Both the position numbers and the translations under genes were made by a program. The notes beneath the pieces are model-generated. The model was not told where the DNA came from and did not search any database. It saw only the letters and a program-made list of their open reading frames with translations. 48,369 bases of DNA, taken from assembly GCA_944322305.1 (NCBI GenBank), contig CALUOP010000012.1, positions 1-48,369 on the forward strand. Direction: 5' to 3'. Source of the DNA: an uncultured Coriobacteriaceae bacterium (GTDB lineage Bacteria > Actinomycetota > Coriobacteriia > Coriobacteriales > Coriobacteriaceae). The stretch's first letter is position 1. The number at the start of each line of letters is the position of its first letter. Below are positions 1 to 48,369 of the stretch, piece by piece.

Positions 1-149
1 TATTGCCAGCCGCCCCCGGGGCGCGCAAGGGGGCGGGCGGGGGTTCACGGGATCTTCACATCTCGGGGAGCGGGGGCTGCGGCCGGGGGCGCTTCCCCTT
101 AACATCCGAACGCTTCTCCCTCTAGGCGCTTGCCCCCTCTTTTTATGCG

Positions 150-183
150 GGGAGCCCCGGACAGCACAATGTCCGGGGCTCCC
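150..183 (-). terminator. Perfect 14-bp inverted repeat downstream of phosphoglucomutase
   Basis: The arms GGGAGCCCCGGACA (150-163) and TGTCCGGGGCTCCC (170-183) are perfect complements around a 6-base loop, about 45 bases beyond the phosphoglucomutase stop. This placement suggests a transcript end. On the minus strand the hairpin is followed by an A-rich stretch, not a U tract, so it is not a textbook intrinsic terminator. It could also act as a 3'-end stabiliser. The remaining sequence before the gene shows no other feature. Confidence 0.5.
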
Positions 184-226
184 GTATCCGCACGGCCGCA
201 ACCGCGCGACTTCCAGCGCTTAGCGC

Positions 227-1921
227 TTACGCGAGCACCTCGCGCGCAGCCTTCTCCAGCTCAACCAGGACGGCCTCGGCCTCATCCTTGGTTGCGCCCT
301 TGGCGAACAGGTACGCCTTGATCTTGGGCTCGGTGCCGGACGGGCGGATGATGATCTTGTCGCCCGTGGCGAGATCGAACTCGATGACGTTGGCCTTGGG
401 CAGCCTGTTGACGCCCTCGCCGTAGTCCACGACCTTTTCGACCGCGGTGCCGGCGAGCTCGGTCGGAGCCTCGGCGCGGAGCCCTGCCATGATGCCTGCC
501 ATCTTGGCGGAACCGTCGGCGCCGGGGTAGCTGAGAGAGATCGTCTTGTTCAGGTAGTAGCCGAGCTCCTCGTACAGCGCGCGCATGGCCTGGACCAGGT
601 TCATGCCCTTGAGCTTGTAGTACTGGGCCATCTGGCAGATGAGCATGGAGGCGTTCACGGCGTCCTTGTCGCGCACGTGGTCGCCGGAGAGGTAGCCGTA
701 GGACTCCTCGAAGCCGAAGATGAAGCGGTCGACCTCGCCCGCGTCGGACAGGCTGGTAATGATGTCGCCGATGTACTTGAAGCCGGTGAGGCAGCGACGC
801 AGCTCGAAGCCGTACTTCTCGGCCAGCGGGTCAACCATGGAGGAGGACACGATGGTGGTGACGGCGACCTTGGTCTTCAGGTCCTCGCCGCGCTCGGCAC
901 GCATCTTGCAGATGTAGTCGAGCAGCAGCACGCCCATCTCGTTGCCGGTGAGCAGCGTGTAGTCGTCGCCGTCCTTGCAGGCAACACCCACGCGGTCGGC
1001 GTCGGGGTCCGTGGCGAGCAGCAGGTCGGGGTGAACCTCCTCGCACAGGTCGATGCCCTTCTGCATGGCCTCGCGGATCTCGGGGTTCGGGTACGGGCAG
1101 GTGGGGAAGTTGCCGTCCGGATCCTTCTGCTCGGGCACGATGGTGATGTCGGTGACGCCCACCTTGTTGAGGACGGTGGTGACCGGGATCAGGCCGGTGC
1201 CGTTGAGCGGGGTGTAGACGAGCTTGAGGGGCGCCTGGGCGATCTCGTCCTCGGAGAGGTTGTTGACCGACTTGGAAACCACGGCGTCGTAGTAGCGCTC
1301 GAGGCAGTCGTCGCCGATCCACTTGATGAGGCCCTTCTCGACAGCCTCGTCGAAGTCCATGGTCTTGGCGCCGCCGAACATGGGGGTCTCGGCGATGGAG
1401 GCGGAGATGGCGGCAGCGGCCTCAGAGGTGATCTGGCAGCCGTCGGGGCCGTAGGCCTTGTAGCCGTTGTACTGCGCCGGGTTGTGCGAGGCGGTGACGC
1501 ACACGCCGCCGGAGCACTTGAGGTCGCGCACGGCCCACGAAAGGGTGGGGACCGGCGAGATGCGCGGGTACACGTAGGCGGTCACGCCGTTGGCGGCGAA
1601 GATGGCGGCGGCGGTCTTCACGAACAGCTCGCCGTTGTTGCGGCTGTCGCGCGCGATGGCGACGGTGGGGTTCTCGAAGTTGGCCACCAGGTAGTCGGCG
1701 AAGCCCTGGCTGGCGCGGCCGACGGTGTAGATGTTCATGCGGTTGGTGCCGGCACCCAGCGTGCCGCGCAGACCCGCGGTCCCGAACTCGAGATCCTGGA
1801 AGAAGGCGTCGGTGATGGCGTCGGAGTCGTTCTTCTCCTTCATCTCGGCCAACTCGGCGGCGAGCGTCGGATCCGTTACGTTCTCAACCCACTCATCAAG
1901 CAGTTTCATAACGTCAACCAT
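227..1921 (-). CDS. pgcA: Phosphoglucomutase / phospho-sugar mutase
   Basis: Alpha-D-phosphohexomutase that interconverts glucose 1-phosphate and glucose 6-phosphate in the cytoplasm, linking glycolysis with cell-wall and glycan precursor synthesis. The 564-residue protein has the active-site phosphoserine loop TASHNPAQYNGYK (Ser about 145), the Mg2+ loop DPDADR (about 305-310), the sugar-binding loop GFEESYGY (about 403-410) and the C-terminal phosphate-binding motif RPSGTEPK. The length fits the PgcA-like (class II) group. The frame stays open far upstream, but the start at 1921 is preceded by AGGAGG at good spacing and begins at the usual N-terminus. The enzyme may supply precursors to the polysaccharide cluster in this window, but the two loci are not linked. 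Confidence 0.93.
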   Translation of the reverse strand: MVDVMKLLDEWVENVTDPTLAAELAEMKEKNDSDAITDAFFQDLEFGTAGLRGTLGAGTNRMNIYTVGRASQGFADYLVANFENPTVAIARDSRNNGELFVKTAAAIFAANGVTAYVYPRISPVPTLSWAVRDLKCSGGVCVTASHNPAQYNGYKAYGPDGCQITSEAAAAISASIAETPMFGGAKTMDFDEAVEKGLIKWIGDDCLERYYDAVVSKSVNNLSEDEIAQAPLKLVYTPLNGTGLIPVTTVLNKVGVTDITIVPEQKDPDGNFPTCPYPNPEIREAMQKGIDLCEEVHPDLLLATDPDADRVGVACKDGDDYTLLTGNEMGVLLLDYICKMRAERGEDLKTKVAVTTIVSSSMVDPLAEKYGFELRRCLTGFKYIGDIITSLSDAGEVDRFIFGFEESYGYLSGDHVRDKDAVNASMLICQMAQYYKLKGMNLVQAMRALYEELGYYLNKTISLSYPGADGSAKMAGIMAGLRAEAPTELAGTAVEKVVDYGEGVNRLPKANVIEFDLATGDKIIIRPSGTEPKIKAYLFAKGATKDEAEAVLVELEKAAREVLA

Positions 1922-2006
1922 GTAAATCGATCCTCCTGCTGATCGATGGACACTGATACACCTAGCAGGATACGCCTTGCGCAGGCAGGCGGACGCCCGC
2001 AATCGG

Positions 2007-2690
2007 TCAGCGGCGGCGCGCCAACACCCGGGCGCGCTCCGCCAGGCGGCTCTCGGTGTGCGCCAGCACGTCGCGGTACACGTCGTCGAAAAACTTCTGG
2101 TCGAGAAGCGTGTAAGAGAGCCTGGCCGGGGCGGCGGGTACGTTGTCGCGCGCGATCTTCTCGGCCGCAGCCAGCGCCTTGTCAACCGTTGCCCGGTCGA
2201 CGGGGTACTGCGGGAAGGACTCGGCCGCGCGGTACAGCGCCTCGGAGGCGTGCGGCGCGGCGGGCACCGGCAGCAGGTGGCCGAACGTGTCGAAGTCGGT
2301 CTGCTTGCGCACGCGGGTGCGCTCCCCCGCCGGGATGCCGCGCGCCGCGATGAAGCGCCGCACGCGCGAGTTCCACATGTTGTCGGCCGCCAGATGCGCC
2401 CACACGCCCAGCACCAGGTCGCCGGGATCCTCGCCGCGGCGGTCGGCCGCCACCACGTAGCGGTCCCAGAACTCGTCGTCGCGCGGACAGGGAATGGCGC
2501 CCGCGCCCGCGAAGTGCGTCTCGCGGTACGGCAGCTTGCGGTCCACGTCGGGCACCATGTAGCCCACGTAGATGTCGGGCACCAGGTTGCCGAAGAGGAA
2601 CAGGTTGGGGTCGCGCACGCCCAGGGCCTGCGCCCCCGAGGTCTCAAGCAGCCGCGCCGTCTCGGCCATGTGTATGTTCCAGCTGGGCAT
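2007..2690 (-). CDS. Zinc-dependent phospholipase C-like protein (hypothetical)
   Basis: A 227-residue protein beginning MPSWNIHMAETARLL and carrying DPNLFLFGNLVPDIYVGY. This resembles the start of zinc-dependent phospholipase C-like proteins, where a His near the N-terminus and an Asp in a G-x-x-x-P-D element bind metal. It is rich in His, Asp and Trp through the middle, as in this all-helical fold. No signal peptide is visible, so it may be cytoplasmic. The frame is open further upstream. The ATG at 2690 was chosen because it has GAAAGG about ten bases before it and matches the family N-terminus. It lies between pheT and phosphoglucomutase on the same strand with no clear functional link. 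The family assignment is tentative. Confidence 0.6.
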   Translation of the reverse strand: MPSWNIHMAETARLLETSGAQALGVRDPNLFLFGNLVPDIYVGYMVPDVDRKLPYRETHFAGAGAIPCPRDDEFWDRYVVAADRRGEDPGDLVLGVWAHLAADNMWNSRVRRFIAARGIPAGERTRVRKQTDFDTFGHLLPVPAAPHASEALYRAAESFPQYPVDRATVDKALAAAEKIARDNVPAAPARLSYTLLDQKFFDDVYRDVLAHTESRLAERARVLARRR

Positions 2691-2940
2691 GAGCCGCACG
2701 CCTTTCTCGCAAAATGAGTTAGGTACCGCAACCGCGGCAATCGCGCGCCGCGAGGAACGCCCTGGGCGGCGCAGGGGTGGGAGCTGCGCATAGAGGCTAA
2801 GCGGCCACAAACCGCCCCGGCCCCGAAACCAAAAGGCACGTCCAGGCGCCCGAGATTACCCCGAACGAAGAGTACATGCACCTACCTTGATGCACGATGA
2901 GCGAGGGGCAAGGTCGGGTGCCGGGGCGCGCCGTCACCTA

Positions 2941-5400
2941 CTAGCTACGGACTTCGCCGCCCACAGCCTTGCACACCTTGGTCACGAGCTTCTGATGCAC
3001 CTTCTCAACCTCGGCGGAGGTGAGGGTGTGGTCGTCGGCGCGGTAGGTCAGCGCAAAGGCCATGGACTTCTTGCCGACGCCCACGCGCTGCTCGTCGCGG
3101 TACACGTCGAACAGGCGCACCTCGGAGAGAAGCTTGCCGCCGGCCGAGCGCAGGCGCTGCTCGAGCGTCTCGCACGTCACGTCCTCGTCCACCACGATGG
3201 CCAGGTCGACCTCCACCGGCGGGTAAGCGGAGAACGCGTGGTAGGCGTCCTGCGGGCGGGCGGCGCGCAGCAGCGCCTCGAGGTCGAGCTCAAACGCCGT
3301 CACCGGCAGCTTGATGCCGAAGGCGTCGCGGGCCTGGGGATGGATCTCACCCACCCAGCCGAGCACCGTGCCGCCGGCGAGCACCTCGGCGGCGCGGCCG
3401 GGCTGCAAAAAGCCGTAGGCGTCCGGGTCGCACGGGCGGAAGCGCACCTTCTCAACGCGCAGCTGGGCGAGAAGCTCCTCGACGATGCCCTTGCCGTCGA
3501 AGAAGCGCAGCGGCGCGTACTTCTGGTTGCAGGTGACGTCGCCCCAGGCGCCGGTAAGCACGGCGGCCACCGAGCGGCGCTCCTTGGGCTGGCTCTTGCC
3601 CGGACGGCCGAAGAACAGCGTACCCATCTCGTAGAGCTGGATGTTGGCGTTGCCGTGGTCCTCGTTGTAGTTCACCGACTGCAGCAGCCCCGGCAAAAGC
3701 GAGCGGCGCATCTCGGACTGCTCTGCCACCAGCGGGCGCATGAGCTTGACCGGGACGCCGCGGCCCTCCTCGGACATGCCGATCTTCTCAAGGTCGCCGG
3801 GAGCCGCGAAGCCGTAGGTGGTGGTCTCGTTCAGGCCGCACGCGCGCAGGATGCGCCCGATCTTGCGGACGAGGCGCTGCTCGGGCGTGAGGCCGCCCAC
3901 GTGGTTTTTGGCCGCCGGGATGGTAGCCTCGACGCGGTCCATGCCCCACAGGCGCAGGACCTCCTCGATGAGGTCGACCTCGCGCACCAGGTCGGGGCGG
4001 AAGGTGGGAGCGGTCACGGCGAGCACGCCGTCGCCGGCCTCGGCAACGACGCAGCCCAGGCGCTCGAGCGCCTGCCGGGTGAAGGCCGGGTCGATCTTGG
4101 CGCCGCAGAGCGCGTCCACGCGCGCAAGGCGCAGCTCGATGCGGGCGGGCTCAACGGGCGCAGGGTACACCTCGACGTAGCCGGGCGCCACCTCGCCGCC
4201 GGCGAGCTCCTCGATGAGGGCGGCGGTGACGTTGGCGACCTCCACGCAGCCGGCGACGTCGACCTGGCGCTCGAAGCGCAGCGACGCCTCGGAAATGAGG
4301 TCGAGATCGCGGCTCGTGTGCGAGGTGCGGCCCGCGTTGAAGCAGGCGCTCTCGATAAGCACGTCGGTGGAGTCGTCCTCGATCTCGGAGTTGAGGCCGC
4401 CCATCACGCCGGCGAGCGCCACCGGGCGCCCCGCGTCGGTGATGAGGCCCATGCCGGCCGAGAGCGTGCGCTCCTTGCCGTCGAGGGTGGTGAACTGCTC
4501 GCCCTCATGAGCGGCGCGCACCACCACGTGGCGCTGGCCCTTCTCGTCGGCCTCGAACGCGGCCATGTCGAAGGCGTGGAGCGGCTGGCCGGTGAGCATC
4601 ATCACGTAGTTGGTGATGTCCACCACGTTGTTGATGCTGCGCACGCCGGCCGCGGCCAGGCGCTCGACCATCCAGTCGGGCGAGGGACCCACCTTCACGT
4701 TGCGCACCACGCGCATCACGTAGCGGTCGCACAGGCCCTCGTCGGCGATCTCCACCGTCACGGCCTCAGCGGCGGGCGCGCCCTGCTCGCAGGCGATGGC
4801 GGGAAGCTCCACGTGGGTGTCGCGGCCGAGCACCGCGCCCACCTCGCGCGCCATGCCCACCATCGACAGGCAATCCGGGCGGTTGGGGGTGATCTCGCAG
4901 TCGAGCACCGTGTCGGCGAGGTCGGCGTACTGCGCGAAGGGCACGCCCACCGGCGCGTCCTCGGGCAGGATCATGATGCCGGAGTGGTCAGAGCCGAGCC
5001 CCAGCTCGCGGGCCGAGCAGTTCATGCCGCAGGAGGCCACGCCGCGCAGCTTGGCCTTCTTGATCTTGACCCCGCCGGGCAGCTCGGCGCCCACCATGGC
5101 CACCACGATGTGGTCGCCGGCGTTGAAGTTCTGCGCGCCGCACACGATCTGAAGCGGCTCGGGGCTGCCGTCCTGCCCTAAGTTGGCCGCGCCCACGTCC
5201 ACCGTGGTGACCCACATGTGGTCGGAGTCGGGGTGGGGCTCCTTGGTGAGGACCTTGCCGGTCACCACGTGGTTGAGCGACTGGCCGACGGCCTCGACGC
5301 CCTCGACCTCGGTGCCGGTGCGGATGAGCTCGGTCACCAGCTCCTGCGGGTCGTCGGGCACATCCACCATGGTTTTAAGCCATTTGTAGGAGACGCGCAT
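2941..5400 (-). CDS. pheT: Phenylalanyl-tRNA synthetase beta subunit
   Basis: Beta chain of the alpha2-beta2 phenylalanyl-tRNA synthetase, which charges tRNA-Phe. The 819-residue protein starts MRVSYKWLKTMVDVP. It has the tRNA-binding/OB domain at about residues 40-150, the B3/B4 editing domain in the middle (around NRPDCLSMVGMAREV) and the FDX-ACB anticodon-binding domain at the end (YPPVEVDLAIVVDEDV). The length is normal for bacterial PheT. It starts 28 bases after the pheS stop with GGAGG before the ATG, so the two form an operon under the T-box at 6522-6800. No defects are visible. Confidence 0.97.
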   Translation of the reverse strand: MRVSYKWLKTMVDVPDDPQELVTELIRTGTEVEGVEAVGQSLNHVVTGKVLTKEPHPDSDHMWVTTVDVGAANLGQDGSPEPLQIVCGAQNFNAGDHIVVAMVGAELPGGVKIKKAKLRGVASCGMNCSARELGLGSDHSGIMILPEDAPVGVPFAQYADLADTVLDCEITPNRPDCLSMVGMAREVGAVLGRDTHVELPAIACEQGAPAAEAVTVEIADEGLCDRYVMRVVRNVKVGPSPDWMVERLAAAGVRSINNVVDITNYVMMLTGQPLHAFDMAAFEADEKGQRHVVVRAAHEGEQFTTLDGKERTLSAGMGLITDAGRPVALAGVMGGLNSEIEDDSTDVLIESACFNAGRTSHTSRDLDLISEASLRFERQVDVAGCVEVANVTAALIEELAGGEVAPGYVEVYPAPVEPARIELRLARVDALCGAKIDPAFTRQALERLGCVVAEAGDGVLAVTAPTFRPDLVREVDLIEEVLRLWGMDRVEATIPAAKNHVGGLTPEQRLVRKIGRILRACGLNETTTYGFAAPGDLEKIGMSEEGRGVPVKLMRPLVAEQSEMRRSLLPGLLQSVNYNEDHGNANIQLYEMGTLFFGRPGKSQPKERRSVAAVLTGAWGDVTCNQKYAPLRFFDGKGIVEELLAQLRVEKVRFRPCDPDAYGFLQPGRAAEVLAGGTVLGWVGEIHPQARDAFGIKLPVTAFELDLEALLRAARPQDAYHAFSAYPPVEVDLAIVVDEDVTCETLEQRLRSAGGKLLSEVRLFDVYRDEQRVGVGKKSMAFALTYRADDHTLTSAEVEKVHQKLVTKVCKAVGGEVRS

Positions 5401-5428
5401 GGCGGCTCCTCCTCTCTCTTATATAAGG

Positions 5429-6505
5429 TTAGAACTGGGCGAGGAAGCGCATGTCGCCGGTCATGAGGGCGCGCAGGTCGGGCAGGTCGTAGCGCAGCGC
5501 GGCCACGCGCTCGACGCCAATGCCGAAGGCGAAGCCGGTGTAGCGCTCGGAGTCGACGCCGCTCATCTCGAGCACGTTGGGGTCGACCATGCCGCAGCCC
5601 AGGATCTCGATCCAGCCGGTGTGCTTGCAGAAGCTGCAGCCCTCGCCGTGGCAGACGTTGCACGAGACGTCAACCTCGCAGCTAGGCTCGGTGAACGGGA
5701 AGAAGTGCGGGCGGTAGCGCGTCTTGCGGTCCTGGCCGAACATGGCGCGGATGAAGGTGTCGAGCGTGCCCTTGAGGTCGCCGAAGGTGATACCCTCGTC
5801 GACCACGAGGCCCTCCACCTGGTTGAACTGCGGCAGGTGGCAGGCGTCCGGCGTGTCGGGGCGGTAGACGGTGCCCGGCGAGATCATGTAGATGGGCAGC
5901 TCGCCGCGCTCGAGGGCGTGCACCTGCTGGCCGGAGGTCTGCGTGCGCAGCAGGATGTCGGACTCGCCGCGGGCATGCTTCTCAGCGTGCTCGGCGGTGC
6001 CGGCGGCGTTGTCCACCACGTAGAAGGTGTCGCGGGCCGAGCGGCTGGGGTGGTCCTCCGGGGCGTTGAGCGCGGTGAAGTTGTAGTAGGTCGTCTCCAC
6101 CTGGCGGCCGGGCTCAACGGTGTAGCCCATGCCGCAGAACACGTCCTCCATCTCCTCGATGATCGCCGAGATCAGGTGCTGGTGGCCGAGCGCGGGGCGC
6201 ACACCGGGCAGCGTCACGTCAACGGCCTCGGTGGCCATCAGGCTCTCCATGGCCTGGGCACGCACCGAGCTCGCGCTCTGCTCGAGCATCGTCTCGATCA
6301 TGCGGCGCAGCTCGTTGGCGCGCTTGCCCACGGCGGGGCGCTCCTCCGGGGAGATCTTGCCCATCATGCGCATCGCGTTGGTCAGCGAACCCTTGCGCCC
6401 GAGCAGCGCCACGCGCGCCGCCTCGATCTTGTCGGCGGTGTCGGCGCCCTCGATCAGCGCGCGCGCCTCGCCTTCGAGCTGTGCCAGCTCATCGATAAGA
6501 CTCAT
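5429..6505 (-). CDS. pheS: Phenylalanyl-tRNA synthetase alpha subunit
   Basis: Catalytic alpha chain of phenylalanyl-tRNA synthetase. The 358 residues comprise an N-terminal coiled-coil arm (about 1-90) that binds tRNA and a class II aminoacylation core. Visible core parts are RPALGHQHLI, the motif 2 region around RTQTSGQQV, FHFPFTEPSCEVDV-like sequence near residue 285 and motif 3 with GFAFGIGVER near the end. The ATG at 6505 follows AAGGATGAGG. It is the first gene after the T-box attenuator and is co-transcribed with pheT. Confidence 0.97.
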   Translation of the reverse strand: MSLIDELAQLEGEARALIEGADTADKIEAARVALLGRKGSLTNAMRMMGKISPEERPAVGKRANELRRMIETMLEQSASSVRAQAMESLMATEAVDVTLPGVRPALGHQHLISAIIEEMEDVFCGMGYTVEPGRQVETTYYNFTALNAPEDHPSRSARDTFYVVDNAAGTAEHAEKHARGESDILLRTQTSGQQVHALERGELPIYMISPGTVYRPDTPDACHLPQFNQVEGLVVDEGITFGDLKGTLDTFIRAMFGQDRKTRYRPHFFPFTEPSCEVDVSCNVCHGEGCSFCKHTGWIEILGCGMVDPNVLEMSGVDSERYTGFAFGIGVERVAALRYDLPDLRALMTGDMRFLAQF

Positions 6506-6521
6506 GCCTCATCCTTCCCAT

Positions 6522-6800
6522 GAAAAAAGCCGCCCTCGGAAGCCCCTGCGAGCTCCCAAGGACGGCTGTTGACCGCGGTACCACCTTGCTTGGCGGGCGG
6601 GATGTCTGCCCCGCGCGCCCTCTTTTCGCCCGATATCGCCCGGGCCGGCGGCTTCCCTACTCAGCGGGAGGCCCGCCGTTCAGGTCGCTGCTCGGGAGTG
6701 AACGCAAAGCCCGTCTCGGCAGGAGGGCTTGCAGCCCGTGACCCTCCCTCTCTTCGCCGCGACTTCAGGGCCCTGCCCTCTCCGTCAACGCGTTGGCCAA
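6522..6800 (-). promoter_or_regulatory. T-box leader of pheST
   Basis: The RNA ahead of pheS carries the conserved T-box sequence GGTGGTACCGCGG (6585 to 6573 on the minus strand). This forms the antiterminator bulge that pairs with the CCA end of uncharged tRNA. Before it are a long structured stem I region, a GAGTAGG junction near stem III, and a candidate UUC (Phe) specifier at 6702-6700. The specifier is inferred from its position before ACUCCCGAG and was not modelled. When tRNA-Phe is uncharged the antiterminator should form and pheST be read; otherwise the terminator at 6523-6566 forms. A possible -10 (TACCCT) lies near 6803-6808. Confidence 0.9.
6523..6566 (-). terminator. Intrinsic terminator of the pheS T-box attenuator
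   Basis: On the minus strand GCCGTCCTTGG pairs with CCGAGGGCGGC and is followed by six U residues (6528-6523), about 18 bases before pheS. The left arm begins next to the T-box sequence, so antiterminator and terminator can exclude each other as expected for T-box control. Confidence 0.88.
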
Positions 6801-6857
6801 CAGGGTAGCACATTTCCGCGCAGACGGGTACGGCGAGAAGGGCGCGGCGGCGGCGCC

Positions 6858-9800
6858 TCACGCCGGGAACGCGGCCCCGGTCACCACCGCCTCGTAGAGC
6901 TCCCGCGTCGCCTGCTCGGGCGCCGCGCCGGTTTCGCAGGCGAGCAGGCGCGCGTGCTCCTCGAACAGCGCTACCGCCTCGCTGCGGCGGCCCTGCCTTC
7001 CGTAAACGCGCAGGGCGCAGCGCACCACGTCCTCGCGGAAGGGGCGCTGGGCCAGCGCCGCCTGGACAAGCCACGAGGCCACGGGCAGCTGGCCGTCCTC
7101 GAGCGCCGCGGACGCGCCGGTCACCATGCAGTCGAGGAACTTGGTGCGCAGCGTCTTGCGCGTGCGCTCGAAAAAGCCCAGCACGCCGCGGCTCGGCTCG
7201 TACAGGGCGCCGGCGTACAGCTCCTCGAGCTTCAGGCAGGTCTCCAAAAGCTGGGGCAGGGGCAGCTCGGCGCGGTGCACGAGCACGTCGCGCGCCAGCG
7301 CGTTGAAGCGCGCCACGTCGGTGGTGACGAACTCGGGGTTCAAGGCGATGCCGTCACCCTGGGCGATCACGTAGGTCGGGCCTCCCGTGGCCTGCCCGAG
7401 CGCGCGGCGCAGCGACGAGAGCGTCATGTAGAGGTTCTCGCGGGCATGGCGCGCGTCGCTTTGCGGCCACATCTCGGAGGCGATCACCCGGCGGTCGACG
7501 AAGGTGCCCAGGCACAGCGCCAGGCGCGCCGCGAGCGCGTCGGCCCGGCGGCGGCGCCAGGCGTCGCCCGCCAGCACGTGGCCGTTCTTCTCGGCGCAAA
7601 AACCGCCGAGCAGCCTGATCTCCACCTGCCCCAGGCCGAGCTCGTCAACCGGGGAGGCGGCAAGCGCCGGGCGCTCGGTGCGCAGCGCGGCACCGCCGGC
7701 CTCGTAGCCAGGCGGCAACAGGCGCCGCAGCGCCCCGGCGGCCTCGCCCGCGCAGGCAAGCGCCAGCCGGGCCACCGCCTTGAGCGCCGGGGCGAGCATG
7801 GCCTTCCGATGACGCGAGAACCACGCGGAGAGCTCGGCGTCTGAGCGGACGGCGGACAGCACGAGGGCGACGCGCCACGCGGCGAAGCCGTCGACCTCCT
7901 CGGCGTCGAGGTCGGCGCGGTCGGCCTCGGCCCGGAGCGACACGAGCGAGGACGACCGCAGCGCGGCCACGCCGTCAAGCAGGGCCGCCCAGCGCGCGAG
8001 CACGCCGCCGTTCTCGCCGGAAAGGCGCAGGACCTGCTGCGCGCGGAACTGGGCGCTCACCGTCTGCGCGCGCAGCAGGTCGTTCCACCCGTGCGCCACG
8101 GTGGCGAACAGCTGGAAGGGCCCGTCTGCGGCGCGCACCGCCGCGGCCGCCGCCTCGCTCATGACCCCGTCGTCCACCGGCGCCGCGCCCCGCACCATGG
8201 CGCGCACCGCGAGCACGAGCCGCGCCCAGGCCGAAAGCCCGAGCATCTTGCCATGCTCAAGCGCCTGGGCCTCCTCCGCCACCTGGTCACCAGACGCGTC
8301 CAGGCCGTCGTCGCGCGCGGCGAAGGCGCCGGCGAGCATCAGATCCAGGCGCACGAGCAGCGCGGGGATGTCGAGCGCATTGCCGTTCTCGACCGCGTAC
8401 TCGCGCAGCTCGGGCGCCACCTGGGCAAAGGAGCCGTCGCGCAGCGCCTCGCGGGCGCGCAGGTGCAGCCTCAGCTGCACGGTGCGCGCCGAGGGGTCGC
8501 CCTTCTGCGCGAAACTGACCCGCGGAAGCTCTGCGGCGCTGCCCGGGTCCAGCAGCTCGCGGCACGCGAGCGCCGCATCCCAGTCATCCGCGCTCACCTC
8601 GCGCGTCACCTCGTCGGCGCGGGAGGCCAGCTCCACGGAGAGCGCCCGGGCCGCGCGCCGGTTGCCGGTGAGCAGGTTGGCCACGTAGGCCGCAAGCGCC
8701 AGCCCGAGCTCCACCGGGCGCGCCTCGTCCTTCCCGGGCGCAAGGCGGCCGCCGGGGCGGCGGTTGAGCGCCGTCAGGTCGCCGTGCAACGCGCGCACCG
8801 CCTCCCCGTGGCCGTCCAGGCACACCTGCACGGGGAAGCGCGCGATGAGCGCGGCGGCCTCCGAACGGTCGAGCACGCTGGTGGCGATCCACACGGCGTC
8901 GTCGGTGCGCCCCTGCGCCATGAGCGCCCGGGCGACGCGCGCGGCGAGCACCGGCTCTTTGGAGGCGATCAGGCGCGCGAGCTGCTCGTAGGTTGAGCCG
9001 CGCATCCTCACGCACGAGAAGCTCCCCCGCCCCGCGTCGAGCCCGAAGACCGGGTAAGACACCGCGATGCGGCGCACGTCCTCCTCCCGCACGCGGATGC
9101 CGCCGCGCTCGAGCATGGCGAAGCTCCCCCGGCGCGCGAGCACCATCGCCCGCATCAGGCGCCCGGACCCGCCGCGCGGCGGGTCGGCCACCACCGCGCG
9201 GTACACCGCCGTGACCTCGCGGTCGAGCGCCACGGAGTCCTGTGGCCGCTCGGTGAGCCCGCGCAGCGCCGCCACGAACGCCGGGATCCCCTGGGTGTAG
9301 CCGTACATGTCTATCTGCGGCGATATGGCAAGCGCCCGGGCCCAGTCGGCGTACTCGCGCGTCTGCACCTTGAACGCCTGGGCCCCGATCTTGGCCGCGT
9401 CGCCCATGGAGCGCATGAGCGCGTCGGAGCCGGGCGTGCACGACAGCACCACCTCGAACCCGGCGGCCCGCATCCGCCTGAGCTCGGACACCACCTGCAC
9501 GCAGCGCTTCTTGCTGTAGTTGGGCACGTTGTCCACCGCCACGAGCGGCCGCGCCGAGGGCTCGAGCTCGCGGGAGGCCAGGTCCATCTGCTGCAGGAAC
9601 TCGGCGGCCGTCAGGCCGCGCGCGTCGATCAGGCGCGCGGAAGCGCGCTTGTCATCTTGGCGCACCTGCATGACGAGCTCGAGCAGCGCGGCGGTCTTGC
9701 CGAAGCCGAACGGCGCGCAGAGAAACACCGTGCCCGCCTCGCCTCCCGCGACCTCGAGCTGGCGCATGAGCCGGTTGCGGGGCACGAGCAGGCTCATCCC

Positions 9801-9881
9801 CCGGGCGGGCGCCGCCCCTTGGCCCGGCGCGTCCTGTACCCGGCGCCCCTCGCGCAGCGCGTCTTGCTGTCCTACCACCAT
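6858..9881 (-). CDS. Large ATPase/BTAD transcriptional regulator (MalT/SARP-like)
   Basis: A 1007-residue cytoplasmic signal-sensing regulator. Near the N-terminus is a P-loop (APFGFGKTAA, about 56-65) followed by LVAVDN-type Walker B sequence, as in STAND ATPases such as MalT. The central 500 residues are Ala/Arg/Leu-rich helical repeats. The last 270 residues begin QVEIRLLGGFCAEKNG, continue with a winged-helix-like segment (RADALAARLALCLGTF, ENLYMTLSSLRRALG) and end in a bacterial transcriptional activation domain (BTAD). Classical SARPs such as AfsR carry the DNA-binding and BTAD parts first; here they come last. AAAGGAGG precedes the start at 9881. The effector and targets cannot be told. 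It is divergent from degV. Confidence 0.85.
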   Translation of the reverse strand: MVVGQQDALREGRRVQDAPGQGAAPARGMSLLVPRNRLMRQLEVAGGEAGTVFLCAPFGFGKTAALLELVMQVRQDDKRASARLIDARGLTAAEFLQQMDLASRELEPSARPLVAVDNVPNYSKKRCVQVVSELRRMRAAGFEVVLSCTPGSDALMRSMGDAAKIGAQAFKVQTREYADWARALAISPQIDMYGYTQGIPAFVAALRGLTERPQDSVALDREVTAVYRAVVADPPRGGSGRLMRAMVLARRGSFAMLERGGIRVREEDVRRIAVSYPVFGLDAGRGSFSCVRMRGSTYEQLARLIASKEPVLAARVARALMAQGRTDDAVWIATSVLDRSEAAALIARFPVQVCLDGHGEAVRALHGDLTALNRRPGGRLAPGKDEARPVELGLALAAYVANLLTGNRRAARALSVELASRADEVTREVSADDWDAALACRELLDPGSAAELPRVSFAQKGDPSARTVQLRLHLRAREALRDGSFAQVAPELREYAVENGNALDIPALLVRLDLMLAGAFAARDDGLDASGDQVAEEAQALEHGKMLGLSAWARLVLAVRAMVRGAAPVDDGVMSEAAAAAVRAADGPFQLFATVAHGWNDLLRAQTVSAQFRAQQVLRLSGENGGVLARWAALLDGVAALRSSSLVSLRAEADRADLDAEEVDGFAAWRVALVLSAVRSDAELSAWFSRHRKAMLAPALKAVARLALACAGEAAGALRRLLPPGYEAGGAALRTERPALAASPVDELGLGQVEIRLLGGFCAEKNGHVLAGDAWRRRRADALAARLALCLGTFVDRRVIASEMWPQSDARHARENLYMTLSSLRRALGQATGGPTYVIAQGDGIALNPEFVTTDVARFNALARDVLVHRAELPLPQLLETCLKLEELYAGALYEPSRGVLGFFERTRKTLRTKFLDCMVTGASAALEDGQLPVASWLVQAALAQRPFREDVVRCALRVYGRQGRRSEAVALFEEHARLLACETGAAPEQATRELYEAVVTGAAFPA

Positions 9882-10376
9882 GTGCGTATCCTCCTTTGCT
9901 GCGCCCTGGGCCGTGTCCCCCGGGCTTTTCCTTACCTTTCAGGCTACAAAGAGAACCGCTCGGCGAGCTCGGGCCCACCTCCGCGCCGCGGGGCTATCAT
10001 GCATAGGTTTGGCGGGACTGCGGTTGGATATGTGCCAAGGGCCTGCGCCGTTTGCCGGCGAGAAGCAACCGCTGGGCAGGCAGGGCCCCTGCTCCGCCAA
10101 GGTCGCGGCGGGTTGCGCGCCAAGATCGCGCCGGTTGGAAGGCACGGTGGCCGCGGCACCGCCGGACGCTGCGCGGCGTACACGCACCGCATGCCGCCGC
10201 ACCCCGGTCCGCCGGCATCGCAAGGCACCCGCCGCCCCGCCAACCCCGCGCCAGCGCTTCTCGCCCAAAAGGAGGGCCGCGCGCATGCAAAAACTCGGCG
10301 TGCCGCCACCTGCGCGCCGAGGCCTGGGGTATAGTCAGACCGTGCAATCTTTTCCCAAGTGCAAAGGAGCGCGCCC
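9882..10376. promoter_or_regulatory. Divergent intergenic region between the BTAD regulator and degV
   Basis: About 495 bases with no convincing gene; the short frames here look like GC-rich noise. It must contain the promoters of both flanking genes. TATAGT at 10330-10335 is a reasonable -10 box for degV, but the -35 position is poor. AAAGGAG at 10363-10369 is the degV ribosome binding site. No strong palindrome was found. Confidence 0.45.
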
Positions 10377-11246
10377 ATGGGCTACGAAATCGTCACCGAC
10401 TCCTGCTGCAACCTCACCGAGACCACCATCGACGAGCTGGGGCTCCACATCCTGCCGCTCACCTTCATGGTCGACGGGAAAGAGCGCCGCAGCTACCTCA
10501 AGGGGCAGGTCACCGACCTCAAGCAGTTCTACATGATGATGCGCGAGGGCAAGGTCATCAAAACCTCGCTGCCCAACCTCGCCGAGTCCGAGGTGACGAT
10601 CCGCAGCATCCTCGACCGCGGCAACGACGTGCTGTACCTGGGCTTTTCCAGCGGCCTCTCGGGGACCTTCGAGGCGACCGACCTGCTCTGCAAGCAGCTG
10701 GCGGCCGAGTACCCCGAGCGCACGCTCATCTGCGTCGACACGCTGGCGGCCTCCGGCGGCGAGGGCCTGCTCGTGTACCACGCCGCCAAGAAGGCGCAGG
10801 CGGGCGAGCCGATCGAGGAGGTTGCCCGCTGGGTCGAGGAGCGCAAGCTCCACCTCGCTCACTGGTTCACCGTCGACGACCTCATGTTCCTGTTCCGCGG
10901 CGGCCGCGTGAGCCGCACGAGCGCCTGGGCGGGCACCATGCTCAACATCAAGCCCGTCATGCACGTGGACAACGAGGGGCACCTCATCCCGCTGGAGAAG
11001 GTCCGCGGGCGCAAGAAGTCGCTCAAGGCGCTCGTGAAGCACATGGCCGCGAGCGTCGAGCGCCCCATCGAGGAGCCGATCTTCATCACCCACGGCGACT
11101 GCCTGGACGAGGCCGAGTACCTGGCCGACCTCATCCGCGCCGAGCTCGGCGTCTCCGACATCCGCATCAACTACGTGGACCCCGTCATCGGCGCGCACTC
11201 CGGCCCCGGCACCATGGCGCTGTTCTTCCTGGCCGACAAGCGCTAG
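10377..11246 (+). CDS. DegV family fatty-acid-binding protein
   Basis: The DegV/FakB family binds a fatty acid and presents it to the fatty-acid kinase FakA for phosphorylation and phospholipid synthesis. The 289 residues start MGYEIVTDSCCNLTET. They contain the conserved first-strand element TDSCCNL, the GFSSGLSGTFE loop (Ser contacts the carboxylate), DTLAASGGEGLLV, and the late VDPVIGAHSGPGTMALFF element with its conserved His. The start is the ATG at 10377, seven bases after AAAGGAG; a GTG 18 bases upstream is less likely. No fakA is in the window, which is normal for this scattered family. Confidence 0.93.
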   Translation: MGYEIVTDSCCNLTETTIDELGLHILPLTFMVDGKERRSYLKGQVTDLKQFYMMMREGKVIKTSLPNLAESEVTIRSILDRGNDVLYLGFSSGLSGTFEATDLLCKQLAAEYPERTLICVDTLAASGGEGLLVYHAAKKAQAGEPIEEVARWVEERKLHLAHWFTVDDLMFLFRGGRVSRTSAWAGTMLNIKPVMHVDNEGHLIPLEKVRGRKKSLKALVKHMAASVERPIEEPIFITHGDCLDEAEYLADLIRAELGVSDIRINYVDPVIGAHSGPGTMALFFLADKR

Positions 11247-11273
11247 CGGCGGGCAACAAGAGAGGGCTGCCTC

Positions 11274-11751
11274 ATGGCTATCGAGAAGGTGCGCGCGTTT
11301 TTCCGCGCGCAGGGTATGGAGATGCGCATCTTGGAGTTCGACACGTCGAGCGCCACGGTTGAGCTGGCGGCGCAGGCGGTGGGGTGCGAGCCGGCGCGCA
11401 TCGCCAAGACGCTCTCGTTTTACGCAGGCGACCGCGTGGCGCTTGTCGTTGCCGCCGGCGACGCGCGCATCGACAACCCCAAGTTCAAGGCGACCTTCCA
11501 CACCAAGGCCAAGATGCTCAGGGCCGACGACGCCGAGGCGCTTATCGGACACGCGGTGGGCGGCGTGTGCCCCTTCGCCGTGAACGACGGCTGCGACGTG
11601 TACCTGGACGAGAGCCTCAAGCGCTTCGACACGGTCTACCCCGCCTGCGGCAGCGCCAACAGCGCCATCCGGCCTTGCCATCGCCGAGCTCGAGCGCTAC
11701 GCCGCGCCCGTTGCGTGGGTCGACGTCTGCAAGCTGCCGGCCGGCCAGTAA
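11274..11751 (+). pseudogene. YbaK/EbsC-type aminoacyl-tRNA deacylase, frameshifted
   Basis: Homologue of the YbaK/ProX fold, which hydrolyses mischarged aminoacyl-tRNA. The first 132 codons read well (start MAIEKVRAFFRAQGMEMR, then AKTLSFYAGDRVALVVAAGD and the VCPFAVNDGCDVYLDESLKR segment). After CGSANSAI the frame slips at about 11670-11675. Removing one base there restores a normal ending LAIAELERYAAPVAWVDVC that stops at 11751, the expected family length of about 158 residues. As it stands the original frame runs into the repeat array downstream. Either this is a real recent frameshift in a C-run or a sequencing error. It follows degV by 27 bases and probably shares its transcript. Confidence 0.82.
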
Positions 11752-11760
11752 GCGGCGCTT

Positions 11761-11857
11761 GTGCCGGTTACGTCGCCGGTCACGCTGCCGGTTACGCATA
11801 TCTTCTCGCCGCCGGTCATGGTGCCGGTCACTCTGCCGGTTACGCATATCTTCTCGC
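11761..11857. repeat. Short tandem repeat array built on GCCGGTYAC
   Basis: Just after the deacylase stop, the 9-mer GCCGGTTAC or GCCGGTCAC recurs about every 12 bases. A 25-base unit starting CTGCCGGTTACGCATATC is repeated exactly at 11785-11809 and 11833-11857, giving a 48-base period. The unit ends in CTTCTCGC, whose complement GCGAGAAG recurs nearby at about 11908. No reading frame here looks like a protein. The rest of the gap to 12026 shows nothing further. Confidence 0.8.
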
Positions 11858-12026
11858 AAGGCTTTTGCATAACACCCTCAAAAGGCACGTCGTCTACCAG
11901 CGGGTTTGCGAGAAGCAACGGTTATGCCGCATTAACTTGACCGCAAAGAGATGCGTAAACGGCACTTCTCCCCCGCACCGCTCGCTGACCCCTCCCCACG
12001 CGCCCGCACCGCCCGCAGACCCCGCC

Positions 12027-13025
12027 TCAGTCGTTCTCCACGCGCTTCTCGTCCACCACGGAAAGCGACACGCTCGCAAGATCGACGCCGCGGTCGAGAA
12101 GCTCGCTGTTCAGGGAGCGCACGGAGGGGCGCGTGCCGGTGCCGGCGATCTGCACGTACAGGTCGTCGTCGGTGATGTCGAGGCTCACTACGCGGTAGTC
12201 GGTGTTCTCGAGCCAGGAGACGGCTGTGTCCTGCACGAGCCGCTCGCGCTCGGCGGAGTGCACGATGTCCATGCTGGTGTTGAACAGCAAAACGCACACC
12301 ACCACGGCGCCGGCCGCCACCAGCGCGTACCACAGCACCCGCGCATGGTCGCCCACGGTAGAGAAGTGCTTGGCGCCCAGCCCCATAAGCAGGTACACCG
12401 CGCTGCCCATGACTTGGATGGCGATGAAGTTGGCGAGGAAGAGCAGAAACGCGCCGAGGGCCGCCTCGAGCGCGCCCTCGTAGAGCGCCGCGCCCACCAC
12501 GCACAGCGGCGGCACGATGGAGGCCGAGATGGCCACGCCCGGCACGGCGTCGGGGATGTCGCTGCGCAGCGAGGCAAGCGCCGCCACAAAGCCCGAGGCC
12601 AGCGCGATGACAAGGTCGACCAGCCGCGGCGAGACGCGGGCGAGCACCTGGGTGTTGGTCTCCATGTCGACCGCCACGGGGATAAGCGCCGTCACGCCCG
12701 CCGACACCGCCACCACGAGCGCCATGCCAAAAACCGTGATCGCCAGCGTGCGGACGGCAGCCTTGGGCCGGCCAAGCACCGTGGCCAGCGCCGTCCCCAG
12801 CATCGGCGACATGAGCGGCGCCACGAGCATGGCGCCGATGATGGTGGTTGACGAGTCCGCGGCGACGCCCGCCGTGGCGATCACCGTTGCGGCGATCAGG
12901 CGCAGCGTAAACGAGGAGTACTGGCGCAGCGGGCTGTCGACCAGCATGAGGGTTGAGCGCGCCGCACCTTGAAGCACCTGCACGTCAAGCTCCCCGCCCA
13001 GGAGCACCTTCGCAATCGGCGTCAT
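12027..13025 (-). CDS. DUF389 family integral membrane protein
   Basis: A 332-residue membrane protein of the DUF389 family. Its hallmark is visible: SSTTIIGAMLVAPLMSPMLG at about residues 58-77, followed by roughly six hydrophobic helices with a conserved acidic and small-residue pattern (VPGVAISASIVPPLCVVG). The C-terminal 60 residues are soluble and acidic. The family's function is not established; its members are usually single genes. GGAGGGGAGG precedes the ATG at 13025. A possible promoter (-10 TATAAG on the minus strand near 13073-13080) lies upstream, so it is probably monocistronic. Confidence 0.88.
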   Translation of the reverse strand: MTPIAKVLLGGELDVQVLQGAARSTLMLVDSPLRQYSSFTLRLIAATVIATAGVAADSSTTIIGAMLVAPLMSPMLGTALATVLGRPKAAVRTLAITVFGMALVVAVSAGVTALIPVAVDMETNTQVLARVSPRLVDLVIALASGFVAALASLRSDIPDAVPGVAISASIVPPLCVVGAALYEGALEAALGAFLLFLANFIAIQVMGSAVYLLMGLGAKHFSTVGDHARVLWYALVAAGAVVVCVLLFNTSMDIVHSAERERLVQDTAVSWLENTDYRVVSLDITDDDLYVQIAGTGTRPSVRSLNSELLDRGVDLASVSLSVVDEKRVEND

Positions 13026-13115
13026 GGCCCCTCCCCTCCGCGCGTGCGCGCAGGATCAACCGAACCGCCACGCTTATAGTAGCGCGCGGCGGCGGTATGC
13101 GCCGGCGGGAACGCC

Positions 13116-14114
13116 TCAGATGAAGTCATAGGGCATCTTGCGCGCAACGAGGTAGAAAAGCGCCAGAAGCGGGGCCGCAAACGGGAAGCACAGGCAGGCG
13201 CCGCCGATCACCGCGAGGCGCGCCGCGAAGAACGCCAGCCGGCGCGCGCCGGTGCGCGGGCGGGTCTCGCAGCTCATACGCACAAAGGCGCCCCCGGGCG
13301 TAGAGCCGCCGCACCTCCAGGGCACCACACCCTCGACCACGACGAACACCGCGGCAAGGACGTAGAGCATCCACGGGCTCTGCCGCAGCCCCTCGGCCCC
13401 CGGCAGGCCCCACAGCGCAAGCGATCCGGCGCCGCACACCACCAAGCACACGAGCCCCACCGCGAGCATGTCAAGCCAAAACGCCACGCACCGGCGTACA
13501 AAGCCCGGCGCATGGGTGACCTCGCCCTCCTGCGCAAGCGCGCCGGGCGGCAGCACGCGCCCGAGCGCCGCCGCGCACCACCAGCCCAGGGCCGCGCCGA
13601 CCGTGTTGTAGACAAGGTCGTCCACGTCGGCGGTGCGGTAGGGGTACGGGTAGATGCCGAAGAGCCCCGTGCCCTGCGCCGCCTCGATGCAAAACGACGC
13701 CGCGAGCCCCAGGGCCACCGACCGCGCGAAGCCCCAGCGCAGCAGGCGCCCCGCGATGAAGCCGAGCGGCACGAAGAACACCACGTTGAAGGCGATCTGC
13801 GGCACGGTGGAGATCCCCTCGCGCGCAAAGTCGGCCAGCGGCGCAAGCGGGTTGAGCTGCCACGGGACCCCGTAGGTGATGCCGAGCCCGGAGGTGCCGC
13901 TGGGCAGCGGGTACAGCGTGAAGCACCCGAGCCCCAGCACGTAGAGCACCGCCAGGTACGTTGAGACCACGGAAGCCGCCTTGAGGCGCCCGTCGCGGTG
14001 GTAGAGGTACGCGAGGATCGGCAGCGTGAGCGCAAACGAGGCGAGCGGCCACATCGCCAGCGCCGCGCGGAAGTTTGCGCTGTAGCCGGAAAGAAAGCGT
14101 TCGATCAGTTGCAT
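13116..14114 (-). CDS. VanZ-like / RDD two-domain membrane protein
   Basis: A 332-residue integral membrane protein with two modules. Residues about 1-195 resemble VanZ (teicoplanin resistance family): FTLYPLP, an NVVFFVPLGFIAG helix, SFCIEAAQ and DVDDLVYNTVGAALGW, a classic VanZ signature. Residues about 205-332 resemble the RDD family, with FVRRCVAFWLDMLAVGLV and GGSTPGGAFVRMSC. VanZ lowers teicoplanin binding by an unknown mechanism; RDD proteins can act as cation antiporters. The fusion suggests envelope stress or antibiotic tolerance, but this is inference. GGGAGGG precedes the ATG at 14114. Confidence 0.87.
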   Translation of the reverse strand: MQLIERFLSGYSANFRAALAMWPLASFALTLPILAYLYHRDGRLKAASVVSTYLAVLYVLGLGCFTLYPLPSGTSGLGITYGVPWQLNPLAPLADFAREGISTVPQIAFNVVFFVPLGFIAGRLLRWGFARSVALGLAASFCIEAAQGTGLFGIYPYPYRTADVDDLVYNTVGAALGWWCAAALGRVLPPGALAQEGEVTHAPGFVRRCVAFWLDMLAVGLVCLVVCGAGSLALWGLPGAEGLRQSPWMLYVLAAVFVVVEGVVPWRCGGSTPGGAFVRMSCETRPRTGARRLAFFAARLAVIGGACLCFPFAAPLLALFYLVARKMPYDFI

Positions 14115-14476
14115 GGGTTACCCTCCCTGCGCCCTGCGGCGCGTTGTTCTCCCCCATTCTCCCCAGAACATGCGCGCGGCACCATCGCCTCCCCCTTACG
14201 TTTAGGTGACACTTCGGTAAGGTTGCGCGAGAAGCGCCGGGCGAGAAGAGCGCGGGCAAGCGGAAGGCGACCGGCCGCGCACCGGGGCTGAACGGCGCGA
14301 CGCAGCGCGATATGAAAGCGCGAGCACATGTTTTTTATCCCTGGTGCAGCCTCTTTCACGCATGGTGGTATAAATGGGCATTTTTGCCCATTTACCAGCG
14401 TTTTTGTTTGCTCGCACGGCAGCTTTGCAGCATAAAATGGAGGTGTTTGTACCACCGCAAGGGGGAAGGAACCCGC
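14115..14476. promoter_or_regulatory. Divergent control region between VanZ-RDD and amylosucrase genes
   Basis: About 360 bases without a gene. It holds the Shine-Dalgarno sites of both neighbours (GGGAGGG for the minus gene, GGGGAAGGA at 14462-14470 for the plus gene). A small inverted pair, CTTAC (14195-14199) and GTAAG (14217-14221), lies nearer the VanZ gene. The segment from 14330 to 14450 is unusually AT-rich for this genome and contains the likely amylosucrase promoter and operator. Confidence 0.55.
14367..14396 (+). promoter_or_regulatory. Palindromic operator-like site over a candidate -10 box
   Basis: AAATGGGCA (14372-14380) and TGCCCATTT (14385-14393) are perfect arms around TTTT. 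With two unpaired bases the match extends outward to GGTA and TACC. The left arm overlaps TATAAA (14370-14375) within GGTGGTATAAATGG, which looks like a -10 element about 100 bases before the amylosucrase start. A repressor of the LacI or GntR type, or an RNA hairpin, could act here. The regulator is unknown. Confidence 0.5.
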
Positions 14477-16663
14477 ATGGCGCAGAAGAACACGTCCTCC
14501 AAACCCGCAACCGAGGCAGCCGCCTCGAGCAAGCCCGCCGCAAAGCCCGCAGCTAAACCCGCCGCAAAGCCTGCGGCCAAGGCTGCGGCCAAGCCCGCCG
14601 CAAAGAAGCAACCGACAAAGAAGGCCGCCGCCCAGCCCGCAGAGAAGACCGCCGCCCCGTCCTCAACCACCAAGCCCGCAGCGAGCACCACGGCGAAGAA
14701 GGCCCCCGCGGCCAAGCCCGCCGCAGCGAAGAAGGCCCCTGCCGCCAAGGCAAAGGCGCAGGAGAAAAAGGCGCAGGAGAAGGCCAAGGCCGCCGCGGCC
14801 GCCGCGCAGGCCGCCCGGGAAGCCGCTGACAAAGTCTTCGCCGACCGTCTCGCCCGCCACCACGACGAGCTGCGCTGGCTCTACATGGAGCTCTACGACA
14901 ACAGCGACATGTTCGCCGAGCTTGTCGACCAGATGAAGGCCTACTACGACGCGCGCAACGAAAGCCTGCGCGCCCTCGACGCCGAGCGCGAGGCGGCCGG
15001 CGCCTGGTACCGCGACCGCAAGATGCTCGGCATGCAGATGTACATCGACAACTTCGCCGGCACCATCAAAGGCGTTGAGGAGAAGCTCCCCTATCTCGAG
15101 CGCTGCAACGTCAACTACCTGCACCTCATGCCGTTTTTGGACACCCCGTCCGACAAGAGCCGCTCCGACGGCGGCTACGCCGTGAAGGACTTCCGCCGCG
15201 TCAAGCCCGAGCTCGGCACCATGGAGGACCTGGCACACCTCGCCGCCAAGTGCCACGAGCGCGGCATCAGCCTGTGCATGGACTTCGTGATGAACCACAC
15301 CTCCGAGGACCACGAGTGGGCCCGCCGCGCCCGCGCCGGCGAGGGCGAGTATATGAGCCGCTACTTCTTTGAGTCGAACCCCGCGGTTATCGAGCAGTAC
15401 ACGCGCGACGTGCCGCAGGTCTTCCCCACCACCGCGCCGGGGCACTTCACCTACCTGCCCGAGCTGGGGCAGAGCGTGATGACGCAGTTCTACCCCTACC
15501 AGTGGGACCTCAACTACCGCAACCCGCGCGTGTTCAACGAGATGATGTACAACTTCCTGTTCCTGGCCAACCAGGGCATGGACATCATCCGCATCGACGC
15601 GGTGCCCTACATCTGGAAGCAGCTCGGCACCAACTGCCGCAACCTCCCGCAGGTCCACACCATCGTGCGCATGATGCGCATGATCGGCGAGATCGTGTGC
15701 CCGGGCATCGTGCTGCTCGGCGAGGTCGTGATGGCGCCCGTGGAGGTGGTGCCCTACTTCGGCACCGTCGAGAAGCCCGAGTGCCACATGCTCTACAACG
15801 TGACCACCATGGCCACCACCTGGCACACCGTGGCCACGCACGACGTGCGCCTGCTGCGCCAGCAGCTCGACGCCGTGTGCAGCCTGCCGCGCGCGTACAC
15901 CTTCCTGAACTACCTGCGCTGCCACGACGACATCGGTTGGGGCCTGGACTACCCCGTCCTCAAGCAGTGGGGCATGGAAGAGGTTCCGCACAAGAAGTAC
16001 CTGAACGACTACTTCCAGGGCTACGTGCCCGGCAGCGTGAGCCGCGGCGAGCTCTACAACGCCGACCCCGTGACCGGCGACGCCCGCTTCTGCGCCACCA
16101 CGGCCTCCATGTGCGGCATCGAGGCGGCCGGCTTCGAGGGCGACGACGCCAAGATGGACACCGCCATCCGCAAGGACGTCATGCTGCACGCCTACATGCT
16201 CAGCCAGTCCGGCCTGCCCATCGTCTACAGCGGCGACGAGGTCGGCCAGGTGAACAACTACACCTACAAGGACGACCCCGAGAAGGTCGAGGACTCCCGC
16301 TACATCCACCGCGGCGCGTTCGACTGGAACCTCGTGGACAACATCGACAAGCCCGGCACGGTGCAGGAGCGCATCTTCACGGCGCTGGAGAAGCTCGAGC
16401 AGATCCGCCGCGACGAGGCGATCTTCGACGCCGACGCCGAGGTGTACACCAAGGACTACAGCGACACCTCCGTGCTGTGGATCGTGCGGCGCGCAGGCGG
16501 CGAGGAGATGCACGCCGTCTTCAACATGAGCGACGACGCCAAGACCCTGTGGATGCCCAGCCCGGACGCCTACACCAACATGCTGACCGGCGTGACCTCG
16601 CAGGTGGCGAGCGTGGACGTTCCCGCGTGGGGCTTCTTCTGGATGAAGCACCAGCTGGCGTAA
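14477..16663 (+). CDS. Amylosucrase-like GH13 enzyme with Ala/Lys/Pro-rich N-terminal tail
   Basis: Glycoside hydrolase family 13, closest in character to amylosucrase or sucrose hydrolase (subfamily 4), which act on sucrose to make alpha-1,4-glucan or free sugars. The 728 residues contain the catalytic set: nucleophile Asp about 374 (DIIRIDAVPYIW), acid/base Glu about 416 (IVLLGEVV) and stabiliser Asp about 484 (NYLRCHDDIGW). Residues about 120-180 match the helical N-terminal domain of amylosucrases. Residues 1-115 are low complexity, built of KPAA and AAK units like a histone H1 tail, and are not part of the enzyme family. GGGGAAGGA supports the start at 14477. No signal peptide is visible. 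Confidence 0.88.
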   Translation: MAQKNTSSKPATEAAASSKPAAKPAAKPAAKPAAKAAAKPAAKKQPTKKAAAQPAEKTAAPSSTTKPAASTTAKKAPAAKPAAAKKAPAAKAKAQEKKAQEKAKAAAAAAQAAREAADKVFADRLARHHDELRWLYMELYDNSDMFAELVDQMKAYYDARNESLRALDAEREAAGAWYRDRKMLGMQMYIDNFAGTIKGVEEKLPYLERCNVNYLHLMPFLDTPSDKSRSDGGYAVKDFRRVKPELGTMEDLAHLAAKCHERGISLCMDFVMNHTSEDHEWARRARAGEGEYMSRYFFESNPAVIEQYTRDVPQVFPTTAPGHFTYLPELGQSVMTQFYPYQWDLNYRNPRVFNEMMYNFLFLANQGMDIIRIDAVPYIWKQLGTNCRNLPQVHTIVRMMRMIGEIVCPGIVLLGEVVMAPVEVVPYFGTVEKPECHMLYNVTTMATTWHTVATHDVRLLRQQLDAVCSLPRAYTFLNYLRCHDDIGWGLDYPVLKQWGMEEVPHKKYLNDYFQGYVPGSVSRGELYNADPVTGDARFCATTASMCGIEAAGFEGDDAKMDTAIRKDVMLHAYMLSQSGLPIVYSGDEVGQVNNYTYKDDPEKVEDSRYIHRGAFDWNLVDNIDKPGTVQERIFTALEKLEQIRRDEAIFDADAEVYTKDYSDTSVLWIVRRAGGEEMHAVFNMSDDAKTLWMPSPDAYTNMLTGVTSQVASVDVPAWGFFWMKHQLA

Positions 16664-16702
16664 CGCGCCAGGGCAAGCCCGCGCAAAGAAGGGCGAGAAG
16701 CG

Positions 16703-16725
16703 CCCGCCAGGCCGGCGGGGCATTT
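16703..16725 (+). terminator. Putative terminator after the amylosucrase gene
   Basis: CCCGCC (16703-16708) and GGCGGG (16714-16719) form a short strong stem, followed by GCATTTT. The U run is short. It lies 40 bases after the stop and is a plausible transcript end. Confidence 0.4.
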
Positions 16726-16844
16726 TCACCGGGCGGGGCAGCCGCGCCGAACGTGTCGTTGGCACTGAAAGCGCGGACGCCCCGCCCTTCTCGTCCGCCG
16801 ATGGTGTACAGTGCTGAGCATTCACCGGCACCGAAGGAGACGCC

Positions 16845-17366
16845 ATGCCAGCCGCCCAGCTCACCCTCGACCTCGCACAAGACCTCACCGTGTTCGAATA
16901 CCCCGAGTACGTGCGCTACAGCGAGGTGGGCCACCGCGGCCTCATGACGCTCCCGGCGCTTATCGCGCGGGCGAGCTCGTCGTGGGTGCTGCTCAACCTG
17001 GAGAACGGGCGGCCCTGCCGCCCCGAGCCTGCGCACGTTGCCCCCTACGGCACGCACGAGCCGCTCGAGATGCCTGCGGAAAAGCGACGCGTGGCGCTGC
17101 CCGCCGCGCTTGAGGCGCGCCCGCCCATCACGGTGACGCGCGGGCTCATAGACACCAACGAGCACGTGAACAACTGCCAGTACGTGCAGCTGGTGCTCGA
17201 CCTGCTGCCGCGCGAGACGCTGCCGCACCGCGCCTGCATAGACTACCGCCGCGCCGCCGTGCTCGGCGACACCATCTACCCGCACCTTGTCCAGGAGCCC
17301 GACCGCACCGTGGCGGCGCTGTGCGATGAACGCGGCGACCCCTACGCCGTAGTGGAGCTGGCCTAA
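16845..17366 (+). CDS. Acyl-ACP thioesterase-like protein, apparently internally deleted
   Basis: Member of the FatA/FatB-like acyl-ACP thioesterase group (hotdog fold), which releases fatty acids from ACP. The 173 residues begin with the family N-terminus (EYVRYSEVGHRGLMTLPALI, to residue 40) and end with the second hotdog, including the catalytic-type segment GLIDTNEHVNNCQYVQLV (Asp 103, Asn 105, His 107). Normal bacterial members have about 240-250 residues. Here the text passes directly from LPALI to ARASSSWVLLNLENGRP, which in relatives comes some 70-80 residues later. Most of the first hotdog is therefore missing without loss of frame. The product may be inactive. GAAGGAG precedes the start. 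Confidence 0.75.
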   Translation: MPAAQLTLDLAQDLTVFEYPEYVRYSEVGHRGLMTLPALIARASSSWVLLNLENGRPCRPEPAHVAPYGTHEPLEMPAEKRRVALPAALEARPPITVTRGLIDTNEHVNNCQYVQLVLDLLPRETLPHRACIDYRRAAVLGDTIYPHLVQEPDRTVAALCDERGDPYAVVELA

Positions 17367-17484
17367 AACTGCTGGGCCCGCTTTTTGGTGGGCGCCCAGA
17401 GCAGGCGGCGCACACGCCGCCAGGGGGCATCCGCCCTCTTGGCAGCCCCTAGCGACCCGTTTACGCAACCGTTGAGGAGCAGGT

Positions 17485-18762
17485 ATGCCCAAGAAGTTCT
17501 CCCAAGCAGAGCAGCGCGCCGCCGTCGCGCTTGCCAAAACACTCGCTGCCGCCCTGCCCGCCGCGCACCGCTCAAAGGCCAGCGGCATCGCCAGCGGCCT
17601 GGTGCGCCTGCGCAAGAACCCCACGCCCGCCGCAGACGTGCGCGAGGTACTCAAGCGCTACAGCGTGGGCAAGGATGCGCTGACCGCCCTGGCAGAGGCC
17701 GGGGTTTTGACGCCGGCCGGCGGCGAGGCCTACCGCATCGCGCTGCCGGACGCGGACACAGGCGGCGTCGAGCCCAAAGCGGGCGGCGACGGCACCGCCG
17801 CGCAAAGCGACCCCGGAGACGCGCGCGCCGACGCGGCCGCCCCCTCCAACTCCGCCGCCGACACCCCGAAGCGCAGCGAGGGCCCGCGCCGCCCGCACCC
17901 CCTTGCGCGCGCAACCACCATCCGCAAGCAGACGCCCGAGCTCACGGCGGTGCGCCGGCGCATCATCGACCTCGACCCGCGCCTGTGGATCAACGGCTAC
18001 CTGCTCAGCACGCCCGACGCCTTTGTTGACTACGAGCGCGAGCTCGGCATGCTGAGCGCCGCCATGGAGCGCTCCCTCACCATCGGGGACGGCACGCTCA
18101 CCACGCGCGAGCTCTCCTACCGCGTCTTCGGGGACGAGAAGTTCCTAGCCCTGGACTCCGAGGGCCGCAAGCTCCTGCGCCTGATGGGCGTGGCCGACCT
18201 GGTGCGCACCCGGCACGTGGCGAAGACCGACCTGCTCTCCTTCGTTCCCCGCCGGCGCCGTCACCCGCGCCTGGTGCTCTCGGAGAACCTCGACCCGTGG
18301 GCCAACATCCGCGACGCGCTGTTCGCCGAGAAGCGCACGCGCATCCTGGGCAAGCGCGTGGACGGCGCAGTGTTTGGCAACGGCCACCTGGCGATGGGGT
18401 CGCACCAGCTTTCCGACCTTGCGCTGACGCTCGCCGCCGAGCGGGTGCGCATCCTGTACTGGGGCGACCTCGACCGCGCGGGGCTGGCGATCCTCGCCGC
18501 CGTGGCGCGCGACGCGGCGTCGTCGGCTGTGCCGCTGGAAGTGAGGCCCTTTGCTCCCGCCTACCGCCTCATGCTCAAGCGCGCCATGAAGCGCTTCCCC
18601 AACCCGCTGGACAACAAGCCCACCGACCAGACCGAGGATCCCGCCGAGGGCCTTGCGCTGCTGGAGCCCCACCTCAAGGACAAGGAGGCGGCATACCTGC
18701 GCGCGCTCTTGGACGGCGCGCGCATGATCCCCCAGGAGATCGTTACCGCCGCCGACCTGTAG
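17485..18762 (+). CDS. JetD-like TOPRIM protein (DUF2220), orphan
   Basis: A 425-residue protein whose C-terminal half looks like the topoisomerase VI A-like TOPRIM domain of JetD (DUF2220). Visible are the TOPRIM Glu in LVLSENLDPW (Glu about 267) and the acidic pair in ILYWGDLDRAGLAIL (Asp about 328 and 330). JetD is the nuclease subunit of Wadjet, the SMC-like JetABCD system that cuts circular plasmid DNA. No JetA, JetB or JetC gene is present on either side, so this is an orphan. Residues about 90-140 are a low-complexity Ala/Asp/Pro linker after a small helical N-terminal domain. GAGGAG precedes the ATG. A weak hairpin sits just upstream (about 17371-17397). Confidence 0.8.
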   Translation: MPKKFSQAEQRAAVALAKTLAAALPAAHRSKASGIASGLVRLRKNPTPAADVREVLKRYSVGKDALTALAEAGVLTPAGGEAYRIALPDADTGGVEPKAGGDGTAAQSDPGDARADAAAPSNSAADTPKRSEGPRRPHPLARATTIRKQTPELTAVRRRIIDLDPRLWINGYLLSTPDAFVDYERELGMLSAAMERSLTIGDGTLTTRELSYRVFGDEKFLALDSEGRKLLRLMGVADLVRTRHVAKTDLLSFVPRRRRHPRLVLSENLDPWANIRDALFAEKRTRILGKRVDGAVFGNGHLAMGSHQLSDLALTLAAERVRILYWGDLDRAGLAILAAVARDAASSAVPLEVRPFAPAYRLMLKRAMKRFPNPLDNKPTDQTEDPAEGLALLEPHLKDKEAAYLRALLDGARMIPQEIVTAADL

Positions 18763-18804
18763 GCAGCGCGCGGGCGGGCGGCTCAGCCTGTCGGCGGGCC
18801 TCAA

Positions 18805-18828
18805 AAAACTCCGCCCAAAACTCCGCCC
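18805..18828 (+). promoter_or_regulatory. Perfect tandem 12-mer upstream of the ABC transporter operon
   Basis: AAAACTCCGCCC occurs twice head to tail (18805-18816 and 18817-18828), 90 bases before the ATPase gene. OmpR-type regulators often bind direct repeats spaced about one helical turn. The response regulator at 22444 is a natural candidate, but this is inference. No clear -35/-10 pair was recognised after it. Confidence 0.45.
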
Positions 18829-18917
18829 GTTAACCCCTCGTTACACCTTGGCCCGAGCATAGAAGGCGTTCCCAAACGCGGCGCGGCACCCGCCCGCCGC
18901 AACGAGAAAGGACGCCC

Positions 18918-19664
18918 ATGACCTTCACGCTCGAAACGCGCGGGCTCACCAAGCGCTTCGGCCGGGGCAGCAACGCCCAGACCGCCGTGGCCGACGTGAG
19001 CCTGCACCTCAAACCCGGCGAGGTGTACGCCCTGCTCGGCCCCAACGGCGCCGGCAAGTCCACCACGCTCAAGATGCTCTGCGGCATGCTGCGGCCAAGC
19101 GGCGGCGAGATCCTCTTCGACGGCCGCCCGTGGTGCCGCGAGGACCTCTACGCAACCGGCTCGCTCATAGAGGAGCCGCCGCTGTACCCCAACCTCACCG
19201 CGCGCGAGAACCTGCGCGTGCGCACCACGCTGCTGGGCCTGCCCGAGCGCCGCATCGACGAGGTGCTCTCGATCGTCGACCTCGCCAACACCGGCACCAA
19301 GCGCGCCGGGCGCTTCTCGCTCGGCATGAAGCAGCGCCTGGGGATCGCGCTGGCGCTTCTCGCCCATCCGCGGCTGCTGGTGCTGGACGAGCCCACCAAC
19401 GGGCTCGACCCTCTGGGCATCGAGGAGCTGCGCGACCTCATCCGCAGCTTCGCCGCCCAAGGCATCACCGTGCTCGTGAGCTCGCACATCCTCTCCGAGG
19501 TGCAGCAGATGGCAGACTCCGTGGGCATCATCACCCGCGGCCGCCTAGCCTACGAGAATCGCCTGCACACGGGCGAGAACCTCGAGCAGCTCTTCATGGA
19601 CGTGTGCCGCCGCAGCCGCGACCAGGTCCGCGCGGGAGGTGAGCGCCATGGCGAGCATGTGTAA
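18918..19664 (+). CDS. Antibiotic-peptide self-protection ABC transporter, ATP-binding protein (LanF/BcrA-like)
   Basis: Cytoplasmic ATPase of an ABC exporter that protects against lantibiotics or bacitracin. The 248 residues show Walker A (GPNGAGKST, about 41-49), the LanF/BcrA-type Q-loop replacement around GSLIEEPPLYPNLTARENL (Glu in place of the usual Gln), the signature FSLGMKQRLGIA, Walker B (LLVLDEPTNGLDPLG) and the switch His in VLVSSHILSEV. The Glu-for-Gln pattern is typical of lantibiotic immunity ATPases. It overlaps the first permease by 17 bases and heads the operon. No lantibiotic biosynthesis genes are in the window, so resistance to foreign peptides is as likely as self-immunity. 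Confidence 0.88.
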   Translation: MTFTLETRGLTKRFGRGSNAQTAVADVSLHLKPGEVYALLGPNGAGKSTTLKMLCGMLRPSGGEILFDGRPWCREDLYATGSLIEEPPLYPNLTARENLRVRTTLLGLPERRIDEVLSIVDLANTGTKRAGRFSLGMKQRLGIALALLAHPRLLVLDEPTNGLDPLGIEELRDLIRSFAAQGITVLVSSHILSEVQQMADSVGIITRGRLAYENRLHTGENLEQLFMDVCRRSRDQVRAGGERHGEHV

Positions 19665-20562
19665 GGCGATAAGCGTAAGCGCCCGCGGTGCCGAGGACGC
19701 AGCCCGAAGCTTGGGCAGGGACGGCGGCGCACGCGCCGCCGGGCGACCGGAAACGGGCACGCACAGCACCCCGCGTGTGGCAAGCGCGGCGCCCCGCAGG
19801 CGCCCCGGCACCCTGCGGGCGGCCTTTGCCGCCGAGGTACTCAAGGCGCGGCGGGCAGCCCCGGTGCGCCTTGCCGTTGTCATGGCGCTGCCCATGCCGA
19901 TCCTGGGCGCGATGCCCTACGCCGGCCACCAGTCGTTCAGCGCGTGGAACTACTGGTACGCGCTGTTTCTGCCGGTGACGCTCGCGCTGGTTTCGGCGTG
20001 CGTGGCGCAGGCGGACGCGCGCCTCAAGATGCGCGCGCTCCTGGGCCAGGGCGTGCCGCTCGCCCGCGCTTGGTGGGCCAAGGCACTGTGGTGCCTTACG
20101 CTCTCAGCCGGGGCCAACCTGATCGTCTTCGGCATCTACCTGGCGGGCTCCGCCTTTTCCGCGCAGGGCCTCACCCTGCCCGGCACGCTCACCATGCTCG
20201 CCTGCGCGGCGGTGAACACCGTCACCGCCGCATGGATGATCCCCGTCGGGCTTTTCCTCACCACGCGGGCCGGCATGCTCGCCGGCATCTTCGCGCCGCT
20301 CGCCGCGCAGCTGGTAGGCGGCTTTGCCTGGTCGCTCATACCGCTGCCGCAGCTGTTCCCGCCGAGCGCCTCCATGGTGCTGCCCACCTCGTTCATCCCC
20401 GTGCTGCCGAGCGGCGAGCCCCTTGCGGCCGACACGGCGCTGGGCGGCGCGCTTGCCGCCAACGGCGCACTCACCGTAGGCGGCCTTGCCGTGTGCGCGC
20501 TCGCCTTTGTTGCGCTCACGGCGGCAACAGCCGCGTGGTTCTCGCGCTCGGAAGAGAGGTGA
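19648..20562 (+). CDS. LanE/MutE-like ABC transporter permease
   Basis: A 304-residue membrane permease. An unusually long, Arg/Ala/Gly-rich cytoplasmic stretch (residues 1-60) precedes about six hydrophobic segments (for example MPILGAMPYAG and TVTAAWMIPVGLFLTTRAG). The order ATPase, permease, permease with these lengths matches LanFEG transporters. The start at 19648 is preceded by GGGAGGTGA inside the ATPase gene, so translation is coupled. An earlier in-frame GTG at 19639 would lie inside that site and is less likely. It probably pairs with the next permease and the ATPase. Confidence 0.8.
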   Translation: MASMCKAISVSARGAEDAARSLGRDGGARAAGRPETGTHSTPRVASAAPRRRPGTLRAAFAAEVLKARRAAPVRLAVVMALPMPILGAMPYAGHQSFSAWNYWYALFLPVTLALVSACVAQADARLKMRALLGQGVPLARAWWAKALWCLTLSAGANLIVFGIYLAGSAFSAQGLTLPGTLTMLACAAVNTVTAAWMIPVGLFLTTRAGMLAGIFAPLAAQLVGGFAWSLIPLPQLFPPSASMVLPTSFIPVLPSGEPLAADTALGGALAANGALTVGGLAVCALAFVALTAATAAWFSRSEER

Positions 20563-20567
20563 GCGGC

Positions 20568-21479
20568 ATGCGGAACCCCTTGCGGCGGCGCACCACACCC
20601 GCGCCTGCTCGCCATCTGCGGCGCGCGGGCAAGCAGCAGCACACGCCTGCCGCGCCCCTTCCTGACGCGCCGCGCATGACGTTTCCCCGCGCGCTCCGCT
20701 CCGAGCTGCTGCGCCTTGCGCGCTCGCCCCTTCTGGCGGCGCACGTTGCCTGCGGCCTTGCAGGCGGCGTGGCCTGCGGGGCGTACTTCTCCGTGGCAAG
20801 GTGGGACACCGCGCTGGGCGCCGACGCCTACGCGCAGTTCCTCGGCGCCATGATGCCGCTCATGACCGGCATCGCCTGCGGACTGGCGGTGGACGAGGAG
20901 CGCCGGGCCGGACAGCTCGCCAACCTCACGGCGCTCCCCCACCGCGCCACGGCTGTCTTGGCCAAGCTCGCGGCGCTCGTGATCTCGGGCGCGCTTGCGC
21001 TGGCGCTCGCCTTCGGGGTGTTCGGCGCCATCCTTGCCGGCGTCGGGCGCCTGACCGTAAGCCCCCTTACGCTGCTTGCCGCCGGGATGGGCGCGCTTGC
21101 CGGCAGTCTGACGCTCTATGCGCTCGCGCTTTGGCTGGCCTTGCGCTTCGGCCGAAACGTCGCCATCGGCGTAGGCGCGGCAGGGTTGCTTCTGGCGTTC
21201 TTCTCGGTAGGCGGGCTTGCCCACGGCCTCATGACCGGCGAGCTCACAGGCGCGGCGCCGGCCGGCGTACTCGGCTTCCTGCCGTTTTCCTGGGCGGCGC
21301 GCCTCGCCTCCCTCGGCATCGAGGGTGCCATCGCCGCCGCCCGCAGCGCCGCCCAGGTGGCATCAGTCAAGAGCGCCGCCGCTGCGTGTGCGGTGCCCTG
21401 CGCCGTGCTCAGCCTTGTTGCCGTGGCCGCGCTCGCCTGGTGGTTCTGCCGCTTCGAAGACGGGAGGACCGATGCGTAA
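20568..21479 (+). CDS. LanG-like ABC transporter permease
   Basis: Second membrane subunit, 303 residues, with a basic N-terminal 40 residues and then six hydrophobic helices. The first soluble motif FPRALRSELLRLARSPLLAAHVACG and the following MMPLMTGIACGLAVDEERRAGQLANL are typical of LanG/BcrB-type permeases. The ATG lies 5 bases after the stop of the previous permease, with AGAGAGGTGA before it. Its own stop overlaps the start of the YxeA-like gene. It presumably forms the transport channel with the other permease. Confidence 0.8.
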   Translation: MRNPLRRRTTPAPARHLRRAGKQQHTPAAPLPDAPRMTFPRALRSELLRLARSPLLAAHVACGLAGGVACGAYFSVARWDTALGADAYAQFLGAMMPLMTGIACGLAVDEERRAGQLANLTALPHRATAVLAKLAALVISGALALALAFGVFGAILAGVGRLTVSPLTLLAAGMGALAGSLTLYALALWLALRFGRNVAIGVGAAGLLLAFFSVGGLAHGLMTGELTGAAPAGVLGFLPFSWAARLASLGIEGAIAAARSAAQVASVKSAAAACAVPCAVLSLVAVAALAWWFCRFEDGRTDA

Positions 21480-21894
21480 TACACGCCGGATTCCCCACGT
21501 CCTTGTGCTTCTCGCCCTGGGCGCGTGTGTTGTCGGCGCGACGCAGGCGCTGCACGGTAGCGGCTGGGGCCCTGCGCTCAGATCCGTTGCGGACCGGCTG
21601 CTGCCCAACCCCACGGTGTTGATGTACGTCCACGCGCCTGCGGCGGAAAGCTACGCCGAGACTTACACCGACGCCACCGGCGCAGGCGCCAACTACGTGT
21701 ACCACGTAGTTGGCGCCGATGCCCGCGGCGCCACCCGCGAGCTTCAGCTCATCTTCTTCGGGGCTAAAGCGGACGGCACAGGCTTGCTCGAGATCGAGGC
21801 GAAAGGCGGCACCGGCGTGCGCTACCATCACGTAGCCGAAGCCAACGTGCCAACCGCAGCGCTCGAGGCTCTCCGAACACCAGGACCGGAGTAG
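21472..21894 (+). CDS. YxeA-like (DUF1093) secreted or membrane-anchored protein
   Basis: A 140-residue protein with one N-terminal hydrophobic segment (HVLVLLALGACVVGATQAL) and an exported domain containing a Tyr-rich core (TGAGANYVYHVVGADARGA, ELQLIFFG). This matches the YxeA family, which often sits next to antimicrobial-peptide ABC transporters and may modulate or sense peptide. The ATG overlaps the permease stop by 8 bases and GGGAGGACC precedes it, so it belongs to the operon. The family function is not known. Confidence 0.7.
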   Translation: MRNTRRIPHVLVLLALGACVVGATQALHGSGWGPALRSVADRLLPNPTVLMYVHAPAAESYAETYTDATGAGANYVYHVVGADARGATRELQLIFFGAKADGTGLLEIEAKGGTGVRYHHVAEANVPTAALEALRTPGPE

Positions 21895-22026
21895 GCGCAC
21901 GGCATCGGCAGCGGCTCGCCCAATCCGTCCATGCTGCCCGCTGCCGGCTCTGCACTATTCGCCGAAGCAAAGCAACGGGGTAGAATCAAACCAACGAACC
22001 ATCTGACGATGCGGGAGCGTGATGGT

Positions 22027-22335
22027 ATGCCAGCTATCATGGACTACCAGCCTGTTGTTGTTCAAGCCGTTCCCGGCCCCGGGAAAACCGTATATGCTTA
22101 CTTCTCCGATGGCTCCATACGTCATGTCAACGTGCAGCCCCTGATCAAGCGTGGCGGGGTCTTCGATGCCCTTGCGGACGACGCCGTTTTTTGCGAACGC
22201 CTAACCGTCCTCAACAACACCGTTGCTTGGGACATCGCCGGCAATCGAGATGAAACCCGCTGCATCGACCTCGACCCGTGGAAGCTCTATCAAGACTCCC
22301 CCGCCGTTGCCGACCCTCTGAATCCGGCAGCATAG
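22027..22335 (+). CDS. DUF2442 family small protein
   Basis: A 102-residue cytoplasmic protein. The pattern KTVYAYFSDGSIRHVNVQPL followed by GVFDALADDAVFCERLTV and NTVAWD resembles DUF2442, whose members are often paired with DUF4160 proteins in toxin-antitoxin-like modules. No DUF4160 gene follows directly here; one lies 3 kb downstream (25483). A candidate promoter is TTCGCC, 17 bases, TAGAAT (about 21958-21986). The gene has its own promoter-like sequence and separates the transporter genes from their two-component system, so it looks inserted. An ATG at 22039 is an alternative start. Confidence 0.65.
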   Translation: MPAIMDYQPVVVQAVPGPGKTVYAYFSDGSIRHVNVQPLIKRGGVFDALADDAVFCERLTVLNNTVAWDIAGNRDETRCIDLDPWKLYQDSPAVADPLNPAA

Positions 22336-22443
22336 ACCAAGCCTGCCCGCCGCCAGCACTGACCCCGCCGCGCCGTTATCGTTTTGTTAGGCTTTCCCGG
22401 TATCATGGCCGAGGTAGCAAAACGAGAGAAGGTCAGCTACGCC

Positions 22444-23106
22444 ATGGCGCGCATCCTTTGCATAGACGACGAAGAGGCGATTCTCGCAGTTCTTGCCCGC
22501 GTGCTCAAGCGCGACGGACACCAGGTAACGGGTGTTACCCGGCCACAAGACGCCCTTGAGCTCGACCTTGCACGCTGCGACCTGATCCTCACCGACGTCA
22601 TGATGCCTGGTATGGACGGCTTCGAGCTCGTACGGCGCCTGCGCCCCGCCTTTGACGGCCCCATCCTCTTCCTCACCTCCAAGGTGGCCGAGGAGGACGC
22701 CGTAACCGGGCTGGGGCTCGGCGCGGACGACTACATTCGCAAGCCCTTCGGCGCCGCCGAGCTGCGCGCCAAGGTGGCGGCGCACCTCAGGCGCGAGCGG
22801 CGCGAGCACACCCACGCGCTTTCCTTTGGACCCGTGCGCCTGAACCTGACGGCATGCGAGCTTGCGGTAAACGGCGCACCCGTTGCCCTCACCCCCACCG
22901 AGTACGAGATCTGCGCGTTTTTAGCCCGCCACCCCGGCCAGGTGTTCAGCCGCGCGCAGATCCGCGAGGCGGTGCTGGGATGGAACGCCGAGGTTGACGA
23001 CGCAGCAATCTCCATGCAGGTAAGCCGCGCGCGCAAAAAGATCGCCGCGGCGGGGGCAGAGCCCATCGCAACGGTGTGGGGCATGGGGTACAAATGGCAG
23101 GCGTAA
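22444..23106 (+). CDS. OmpR/PhoB-family response regulator
   Basis: Two-component DNA-binding regulator of 220 residues. The receiver domain (1-115) has the acidic pair in CIDDEE, the phospho-acceptor Asp about 51 in LILTDVMMPGMDGF, the Thr in LFLTSK and Lys about 100 in YIRKPF. The C-terminal winged helix contains LTPTEYEICAFLARHPGQVFSR and ends with GMGYKW. The start at 22444 gives the usual N-terminus MARILCIDDE; an ATG at 22405 would add 13 unusual residues and overlaps a TATCAT box. It overlaps the kinase gene by 13 bases. It probably controls the transporter operon upstream. Confidence 0.92.
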   Translation: MARILCIDDEEAILAVLARVLKRDGHQVTGVTRPQDALELDLARCDLILTDVMMPGMDGFELVRRLRPAFDGPILFLTSKVAEEDAVTGLGLGADDYIRKPFGAAELRAKVAAHLRRERREHTHALSFGPVRLNLTACELAVNGAPVALTPTEYEICAFLARHPGQVFSRAQIREAVLGWNAEVDDAAISMQVSRARKKIAAAGAEPIATVWGMGYKWQA

Positions 23107-24698
23107 CGCGCCGGGACGCCGGCGCGCAGGCGCGTGCGGCAAGCGAGAGCAACCGGGCAACGGACGGCGGCGCTGCGGACGAAAAGCCTGGATGCCCGCT
23201 GAGGCGGAAGCGCCCCGCGCCGGCAGCCCGGCACGGCATACCGCTTGCCGCGGTTATCGCCCGCTACTTCTTTTACGCGCTGGTGGGGATAGCGCTTGCA
23301 TGGGTTGCAGCGTTTTCCGGCCTGTCCGCAGGCATCAACACGGGAGCGGTGTATGCCGCCAACTGGGGGCCGGCCAATGCCGACGCCGTAGCCGAGACGC
23401 TCGCTGCGCAGGGCGCCTTCAATGCCGAGGACGTGCCAAGCGCCTATCGCTACCTGGTGCTCGAGGCGGACGGCTCGACCCGTGCCACCGACATGGACGA
23501 GGCCCGCGCGGAGCAAGCGCGCGAGGTTGCCGACGCCGAGCTTTTTGGCGGGAGCGCCGACGCGCAGCCCGGCGAAGCCCAGATGGTGGGCCGCGGCGGC
23601 ACCACCTACATAGCGTTTACGCTGGCAGACGGCAGCAGGTGTATCCTTACCTGCCGCTACCTGCCCGAGTTCGCAAACCGCACGCTGCGCGACACCTTGC
23701 CCAACCCGCAGGACGTCATGCTCGTGGGCGGCGCGCTTGCCAGCGTGGCGGTTATTGCGGCGGTGACGCACCGCGCCGGGCGCGTGATACGCCGCAAGAT
23801 CTCCCCGCTGCTGAGCGTGGCCGAGCTCGTGGGACGCGAGGAGCTCGACTTTGCGGTGGACACGAGCAACGTGCGCGAGGTAAACGAGGTGTTAGCCGCC
23901 ATGGAGCGGATGCGCGGCTCGCTCAAGGATTCACTGGAGGCCCGGTGGCGCGCCGAACGCGCCCAGCGCGACCAGGTGGCCGCCCTGGCCCACGACCTCA
24001 AAACGCCGCTCACGGTGATCCGTGCCAACGCTGACTACGTTTCTGAGGAGCTTGCCGAAGCACCGGAGGACGAGAACCTCACCGCTGCGGCGCGGGGCGA
24101 GCTTGCCGATGCGGCACGCGACATCGCAGCCGGTACCGAGCGCTTGGACGGCTATGTGCGCTTGCTTATCGAAGCATCGCGCGGCGGGCACGTGGGCGCA
24201 AAGGCATCGGTTGCGCCCGGCGAGCTGTGCACGCGGATCGCTGATGAGGCGACCGCGCTTGTCCGCGCGCGGGGGCTTGCCTTCACGGATGACGTTGACC
24301 CTGCGGTGGCCGAGGCGGCGGATGCGCTTCTCGACCGCGACGCGGTGACGCGGGCAGCTATGAACCTGGTTGCCAACGCGGCAGACCATGCACGCAGCGC
24401 CGTGCGTCTTTCGTGCACGATTGGTGAAGGCGCCCTGGTAGTTGAGGTGGCGGACGACGGGCCGGGCTTCTCACCCGCCGCGCTTGAGCACGGCCGCGAG
24501 CGCTTCTTCACCGACGATGCCGCCCGTACCTCCGCCGGCGCGGGTGAGCCGCACTACGGTATAGGTTTGGCCGTATCGGCCGAGGTGGCCGAGAACTGCG
24601 GCGGCACGCTTGAGCTCGCCAACCGCCATGGAGCGGACGGGGCTGTTGCGGGCGCCGTGGCTACGCTGGTGATCCCGCTTGAGGCGGGAGAGCGGTAG
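23094..24698 (+). CDS. Sensor histidine kinase
   Basis: Membrane sensor of 534 residues, partner of the response regulator it overlaps. A disordered basic N-terminus (1-48) precedes TM1 (about 52-76), an extracellular domain of about 130 residues and TM2 (about 207-225). A HAMP-like segment, the phosphorylated His about 300 in ALAHDLKTPLTVIRANADYV, the N box MNLVANAADHA and the G box VADDGPGFSP follow. The sizeable outside domain fits direct ligand sensing, unlike BceS-type kinases, which have almost none. The start overlaps the regulator's last codons (AAATGGCAGGCGTAA), so translation is coupled. Confidence 0.9.
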   Translation: MAGVTRRDAGAQARAASESNRATDGGAADEKPGCPLRRKRPAPAARHGIPLAAVIARYFFYALVGIALAWVAAFSGLSAGINTGAVYAANWGPANADAVAETLAAQGAFNAEDVPSAYRYLVLEADGSTRATDMDEARAEQAREVADAELFGGSADAQPGEAQMVGRGGTTYIAFTLADGSRCILTCRYLPEFANRTLRDTLPNPQDVMLVGGALASVAVIAAVTHRAGRVIRRKISPLLSVAELVGREELDFAVDTSNVREVNEVLAAMERMRGSLKDSLEARWRAERAQRDQVAALAHDLKTPLTVIRANADYVSEELAEAPEDENLTAAARGELADAARDIAAGTERLDGYVRLLIEASRGGHVGAKASVAPGELCTRIADEATALVRARGLAFTDDVDPAVAEAADALLDRDAVTRAAMNLVANAADHARSAVRLSCTIGEGALVVEVADDGPGFSPAALEHGRERFFTDDAARTSAGAGEPHYGIGLAVSAEVAENCGGTLELANRHGADGAVAGAVATLVIPLEAGER

Positions 24699-25216
24699 GC
24701 AAGCGGTTCCTTTGGGGACGAAAGGGACTGGCCCAAGAGTTGCGCCTGAAGCATAGCAAAAACGAGGCGGAAGCGCCCATTCCTGGAGTCCTGTGCGCCC
24801 ATACCTCATCGAGCGAGGCACCAAGCACACGCACAGAGCGAGCGCCCGGTCGATTTGCTCGTACAGCTATAAGACGATTGCCGTATTCGTACTAATCGTC
24901 TCAGTACGATTCTTGGAATCGTACGCAAATCGTGCGACGATTGACGAAAGCGTGATGGGTGTTTCACGATCCAGCCACCGTGGGCTTCGCGGCTTTCACG
25001 CCGGCACCGCCACAAAAGCTGACAGCGCGGAGCGAACATCATGGATTCTGAAGCAACGCTCCGTGAGGAAGTCATCGGGACGCAGGGCACTCAGGCCAAG
25101 CGGTGCAAGAGCCCTCCCCGTCGGCAAGCGTGAGCAGAACGTCAAGCATCCATGTAGCCGCAAACACCTTTGTGGGTACAATGAGCAAAGTTGCAAAGCA
25201 AGCAGTGGAGGTAGCC
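24699..25216. other. Gene-free spacer with several palindromes
   Basis: About 520 bases with no convincing gene. Just after the kinase stop a hairpin can form from GTTCCTTT and AAAGGGAC (about 24707-24729), which may end the operon transcript. The middle (24850-24960) is AT-rich and full of CGATT/AATCG words, described separately. Near the end TACAAT at 25177-25182 is a plausible -10 box for the small gene at 25217. Confidence 0.45.
24872..24924. repeat. Two adjacent inverted repeats of ATCGT-type words
   Basis: AGACGATT (24872-24879) and AATCGTCT (24894-24901) are perfect arms 14 bases apart. Directly after them GTACGATTC and GAATCGTAC (24904-24912 and 24916-24924) form a perfect 9-bp palindrome around TTG. 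Further half-sites (CGATTTGCTCGTAC, CAAATCGTGCGACGATT) flank them. This looks like a multi-site protein-binding or recombination region. No coding frame crosses it convincingly. Confidence 0.6.
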
Positions 25217-25483
25217 GTGGTTCGCCCTTATGTCCAATTCCCCGACGAGACGGTCATCGCCTACGGCGACATCCGCGACGATCAAACCGTTGAGGTCATC
25301 GTTGAGCGTCCGCGCGACTGGGGCTTCGACACCGCGCGCTGCCTCATGCCGGCATACCGGTGGTTCGATGTGGACGGCTTCTCTCCGAGCGACCTCGAAA
25401 AGCTCGAATCGTTCCTGCGCGATAATGCGCCCCTCATTTTTGAGTTTGCCAGCGATCCCGAAAGCGGATGGAAGGCCGCCTGA
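25217..25483 (+). CDS. Small protein upstream of DUF4160 (unknown)
   Basis: An 88-residue acidic protein not recognised with confidence. Visible parts are FPDETVIAYGDIRDDQTVEVIVERPRD split by GFDTARCLMPAYRWFDVDGFS and a helical DLEKLESFLRDNAPLIFEFA. Its stop overlaps the DUF4160 start (TGATG), a tight coupling typical of toxin-antitoxin pairs, so it may be the partner of that protein. The GTG at 25217 is preceded by GTGGAGG five bases before it. An ATG at 25181 is in frame but has no ribosome site and falls within a -10-like box. Confidence 0.6.
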   Translation: MVRPYVQFPDETVIAYGDIRDDQTVEVIVERPRDWGFDTARCLMPAYRWFDVDGFSPSDLEKLESFLRDNAPLIFEFASDPESGWKAA

Positions 25484-25761
25484 TGCCTACGATCCTTACG
25501 CTGGGGAGATATGTCCTGTTCTTCTGGATGAATGAGCCCGGGGAGCCCGTTCATGTTCATGTTGCCGTTCGCAGGCCGACGGAACATGCGACAAAGTTTT
25601 GGCTGACTGAAGATGGCGGCTGTGTCCTCGCGAGCAATGGGAGCAACCTCTCCGCTAAAGAGCTTCGGAAACTCGCCAACTTCATCGCGTATAACCACGG
25701 GCGCATCTGTACCGCATGGAAAGACACCTTTAAAACCGATACGCTGCGGTTTTATCGTTAG
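25483..25761 (+). CDS. DUF4160 domain protein
   Basis: A 92-residue protein starting MPTILTLGRYVLFFWMNEPG, followed by VHVHVAVRR, a short beta-rich core and a closing helix (LSAKELRKLANFIAYNH, W). This is the DUF4160 pattern, in which the His pair in HVHV is conserved. Members usually lie beside DUF2442 or similar small proteins and are thought to be part of toxin-antitoxin-like modules, without proven activity. The start was taken at the overlapping TGATG junction; an ATG at 25468 is possible. Its 3' end runs over the remnant of a PIN toxin gene on the other strand. Confidence 0.75.
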   Translation: MPTILTLGRYVLFFWMNEPGEPVHVHVAVRRPTEHATKFWLTEDGGCVLASNGSNLSAKELRKLANFIAYNHGRICTAWKDTFKTDTLRFYR

Positions 25762-25828
25762 TACGCACCCGGCCCCACGCCGTCACGAGCACGTTGGCGT
25801 CGACGAGACCCCTGACCAGGCAACTCAC
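25730..25828 (-). pseudogene. Truncated PIN-domain (VapC-like) toxin
   Basis: On the minus strand, a GTG at 25828 overlaps the stop of the small gene before it. It opens a frame reading MSCLVRGLVDANVLVTAWGR, the characteristic first strand of a PIN ribonuclease with its first catalytic Asp in LVDANVLVTA. After about 20 residues the similarity ends and the frame closes at 25730 inside the DUF4160 gene of the opposite strand. The other catalytic acids are absent, so only a stub remains. The toxin was probably cut off when the DUF4160 pair moved in. Confidence 0.65.
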
Positions 25829-26037
25829 CCGACGTCTCTCAAATACTCCGACACCGCGTCATTATTGTCGTAGAACCCTTCCCTGGCGGCAATGTCACGC
25901 ATCTCGTCAAGAGCGTCAGCCCTTTCCTCCCGGGACCGCCGATCAGAATCCATGAGGTCGGTATTGCAGTTTAACCTGTCATAACTGGCATTTCCGGTAA
26001 AGCCATTTGCCTGAGAATGGAAATGTGGATCGGTCAC
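25825..26037 (-). CDS. Small antitoxin-like protein upstream of the PIN toxin stub
   Basis: A 70-residue hydrophilic protein. The GTG start at 26037 is preceded by GGGAGGG six bases away. The C-terminal half is charged and helical (SREERADALDEMRDIAARE, then FYDNNDAVSEYLRDVG). Its stop overlaps the start of the truncated PIN toxin (GGGTGAG), the usual antitoxin-toxin coupling, so it is most likely the surviving antitoxin. The antitoxin family was not recognised. Without its toxin it may still autoregulate its promoter. Confidence 0.6.
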   Translation of the reverse strand: MTDPHFHSQANGFTGNASYDRLNCNTDLMDSDRRSREERADALDEMRDIAAREGFYDNNDAVSEYLRDVG

Positions 26038-26202
26038 CGAACCCTCCCATCCGAGAACTTTAACGAGTCTATTTTCAGGCGCTCACCCTCGATAACGTCC
26101 GCTCGAACAGCGCCCTTTCTTCAATAGGTTAAAAGTGCTCAAGAATCTAGCCGCCAACCCCTACATAAAACTAGAGCGAGACCCAGTGGATCCCGCCCTT
26201 AC

Positions 26203-26220
26203 AAAACCTTGAAAGGTTTT
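26203..26220 (-). terminator. AAAACCTT/AAGGTTTT palindrome at the end of the polysaccharide operon
   Basis: AAAACCTT (26203-26210) and AAGGTTTT (26213-26220) pair perfectly around two bases, about 40 bases after the acyltransferase stop. The stem is AT-rich and ends in U residues on either strand, so it may end transcription. The surrounding stretch to 26038 shows no gene. Confidence 0.45.
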
Positions 26221-26259
26221 TACGTCCGGTTGCAGCATACCCGTTTTGGATGGCAACCG

Positions 26260-27318
26260 TCAATTCCCAAAGACAGTCTTCACCACCGGGAACCTTCGCC
26301 CAAGCGGAATAACAATTGCCGCAGTCAGCAAGGAGCAGCCAACCACGAAAACGTACAGTGCCACATGCGAAACAGGCGCCTCAAAAAAGCTGATTTCGCT
26401 GTAGCCGCAAATGCCGTAGACGAAGAGTACAGCAAAAACCATATGCACAAGATACACCACGGTGCTCGCCTTGCGCGCCCACGGATGGGCGGCATCTCCA
26501 ACGCGCCTGATACAAAGAAAAAAGAGCGCGATCGCGAACATCACGCAGAACGGTAGGTGGGCATTTGAGCTTATCAAGACGCAGCCCGCTAGGCCGGCAA
26601 CCAAGCAGGCGGTCGTTGACCAAAGACGCGGCTGAGGGTGCCTACCCCATCCGAAGCCAATGTACATCCCGACCGCGACATAGAAGAACCCCTCGAAAAC
26701 ACCGTTGCGGACCGTGACAAAGACGGCGCCATACAGGTCAGCCAAGAGCGCAATCGGCGCTGGCGCTCCCTCCCACCCGAGCGCGACCTCTATGGCGTAG
26801 CCAAGGAAGAGCGCCAGTGTCGACAGAGCAAGGATCGTCCTGGACGCCACCCCCCCCCGCAGCAGAATGTAGATCAGCGCAAACGCCACCACGCTCGCCA
26901 GCAGGTACCACAGGGGCCAAGTGAAGTCGTTCTCCCCGATAAACACCACGCCCCTCGCGATGCGAAGGACGGTCTCAAACGCGTTCCATCCCCTCAGACT
27001 CGCCCCAAATAGCGCGAGAGGCAAAAGCAGCACCGTCCAGATCACATAAAGCGACAGTTGCTTGTGAATCGTGCTACGCACCCGACCCGCCGCTGCGGAG
27101 GAGCGGTCTTTGACCTCAAGCGGCACAAGGCCCCTAAAACATAGGAAGCCCGACGCGATGAAAAAGAACGGCACGGCAACGCAGTCGACGGCGGCTGCAA
27201 CCTGTGTGATGGCAACCGACCCGATGTCGTTGAATGGCTTAGTGTGTATCTCGACCACCAGAAAAGCCATGATGACCTTTGCAATGTCGAGGAGCGGAAA
27301 CGATTGGCTTGTTGACAT
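26260..27318 (-). CDS. Acyltransferase 3 family membrane protein (polysaccharide O-acylation)
   Basis: A 352-residue protein of the OafA/acyltransferase-3 family with about ten hydrophobic helices. The family N-terminus is visible: DIAKVIMAFLVVEIHTKPF, where the His is the proposed catalytic residue, then VDCVAVPFFFIASGFL. Such proteins acetylate or succinylate sugars during or after polysaccharide assembly at the membrane. It is the last gene of the cluster. A run of nine G in the coding strand (26858-26850, codons for Leu-Arg-Gly-Gly-Val) could slip and switch the gene off. The ribosome site (AGGAG) is very close to the ATG. Confidence 0.87.
   Translation of the reverse strand: MSTSQSFPLLDIAKVIMAFLVVEIHTKPFNDIGSVAITQVAAAVDCVAVPFFFIASGFLCFRGLVPLEVKDRSSAAAGRVRSTIHKQLSLYVIWTVLLLPLALFGASLRGWNAFETVLRIARGVVFIGENDFTWPLWYLLASVVAFALIYILLRGGVASRTILALSTLALFLGYAIEVALGWEGAPAPIALLADLYGAVFVTVRNGVFEGFFYVAVGMYIGFGWGRHPQPRLWSTTACLVAGLAGCVLISSNAHLPFCVMFAIALFFLCIRRVGDAAHPWARKASTVVYLVHMVFAVLFVYGICGYSEISFFEAPVSHVALYVFVVGCSLLTAAIVIPLGRRFPVVKTVFGN
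26850..26858 (-). repeat. G9 homopolymer tract inside the acyltransferase gene
   Basis: Nine consecutive C on the plus strand (G in the mRNA) at about codon 154 of the acyltransferase. A gain or loss of one base would break the frame. The flanking sequence CTGCGGGGGGGGGT also occurs before the sugar-transferase gene at 39712-39720. Confidence 0.9.
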
Positions 27319-27636
27319 TCTCCTATTCTCTTCCTTTCAATCTATTATTATTCTCTGCCAAGGAAATCCCAACAGCCCCGGTCCCGTAAGAAGGCCCGCT
27401 AGCTTTCAACCCCCCCCTATGCCCCCACGCCCTGCATGCACTGATCTGAACGAAAACCGGGCTCCCTAGAATGCAGGTTTCGCGATATCTTGACAGCGAC
27501 TGCCGATACGCCGCTAACGTGAACATCGGGAGAAACCCTTCAACTCTATTTACAAGGAGACACTCCCCAGGGGCTTAACCTGCTTGTAGGGAGCGGCTGG
27601 AAAGCTCCCGTCACTCGCACGAACCGTTTTCTATCC
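27319..27636 (-). other. Gap between acyltransferase and glycosyltransferase genes
   Basis: About 318 bases with no credible gene in an operon whose proximal genes overlap. It contains a run of eight C (27410-27417), a GGGAGC/GCTCCC hairpin near 27590-27610 and no clear promoter. It looks like a junction left by gene exchange. Confidence 0.4.
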
Positions 27637-28722
27637 CTAGATTCCCCGCAGAAAAGCCATCTCCTCTTTGACCCAGCGGTCGATTCCGTAGTGCTCCTCT
27701 AGATATCTTTGCGTCTTTTCTGGCTTCGTTTTGGTTCGCAGCCTATCCAAAGCATCGTCTATGCCATCAGCAAGCGCATCGGGATTCTCCGCAGGAACCC
27801 AGGTCAAGCCCGGAACGCCTCTCAAAGAGTTCTGCCCTGGAACGTCGCTCGCAACGACGACACAGCCGCAGTACGCTGCCTCAAGAACAGCGTACCCGAA
27901 GGCCTCCGACCTCGACGGTGAAAGGAAGATGTCAGCGGCGGCGTACAGGGATGCGACGTCCTCGCGCACCGGAACGATGGTCACCCAGTCTGGCACCTTT
28001 CCCCTCAACTTTTCCACCAGCTTCCCGCATGAGGCAACGTCGTGCGTGGCGATGGTCAAGCGAACGTCCCTACCGAGCAGGCGGAGGATGTCAATCGCTT
28101 CTATCGCCGTGTCAGCACCTTTTCTGTAGAAATCCGACCCGAAAAGTAGTGCATTCACAGCACCCTTTATATGTGAAGGTTCCAGGCTGTCCTCAAGGCC
28201 TGCGTACCTCGAAAAATCTATTGCGTTTGGAATACATATGATCTGTGAACTCGAATAGAGTCTCGCAAGCGAATCGCAGACAGGAGAAGACACACCAATT
28301 AAGTAGAGGTCTCGGTACGCTAGGCGGAACAACGCTCTCTTCAGTACCCTTTTCAGCTTTCCGACCAAGGTCTTCGGAAGGACTACAGTCATGTGATAGT
28401 GCACCACAACCGTTCTGAACAGTCTGCAAAACGGAAGTGGATCATTGCTTCCCATGAAGTGCATATAGATGATGGCGTCCGGGCCGAAGACGTCCAGAAG
28501 GCGACCAGCAAGCGCATTGAGAGTCTTTCGATCGAAGTCGCAGAACACCACGTCAACCTCATGGATCTTCGATGCCCAACCCTTTTCGCGCGCGGTGCTC
28601 GGCAGCACCAGGAGCTGCCGACCCTTCCACCTCCTCGCGAGGGAGCATATACTTCGGATGAAGTTGCCCTTGTAGTTAGCGGCGTAATTGCATATGTAGA
28701 CTAGCGTACGGGTGGCTTCCAT
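27637..28722 (-). CDS. Glycosyltransferase family 4 (GT-B fold)
   Basis: A 361-residue cytoplasmic glycosyltransferase that adds a sugar to the lipid-linked repeat unit. The C-terminal half has the GT4 nucleotide-sugar fold, with ICIPNAIDFSRYAG, LLFGSDFYRKGADTAIEAI and the E-x7-E motif in SPSRSEAFGYAVLEAAYCG. The N-terminal acceptor domain starts EATRTLVYICNYAANYKGN. The frame is open 93 codons further upstream, but the ATG at 28722 gives the family start and avoids overlap with the flippase. Codon use is more AT-rich than the genome. Donor and linkage are unknown. Confidence 0.87.
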   Translation of the reverse strand: MEATRTLVYICNYAANYKGNFIRSICSLARRWKGRQLLVLPSTAREKGWASKIHEVDVVFCDFDRKTLNALAGRLLDVFGPDAIIYMHFMGSNDPLPFCRLFRTVVVHYHMTVVLPKTLVGKLKRVLKRALFRLAYRDLYLIGVSSPVCDSLARLYSSSQIICIPNAIDFSRYAGLEDSLEPSHIKGAVNALLFGSDFYRKGADTAIEAIDILRLLGRDVRLTIATHDVASCGKLVEKLRGKVPDWVTIVPVREDVASLYAAADIFLSPSRSEAFGYAVLEAAYCGCVVVASDVPGQNSLRGVPGLTWVPAENPDALADGIDDALDRLRTKTKPEKTQRYLEEHYGIDRWVKEEMAFLRGI

Positions 28723-28924
28723 GATCCGCCGTCCCCTTCTTTCCGCAAGCGCGCAGTGCGCTCTCGCCTTTTCAAAATCCAATATCACAAGCCCGACATA
28801 CGTAGACACTTCGATAGCTTCCCGTTCTGCCGAAACGACATCCTGCGAAGGTGCTCGACAACCGACACACCACCCATGAAAGCCCTGTCGCACGGCCGTG
28901 AATCTCGTATAGCCAGAACATCCC

Positions 28925-30487
28925 CTACCGCCCCAAAAAGAGAGAGCGAATCTCCCCACGCTCCCACTCCGTCGCCGATGCTTTCCAATAGACCACGGCA
29001 TACAGGACTATAAAGCCGGCCCCGAAAGCGATTAGACAGGGCCAGGAGAGAGTTTCAATCGGAAGCGCCAGACGGGCAACGCCCGCAAGCAACACCACTG
29101 CAGCGAGGGGTATGAAGCAGCGTGCAACGGAGCGCCAGAATGCTTTGATATCAAGTCCCACTTTTGATGCGTAGTACCAGTTCATGACAATCCCGTTGCC
29201 GACGAACATGCACACCCCGCTGGAGACGGCGGCGCCGACGATTCCCCAGCGGGGGATGGCGATGAAAGAGACCGCAAGGTTCATCAGGGACAAGCAGAGG
29301 TAGATGAACCCTCTGAAGGAGTACCTGTCCATCACCTGGAGTACCGTGATGCCTAAGTTCTGAATCAGATCGACGGTCATCGGCACCATGATCGCCAGCG
29401 CGACCCAATACGAGTCTTCGAACCCAGGCCCAGCCCAGAGTCCGATGAAGTCGGGGCCGAGGATGAGAAACCCACCGAGGATGAGAAACAGAACGGCAAA
29501 CGACACTCTACCCACACGGACGAACAGCTCCGAAACGGCCGAAATGTCGTGTCTCGCATGGACGAGCTCGGAAACGCGCTGGAAGAAGACTCCGCTTATC
29601 GCCAAGCCCGCCGCCATGTAAGCGTTGTATATCTGGGAGCCGACGCCGTACACCGCGACGAGATCGGCCCCCGCGAAATAGCCAACGAGGAGCTTCCCGG
29701 AGTTCCAGAATATCTGGTCAGCAACGGTGACCAAGACCACAGTGGCCGAGAAGCCAAACAGCCCCCTCAGGAGTTTCCGGTCCCAGCCACGGAACACGTC
29801 GCGCACGCCTAGGCGCCTTTTGGCGTATACCCTCTGGAGCAGAGAACAGACTATGTTCATCGCAAGCACGACCACCGTAATCGTCACCGCGCTCGGAAAG
29901 GCTTGGCCGACGAGGATGATGAGGACCGGCTGCAGCACGAGCGTGAGGAGCTGAGTTCCCTTTAGGAAGACGAACCTCTCGTGCGCATTGATCGCCGCGA
30001 TGTTCACGGTATTGTTGAAGGTAACGACCATGTTAAGGGCGAGGATGACGAGCATGACGGAGCACTCGTCTAACTGCGACTCCGAAAATGATGCGGAATA
30101 GGCAGCCCTCGTGAGTGGGATGAGCAGAAGCACGACGGCGACGGCGACGGCGGATATCACCCAGTAGAGCCGCTTCGCGATGGCAAGGGTTCTCTCCATC
30201 ATGCTCTCGTCGTGTTCGGCCTTGTACTTGCTGTAATATCGTCCAACCCCCGCAGACAGCACGCTGTTCACAGAGATGATGTACGACATGATTGCCCCGA
30301 CGGTCTGATACAACCCGTATTCGGTCTTGCCTATGGTGGAGAGGAGAAGCGGGACGTACACGAGGTTCACCACGACCTGACCGAACGTATACGCGTACGA
30401 GATCAGTATCCCGTGCTGCCTCCTCTTCGATTTGGCCGCATCGGATTCGTCAAGCGCGATTTCGCTGCTTTTCAATTTCAGCTTCAC
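28925..30487 (-). CDS. Wzx-type polysaccharide flippase
   Basis: A 520-residue membrane protein of the oligosaccharide flippase (MOP) superfamily with about 12-14 helices. It moves undecaprenyl-linked repeat units across the membrane. Family-like features are ISYAYTFGQVVVNLVYVPLL, the early GKTEYGLYQTVGAIMSY and KLLVGYFAGADLVAVYGVGS. The likely start is the GTG at 30487, with GGGAAGG about 11 bases upstream. Gaps of 201 and 173 bases flank it on its two sides, unlike the proximal operon genes. It works with the EpsG-type polymerase. Confidence 0.88.
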   Translation of the reverse strand: MKLKLKSSEIALDESDAAKSKRRQHGILISYAYTFGQVVVNLVYVPLLLSTIGKTEYGLYQTVGAIMSYIISVNSVLSAGVGRYYSKYKAEHDESMMERTLAIAKRLYWVISAVAVAVVLLLIPLTRAAYSASFSESQLDECSVMLVILALNMVVTFNNTVNIAAINAHERFVFLKGTQLLTLVLQPVLIILVGQAFPSAVTITVVVLAMNIVCSLLQRVYAKRRLGVRDVFRGWDRKLLRGLFGFSATVVLVTVADQIFWNSGKLLVGYFAGADLVAVYGVGSQIYNAYMAAGLAISGVFFQRVSELVHARHDISAVSELFVRVGRVSFAVLFLILGGFLILGPDFIGLWAGPGFEDSYWVALAIMVPMTVDLIQNLGITVLQVMDRYSFRGFIYLCLSLMNLAVSFIAIPRWGIVGAAVSSGVCMFVGNGIVMNWYYASKVGLDIKAFWRSVARCFIPLAAVVLLAGVARLALPIETLSWPCLIAFGAGFIVLYAVVYWKASATEWERGEIRSLFLGR

Positions 30488-30660
30488 TATTCAACAACCT
30501 TCCCTAAGGAAGCCCCGATTGGTTTCCCTGCCGCTCTTTGTTTTACAATTGGCTGTCACCATGACTTGAGTACATATGGCACCTGCATGCTAGAAGTTCC
30601 CACTGTGCAGGCAGATTGACGATTCGTCTAGGTGAATCACTCTTTCCTGTCGTGCGGCGT

Positions 30661-31485
30661 TCATTTCCTGTTACCTTTTGCGAACCACTTTTTAGCAACG
30701 AACCTCGCGCGCTTGATATCAGCAAATCTTATGATCCTTGCGATGCAGGCAATGCGACCAGCCGCCTTAAGCGATAACCCTCGCCTCATCCCCCAAGAGG
30801 TGATTTGGTATTCAAATCTTTTCCTCTCAGAAAACCAGCTCATACTGAAGTGATGAATCGTTCGAGTGTTCTCCGTTATGCGAATATTCCCTGTATACAG
30901 ATTTTTTGGGTTGAAGTATTCAGACGGGTAGACGGTTACCCCCTCGACCTCTTGAATGCCGGGCACGTTTCTCAGCCCGCAAGATCTTAGGATATCCGTC
31001 GTTCGAACGACAACGGTAGTCTGATTAAATGATCCGTCACTTTTTATGAACTCATCCGCCTCGTAAGAGGCAAGGATGAGCTCATAAAGGCCAAGCCCGG
31101 GGTTGGCCGCAAGGCCAAGCCCGGGGGCGACGGAGAAGTTGTTCCCCGAACCGGCGGCATCCGTCTCGAAGCCCATAAAGGGACCTGTTGCAACGATGTC
31201 GTCCATGGGTCGAATCACTTCGACATCAGTGTCGAAATAGAGACCACCGTGTTCGTACAGGATGGCGAAACGGGCGTAGTCGCTGACGAACGCCCACTTC
31301 TTCGCATCATAAGCCTGAGAAACATAGGGGCAGCAGCGTATATCGAAGTTGGATTCATCCCAACGGATGATCTCGTAATCCGGAAAGAACTTTCTCCAGG
31401 ACTCAATGCATTTGAGCTCTTCGGGTCCCAGCGGGTTTCCCCCAAACCAGCAATAGTGAATTAGTTTTGGTATTGTAGAGTTCAT
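30661..31485 (-). CDS. Glycosyltransferase family 32-type (DXD sugar transferase)
   Basis: A 274-residue glycosyltransferase with the capsular polysaccharide GT32 pattern. The start IPKLIHYCWFGGNPL is diagnostic, and the metal-binding DXD is in GGLYFDTDVEVI (Asp 85 and 87) after FVSDYARFAILYEHG. These enzymes use nucleotide sugars such as UDP-Gal or GDP-Man in the cytoplasm. It starts 25 bases after the polymerase stop, with AGGGAA before the ATG. The 173-base gap after it (30488-30660) holds no gene. Confidence 0.88.
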   Translation of the reverse strand: MNSTIPKLIHYCWFGGNPLGPEELKCIESWRKFFPDYEIIRWDESNFDIRCCPYVSQAYDAKKWAFVSDYARFAILYEHGGLYFDTDVEVIRPMDDIVATGPFMGFETDAAGSGNNFSVAPGLGLAANPGLGLYELILASYEADEFIKSDGSFNQTTVVVRTTDILRSCGLRNVPGIQEVEGVTVYPSEYFNPKNLYTGNIRITENTRTIHHFSMSWFSERKRFEYQITSWGMRRGLSLKAAGRIACIARIIRFADIKRARFVAKKWFAKGNRK

Positions 31486-31510
31486 TGGTCTATTTCCCTA
31501 ATAAAGAGCT

Positions 31511-32668
31511 TTAGCCTATTCCCAAGATGGAAGATGTATACGGAACCGCCGCGTTAAACCCTTGCCATACGAAGCAGACGAAGAAGCGAGTGCAGCAGCT
31601 TGCCGTCAGCATTGCGATTCCCGAAAACGTCGTTAGCGTTGTGTTTTTTAGATCCTTAACGCAGGCGCTGATAAACGGAACGATGAATAGGGTGCAGTAG
31701 CTCATCATTCGTGCAATTGTGTTGTCTATGCCGCTCAGTACGAAAAACGGTACGGACAGGGCAATTAAGGTACAGAAGAATGTTGCATCGATATTCGATC
31801 TCCCCTTTATCCCCGTTCGGAGCATGAAGGCACTTACTATCATGAGACATAGGAAAAGGAGCGAACTCGTCCCATACTCGCTTCCCCCCTCGTGCGAGGC
31901 ATAGAGAAACAGCCTTCCAACGCCTTCGAGGTTTGTTAGGAAAGAGGTGAGCTGGTGAAAGAAGATTGTTCCGAGCATAATGCCAAATACGACAAGAAGG
32001 ACAATGGGCTGAAACCACTTTCGGTAAGTCGGCTCAAGCCCAGCATCATCCTTCTTGAACATTACGAACCAAAGCAAGCAGAACGCGAAGCCAACGACCG
32101 CAGAGGCATGAATCAGGCAAGCAACTAGAAGCTGAACAGAAGCGCAAGCATAACGCGAGCCCATGGTAGAAAGTATCCCAAGCATCACAAATCCCATGGC
32201 TACCGATTGCCTCATCATGTTGAGCCCAGGAATAAAGAAGACGAGCATGTATGCAAGCATAACCAAGCCAAGATGATTTTTCGATACGCTGCGGGCGGCA
32301 AGCAACACAGGAACCAACATGGCAAGTTCTATCGCAAAAAAGTATGCGAACTGGGATTGAAACAGCCTTATCACAACAAAGGAACCCAGTGCAAAAAGGG
32401 GGGCAACGTCCCAATAACTGACTTCAAGGGCATGATTAAACCCCTCGTAAGTGTTCGAAAAAATCCCCTGCTGATAGATGAAAACTCCATAGCCAGCAGT
32501 ATCGGTGCCGATGGTGACATCGCGTGCTCCGGCCAGCACGCACAATGCTATGACGGCAAGAGCATAGAGTGGCCATGCCACACGCCTCCCGCTGCGTGAC
32601 CCCTCAAAAAAGCTTCCAAGCTCGAACAACCCTGAGGACAATGCGAATGTGAATAGATATGGAACCAT
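31511..32668 (-). CDS. EpsG family polysaccharide polymerase (Wzy-like)
   Basis: A 385-residue membrane protein with about ten helices. The motif ARDVTIGTDTAGYGVF near residue 50 is the EpsG/Wzy signature (R-D-x-x-x-G-T-D-x-x-x-Y). It joins repeat units outside the membrane after flipping. It also has the typical NMMRQSVAMGF element. The frame opens with TTG at 32710, but the ATG at 32668 begins at the first hydrophobic helix, 17 bases after the GT2 stop, and is preferred. AT-rich codon use and low similarity are normal for this serotype-determining class. Confidence 0.85.
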   Translation of the reverse strand: MVPYLFTFALSSGLFELGSFFEGSRSGRRVAWPLYALAVIALCVLAGARDVTIGTDTAGYGVFIYQQGIFSNTYEGFNHALEVSYWDVAPLFALGSFVVIRLFQSQFAYFFAIELAMLVPVLLAARSVSKNHLGLVMLAYMLVFFIPGLNMMRQSVAMGFVMLGILSTMGSRYACASVQLLVACLIHASAVVGFAFCLLWFVMFKKDDAGLEPTYRKWFQPIVLLVVFGIMLGTIFFHQLTSFLTNLEGVGRLFLYASHEGGSEYGTSSLLFLCLMIVSAFMLRTGIKGRSNIDATFFCTLIALSVPFFVLSGIDNTIARMMSYCTLFIVPFISACVKDLKNTTLTTFSGIAMLTASCCTRFFVCFVWQGFNAAVPYTSSILGIG

Positions 32669-32684
32669 ATGCCATCCGTTTCGA

Positions 32685-33686
32685 TTATTTCCGACGGAAA
32701 AATGAGCCAATGCGAGCCAGCGCCCACGCCGGTCCTACCAAGCTCCTCCTCAACAACACGGCCAATAACCTTGAATGGAGACCGAACGTTCTGAGAAACC
32801 GCCCATCACAGTCTTCCAGGGGCGCCGACTTCGACACCTTGTGAAGTACTTCTAGAGAATCTGCACAGCTTCTCGCCGATGCGTAATGGAGTACGAAATG
32901 GCAGAGCTCTTCCACGCACCTTGCCGTCATTTTTTTGTAACAGCACAGCTTTGGGCAGGCGGAATCCCATTGCCTCGCATATTTCAAAAGCTCAGCTTGC
33001 ACCTTCTGCATGTCGCGCAGATAGTCAATCGTAATATTTGAGCTGATGCTCGCAGCGTTAGGTCGATAATAATACAGAGGTTCATTGAGGAAGACAGTAC
33101 TCTCAGCACGATCGAACACGATACACGACTGCACTGCATCTTCGCCCATATTGAGACGCCCGAAGCGGCTGAAATCGGCATCCAACCCAACACAGCGCCT
33201 TGAGACAGCTTTCCGACACATCGAGTTCATACGGTTCGTCTCACTGAAGAGCTGCTGCGCCTCATCGCGTGTAAGCCGAGTCCTTGCGGAAAGTCGCGAA
33301 CCCTTAATCGGCGAGAAGTCGTGAGAGCGCGAGAAATCGTAATAGACGACATCAGGACGCTGCAGATCGATAGCAGAGCCGATCTTTTCGAGGGCATCGC
33401 TGCGCAGCAGGTCGTCCCCATCAAGAGAAACCACATAGTCGCCTTCCGAAATCTCGATTCCCGCGCGCCGGGCGGCCAGTAAGCCCTTGTTCTTTTGATG
33501 GATAACCTTTACCGTGTTCTTGCAGGCATCGCGGAAGCTGTCGCACAGCCCGGGACTTCCATCCGTGGAACCATCATCGACTAAGACAACTTCGTAGTCG
33601 GTACAGCCCTGAGCGAGTACGGAACCAAGCGTTTCCGACAGATAGGGTTCGACATTGTATACGGGAATTATAATTGAGAACCTCAA
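32685..33686 (-). CDS. Glycosyltransferase family 2 (GT-A fold)
   Basis: A 333-residue inverting glycosyltransferase. MRFSIIIPVYNVEPYL is the classic GT2 start, followed by LVDDGSTDGS (Asp 37-38, nucleotide binding), NKGLLAARRAGI, the DXD in SLDGDD (about 89-92) and a GEDAV acceptor loop. It adds a sugar to the repeat unit in the cytoplasm. The start is TTG overlapping the previous stop (TTGA), with AAAGAGG seven bases before it, so translation is coupled. The C-terminal part is variable and gives no specificity. Confidence 0.9.
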   Translation of the reverse strand: MRFSIIIPVYNVEPYLSETLGSVLAQGCTDYEVVLVDDGSTDGSPGLCDSFRDACKNTVKVIHQKNKGLLAARRAGIEISEGDYVVSLDGDDLLRSDALEKIGSAIDLQRPDVVYYDFSRSHDFSPIKGSRLSARTRLTRDEAQQLFSETNRMNSMCRKAVSRRCVGLDADFSRFGRLNMGEDAVQSCIVFDRAESTVFLNEPLYYYRPNAASISSNITIDYLRDMQKVQAELLKYARQWDSACPKLCCYKKMTARCVEELCHFVLHYASARSCADSLEVLHKVSKSAPLEDCDGRFLRTFGLHSRLLAVLLRRSLVGPAWALARIGSFFRRK

Positions 33687-34798
33687 GAACGAACCTCTTT
33701 CATATAGACATCGATAAGCCGCTCCCGCAGGTCGCCGATAGAAAAACCAGCGCTTCGCAACCTCGATACGGAAGATTCAGATGCATTTGACCGGCTTCCC
33801 GCGGGTACAGCAAAATGAATCGCCTCCACCCACGTCTGAACTGCGGCTGATAGCGGAAGAAAGGTGAGCAACCCGGTAATATCCGCTTCCTGAGAGACAG
33901 CGTCCGAAACGACGCAGGGCAGGCCGTTTGCCTGGGCCTCGATAAGGGTAATGGGGAGCCCTTCGTAGAAGCTCGGCATGACAAGGCAGTCCATGGCGCT
34001 GTAATAGCGCCATGCATCGCTTACGGTGCCGGTGAAGTGCGTCCATGGCGCGACGCCGAGCACTTCGGCCTTCTGTGCGAGCATCGCCGACTCCTCGCCT
34101 TCGCCGAGAAGGACCAGGCGAGCCTCTTGCCCCGCTTCTCGCAGGCGCGTCAGAATATCGATGGCGAACGCCGTGTTCTTGACCGGTATCCCGGCGCCGA
34201 CGAGGCCGATTGCAAACGCTTCCTCAGGGATGCCGAGCGCTTCTCGCACCGCCATACGCTGTTCATGGGAAAACGCGAACTTGTCGAGGTCGATGCCGTT
34301 TCTGATGATCGTGTAAGGCTTGTTCCCGAAAAGCCAGTCGCCCGCCACCTTGGAGCATGCGACGCGAACCGTCGGCGCGCCTGAGTACAGCAGCTTGAGC
34401 GTGGCGTCGCCCGCGCGCTTCCACAACTCGTCGCTACCAAGCGACGAGTTGTGCGAGTGCACCACACGTATGCCAACACCCGCGCGGCGCGCCGCCTCCG
34501 CGCAGAGCAGCCCGGCACCGTTGTTGCAGTGTATGTGGACAACGTCAGGCAACTCGCGCTCGAAGAAGCGAACCATATCCCCCACGCTGCGCCCCCCGGC
34601 GAGCTTTCCGCTCTGGACAACCGGCCCGAGCACCGTGAGCCCCTGGTCGTCACCGGAGACAGGGCCCAAGGAGGCGACGACCTGGCGGTACTTGCCCTCC
34701 GGAAGGGCCTCGACGGCATTGTGGATGAATCGCTTGACCCCGCCCACACCGCAGCCCCATCGCATCGTGACGTGCATGACCTTCTTTGCTGCCGCCAT
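33683..34798 (-). CDS. Glycosyltransferase family 4 (EpsF-like)
   Basis: A 371-residue GT-B glycosyltransferase. The N-terminal domain contains MHVTMRWGCGVGGVKRFI and VHIHCNNGAGLLCAEAARRA, and the C-terminal domain has IRNGIDLDKF, GLVGAGIPVKNTAFAIDIL and the E-x7-E element PSFYEGLPITLIEAQANGLP. This is close in layout to EpsF-type enzymes. The ATG overlaps the upstream stop (TGATG). Codon use here is still GC-rich; the AT-rich distal part of the operon begins at about this gene. Confidence 0.9.
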   Translation of the reverse strand: MAAAKKVMHVTMRWGCGVGGVKRFIHNAVEALPEGKYRQVVASLGPVSGDDQGLTVLGPVVQSGKLAGGRSVGDMVRFFERELPDVVHIHCNNGAGLLCAEAARRAGVGIRVVHSHNSSLGSDELWKRAGDATLKLLYSGAPTVRVACSKVAGDWLFGNKPYTIIRNGIDLDKFAFSHEQRMAVREALGIPEEAFAIGLVGAGIPVKNTAFAIDILTRLREAGQEARLVLLGEGEESAMLAQKAEVLGVAPWTHFTGTVSDAWRYYSAMDCLVMPSFYEGLPITLIEAQANGLPCVVSDAVSQEADITGLLTFLPLSAAVQTWVEAIHFAVPAGSRSNASESSVSRLRSAGFSIGDLRERLIDVYMKEVRS

Positions 34799-35967
34799 CA
34801 GAGCGCTCCTTTGACGAGACGCTTGACCGACGTCGGGACGGCACGCTTGATGCGGTTCCTCAGAATCTCCCTCTTGTACAGATGCGGCGTTAGCGACGCG
34901 ACAGCCGTGAACCCGCCGGACGCATAGGCTTCAGCAAGCCTTTCGCGCTCGGCTGGCAGGGAGGACGGTTTCGTCAGGTTGGCGTTCGACCGCGCGGCTT
35001 CCTCGAACCGCACCTCCTCAATGAACGCGCGGCCCTCGCACGCACGGTCGAGGAGCTTCTGCCCCTTCTCCGTGCTTGCGAGCGCGACGGAAACGCCGCC
35101 GTCTAGGTCGATGGGGAGATGCAGCCGCTCGACCCCCCAGAAGTCCCCGAGCGTGACGTCTCCTGCGCGCTTGGATCCAGCGTATGGGCAAGCGTAGCAG
35201 CACTTCCTGAACGTGGCGCCCTGGTTGAACGTGAGCACATACGGGTCATCGACCGGCAGTGTCGACATCGGTTCTGCACCAACCCTGAAAGATCCGAGGT
35301 AGGACCAGCCAGCCGCCATCTTGTCGCGGGAGTTGTACTCCACCAGGGGCTTTCCAGCCCGTTCCTCGAACCATCGGAGATAATCCTCGAAAAAAGCTGC
35401 CGACGGCACGCCGTGGCAAACAAGGTCGACGGTCACGAGGCTTTCAGGCTCGCAACCGAGATACGCCTTCAGAGCTGCGACTTGGCAGGGCGTCCCGACG
35501 AACAGAACCTCTCCCCCTGCAGCCAGATCGTCCCTGACACGCTTAAAGGCCCCCGCGGTGTCGCTGTGGACGTACTTCGAGCGACGCAGTTCCGCCAGCT
35601 CCCCAGGCGATGACGCCTTCGAATGGGCTGCGCCACTTCCGCGGTTCCATCGCGATCCGTACACGACGCCGCCCTCACCGAGCACCTTCTCCGCAAGGAG
35701 CGAGAACACGCCTCCGGAGGAAGATTCCTCAAGGATCTTCCAGTCTTTCGCCTGCACCGCGAATGAGCGCCCTTCGAATGCCCTCCGCTCGAAGGGTTTG
35801 GCCGCATGGCACGCGCGAAGACATGCCCCGCAGTTGATGCAGGAGTCCCCGTCCACAACGGGGTACTTATGCCCGAGCTCGCGCCCCTCCATGGATATGC
35901 ACGCTTTGGGGCAGGAGGCAACGCACGCCCCGCAGCCCGTGCACGACGAACCGACAGATTCAATCAT
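34798..35967 (-). CDS. FrhB-like Fe-S protein (coenzyme F420 hydrogenase beta-subunit family)
   Basis: A 389-residue protein with two 4Fe-4S ferredoxin motifs at the N-terminus (CTGCGACVASCP and CINCGACLRACH). The FrhB domain follows, with EESSSGGVFSLLAEKVL, FVGTPCQVAALKAYLG and CYACPYAGSKRAGDVTLGDFWG. Members of this group are common in polysaccharide loci beside pyruvyl transferases, yet their reaction is not established; F420 dependence is unlikely in this organism. The start overlaps the pyruvyl transferase stop (ATGA), and the two are probably co-regulated and perhaps act together. Confidence 0.87.
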   Translation of the reverse strand: MIESVGSSCTGCGACVASCPKACISMEGRELGHKYPVVDGDSCINCGACLRACHAAKPFERRAFEGRSFAVQAKDWKILEESSSGGVFSLLAEKVLGEGGVVYGSRWNRGSGAAHSKASSPGELAELRRSKYVHSDTAGAFKRVRDDLAAGGEVLFVGTPCQVAALKAYLGCEPESLVTVDLVCHGVPSAAFFEDYLRWFEERAGKPLVEYNSRDKMAAGWSYLGSFRVGAEPMSTLPVDDPYVLTFNQGATFRKCCYACPYAGSKRAGDVTLGDFWGVERLHLPIDLDGGVSVALASTEKGQKLLDRACEGRAFIEEVRFEEAARSNANLTKPSSLPAERERLAEAYASGGFTAVASLTPHLYKREILRNRIKRAVPTSVKRLVKGAL

Positions 35968-37085
35968 CGCGACACCTCCTCGATGAGTCCCCGGAGGTAA
36001 ACACGCGCGCTCGCCGTCCCACGCGCGATAGCGTCCGCCGGACCCGCGTATTCGATCTCCTCCGAAACCACGGCCTCGTCGAACCGCCCAGTCACCAGTC
36101 TCCGCTCCAAGCCGGTCAGCGCGAGGATGTTCTCGATGCGAGCGTTGTATTTCGCGGCAAAGGTGAGGAACCGTTTTCGGAAGATGATCGAGAAGGCCGT
36201 TCCGTGGAACGAGTTCGACACCACGAAGTCAGCGTCCCTGAAGAGCGCGAGGAAATCGGAGGGGTTCGCGAACAGGAAGTTGCGGTCCACTCCGGGCATG
36301 CGGATGGGCCTGACCGAGAGGACATAGAGCCTCGCTCCGAGCATATCCGCTATCTCGCGCGCCTGCCGCACCATGTCATCGTATCCCTGCGCGATGACGT
36401 AGACCAGGACATACGGCTCCTTCCGTACTTTTCGGGAGGCCAGCTCGCACCATTGCTCGCGGTCAAGGAAGAACACCGGATCGAGGTCGACCCGCGCCTC
36501 GATGCCGTGCTCCGCCAGCTGCTCGGCGGCCTTCGACTCGCGCACGGAAACGCCCGCAAACGGCGCGACCCCCTTGGCGATGGCCGAACCTTCCTCCTCG
36601 GTCAGCTCGTCCTTGCCGATGCTCGCCGCATAGGATGCCCTCGTGGCACCCTCCGGCGCGAAGCCAAGAAAGTAGCTCTTGTCCTTGCTACCGTTATAGG
36701 TGGAGTTCCACACCTGATCGCTGCCCACAAGGTAGAGATCCGCCCGCGGGCAGCCCGCGGAGAGCTCGCCCGAGTCGGAGAACCGGCCGCTCAGAGCGAT
36801 ATGCCCCTTCAGGTAGGAGCGGAAGACCGCCTTCTGGGGAAGGCGTATGACCGAGCTTGCAAACAGGAACGCCAGCTTCCACGGGAGGCTCTTGTCCGGG
36901 TATTTTATCTTGACGTTGTTCCACACCCTGTACCGTGCAGGCACGTAATCCAGAACCACGACCTCGGCCCCCAGTTCGCAGAGCGTCTTCGAAAGCGCGT
37001 AGCATTGGAGGACGGAACCGTGATTGATTCCGAAGTGGATGGTCAGGATCGCGACCTTCGGCGGTCTGCTATGAATTCTATTCAC
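35964..37085 (-). CDS. Polysaccharide pyruvyl transferase family protein
   Basis: A 373-residue enzyme of the CsaB/polysaccharide pyruvyl transferase family, which transfers pyruvate from PEP to sugar hydroxyls, adding negative charge. The N-terminal pattern AILTIHFGINHGSVLQCYAL, the LYLVGSDQVWNSTYNG element and the late VVSNSFHGTAFSIIF motif with its His are family hallmarks. The GTG at 37085 is used: AAGGAGG lies five bases before it, inside the last codons of the epimerase gene (8-base overlap). An earlier GTG at 37091 falls within the ribosome site. Confidence 0.88.
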   Translation of the reverse strand: MNRIHSRPPKVAILTIHFGINHGSVLQCYALSKTLCELGAEVVVLDYVPARYRVWNNVKIKYPDKSLPWKLAFLFASSVIRLPQKAVFRSYLKGHIALSGRFSDSGELSAGCPRADLYLVGSDQVWNSTYNGSKDKSYFLGFAPEGATRASYAASIGKDELTEEEGSAIAKGVAPFAGVSVRESKAAEQLAEHGIEARVDLDPVFFLDREQWCELASRKVRKEPYVLVYVIAQGYDDMVRQAREIADMLGARLYVLSVRPIRMPGVDRNFLFANPSDFLALFRDADFVVSNSFHGTAFSIIFRKRFLTFAAKYNARIENILALTGLERRLVTGRFDEAVVSEEIEYAGPADAIARGTASARVYLRGLIEEVSR

Positions 37086-38190
37086 TGGCACCTCCTTGTC
37101 GGAGGATATCCGCGATCCTCTCGCTCGCGTGTCCGTCGCCGTAGGGGTTGGACGCGTGGGACATCTTCTCGTAGGCCGCCGGGTCGTCGAGCAGGCGAGA
37201 GAACTCGCGGTAGATAGTCCCCTCCTCGGTGCCCACGAGCCTGAGCGTGCCGGCCTCCACGCCCTCGGGGCGCTCGGTGGTGTCGCGCATGACGAGCACG
37301 GGCTTGCCCAGGCTGGGCGCCTCCTCCTGGATGCCGCCCGAGTCGGTGAGGATGAGGTGGCTTCGGGCCATGAAGTTGTGGAAGTCCACGACCTCCAAGG
37401 GGTCGATGATCCTGAGTCGGTCGAAGCCGTCCAGCTCCTCGTGGGCGGCCCTGCGCACCTGCGGGTTCATGTGGATCGGGTAGACCGCCTTGGTGTCGGG
37501 CCTCTCCTCCATGACCCGCCTGATGGCGCGGAACATGCGGTGCATGGGCTCGCCCAGGTTCTCCCTGCGGTGGGCGGTGACGAGGATGAGGCGGCTACCC
37601 TCGGCCCACTCCAGCACGGGGTGGGAGTAGCCCTCCCTGACCGTGTGGCGCAGGGCGTCGATGCCGGTGTTGCCGGTGACGAAGATGCGCTCGGCGGGCT
37701 TGGCCTCCTCGAGCAGGTTCTTCCTGCTCGTCTCCGTGGGGGCGAAGTACCAGTTGCTGATCACATCGACCGCCTGGCGGTTGAACTCCTCGGGCCACGG
37801 GCTGTAGAGGTTCCTCGTGCGCAGGCCGGCCTCAACGTGGCCCACCGGGATCTGCAGGTAGAAGGCCGCCAGAGCCGCCGCGAACGAGGTCGTGGTGTCT
37901 CCGTGGACGAGCACCACGTCGGGCTCCTCGTACTCCATGACCTTCCTGAGGCCGGAGAGCACGTCGCAGGTGACGTCGAAGAGCGTCTGGCCCGGCCTCA
38001 TCACGTGCAGGTCGCGGTCGGGCCTCACGCCGAAGACACGGAGCACCTGGTCGAGCATCTCGCGGTGCTGGCCTGTGGCGACGACCACGGTGTCGAACTC
38101 CTCGGGCCTGGACTTGAGCTCCAGCACCAGCGGGCACATCTTGATGGCCTCCGGGCGCGTGCCGAAGACGAGCATGACCTTCTTCCTCAT
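37078..38190 (-). CDS. wecB: UDP-N-acetylglucosamine 2-epimerase (non-hydrolysing)
   Basis: Converts UDP-GlcNAc to UDP-ManNAc in the cytoplasm, the donor for the WecG/TagA-type enzyme encoded just upstream. The 370 residues show KVMLVFGTRPEAIKM at the start, VHGDTTTSF, GHVEAGLRT with the catalytic-region Glu, VTAHRRENLG and TDSGGIQEEAPSLGKP. The ATG overlaps the upstream stop (ATGA, 4 bases). The frame continues open far upstream through the transferase gene, but only this start matches the family. Codon use is GC-rich. Confidence 0.95.
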   Translation of the reverse strand: MRKKVMLVFGTRPEAIKMCPLVLELKSRPEEFDTVVVATGQHREMLDQVLRVFGVRPDRDLHVMRPGQTLFDVTCDVLSGLRKVMEYEEPDVVLVHGDTTTSFAAALAAFYLQIPVGHVEAGLRTRNLYSPWPEEFNRQAVDVISNWYFAPTETSRKNLLEEAKPAERIFVTGNTGIDALRHTVREGYSHPVLEWAEGSRLILVTAHRRENLGEPMHRMFRAIRRVMEERPDTKAVYPIHMNPQVRRAAHEELDGFDRLRIIDPLEVVDFHNFMARSHLILTDSGGIQEEAPSLGKPVLVMRDTTERPEGVEAGTLRLVGTEEGTIYREFSRLLDDPAAYEKMSHASNPYGDGHASERIADILRQGGASE

Positions 38191-38960
38191 CGGGAGGCCT
38201 CCCCCTTCATCCTCTTCTCCTCCTCGCGCAGCATCCGCATGAACCGGGCGTTGCCGGCCACGTACCTCTTGGCGAGCCTGCCGGGCTCCTGCATCATGCG
38301 GAAGAGCCACTCCAAATGAGCCCGCTGCATCCACATCGGAGCGCGGGGTATGGCCCCGGAGACGACGTCGAAGCTGCCGCCGACGCCCACGTAGGCGCCC
38401 GTGAGCCCGAGCTCCCGGAAGCGCTCGATGAGGCGCTCCTTCTTGGGACTCGTGATCCCCACGAAGGTGACCTGCGCGCCGCTGTCGCGCACCTCCTCGG
38501 CCACGGCGTCGAACTCTCCCTCGCCGAAGTAGCCGTCGCGGACGCCGACGACGTCGAGGCCCGGGTACTCCCCCAGCAGCGCGTCCCGCGTGCGCTCCAC
38601 GACCTCGCGCTTGGCGCCAAGCAGGAACACGCGGTAGCCCTCGCGCTCCGCGAGGGCGCACAGCTCCGCCATCAGGTCGACGCCGGCCACCCTTTCGGGA
38701 ACGGGGGAGCCGAGCCTCCTTGCGGCCATCACCATCGAGGCGCCGTCGGCGTTGACGACCTCGCAGCGCCTCACGCAGGCGTCCATCCACGGGTCGTCGC
38801 ACATCTGCAGGAGCTTGTCGGCGTTCACGCCGATGAGGTGCGCGAAAGCGCCGGACTCCACGAGCTCCTTGGTCCTCCCGACCGTCTGGGCCATGGTCCA
38901 CGGGTCGACGGGAACCCCCATGACCTCGACGCGCTTGGGCAGTGAGTTTTTCTCGGCCAT
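38187..38960 (-). CDS. WecG/TagA/CpsF family glycosyltransferase
   Basis: A 257-residue transferase that adds ManNAc (TagA/WecG) or a related sugar to an undecaprenyl-PP-linked acceptor on the cytoplasmic face. Characteristic are VEVMGVPVDPWTMAQTV, the VNADGASMVMAARRLG motif with the catalytic-type Asp, RVAGVDLMAEL, FLLGAKREVVER, GISTSPKKE-like VGITSPKKE and AYVGVGGSFDVVSGAIPRAP. The C-terminal basic helices hold it at the membrane. It starts at the TGATG overlap with the sugar transferase. With wecB next, ManNAc transfer is the best guess. Confidence 0.93.
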   Translation of the reverse strand: MAEKNSLPKRVEVMGVPVDPWTMAQTVGRTKELVESGAFAHLIGVNADKLLQMCDDPWMDACVRRCEVVNADGASMVMAARRLGSPVPERVAGVDLMAELCALAEREGYRVFLLGAKREVVERTRDALLGEYPGLDVVGVRDGYFGEGEFDAVAEEVRDSGAQVTFVGITSPKKERLIERFRELGLTGAYVGVGGSFDVVSGAIPRAPMWMQRAHLEWLFRMMQEPGRLAKRYVAGNARFMRMLREEEKRMKGEASR

Positions 38961-39703
38961 CAGTAGGCCCCCTTCCCGTCGAGCATGGATCGGACGGTCG
39001 AGAACATGAGCTTGAGGTCATGAGCCGGCGAGCTCTTCTCGATGTAGTCGAGGTCGAGGTCGACCATCTCCTCGAAGGAGGAGTCCGAGCGCGTGGACGC
39101 CTGCCACGCTCCGCCACAGCCGGGCTTGACGCGCAGACGCCGCATGGCGCGCTCGTCGTATTGGACAACCTCCCTTGGCAGCGCCGGGCGCGGGCCGATG
39201 AGGGACATCTGGCCCGTGAAGACGTTCAGCAGCTGCGGGAGCTCGTCGATGGAGTGCCTGCGGATGAAGTGACCCAAGCCCGGGATGACGCGCGGGTCGT
39301 CCTTGATCTTGAACAGCGGGCCGTCCGCCTCGTTTTGATCCCGGAGCTCCACAAGCATCTCGTCTGCGTGCGGCACCATCGAGCGGAACTTCCACATGCG
39401 AAAGAAGCGGTAGGTGCCGTCGGCGCGCACGCGGCCCGCGCGCAGCTGGCTATAGAGCGGGCCGGCGCCCGGGGACTTCACGCAGATGGCGGCGGAGAGG
39501 GCGAGGCCCGGGACGAGCAGGACCGCCAAGGCGGCTCCCGACGCCACGACGTCGAAGGCCCGCTTGGCGGCGCGGTAGCCGTAGCGGCCCGGCACAGGGC
39601 GCACGCCAGAGTCGGCGCCGTGCAGCAGCGTGACCGCCTCGGCGTCAGTGAGCCCAATGGCAGCAACCTCCCCCGCCAGCGGGGCGCTATCTTCTCTTCT
39701 CAT
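38960..39703 (-). CDS. Initiating sugar-phosphate transferase (bacterial sugar transferase family)
   Basis: A 247-residue polyisoprenyl-phosphate hexose-1-phosphate transferase that starts the repeat unit by loading the first sugar phosphate onto undecaprenyl phosphate. It has one membrane segment (about 70-92), then YRFFRMWKFRSMVPHAD, RVIPGLGHFIRRHSIDELPQL and NVFTGQMSLIGPRPALP. It is the short form without the long N-terminal membrane domain. The ATG at 39703 lies eight bases after a run of nine G that serves as the ribosome site. A TTG further upstream at 39742 would place this run inside the protein and is less likely. Confidence 0.93.
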   Translation of the reverse strand: MRREDSAPLAGEVAAIGLTDAEAVTLLHGADSGVRPVPGRYGYRAAKRAFDVVASGAALAVLLVPGLALSAAICVKSPGAGPLYSQLRAGRVRADGTYRFFRMWKFRSMVPHADEMLVELRDQNEADGPLFKIKDDPRVIPGLGHFIRRHSIDELPQLLNVFTGQMSLIGPRPALPREVVQYDERAMRRLRVKPGCGGAWQASTRSDSSFEEMVDLDLDYIEKSSPAHDLKLMFSTVRSMLDGKGAY

Positions 39704-39711
39704 CGGCGAGA

Positions 39712-39720
39712 CCCCCCCCC
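39712..39720 (-). repeat. G9 homopolymer at the sugar-transferase ribosome binding site
   Basis: Nine C on the plus strand (nine G in the mRNA) eight bases before the ATG of the initiating transferase, in the only G-rich stretch that can serve as Shine-Dalgarno. A change in length would alter spacing and perhaps translation. The 14-base context matches the tract in the acyltransferase gene. Confidence 0.9.
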
Positions 39721-39823
39721 GCAGCGTTTTCGCAGGAGGCAATCCTTCTCTTCCAGCATTCCGACCCGTGCTCCCGACCCTCGTAAACCTTCGCTTGCAG
39801 AACCTGCGCCCTGGCCGGCGCCG

Positions 39824-40429
39824 TCAGCTCTTCCTCGGCACGTCCAGGGGCATGCACTCCGTGAAGCCGCCGTCCGCGTCGGTGACGCGCACCAGGCAGC
39901 GCCTGCGGTGGCGGTCCACCCTGCTCACGCGCGCCTCCTGGCCCACCAGCGGGCCGCGCTCCACACGGAGGACGCCGCCCTCGATCACGGCCACGCTGTT
40001 GCGCAGCACGTGCTCCGGCCCGGCGGCGCCGACGAGCCACGCCGCGGCCTCGTCGGAAAGCGGCATGTACGAAGCGCCGAACGCGCCGGCGAGCTCCGCG
40101 GGGAACGTGAGTCCCGCGAGCGCCTTGGCAAGCGCCCGCACGTCGGAGGTCTGCGCGAGCGCCGTCCCCCTGTAAGCGGGCACGGTGTCCAGGCGCCAGA
40201 CGCCGCCGCGCTTGAACCAGCGCTCCTTGCGCAGGGCGAACGCATCCGCCAGCACCGCGCGCGGAAGAACCCTGAGGAGCCTCTCGCACGTGGCCCGCTC
40301 GCGGCCCTCGGGCACGCGCAGCACATACCAGCGCAAACGCCCCCGCGGGCTCCTGCGCCCCGCGGGCAGGCCGAGCGGAAGGGCGGCGCCGGCGCCTGCG
40401 CGCGTGCTTTTCTCCACTGCAACAGCCAT
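39824..40429 (-). CDS. NusG/RfaH/LoaP-like transcription antiterminator
   Basis: A 201-residue NusG paralogue. After a variable basic N-terminus comes the NGN domain, beginning LRWYVLRVPEGRERATCERLL (about 35-55), then YRGTALAQTSDVRALAKALAG. The C-terminal KOW-like domain has GPLVGQEARVSRVDRHRRRCLVRV. Specialised NusG proteins such as RfaH, UpxY and LoaP sit first in long polysaccharide or antibiotic operons and keep RNA polymerase reading through. Its position as first gene of a 14-kb operon fits. The ATG at 40429 was chosen: AGGGAGG is six bases before it, whereas a GTG at 40435 touches the site. It is 120 bases ahead of the sugar transferase. Confidence 0.87.
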   Translation of the reverse strand: MAVAVEKSTRAGAGAALPLGLPAGRRSPRGRLRWYVLRVPEGRERATCERLLRVLPRAVLADAFALRKERWFKRGGVWRLDTVPAYRGTALAQTSDVRALAKALAGLTFPAELAGAFGASYMPLSDEAAAWLVGAAGPEHVLRNSVAVIEGGVLRVERGPLVGQEARVSRVDRHRRRCLVRVTDADGGFTECMPLDVPRKS

Positions 40430-40488
40430 GGGCACCCTCCCTTAGCAGCTCGTCTACCTGCGGAAACGCAAGCGATTTACGTAAGCGG

Positions 40489-40520
40489 GGTGTCTGGAAA
40501 GGTACACCTTTTTAGACACC
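40489..40520 (-). promoter_or_regulatory. Nested hairpin in the polysaccharide operon leader
   Basis: In the minus-strand RNA GGTGTCT and AGACACC form a 7-bp stem. It encloses a second near-perfect hairpin made from AAAGGTG and TACCTTT-type arms. It lies about 15 bases after the likely -10 box and about 60 before the antiterminator start. Such a hairpin could recruit a LoaP-like protein or be a binding site for a repressor. Confidence 0.5.
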
Positions 40521-40648
40521 TCTCAGCACAGCTATTCTACACGAATAAAAGCCCTAAACAGCCCTCAATACGTTTTCCACAGTCCACATGTTGTGGTTCG
40601 CGCCGTCTGAGCGCGGTACGCAGGCGCTCCGGGCGGGTGCTTGCAAAT

Positions 40649-40667
40649 GTGTACTTTTTTGACACCT
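40649..40667 (-). repeat. Second copy of the GTGTC-A/T-run-GTAC motif
   Basis: On the minus strand AGGTGTCAAAAAAGTACAC resembles AGGTGTCTAAAAAGGTGTAC in the leader hairpin about 150 bases away, but it lacks the closing GACACC arm. Same orientation, upstream of the promoter. This suggests a protein-binding site present twice. Confidence 0.5.
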
Positions 40668-41330
40668 GCACTGTAGAAGCAAACCGCTGGTAGCGCACGC
40701 TGCGCCGCGTTTAAAACTCCCCTATTTCCTTGTAAAACCAAATGACGCAAACACAACGTCGTATAGGCGATGCATCACAATATGTGGCGACCGCGCGCCA
40801 ACACATTTGGCATCCGGCTGACCAGCCTCGCACAAACAAACCCGCCCGAGCTCTATGCACGTCACAGAGCTGCCACACTGGCTCAATCCCGCAATACCTC
40901 TTCGGAGGTTTTGCGGAGCGGGAGTGCAAAGGCATTACCGCCCCGGTTTTCTATACGTTGTCACCTCGGTTCAGCCCGGCGGCATTCTCAACGCAGAGAG
41001 ATCTGCGCGATAACAGTGCGGTGCTCGGCGGCAGCCATGTGGACAGCCCGACAAAACTGCCGCTGCCGACTACCGAAGAGAAACCATGCCCGACCTGCCA
41101 TCTTCAACATGCTCTTCTCGCCCGACTTGGCGGTGCGGACGCGAGCACCGGCGGACAATAAGCAGGTACCAAGCGGGAGAACGGGCGAGACCACCCGACA
41201 GCAGGGCCATGTCATGGGCCGCACTTCGTCGCGCCGCCATACCCCGCAGCTACGTCGCCTCTTGGCGTACCCGCCGCAAGCGGATGGGTATAGAGAGACC
41301 GTAGGTTCCGCCGCAGAGAAAGGACCGGCC

Positions 41331-41729
41331 ATGGACGAGGTTCTCGCCTATCTCAAAAAGCACCCCACGTACTTCCTTGCCACCGTTGACGAGAACGGCA
41401 ACCCGCAGGTGCGCCCGTTTGGCACCGCCACCAAGTTCGAGGGCAAGCTCCTTATCCAGACCGGCAAGAAGAAGACGGTGTCGCGCCAGATGCACGCCCA
41501 CCCGCGCGTTGAGCTGTGCGCTTTGGGCGACGACGGTTCGTGGCTGCGCGTGGCCGCCGACGCGCACGAGGTAGACAGCACAGAGGCACGCCAAGCCGTG
41601 TTGGACGACCACCCCAAGCTGCAGGGCATGTACGCAGCCGACGACGGCAACTGCGAGGTCTTTGCGCTGGAAAACGCCACCGCAACGTTCAGCTCGTTCA
41701 CTGCTGAGCCCAAAACCGTCACGTTCTAA
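41331..41729 (+). CDS. Pyridoxamine 5'-phosphate oxidase-like flavoprotein
   Basis: A 132-residue split-barrel protein. MDEVLAYLKKHPTYFLATVDENGNPQVRPFG is the standard beginning of the small FMN-binding pyridoxamine-phosphate-oxidase-like group, with KLLIQTGKKKTVSRQM and HPRVELCAL following. These proteins bind FMN or F420 as homodimers and reduce various substrates; a specific substrate cannot be read. GAGAAAGGA precedes the ATG; further upstream open frame was ignored because it has no family sequence. Confidence 0.88.
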   Translation: MDEVLAYLKKHPTYFLATVDENGNPQVRPFGTATKFEGKLLIQTGKKKTVSRQMHAHPRVELCALGDDGSWLRVAADAHEVDSTEARQAVLDDHPKLQGMYAADDGNCEVFALENATATFSSFTAEPKTVTF

Positions 41730-41884
41730 CGCGGTGCGCTTAGGCACCCCATCGCAAGCGGCGAGCCCCTGTGCCCGCCGCTTTTGCCGTAGACGCAATT
41801 GTAGAAGTTTTTGCGAATCATCGCCTTACCAAAGTCAGGGCTATATAGCATTTTGCTTTACAATGTCATACAGAGGTGATGGAT

Positions 41885-42391
41885 ATGGCGCAGTCTATAC
41901 TGAGCGTTCGCATGGACAGCGAAACAAAAGCAGCTTTCGCAGCGTTTTGCGAAGAGGTCGGCATGAGCGTCTCGACCGCTATCAACCTCTTTGCGCGTCA
42001 AACCGTGCGCGAACGGCGCATCCCCTTTGTAATATCTGCAGCCCCCACTGGCAAAAACGCACGGCCGGACACCGACGCTGGCGTCCTTTCGCTGCAAGAG
42101 ATCGCCTCCGCGGTTACACGCTGTGCTTCTCGCAAACCGGGCATCTCTAGAGTTGTGCTGTTTGGCTCCTACGCGCGGGGAGAGGCGCGGCCCGAGAGCG
42201 ACGTTGACCTGCGCGTTGAATACGACGAAGGGGCGCTCTCGCTGCTCGGTCTGTCCGAATTCTCCCAAGATGTGCAAGATGCGACGGGAAAGCCCGTTGA
42301 CATTGTTTCGCGCCACGACCTGGGCGATGACGCTTTTGCCCAGGCGATCCAGCTCGAAGGGGTAACGCTGTATGAGCGCCAAGAGCACTGA
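41885..42391 (+). CDS. RelB/DinJ antitoxin fused to MNT nucleotidyltransferase
   Basis: A 168-residue protein with two parts. Residues 1-52 are a ribbon-helix-helix antitoxin of the RelB/DinJ type: LSVRMDSETKAAFAAFCEE, then GMSVSTAINLFARQTV and RRIPFVI. Residues about 70-168 are a minimal nucleotidyltransferase with GSYARGEARPESDVDL (Gly-Ser 94-95, Asp 106 and 108), the MntA antitoxin motif. MntA adds AMP to the HEPN toxin HepT and silences it. The gene overlaps the HEPN gene by 20 bases. The ribbon-helix-helix part could give DNA-binding autoregulation. AGAGGTG precedes the ATG at 41885; ATG 41879 and GTG 41876 are alternatives. TACAAT near 41859-41864 may be the -10 box. Confidence 0.85.
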   Translation: MAQSILSVRMDSETKAAFAAFCEEVGMSVSTAINLFARQTVRERRIPFVISAAPTGKNARPDTDAGVLSLQEIASAVTRCASRKPGISRVVLFGSYARGEARPESDVDLRVEYDEGALSLLGLSEFSQDVQDATGKPVDIVSRHDLGDDAFAQAIQLEGVTLYERQEH

Positions 42392-42749
42392 CGACGGCCG
42401 CGTGGCGGAGCTTTACCGTGTAATAGGCGAAACGTGTGAGCGTATCAAGGTGCTCGGCCTCACCCGTGATGCGTTTGTTGCGGATGAATCCGTTCAGGGT
42501 CGCATAAATGCCGACGCCATTTTCATGTGCATCCTCCGTGCTGCGGAAGAGGCCGGCAACATGTCGGATGAGACAAAGCGCGCATATCCGCATATTCCTT
42601 GGAGGGCAATCCACGGCATGCGGAACATCTTCACTCATGACTATGGGAAACTCGATCGGTCGATCGTCTGGAGCGCTGTTGCAGACGACTTTCCCCTGCT
42701 TGAGAACTTCTGCCGCGAGTTCGCAGAGGACCACGGGTTCGCCCTGTAA
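42372..42749 (+). CDS. hepT: HepT-like HEPN toxin (DUF86)
   Basis: A 125-residue all-helical HEPN ribonuclease toxin. The catalytic and target motif is exact: RNIFTHDY (Arg 84, His 89, Tyr 91), the R-x4-H-x-Y pattern in which the Tyr is AMPylated by MntA-type antitoxins. Preceding helices ADAIFMCILRAAEEAGNM and WRAIHGMRNI fit the DUF86 fold. It overlaps the fused antitoxin gene by 20 bases and is translated with it. The length is normal, so the toxin seems intact. Confidence 0.9.
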   Translation: MSAKSTDDGRVAELYRVIGETCERIKVLGLTRDAFVADESVQGRINADAIFMCILRAAEEAGNMSDETKRAYPHIPWRAIHGMRNIFTHDYGKLDRSIVWSAVADDFPLLENFCREFAEDHGFAL

Positions 42750-42775
42750 GTTCCCCTGCGTAAAGGAGCAGCCCC

Positions 42776-43300
42776 ATGGATGTGATTACCAGCGCATACG
42801 CCTCGCCGCTTGGCGGCATTACGCTCGCTGCGGATGAGCAAGGGCTTGCCGGCTTGTGGTTTGACGGGCAGCAACATTTTGGGGAGCTCGGCTCCGCGCG
42901 GCGACGCTTTGAGCCGCGTGTCGGCGCGCACAACGCCATCGCGCGGCACACGCTTGACGCGGCGCGCGTTTGGCTTGACGCCTATTTTGCAGGCGAGAAC
43001 CCCGGCAACGTGCCACCGCTGCATCTGCAAGGCACGCCGTACCAGCAGCGCATATGGCGCCTCCTGCTTGAGATTGAGCCCGGTAGCACAACAACCTACG
43101 GCGCGCTCGCGCAAGCGTACGAGCGGCGCTTTGGGACGCGCACCTCGCCGCGCGCCGTTGGATCGGCGGTCGGACGCAACCCCGTTTCCATCATCGTGCC
43201 CTGCCACCGCGTGCTGGGGGCCAGCGGCAACCTCACCGGCTACGCCGGCGGCGTTGAGCGCAAGCGAGCGCTGCTCGCGCTGGAGCACGCGCTGGCCTAG
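42776..43300 (+). CDS. ogt: Methylated-DNA--protein-cysteine methyltransferase
   Basis: Suicide repair enzyme that takes methyl groups from O6-methylguanine. The 174 residues contain the active site IIVPCHRVLG (Cys about 143), the upstream GTPYQQRIWRLLLEIEPGSTT-like helix region (split here as QRIWRLLLEI and TTTYGALA), the Asn hinge in GRNPVSII and the GYAGGVERKRALLALE end. AAAGGAG sits right before the ATG. It starts 26 bases after the toxin gene, so they may share a transcript, but function is unrelated. Confidence 0.95.
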   Translation: MDVITSAYASPLGGITLAADEQGLAGLWFDGQQHFGELGSARRRFEPRVGAHNAIARHTLDAARVWLDAYFAGENPGNVPPLHLQGTPYQQRIWRLLLEIEPGSTTTYGALAQAYERRFGTRTSPRAVGSAVGRNPVSIIVPCHRVLGASGNLTGYAGGVERKRALLALEHALA

Positions 43301-43336
43301 CACCGGCCGTGGGATGGGCCGCACGATTGTGCCTCT

Positions 43337-43509
43337 CGCCCACCGCACGCGAACTACGGGACGTTCTGAACGAGACTGACATTGCCGAGCTGCTGAACCG
43401 CGCGCTTATCACCCACCGGGATACGGCGGAATGGCGCTTCTGCGACCCCGTGGTTGCCACCGTTGAGAACGCCACCTTCATGAACGCGACGCTTACCGGA
43501 GCGCTGTGA
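43337..43509 (+). pseudogene. Coding-like fragment after ogt (unknown)
   Basis: A short frame reading RELRDVLNETDIAELLNRAL and later RFCDPVVATVENATFMNAT to a TGA at 43507-43509. It has protein-like composition but no good start: only a GTG upstream at about 43309 without a ribosome site. It may be the tail of a decayed gene. The family was not recognised. The 150 bases up to the next gene hold only its ribosome site. Confidence 0.3.
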
Positions 43510-43661
43510 CACGCGTTTCTCTCGATCTTCGTTTGGGTTCCAACTGCTCTGCAGAACAGGCGACGCCCCATGATGAATTTTGAAGTTCGCGCCCATTTGA
43601 TGTATGCGCTGGGCTTGAATATAAGCAATAGAGAAAGGAACGTGACGCGGAGGGAGCCCTC

Positions 43662-44045
43662 ATGAACCTCGATCGCATCGACGCACGGCTGCTTGCGCAC
43701 CCCGGAGCCACCAAGGCGCTGCACGAGAAGTGGGGCTGGATGGTGTACTGGGTGGGCGGCAAGCAGTTTGCCTGCGAGTTCACCGCAGGGCCCGACGCAA
43801 AGGCGCCCTACGCCGGGCGTCACCTGCTCTCGCTCAAATGCGACCCCGACCGCATCCGCGAGCTGCGCGCCGAATGGCCCGAGACCGTTCTCCCCGCCTA
43901 CTACTCCGACGGGCGCACGTGGATATCGGTCGATTTGGACGCCAACCTGCCCGAGAGGCTCGTGCTCAGCCTGTGCGACATGAGCTACGCCTTGGTTTTT
44001 GCCAAGCTGCCCAAGCGCTTACAGCACGAAATCGCGGCAAAATAG
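43662..44045 (+). CDS. MmcQ/YjbR family protein
   Basis: A 127-residue cytoplasmic protein of the MmcQ/YjbR (CyaY-like fold) family. Recognisable are PGATKALHEKWGWMVYWVGGKQFA, LSLKCDPDRIRELRAEWPE, YYSDGRTWISVDLDANLP and the closing LCDMSYALVFAKLPKRLQ. These proteins are suggested to bind DNA, without a fixed role. GCGGAGGGAG precedes the ATG. It seems to stand alone. Confidence 0.88.
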   Translation: MNLDRIDARLLAHPGATKALHEKWGWMVYWVGGKQFACEFTAGPDAKAPYAGRHLLSLKCDPDRIRELRAEWPETVLPAYYSDGRTWISVDLDANLPERLVLSLCDMSYALVFAKLPKRLQHEIAAK

Positions 44046-44365
44046 CCCGCTGCGGGCCCTCGTCGGATTTTGGATGTTGTTTTGCCCGAGCCTGCCAAGT
44101 ATACGAAAAAACGGCAACGCTCTGACCTGCGGTTTTATCAGACAGAATGTGCGGTGTACTTTAGAGACCCTCGCAAAACAACATCCATTTTTATCTCAGG
44201 CACAAAACAGACCAAAAAAACCTGCATCACGGTTGATGTAACGCCGGCCCGCACGAGAGGCTCGCACTCAGCTTGCACGGCATGTGCCACAGGCCCGTCT
44301 TTGCCGAGCTGTCCCGACGCCCGCAGCGTGCGCGAGTGAACTGGGTGGCAAGCAAAACGCCTCGA
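44046..44365. other. Gene-free stretch between MmcQ/YjbR and XRE genes
   Basis: About 320 bases between two convergent genes. It contains the inverted-repeat element at 44071-44187. The remainder (44188-44365) shows no gene or clear structure. Confidence 0.5.
44071..44187. repeat. 117-base element bounded by 15-bp inverted repeats
   Basis: TGGATGTTGTTTTGC (44071-44085) and its perfect complement GCAAAACAACATCCA (44173-44187) bound an 87-base interior. The interior has a small TCTGA/TCAGA hairpin and GTATAC/GTGTAC words, is more AT-rich than its surroundings and shows no protein. It could be a MITE-like element or a structured RNA/terminator serving the convergent genes on either side. Confidence 0.7.
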
Positions 44366-45631
44366 TCACCCTTCAAAGCCGATCGTCCCTTTGCTCAACA
44401 ACCGCTCCGCCCGGCAGACAAGCTCACAGTAACGCGGATCGGCACCAGCGAAATCGAACCATGCGGGGTCAGCCAGCTGCTCGGCAACCGCCCGCTGCAT
44501 GCGGGCGCACATTTCGTTTTCCTGGCGCGCCTTGTGCGCGGCCCAACCCTCGCCCGCGCCCGCTGGGTCGAGCAGGTCCGCCACGCGGTCAAAAAGCGGC
44601 ATGGGGCGCGCCGCCGCATCGGGCGCATCGAGGCGTTCCGCCAGCTCAACCGCGCGGGCAAGCGCATCCAGCGCACCGTCCCTGTCGCCCGCACGGCGCA
44701 GCGCGCCAGCCAGCTCCAGCGTCATGACAAGATTGTAGTGAGGACTCGCCGCCTCCATATCAAATGCCTCGTGCAGCGCCATCCCGGCGGCCGCCGCGCG
44801 GCGCGCATAGCCGGCATCCTCAGTCATGCCAACCTCCTGCGTCAGCGCCGAGAGGACAAACCCTGCCGCCTGCAGGCGCTCTAACTGCAGCAGCCGCCAT
44901 GCGTTATCCTCGTGCCCGACCTGGCGATACGCCGAGGCCAGCATCATCGTTGCCGCGCTGGCGTTTTGCCGCTGCACCAGCGGTTCGAGCAGCGCGATGG
45001 CACCTGCGGGGTCACCGCTTTGGAAGAGCGTCGTCGCTTTCTGCTGCTGGGCGTAAAACACCAGCGCCGGGCTGTCCGCCTGCTCGATCACGTGGTCGAG
45101 CAGCGCCAGCGCCTCCTTGCGCAGCGTTTCCGCGTCAGGCATGGCGTCGGCGTCAGCCTCCGCTGGTTCCGCGCCCCTCGGAGCCGCCTCGTTCCCAGCA
45201 GGCACCGGCTCATCGTCTGGACACGCCGCACCGGCCTTGAAGGGACTTGCATAACCGGCGGCCCACATGGTGAGCAGCGACGCCAGCAGTACCAGCAGGT
45301 TCGCGTCGGCGTAATGCTCGGCCACGAGCCGGCGCAGATGCGCGTACGCCGCCGGCAGGTTGCTCTCCGCCTCTGCGTACACCTGCGCATACAGCGCCGC
45401 CGACTCGGCCTCGCTCAGCTGTGCCCGGTAATCGAAGAGCTCGTCCAGCGACAGCGAGAAAAACGCCGCGATTCGCGGCAGCAAGGCTACGTCCGGCAAG
45501 CTTTGCGCAAGCTCCCACTTGGAAACCGCTGCTTTTGAAACGCCTAGGTGCTCGGCGAGTGCCTCTTGCGTAAGGCCGCGCCGGCGACGCTCCCGCGCAA
45601 TCGTCCTCCCGATGTTTACCGTTGCATCCAT
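44366..45631 (-). CDS. XRE-family regulator with TPR-like sensor domain
   Basis: A 421-residue cytoplasmic regulator. Residues 5-65 are an XRE helix-turn-helix (IGRTIARERRRRGLTQEALA, HLGVSKAAVSKWELAQSLPD). The rest is Ala-rich helical repeat of TPR type, for example YAQVYAEAESNLPAAYAHLR and GDPAGAIALLEPLVQRQNAS, as in Rgg/PlcR-like peptide sensors. A ligand cannot be read. The ATG at 45631 follows AAAGGAG; the upstream open frame adds unrelated residues. Targets may be itself or the neighbours. Confidence 0.85.
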   Translation of the reverse strand: MDATVNIGRTIARERRRRGLTQEALAEHLGVSKAAVSKWELAQSLPDVALLPRIAAFFSLSLDELFDYRAQLSEAESAALYAQVYAEAESNLPAAYAHLRRLVAEHYADANLLVLLASLLTMWAAGYASPFKAGAACPDDEPVPAGNEAAPRGAEPAEADADAMPDAETLRKEALALLDHVIEQADSPALVFYAQQQKATTLFQSGDPAGAIALLEPLVQRQNASAATMMLASAYRQVGHEDNAWRLLQLERLQAAGFVLSALTQEVGMTEDAGYARRAAAAGMALHEAFDMEAASPHYNLVMTLELAGALRRAGDRDGALDALARAVELAERLDAPDAAARPMPLFDRVADLLDPAGAGEGWAAHKARQENEMCARMQRAVAEQLADPAWFDFAGADPRYCELVCRAERLLSKGTIGFEG

Positions 45632-45857
45632 GTGTGCTCCTTTTGCCAAGCACGCGCGTGGCCTCCGCGCGTGCGCTTTCAAGCCTTGAAGCCGGTTTCT
45701 GACATACAGTATGAAATCGAACATCGGTTGAATCAAAGGAGCGTTGGTTGACTATACCGGGACGGCGTCAACCGCAGGCCAGGGAACGGTTGCGCGGAAC
45801 CCGGCCCACCGCGGAGGCGGCGCGTCGCAACCGGTAACAATGCGCTGTGACGGCGCA

Positions 45858-46745
45858 TTATTCTGGGAAACTGCACGGTGACCATGCATGTATTCCAGCC
45901 AGCCGCACGAACTCAAGGTAGGGACCAAGATACTCGGAGGTAACCATGTAGAGATCCTCGGCCGGAGCAGCTGCCAGCCGCTCGAAGGTCACCTGCTCGC
46001 GGGACGCGCCGAAATGATCGCGGAACCGCGAGAAGACGAGCCGCACGCTCTCCTCGATGAGCTCAGCAATCGACTCGTAGTGCAGGTAGAACGTCGATCG
46101 GCTCACCCCGGCGCGGGAGCAGACGTCCTTGGCCGTCACGAACTCGAGGTCCTTCTCGCCCAGAAGGTCGAGAAATGCCTCGTCCATGAGCTCGGCAGTC
46201 TCGGAGTACCTGCTGTTTCGTTGCGCCATGAGACCCCCTACGGCACGACCCTCTCGGCCCTGCCGGCAGCTCGAATCAGGCTCGCCCCCACGGCGGCGCG
46301 CGAACGCATGGATCGCCTGCGCGAAGGCGAGAAACGTGTATGTCGCTTGCGAGATTACCACGATCTGATTGCCGCCGGCATCCACGCCGCCATGCACCGT
46401 GAGCACCACCATGCCGCTCAGAACCATCGCGAGTGCAGCCAAGACTCCCCCGACGGCACGCTCGAGCCGTTCGGACTCGGCAGAGTCGCGCACCAGCCCC
46501 CTGAACACGCAGCAGAAACGCACGACTGCAAGCACGGCATAGTAGCAGCCCATGGTGACGAGCCATGCGGACGCGCCGCCCACGCCGAGCGCGAGGTTCC
46601 ACGCGGCATAGGCGGCGTTGGCCGCGAGGCTGCCGGCGGCGACCGGCGACGTGCGACGGGGGCCGGCACCGATGACCGCCGCTATCATGGAGCGACGCCG
46701 CGCGAGACGACCGAGGAGCCCTGATGCCCTGCGGGACAGCCCCAT
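45858..46745 (-). CDS. Chimera of a truncated membrane protein and a truncated TetR regulator
   Basis: One uninterrupted 295-codon frame with two unrelated halves. Residues 1-150 are a membrane protein with about four helices (NAAYAAWNLALGVGGASAWL, GCYYAVLAVVRFCCVF) that breaks off after FAQAIHAFARRR. From an internal ATG at 46229 (with AGGGGG before it) a TetR-type regulator begins: MAQRNSRYSETAELMDEAF, helix-turn-helix CSRAGVSRSTFYLHY. It stops early after LGPYLEFVRLAG with an unrelated 11-residue tail, so it has 123 residues rather than about 190. A deletion seems to have joined or trimmed both genes. AATGCGC/GCGCATT (45839-45859) forms a hairpin at the end. Confidence 0.6.
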   Translation of the reverse strand: MGLSRRASGLLGRLARRRSMIAAVIGAGPRRTSPVAAGSLAANAAYAAWNLALGVGGASAWLVTMGCYYAVLAVVRFCCVFRGLVRDSAESERLERAVGGVLAALAMVLSGMVVLTVHGGVDAGGNQIVVISQATYTFLAFAQAIHAFARRRGGEPDSSCRQGREGRAVGGLMAQRNSRYSETAELMDEAFLDLLGEKDLEFVTAKDVCSRAGVSRSTFYLHYESIAELIEESVRLVFSRFRDHFGASREQVTFERLAAAPAEDLYMVTSEYLGPYLEFVRLAGIHAWSPCSFPE

Positions 46746-46751
46746 GCCGCC

Positions 46752-47102
46752 CTACTCCGCGACCTGCGACGCGAGGCGCACGATGTCGGCCGCATAGCGC
46801 CGCCTGCCGTCCTTGAGGATGCGGCGATAAATCGGGTAGTTCTCACCCGCCATAACGAGGCCGAAAATGCCCACGACCACGCCGATTCCAGCCATGAGCG
46901 CGCTGCCCCCGCCGATCACGCCCATCGAGAGACACATCCCCACACCCATGACGAGCGCCGCAATGACGCCGAATGTGTACGTGAAGATGGCGGCCGGGAG
47001 CTTTGCCCGGCGGTCGAGCTTCCTGAGCGCGATCACCTTGCTGGTGTCCTTGGGCGCATACTCCGCAGCAAGCTGCTCCGCATAAGCCTTGTCCGTGTTC
47101 AT
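46752..47102 (-). CDS. Small two-helix membrane protein (often mislabelled dihydropteridine reductase)
   Basis: A 116-residue protein with a charged N-terminus (YAEQLAAEYAPKDTSKVIAL), two hydrophobic helices (about 39-60 and 66-85) and a basic C-terminus (NYPIYRRILKDGRRRYAADI). This family is common in Firmicutes and Coriobacteriia. The name dihydropteridine reductase that it often bears has no support in the sequence. AGGAGG precedes the ATG at 47102. The stop is 6 bases before the start of the membrane/TetR chimera, so the two are one transcript. Confidence 0.75.
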   Translation of the reverse strand: MNTDKAYAEQLAAEYAPKDTSKVIALRKLDRRAKLPAAIFTYTFGVIAALVMGVGMCLSMGVIGGGSALMAGIGVVVGIFGLVMAGENYPIYRRILKDGRRRYAADIVRLASQVAE

Positions 47103-47377
47103 GTGTCCTCCTGTTCGGTCGGGTTGCTGACAATCTCATTACAGCGCGAGCCGACGTTTGGGAGAAGAACACATGTGGACTTCCGTGTCCGATTCCAGCA
47201 GCAGTCTCCGGCGGTAGGTGAAACGTTCGATTATCAGAATGAACCGACAACGAAGGGCCTGACAGATCCTTTCATCATAAGCACGTCAAAGAGTTCCGCC
47301 CGTCTTGGACAGAGCCCTTCTCTAAATCACGAGAGTAAAAAAGGCAGATATGAGTTGGAGCATCCATGAACTGAGAG

Positions 47378-48339
47378 CTGCTCAAGCGCATCATCTACAT
47401 CAACTTCGAAGACGAGCGTTTGGCGGACTTCACGCCTGCCGACTTCCAGGACATCCTGCTCACCCAAAGCGAGCTCAGCAGCCAGATCTCCTCGACGCTG
47501 GGCGGCAGGTACTTCCCCCTGCACGTGACACCCTACCGCTTTGACGAGTACCTCGACGCCGGGGGCAGGCACACACGGGCGGCGCCTTGTACACCACGCG
47601 GGAAATCGGACGCATCTCGCATTGCTTCGACACCTTCTACCGGCAGGGAGGCTTCCCTGAGTCTTTGCGCTTCTCCTCTCCGCGCGATTACGTGGAGAAC
47701 GTCTATCAAAAGGTGCTGCTGGGGGACATCGCCGCGCGCCACAACATGCGCAACGTAGACGCGCTGCGCGTCCTGATGAAGAAGGTCGCCGGGACCGTCC
47801 GCAACGAGGCCTCGTTCTCCACGCTCCACAACACGCTGAGAAACATCGGGTACGGCATCTCGAAAGACACCGTGATCGCGTACATAGGCTACGCCCAAGA
47901 GGCTTACCTGCTGTTCAGCATCACCAACGCAACGGCAAAGTTCGTGGAGCGAGAAGGCTCGCCCAAGTACTGTTTCTCGGACAACGGCCTGCTGAACCTG
48001 TTCCTCTTCGATCGGGAAACCGCGCTGCTGGAAAACGAGATGGCCGTCGCGCTGTTTGACCGCTTTGGCGAGAGCTTGCGTTACATAAAGTCATCGAAAA
48101 CCGGCATTGACGTCGACTTCTACATCCCCGAAGCGGGGCTCGCCGTCCAAGCTGCCCACTCGATCGCAGGCGAGGCGCGCGAACGCGAGGTCGGCAACCT
48201 CGTGCGGCTCTCACAGATGGACGGCTCGGCAAAGCGCCTCGTCGTCGTAACCAAGGAGGAAGAGGAAACGGTCGAGCGCGACGGGGTGCGCGTCGAGGTC
48301 ATGCCCGCGTGGAAGTTCTTGTTGGGCGAGTGCGCATAA
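47378..48339 (+). pseudogene. Decayed AAA ATPase of the DUF4143 type
   Basis: Remains of an ATP-binding protein of the AAA_14/DUF4143 family, which is often horizontally moved and of unclear function. The Walker A region is absent. The trace begins LLKRIIYINFEDERLADFTP, then jumps from ILLTQSELSSQ to ISSTLGGRYFPLHVTPYRF, missing the usual Walker B/arginine part. The frame then slips near 47570-47590. The DUF4143 part from about 47587 reads cleanly to 48339 (FYRQGGFPESLRF, DIAARHNMRN, KSSKTGIDVDFYIPEAGLA). Internal deletion plus frameshift make a functional protein unlikely. The end of the window follows with nothing recognised. Confidence 0.8.
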
Positions 48340-48369
48340 CCTAAGCCCAGATTGAAACGCAAGACGAAA

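Follow-up and report, generated by a model that had tools for sequence, protein, structure and literature searches.

Does the hairpin that opens the leader of a long polysaccharide operon in an uncultured Coriobacteriaceae bacterium act as RNA, recruiting the NusG-like protein encoded immediately downstream, or does the same sequence serve as a site on the DNA? The question arises from a stretch of 48,369 nucleotides, considered here at its full length and referred to as the window, in which an initial annotation had described a LoaP-like antiterminator gene and a leader hairpin as its possible recruitment signal.

The gene lies on the minus strand at 39824..40429, with its ATG at 40429, and does indeed head a polysaccharide operon of approximately 14 kb, as had been proposed. 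Polysaccharide genes continue on the same strand (26260..39742) to about position 26260, encoding a sugar-phosphate transferase, a WecG/TagA/CpsF protein and a UDP-GlcNAc 2-epimerase, followed by a pyruvyl transferase, an FrhB-like protein, glycosyltransferases, EpsG, a flippase and an acyltransferase. When compared with the NCBIfam LoaP family (NF033641), the product of the first gene scored 62.1 bits, below the curated cut-off of 125, while all 19 members scanned matched that family. The UpxY family, by comparison, gave the window protein 16.4 bits against a cut-off of 100. A profile of 19 orthologs found 8f5g ("NusG-RNA complex") together with NusG chains, and the AlphaFold model of the window protein (pLDDT 85.8) presents an NGN-KOW fold like that of 8f5g, which was also the best PDB match of the model in a Foldseek search (E 1.7e-11, TMq 0.71; next other entry 1.5e-5). 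With 8f5g as the best profile and fold match, the LoaP-like identity first suggested is supported, the gene being assigned as that of a divergent LoaP-like NusG paralogue with a putative role in antitermination. It was also observed that two other loci of the same genome, on contigs C1 and C11 (L002, L004 and L005), carry tandem pairs of NusG-like genes before sugar-transferase genes, and that a second NusG-like gene is likewise found downstream in 6 of 37 orthologous loci. Such paired genes might encode partners or antagonists.

The hairpin is equally real. Read on the minus strand from 40520 to 40489, it is the near-palindrome GGTGTCT-AA-AAAGG-TGTA-CCTTT-CC-AGACACC, in which the 7-bp GGTGTCT/AGACACC stem surrounds a second hairpin, and it stands 5' of the ATG and just 3' of a likely -10 box, TAGAAT (40539..40534, minus strand), from which transcription is predicted to start at about 40527-40528. 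Folded in isolation, the element forms 7+5 bp at -15.7 kcal/mol. The 7-bp stem shows a pairing probability of 0.98-1.0 within the first 45-60 nt of the predicted leader and of just 0.02-0.07 when the predicted leader is taken from +1 through to the ATG, because downstream sequence competes for pairing. The 101-nt leader folds with a z-score of -1.92, a value equalled by 10 of 200 shuffles, and an Rfam scan of the window returned no match. The partial copy of the motif noted some 150 bases upstream is likewise present, at 40636-40667, approximately 147 bp away, and repeats the hairpin in both the direct and the inverted sense (inverted match 23 nt, 74%). It is the inverted relation that is meaningful. 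Taken by itself, the two-site repeat of the window scores 9.0 against 7.5-11 for its own shuffles, that is, at the level of chance; the significance of the pair comes from comparison with relatives, not from this score.

In a protein search of 118 relatives, 60 genomes gave matches at E<=1e-5, and 27 contained a close ortholog (E<1e-40). The scan of named genomes contributed 25 loci, from Collinsella (C. aerofaciens, C. ihumii and others), an Atopobiaceae bacterium and three Adlercreutzia, and the 69 strongly matching loci were reduced to 37 distinct ones. A search of the relatives for the motif GGTGTCNAAAAA of the initial annotation, allowing at most one mismatch, returned nothing among close orthologs and a single match in a distant relative (L039), which at first suggested that the element was not conserved, a view overturned once the leaders were compared side by side. 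The best inverted repeat within at most 350 bases around the leader proved to be a pair of the same site in 35 of the 37 distinct loci, with a core reading GTGTAC, CTGTAC or GTCTAC and with 106-151 bp from core to core. The two exceptions were L024, in which the upstream part is cut off, and L027, in which it is different. Overall, the real repeat score was matched or exceeded by 8 of 148 shuffles, 4 of them from L024 and 2 from L027, with the remaining 2 among the 4 shuffles of the window, which has the weakest pair of the 35 (score 9.0).

To locate the sites in the window, a weight matrix was built from 46 distinct sites of relatives, with the window left out. Over all positions and both strands, the two best matches were the hairpin and its upstream copy, in inverted orientation: the inner, operon-proximal site (40489..40520, minus strand) scored 28.0 at 40492-40517, and the outer site (40636..40667, plus strand) scored 21.6 at 40639-40664. 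The scores that followed, 14.8 and 14.7, were the palindromic echoes of these same sites, and the next, unrelated score was 8.2. The core GTGTAC is identical in the two sites (40507..40502 on the minus strand and 40649..40654 on the plus strand), leaving a segment of 141 bp between the cores (40508..40648). Across the 2.35-Mb genome, the two site patterns matched solely at the two window sites, while reversed controls matched 7 times and once. At the five other NusG-family places in the same genome (L001-L005), no nearby site scoring at least 10 was found.

In relatives, the segment between such sites is seen in both orientations. Between L025 (Collinsella sp. 4_8_47FAA, the same locus as L102) and L026 (C. 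aerofaciens D59t2_181005_D7, the same locus as L103), the flanks are 100/100% identical, whereas the inner segment matches at 98% as the reverse complement and at 60% as is. In L017 and L018, the corresponding values are 92% and 57%. An inner match above 85% was obtained for 48 locus pairs, in 23 of which the two segments run in opposite directions, and the 17 Collinsella-type loci comprise 11 in which the promoter faces the gene (ON) and 6 in which it faces away (OFF). In all 17, whichever way the segment lies, the core is followed by C or A at the upstream site and by T at the downstream one; this base thus stays with the flank, placing the exchange point in or next to the core. A TATAAT-like box is found 25-28 nt from the edge of the inner site in 33 of the 35 loci, facing the gene in 15, the window included, and facing away in 18. 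The two others are L020, which has TATAAA and lies in the ON orientation by alignment, and L036, which was placed in neither group. The inner segment of the window aligns weakly with those of relatives (0.42-0.62 either way), and its -10 box, on the operon strand and 26 nt from the edge of the inner site, lies where ON relatives have theirs, such that the assembly holds the predicted promoter in the ON orientation. For the window promoter, the sigma-70 search returned nothing that included a -35 box, and no -35 box of the TTGACA type was found. The locus type shows three of the features that mark an inverton: inverted repeats around a short segment, a predicted promoter inside it and, in relatives, both orientations between unchanged flanks.

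Several loci depart from this pattern in ways that deserve separate mention. In L027, which keeps the downstream site and the promoter, other sequence stands in place of the upstream flank and the outer site, possibly through an insertion or rearrangement at the switch. In L016 and L044, the central dinucleotide differs between the two sites (GT vs AT), and, judging from these bases, the switch may be locked. In the window, a small gene at 41331-41729 on the plus strand, beginning MDEVLAYLKKHPTYFLATVDENG, lies on the side toward which a flipped promoter would read; its product we take to resemble pyridoxamine-phosphate-oxidase-like proteins.

A candidate for the inverting enzyme was sought among resolvase-family proteins. 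The genome of the window contains a single PF00239 match, a serine recombinase of 209 amino acids (P0002) encoded on contig C10 (61194-61820), unlinked to the window locus, which matches the structures of Tn552 Bin3/Sin (E 4.9e-29) and of the DNA-invertase 4m6f (E 9.6e-19). In 10 of the 37 loci, a relative of this protein (64-78% identity; one is truncated) is encoded directly upstream, its gene adjoining the upstream site and ending approximately 240-273 bases before the antiterminator gene; for this count, the available upstream sequence came to about 1.4 kb or more, except for two loci with 220-256 bases. The recombinase is present in 27 of the 27 genomes with a close ortholog, as compared to 23 of the 91 others (Fisher p 3.4e-13, a value inflated by shared ancestry). 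Its presence in the 23 genomes lacking an ortholog suggests further targets.

Together, these observations are best explained by the hairpin and its copy being the inverted sites of an invertible promoter controlling the LoaP-like gene and the polysaccharide operon, a reading to which we assign a probability of roughly 0.88. According to this explanation, the serine recombinase encoded on C10 would occupy each quasi-palindromic site in dimeric form and flip the 141-bp segment. In the orientation of this assembly, the promoter would read into the LoaP-like gene and the approximately 14-kb operon, and in the flipped orientation it would read away, turning the operon off. The LoaP-like protein, as the first product of the ON state, would help RNA polymerase to finish the long operon. 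For the strain of the window itself, we infer the flipping, the identity of the C10 protein as the enzyme, the activity of the promoter and the antitermination.

The same invertible promoter could also be flipped by another recombinase, such as a tyrosine recombinase, rather than by the C10 protein. The C10 gene is unlinked and the search for an enzyme covered PF00239, both of which leave room for this variant. Nonetheless, we consider it rather unlikely, given that relatives of P0002 adjoin the very same sites and that P0002 is the one PF00239 match that the genome offers.

Some further observations concern the recombinase genes themselves. At L089, a recombinase locus in a genome without a close ortholog, an inverted site pair was found at 2140 and 2245, 105 bases apart (scores 22.7 and 22.4), and this is perhaps another invertible promoter with another target. 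Around the C10 recombinase gene, no convincing site was found, the best within 10 kb scoring 5.5 and a GTAC stretch just 3' of the gene scoring -0.5. A possible correspondence between site core and recombinase identity, the nearest relatives of P0002 being mostly accompanied by GTGTAC cores, was considered and dropped, since genomes G053 and G007 do not fit.

The inner site may, in addition to its role on the DNA, work as a transcribed, structured leader element in the strain of the window. Of the 35 inner sites, those of the window (13 of 16 half-site positions) and of Adlercreutzia L097 are the most complete dyads; the window site would, moreover, be transcribed. Still, such a double role appears improbable, as the corresponding position in most relatives shows little RNA structure and as full palindromes are to be expected for some recombinase sites.

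The initial annotation had gone further, taking the hairpin to be a possible RNA signal that recruits the LoaP-like protein, and had named lack of conservation of the stem in relatives as evidence that would speak against this. The stem is not conserved: of 35 sites, just those of the window (-15.7 kcal/mol) and of L097 (-14.5) are more stable than -12 kcal/mol, the next values being -10.2 and -9.8, with the Collinsella-type sites at approximately -2 to -5 kcal/mol. The proposal draws on the predicted start lying just before the site, such that the hairpin would be transcribed, on the stability of the hairpin in the first 45-60 nt and on the requirement of Bacillus velezensis LoaP for a leader hairpin, described as being of the UNCG type in the accessible part of that report (PMC12691694). 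In the window, however, the loop is UGUA rather than UNCG, the stem is rarely formed in the full leader and the upstream copy precedes the promoter. UNCG hairpins of at least 4 bp were, furthermore, absent from the window leader and not enriched among leaders, appearing in 2 of 35, while shuffles predict about 1.4. Being one of two inverted sites suffices to account for the element. The symmetry of the hairpin is not a feature conserved as RNA and is that of a recombinase site with an extended dyad, the sites being symmetrical at a mean of 6.2 of 12 outer half-site positions, with 3 expected; we regard a role as the recruitment signal as highly improbable. Finally, the reading of the two palindromes as operators of a DNA-binding transcription factor, prompted by two quasi-palindromic sites flanking a promoter, merits almost no credence, as it leaves unexplained both the inversion of the segment in relatives and the recombinase genes that adjoin the sites at 10 of 37 loci.

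The absence of the ops element GGCGGTAG from the leader was confirmed, none of its 7 copies in the window falling there and one lying within the operon (28925-28932). The 7 copies are more than the 1.9 expected, a number reached in 0 of 100 shuffles. Elsewhere in the leader, the part that does not invert drew attention. In 17 Collinsella-type leaders, 49 of the first 58 columns 3' of the exchange point are invariant, as compared to 42 of 100 in the invertible segment. A small hairpin following this conserved stretch contains two compensated pairs, found in 3 of 14 distinct rows, all from one lineage, perhaps reflecting one event. The stability of the leader after the site was unconvincing, with z-scores of -2.1 to +0.8 against mononucleotide shuffles for 20 loci chosen from the 35. 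The conserved fixed leader offers a better place to seek an RNA signal, a lead and not a result, with no clear homolog shown in the window.

Beyond the invertible promoter, a commitment switch of two layers can be envisaged, in which a serine recombinase acting in trans would decide whether the operon is started and its LoaP-related first product would decide whether the transcript is completed, as a parallel in Coriobacteriia to Mpi/UpxY. The LoaP-related proteins would then form a distinct class with a recognition element of their own in the conserved fixed leader 3' of the site. In loci with the recombinase gene immediately upstream, transcription from a promoter in the OFF state would run antisense through that gene, which could dampen further flipping. 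We put this forward tentatively, as a scheme that is possible rather than probable. What the loci imply in any case is a caution, namely, that a hairpin opening such an operon can be a recombination site instead of an RNA signal. For Coriobacteriia, sites, a candidate enzyme and an assay by PCR or long reads are gained. Capsule switching decides the encounters of gut bacteria with phages and the immune system, and the appearance of the logic known from Bacteroidota in Collinsella, Adlercreutzia and their relatives, with a LoaP-type protein, other sites and a serine recombinase, suggests convergence.

Sites of the Hin/Gin and Tn3-family serine recombinases are quasi-palindromic with a 2-bp centre. 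P0002 resembles these enzymes in matching resolvase and DNA-invertase structures, while the sites and targets differ. The closest parallel in logic comes from Bacteroidota. In Bacteroides fragilis, one serine recombinase, Mpi, is described as inverting seven polysaccharide promoters, acting at a distance (PMC4747536, accessible text), and UpxY antiterminator genes in Bacteroidota are reported, in the part of the source at hand, to sit 3' of invertible promoters (PMC11892184). The window locus would share with Mpi/UpxY a serine recombinase and promoter inversion ahead of an antiterminator-led polysaccharide operon. It differs in phylum, in an antiterminator that resembles LoaP (62 bits) and not UpxY (16 bits), in sites with a GTGTAC core and in the one site pair found in its genome, as opposed to the seven promoters served by Mpi. 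In Akkermansia muciniphila, again of another phylum than the window host, the capsule locus cps1 is described as phase-variable via invertible elements in the available portion of PMC13343947. The available sections of PMC11892184 report many inversions in Actinobacteriota, and the present locus type may figure in its tables. Those of PMC5903667 list inversions in 3 of 19 Actinobacteria species, with Collinsella not named there. A literature search that extended little into subscription papers and supplements returned no report from Coriobacteriia of a LoaP-type gene preceded by an invertible promoter. The nearest published case, as far as the accessible text of PMC13174815 goes, is that of Eggerthella lenta, in which megabase inversions at GATAAGCGCGGTTATG alter the expression of the capsule in surroundings to which loaP belongs, and in which no recombinase was found beside the breakpoints, the authors contrasting their system with short promoter inversion. 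Both cases belong to the class Coriobacteriia and tie an inversion to a capsule cluster with loaP or a LoaP-like gene, yet here the inverting unit would be a promoter segment of 141 bp, with other sites. With LoaP of Bacillus velezensis and 8f5g, the window protein shares its fold, a distant sequence similarity and a position at the head of a long biosynthetic operon, and it departs from LoaP in falling under the curated score (62 of 125) and in having a leader without a UNCG hairpin. Promoter inversion before a NusG-type antiterminator is thus already known from Bacteroidota; what appears to be new here is the combination of a LoaP-type protein, other sites and a host among the Coriobacteriia.
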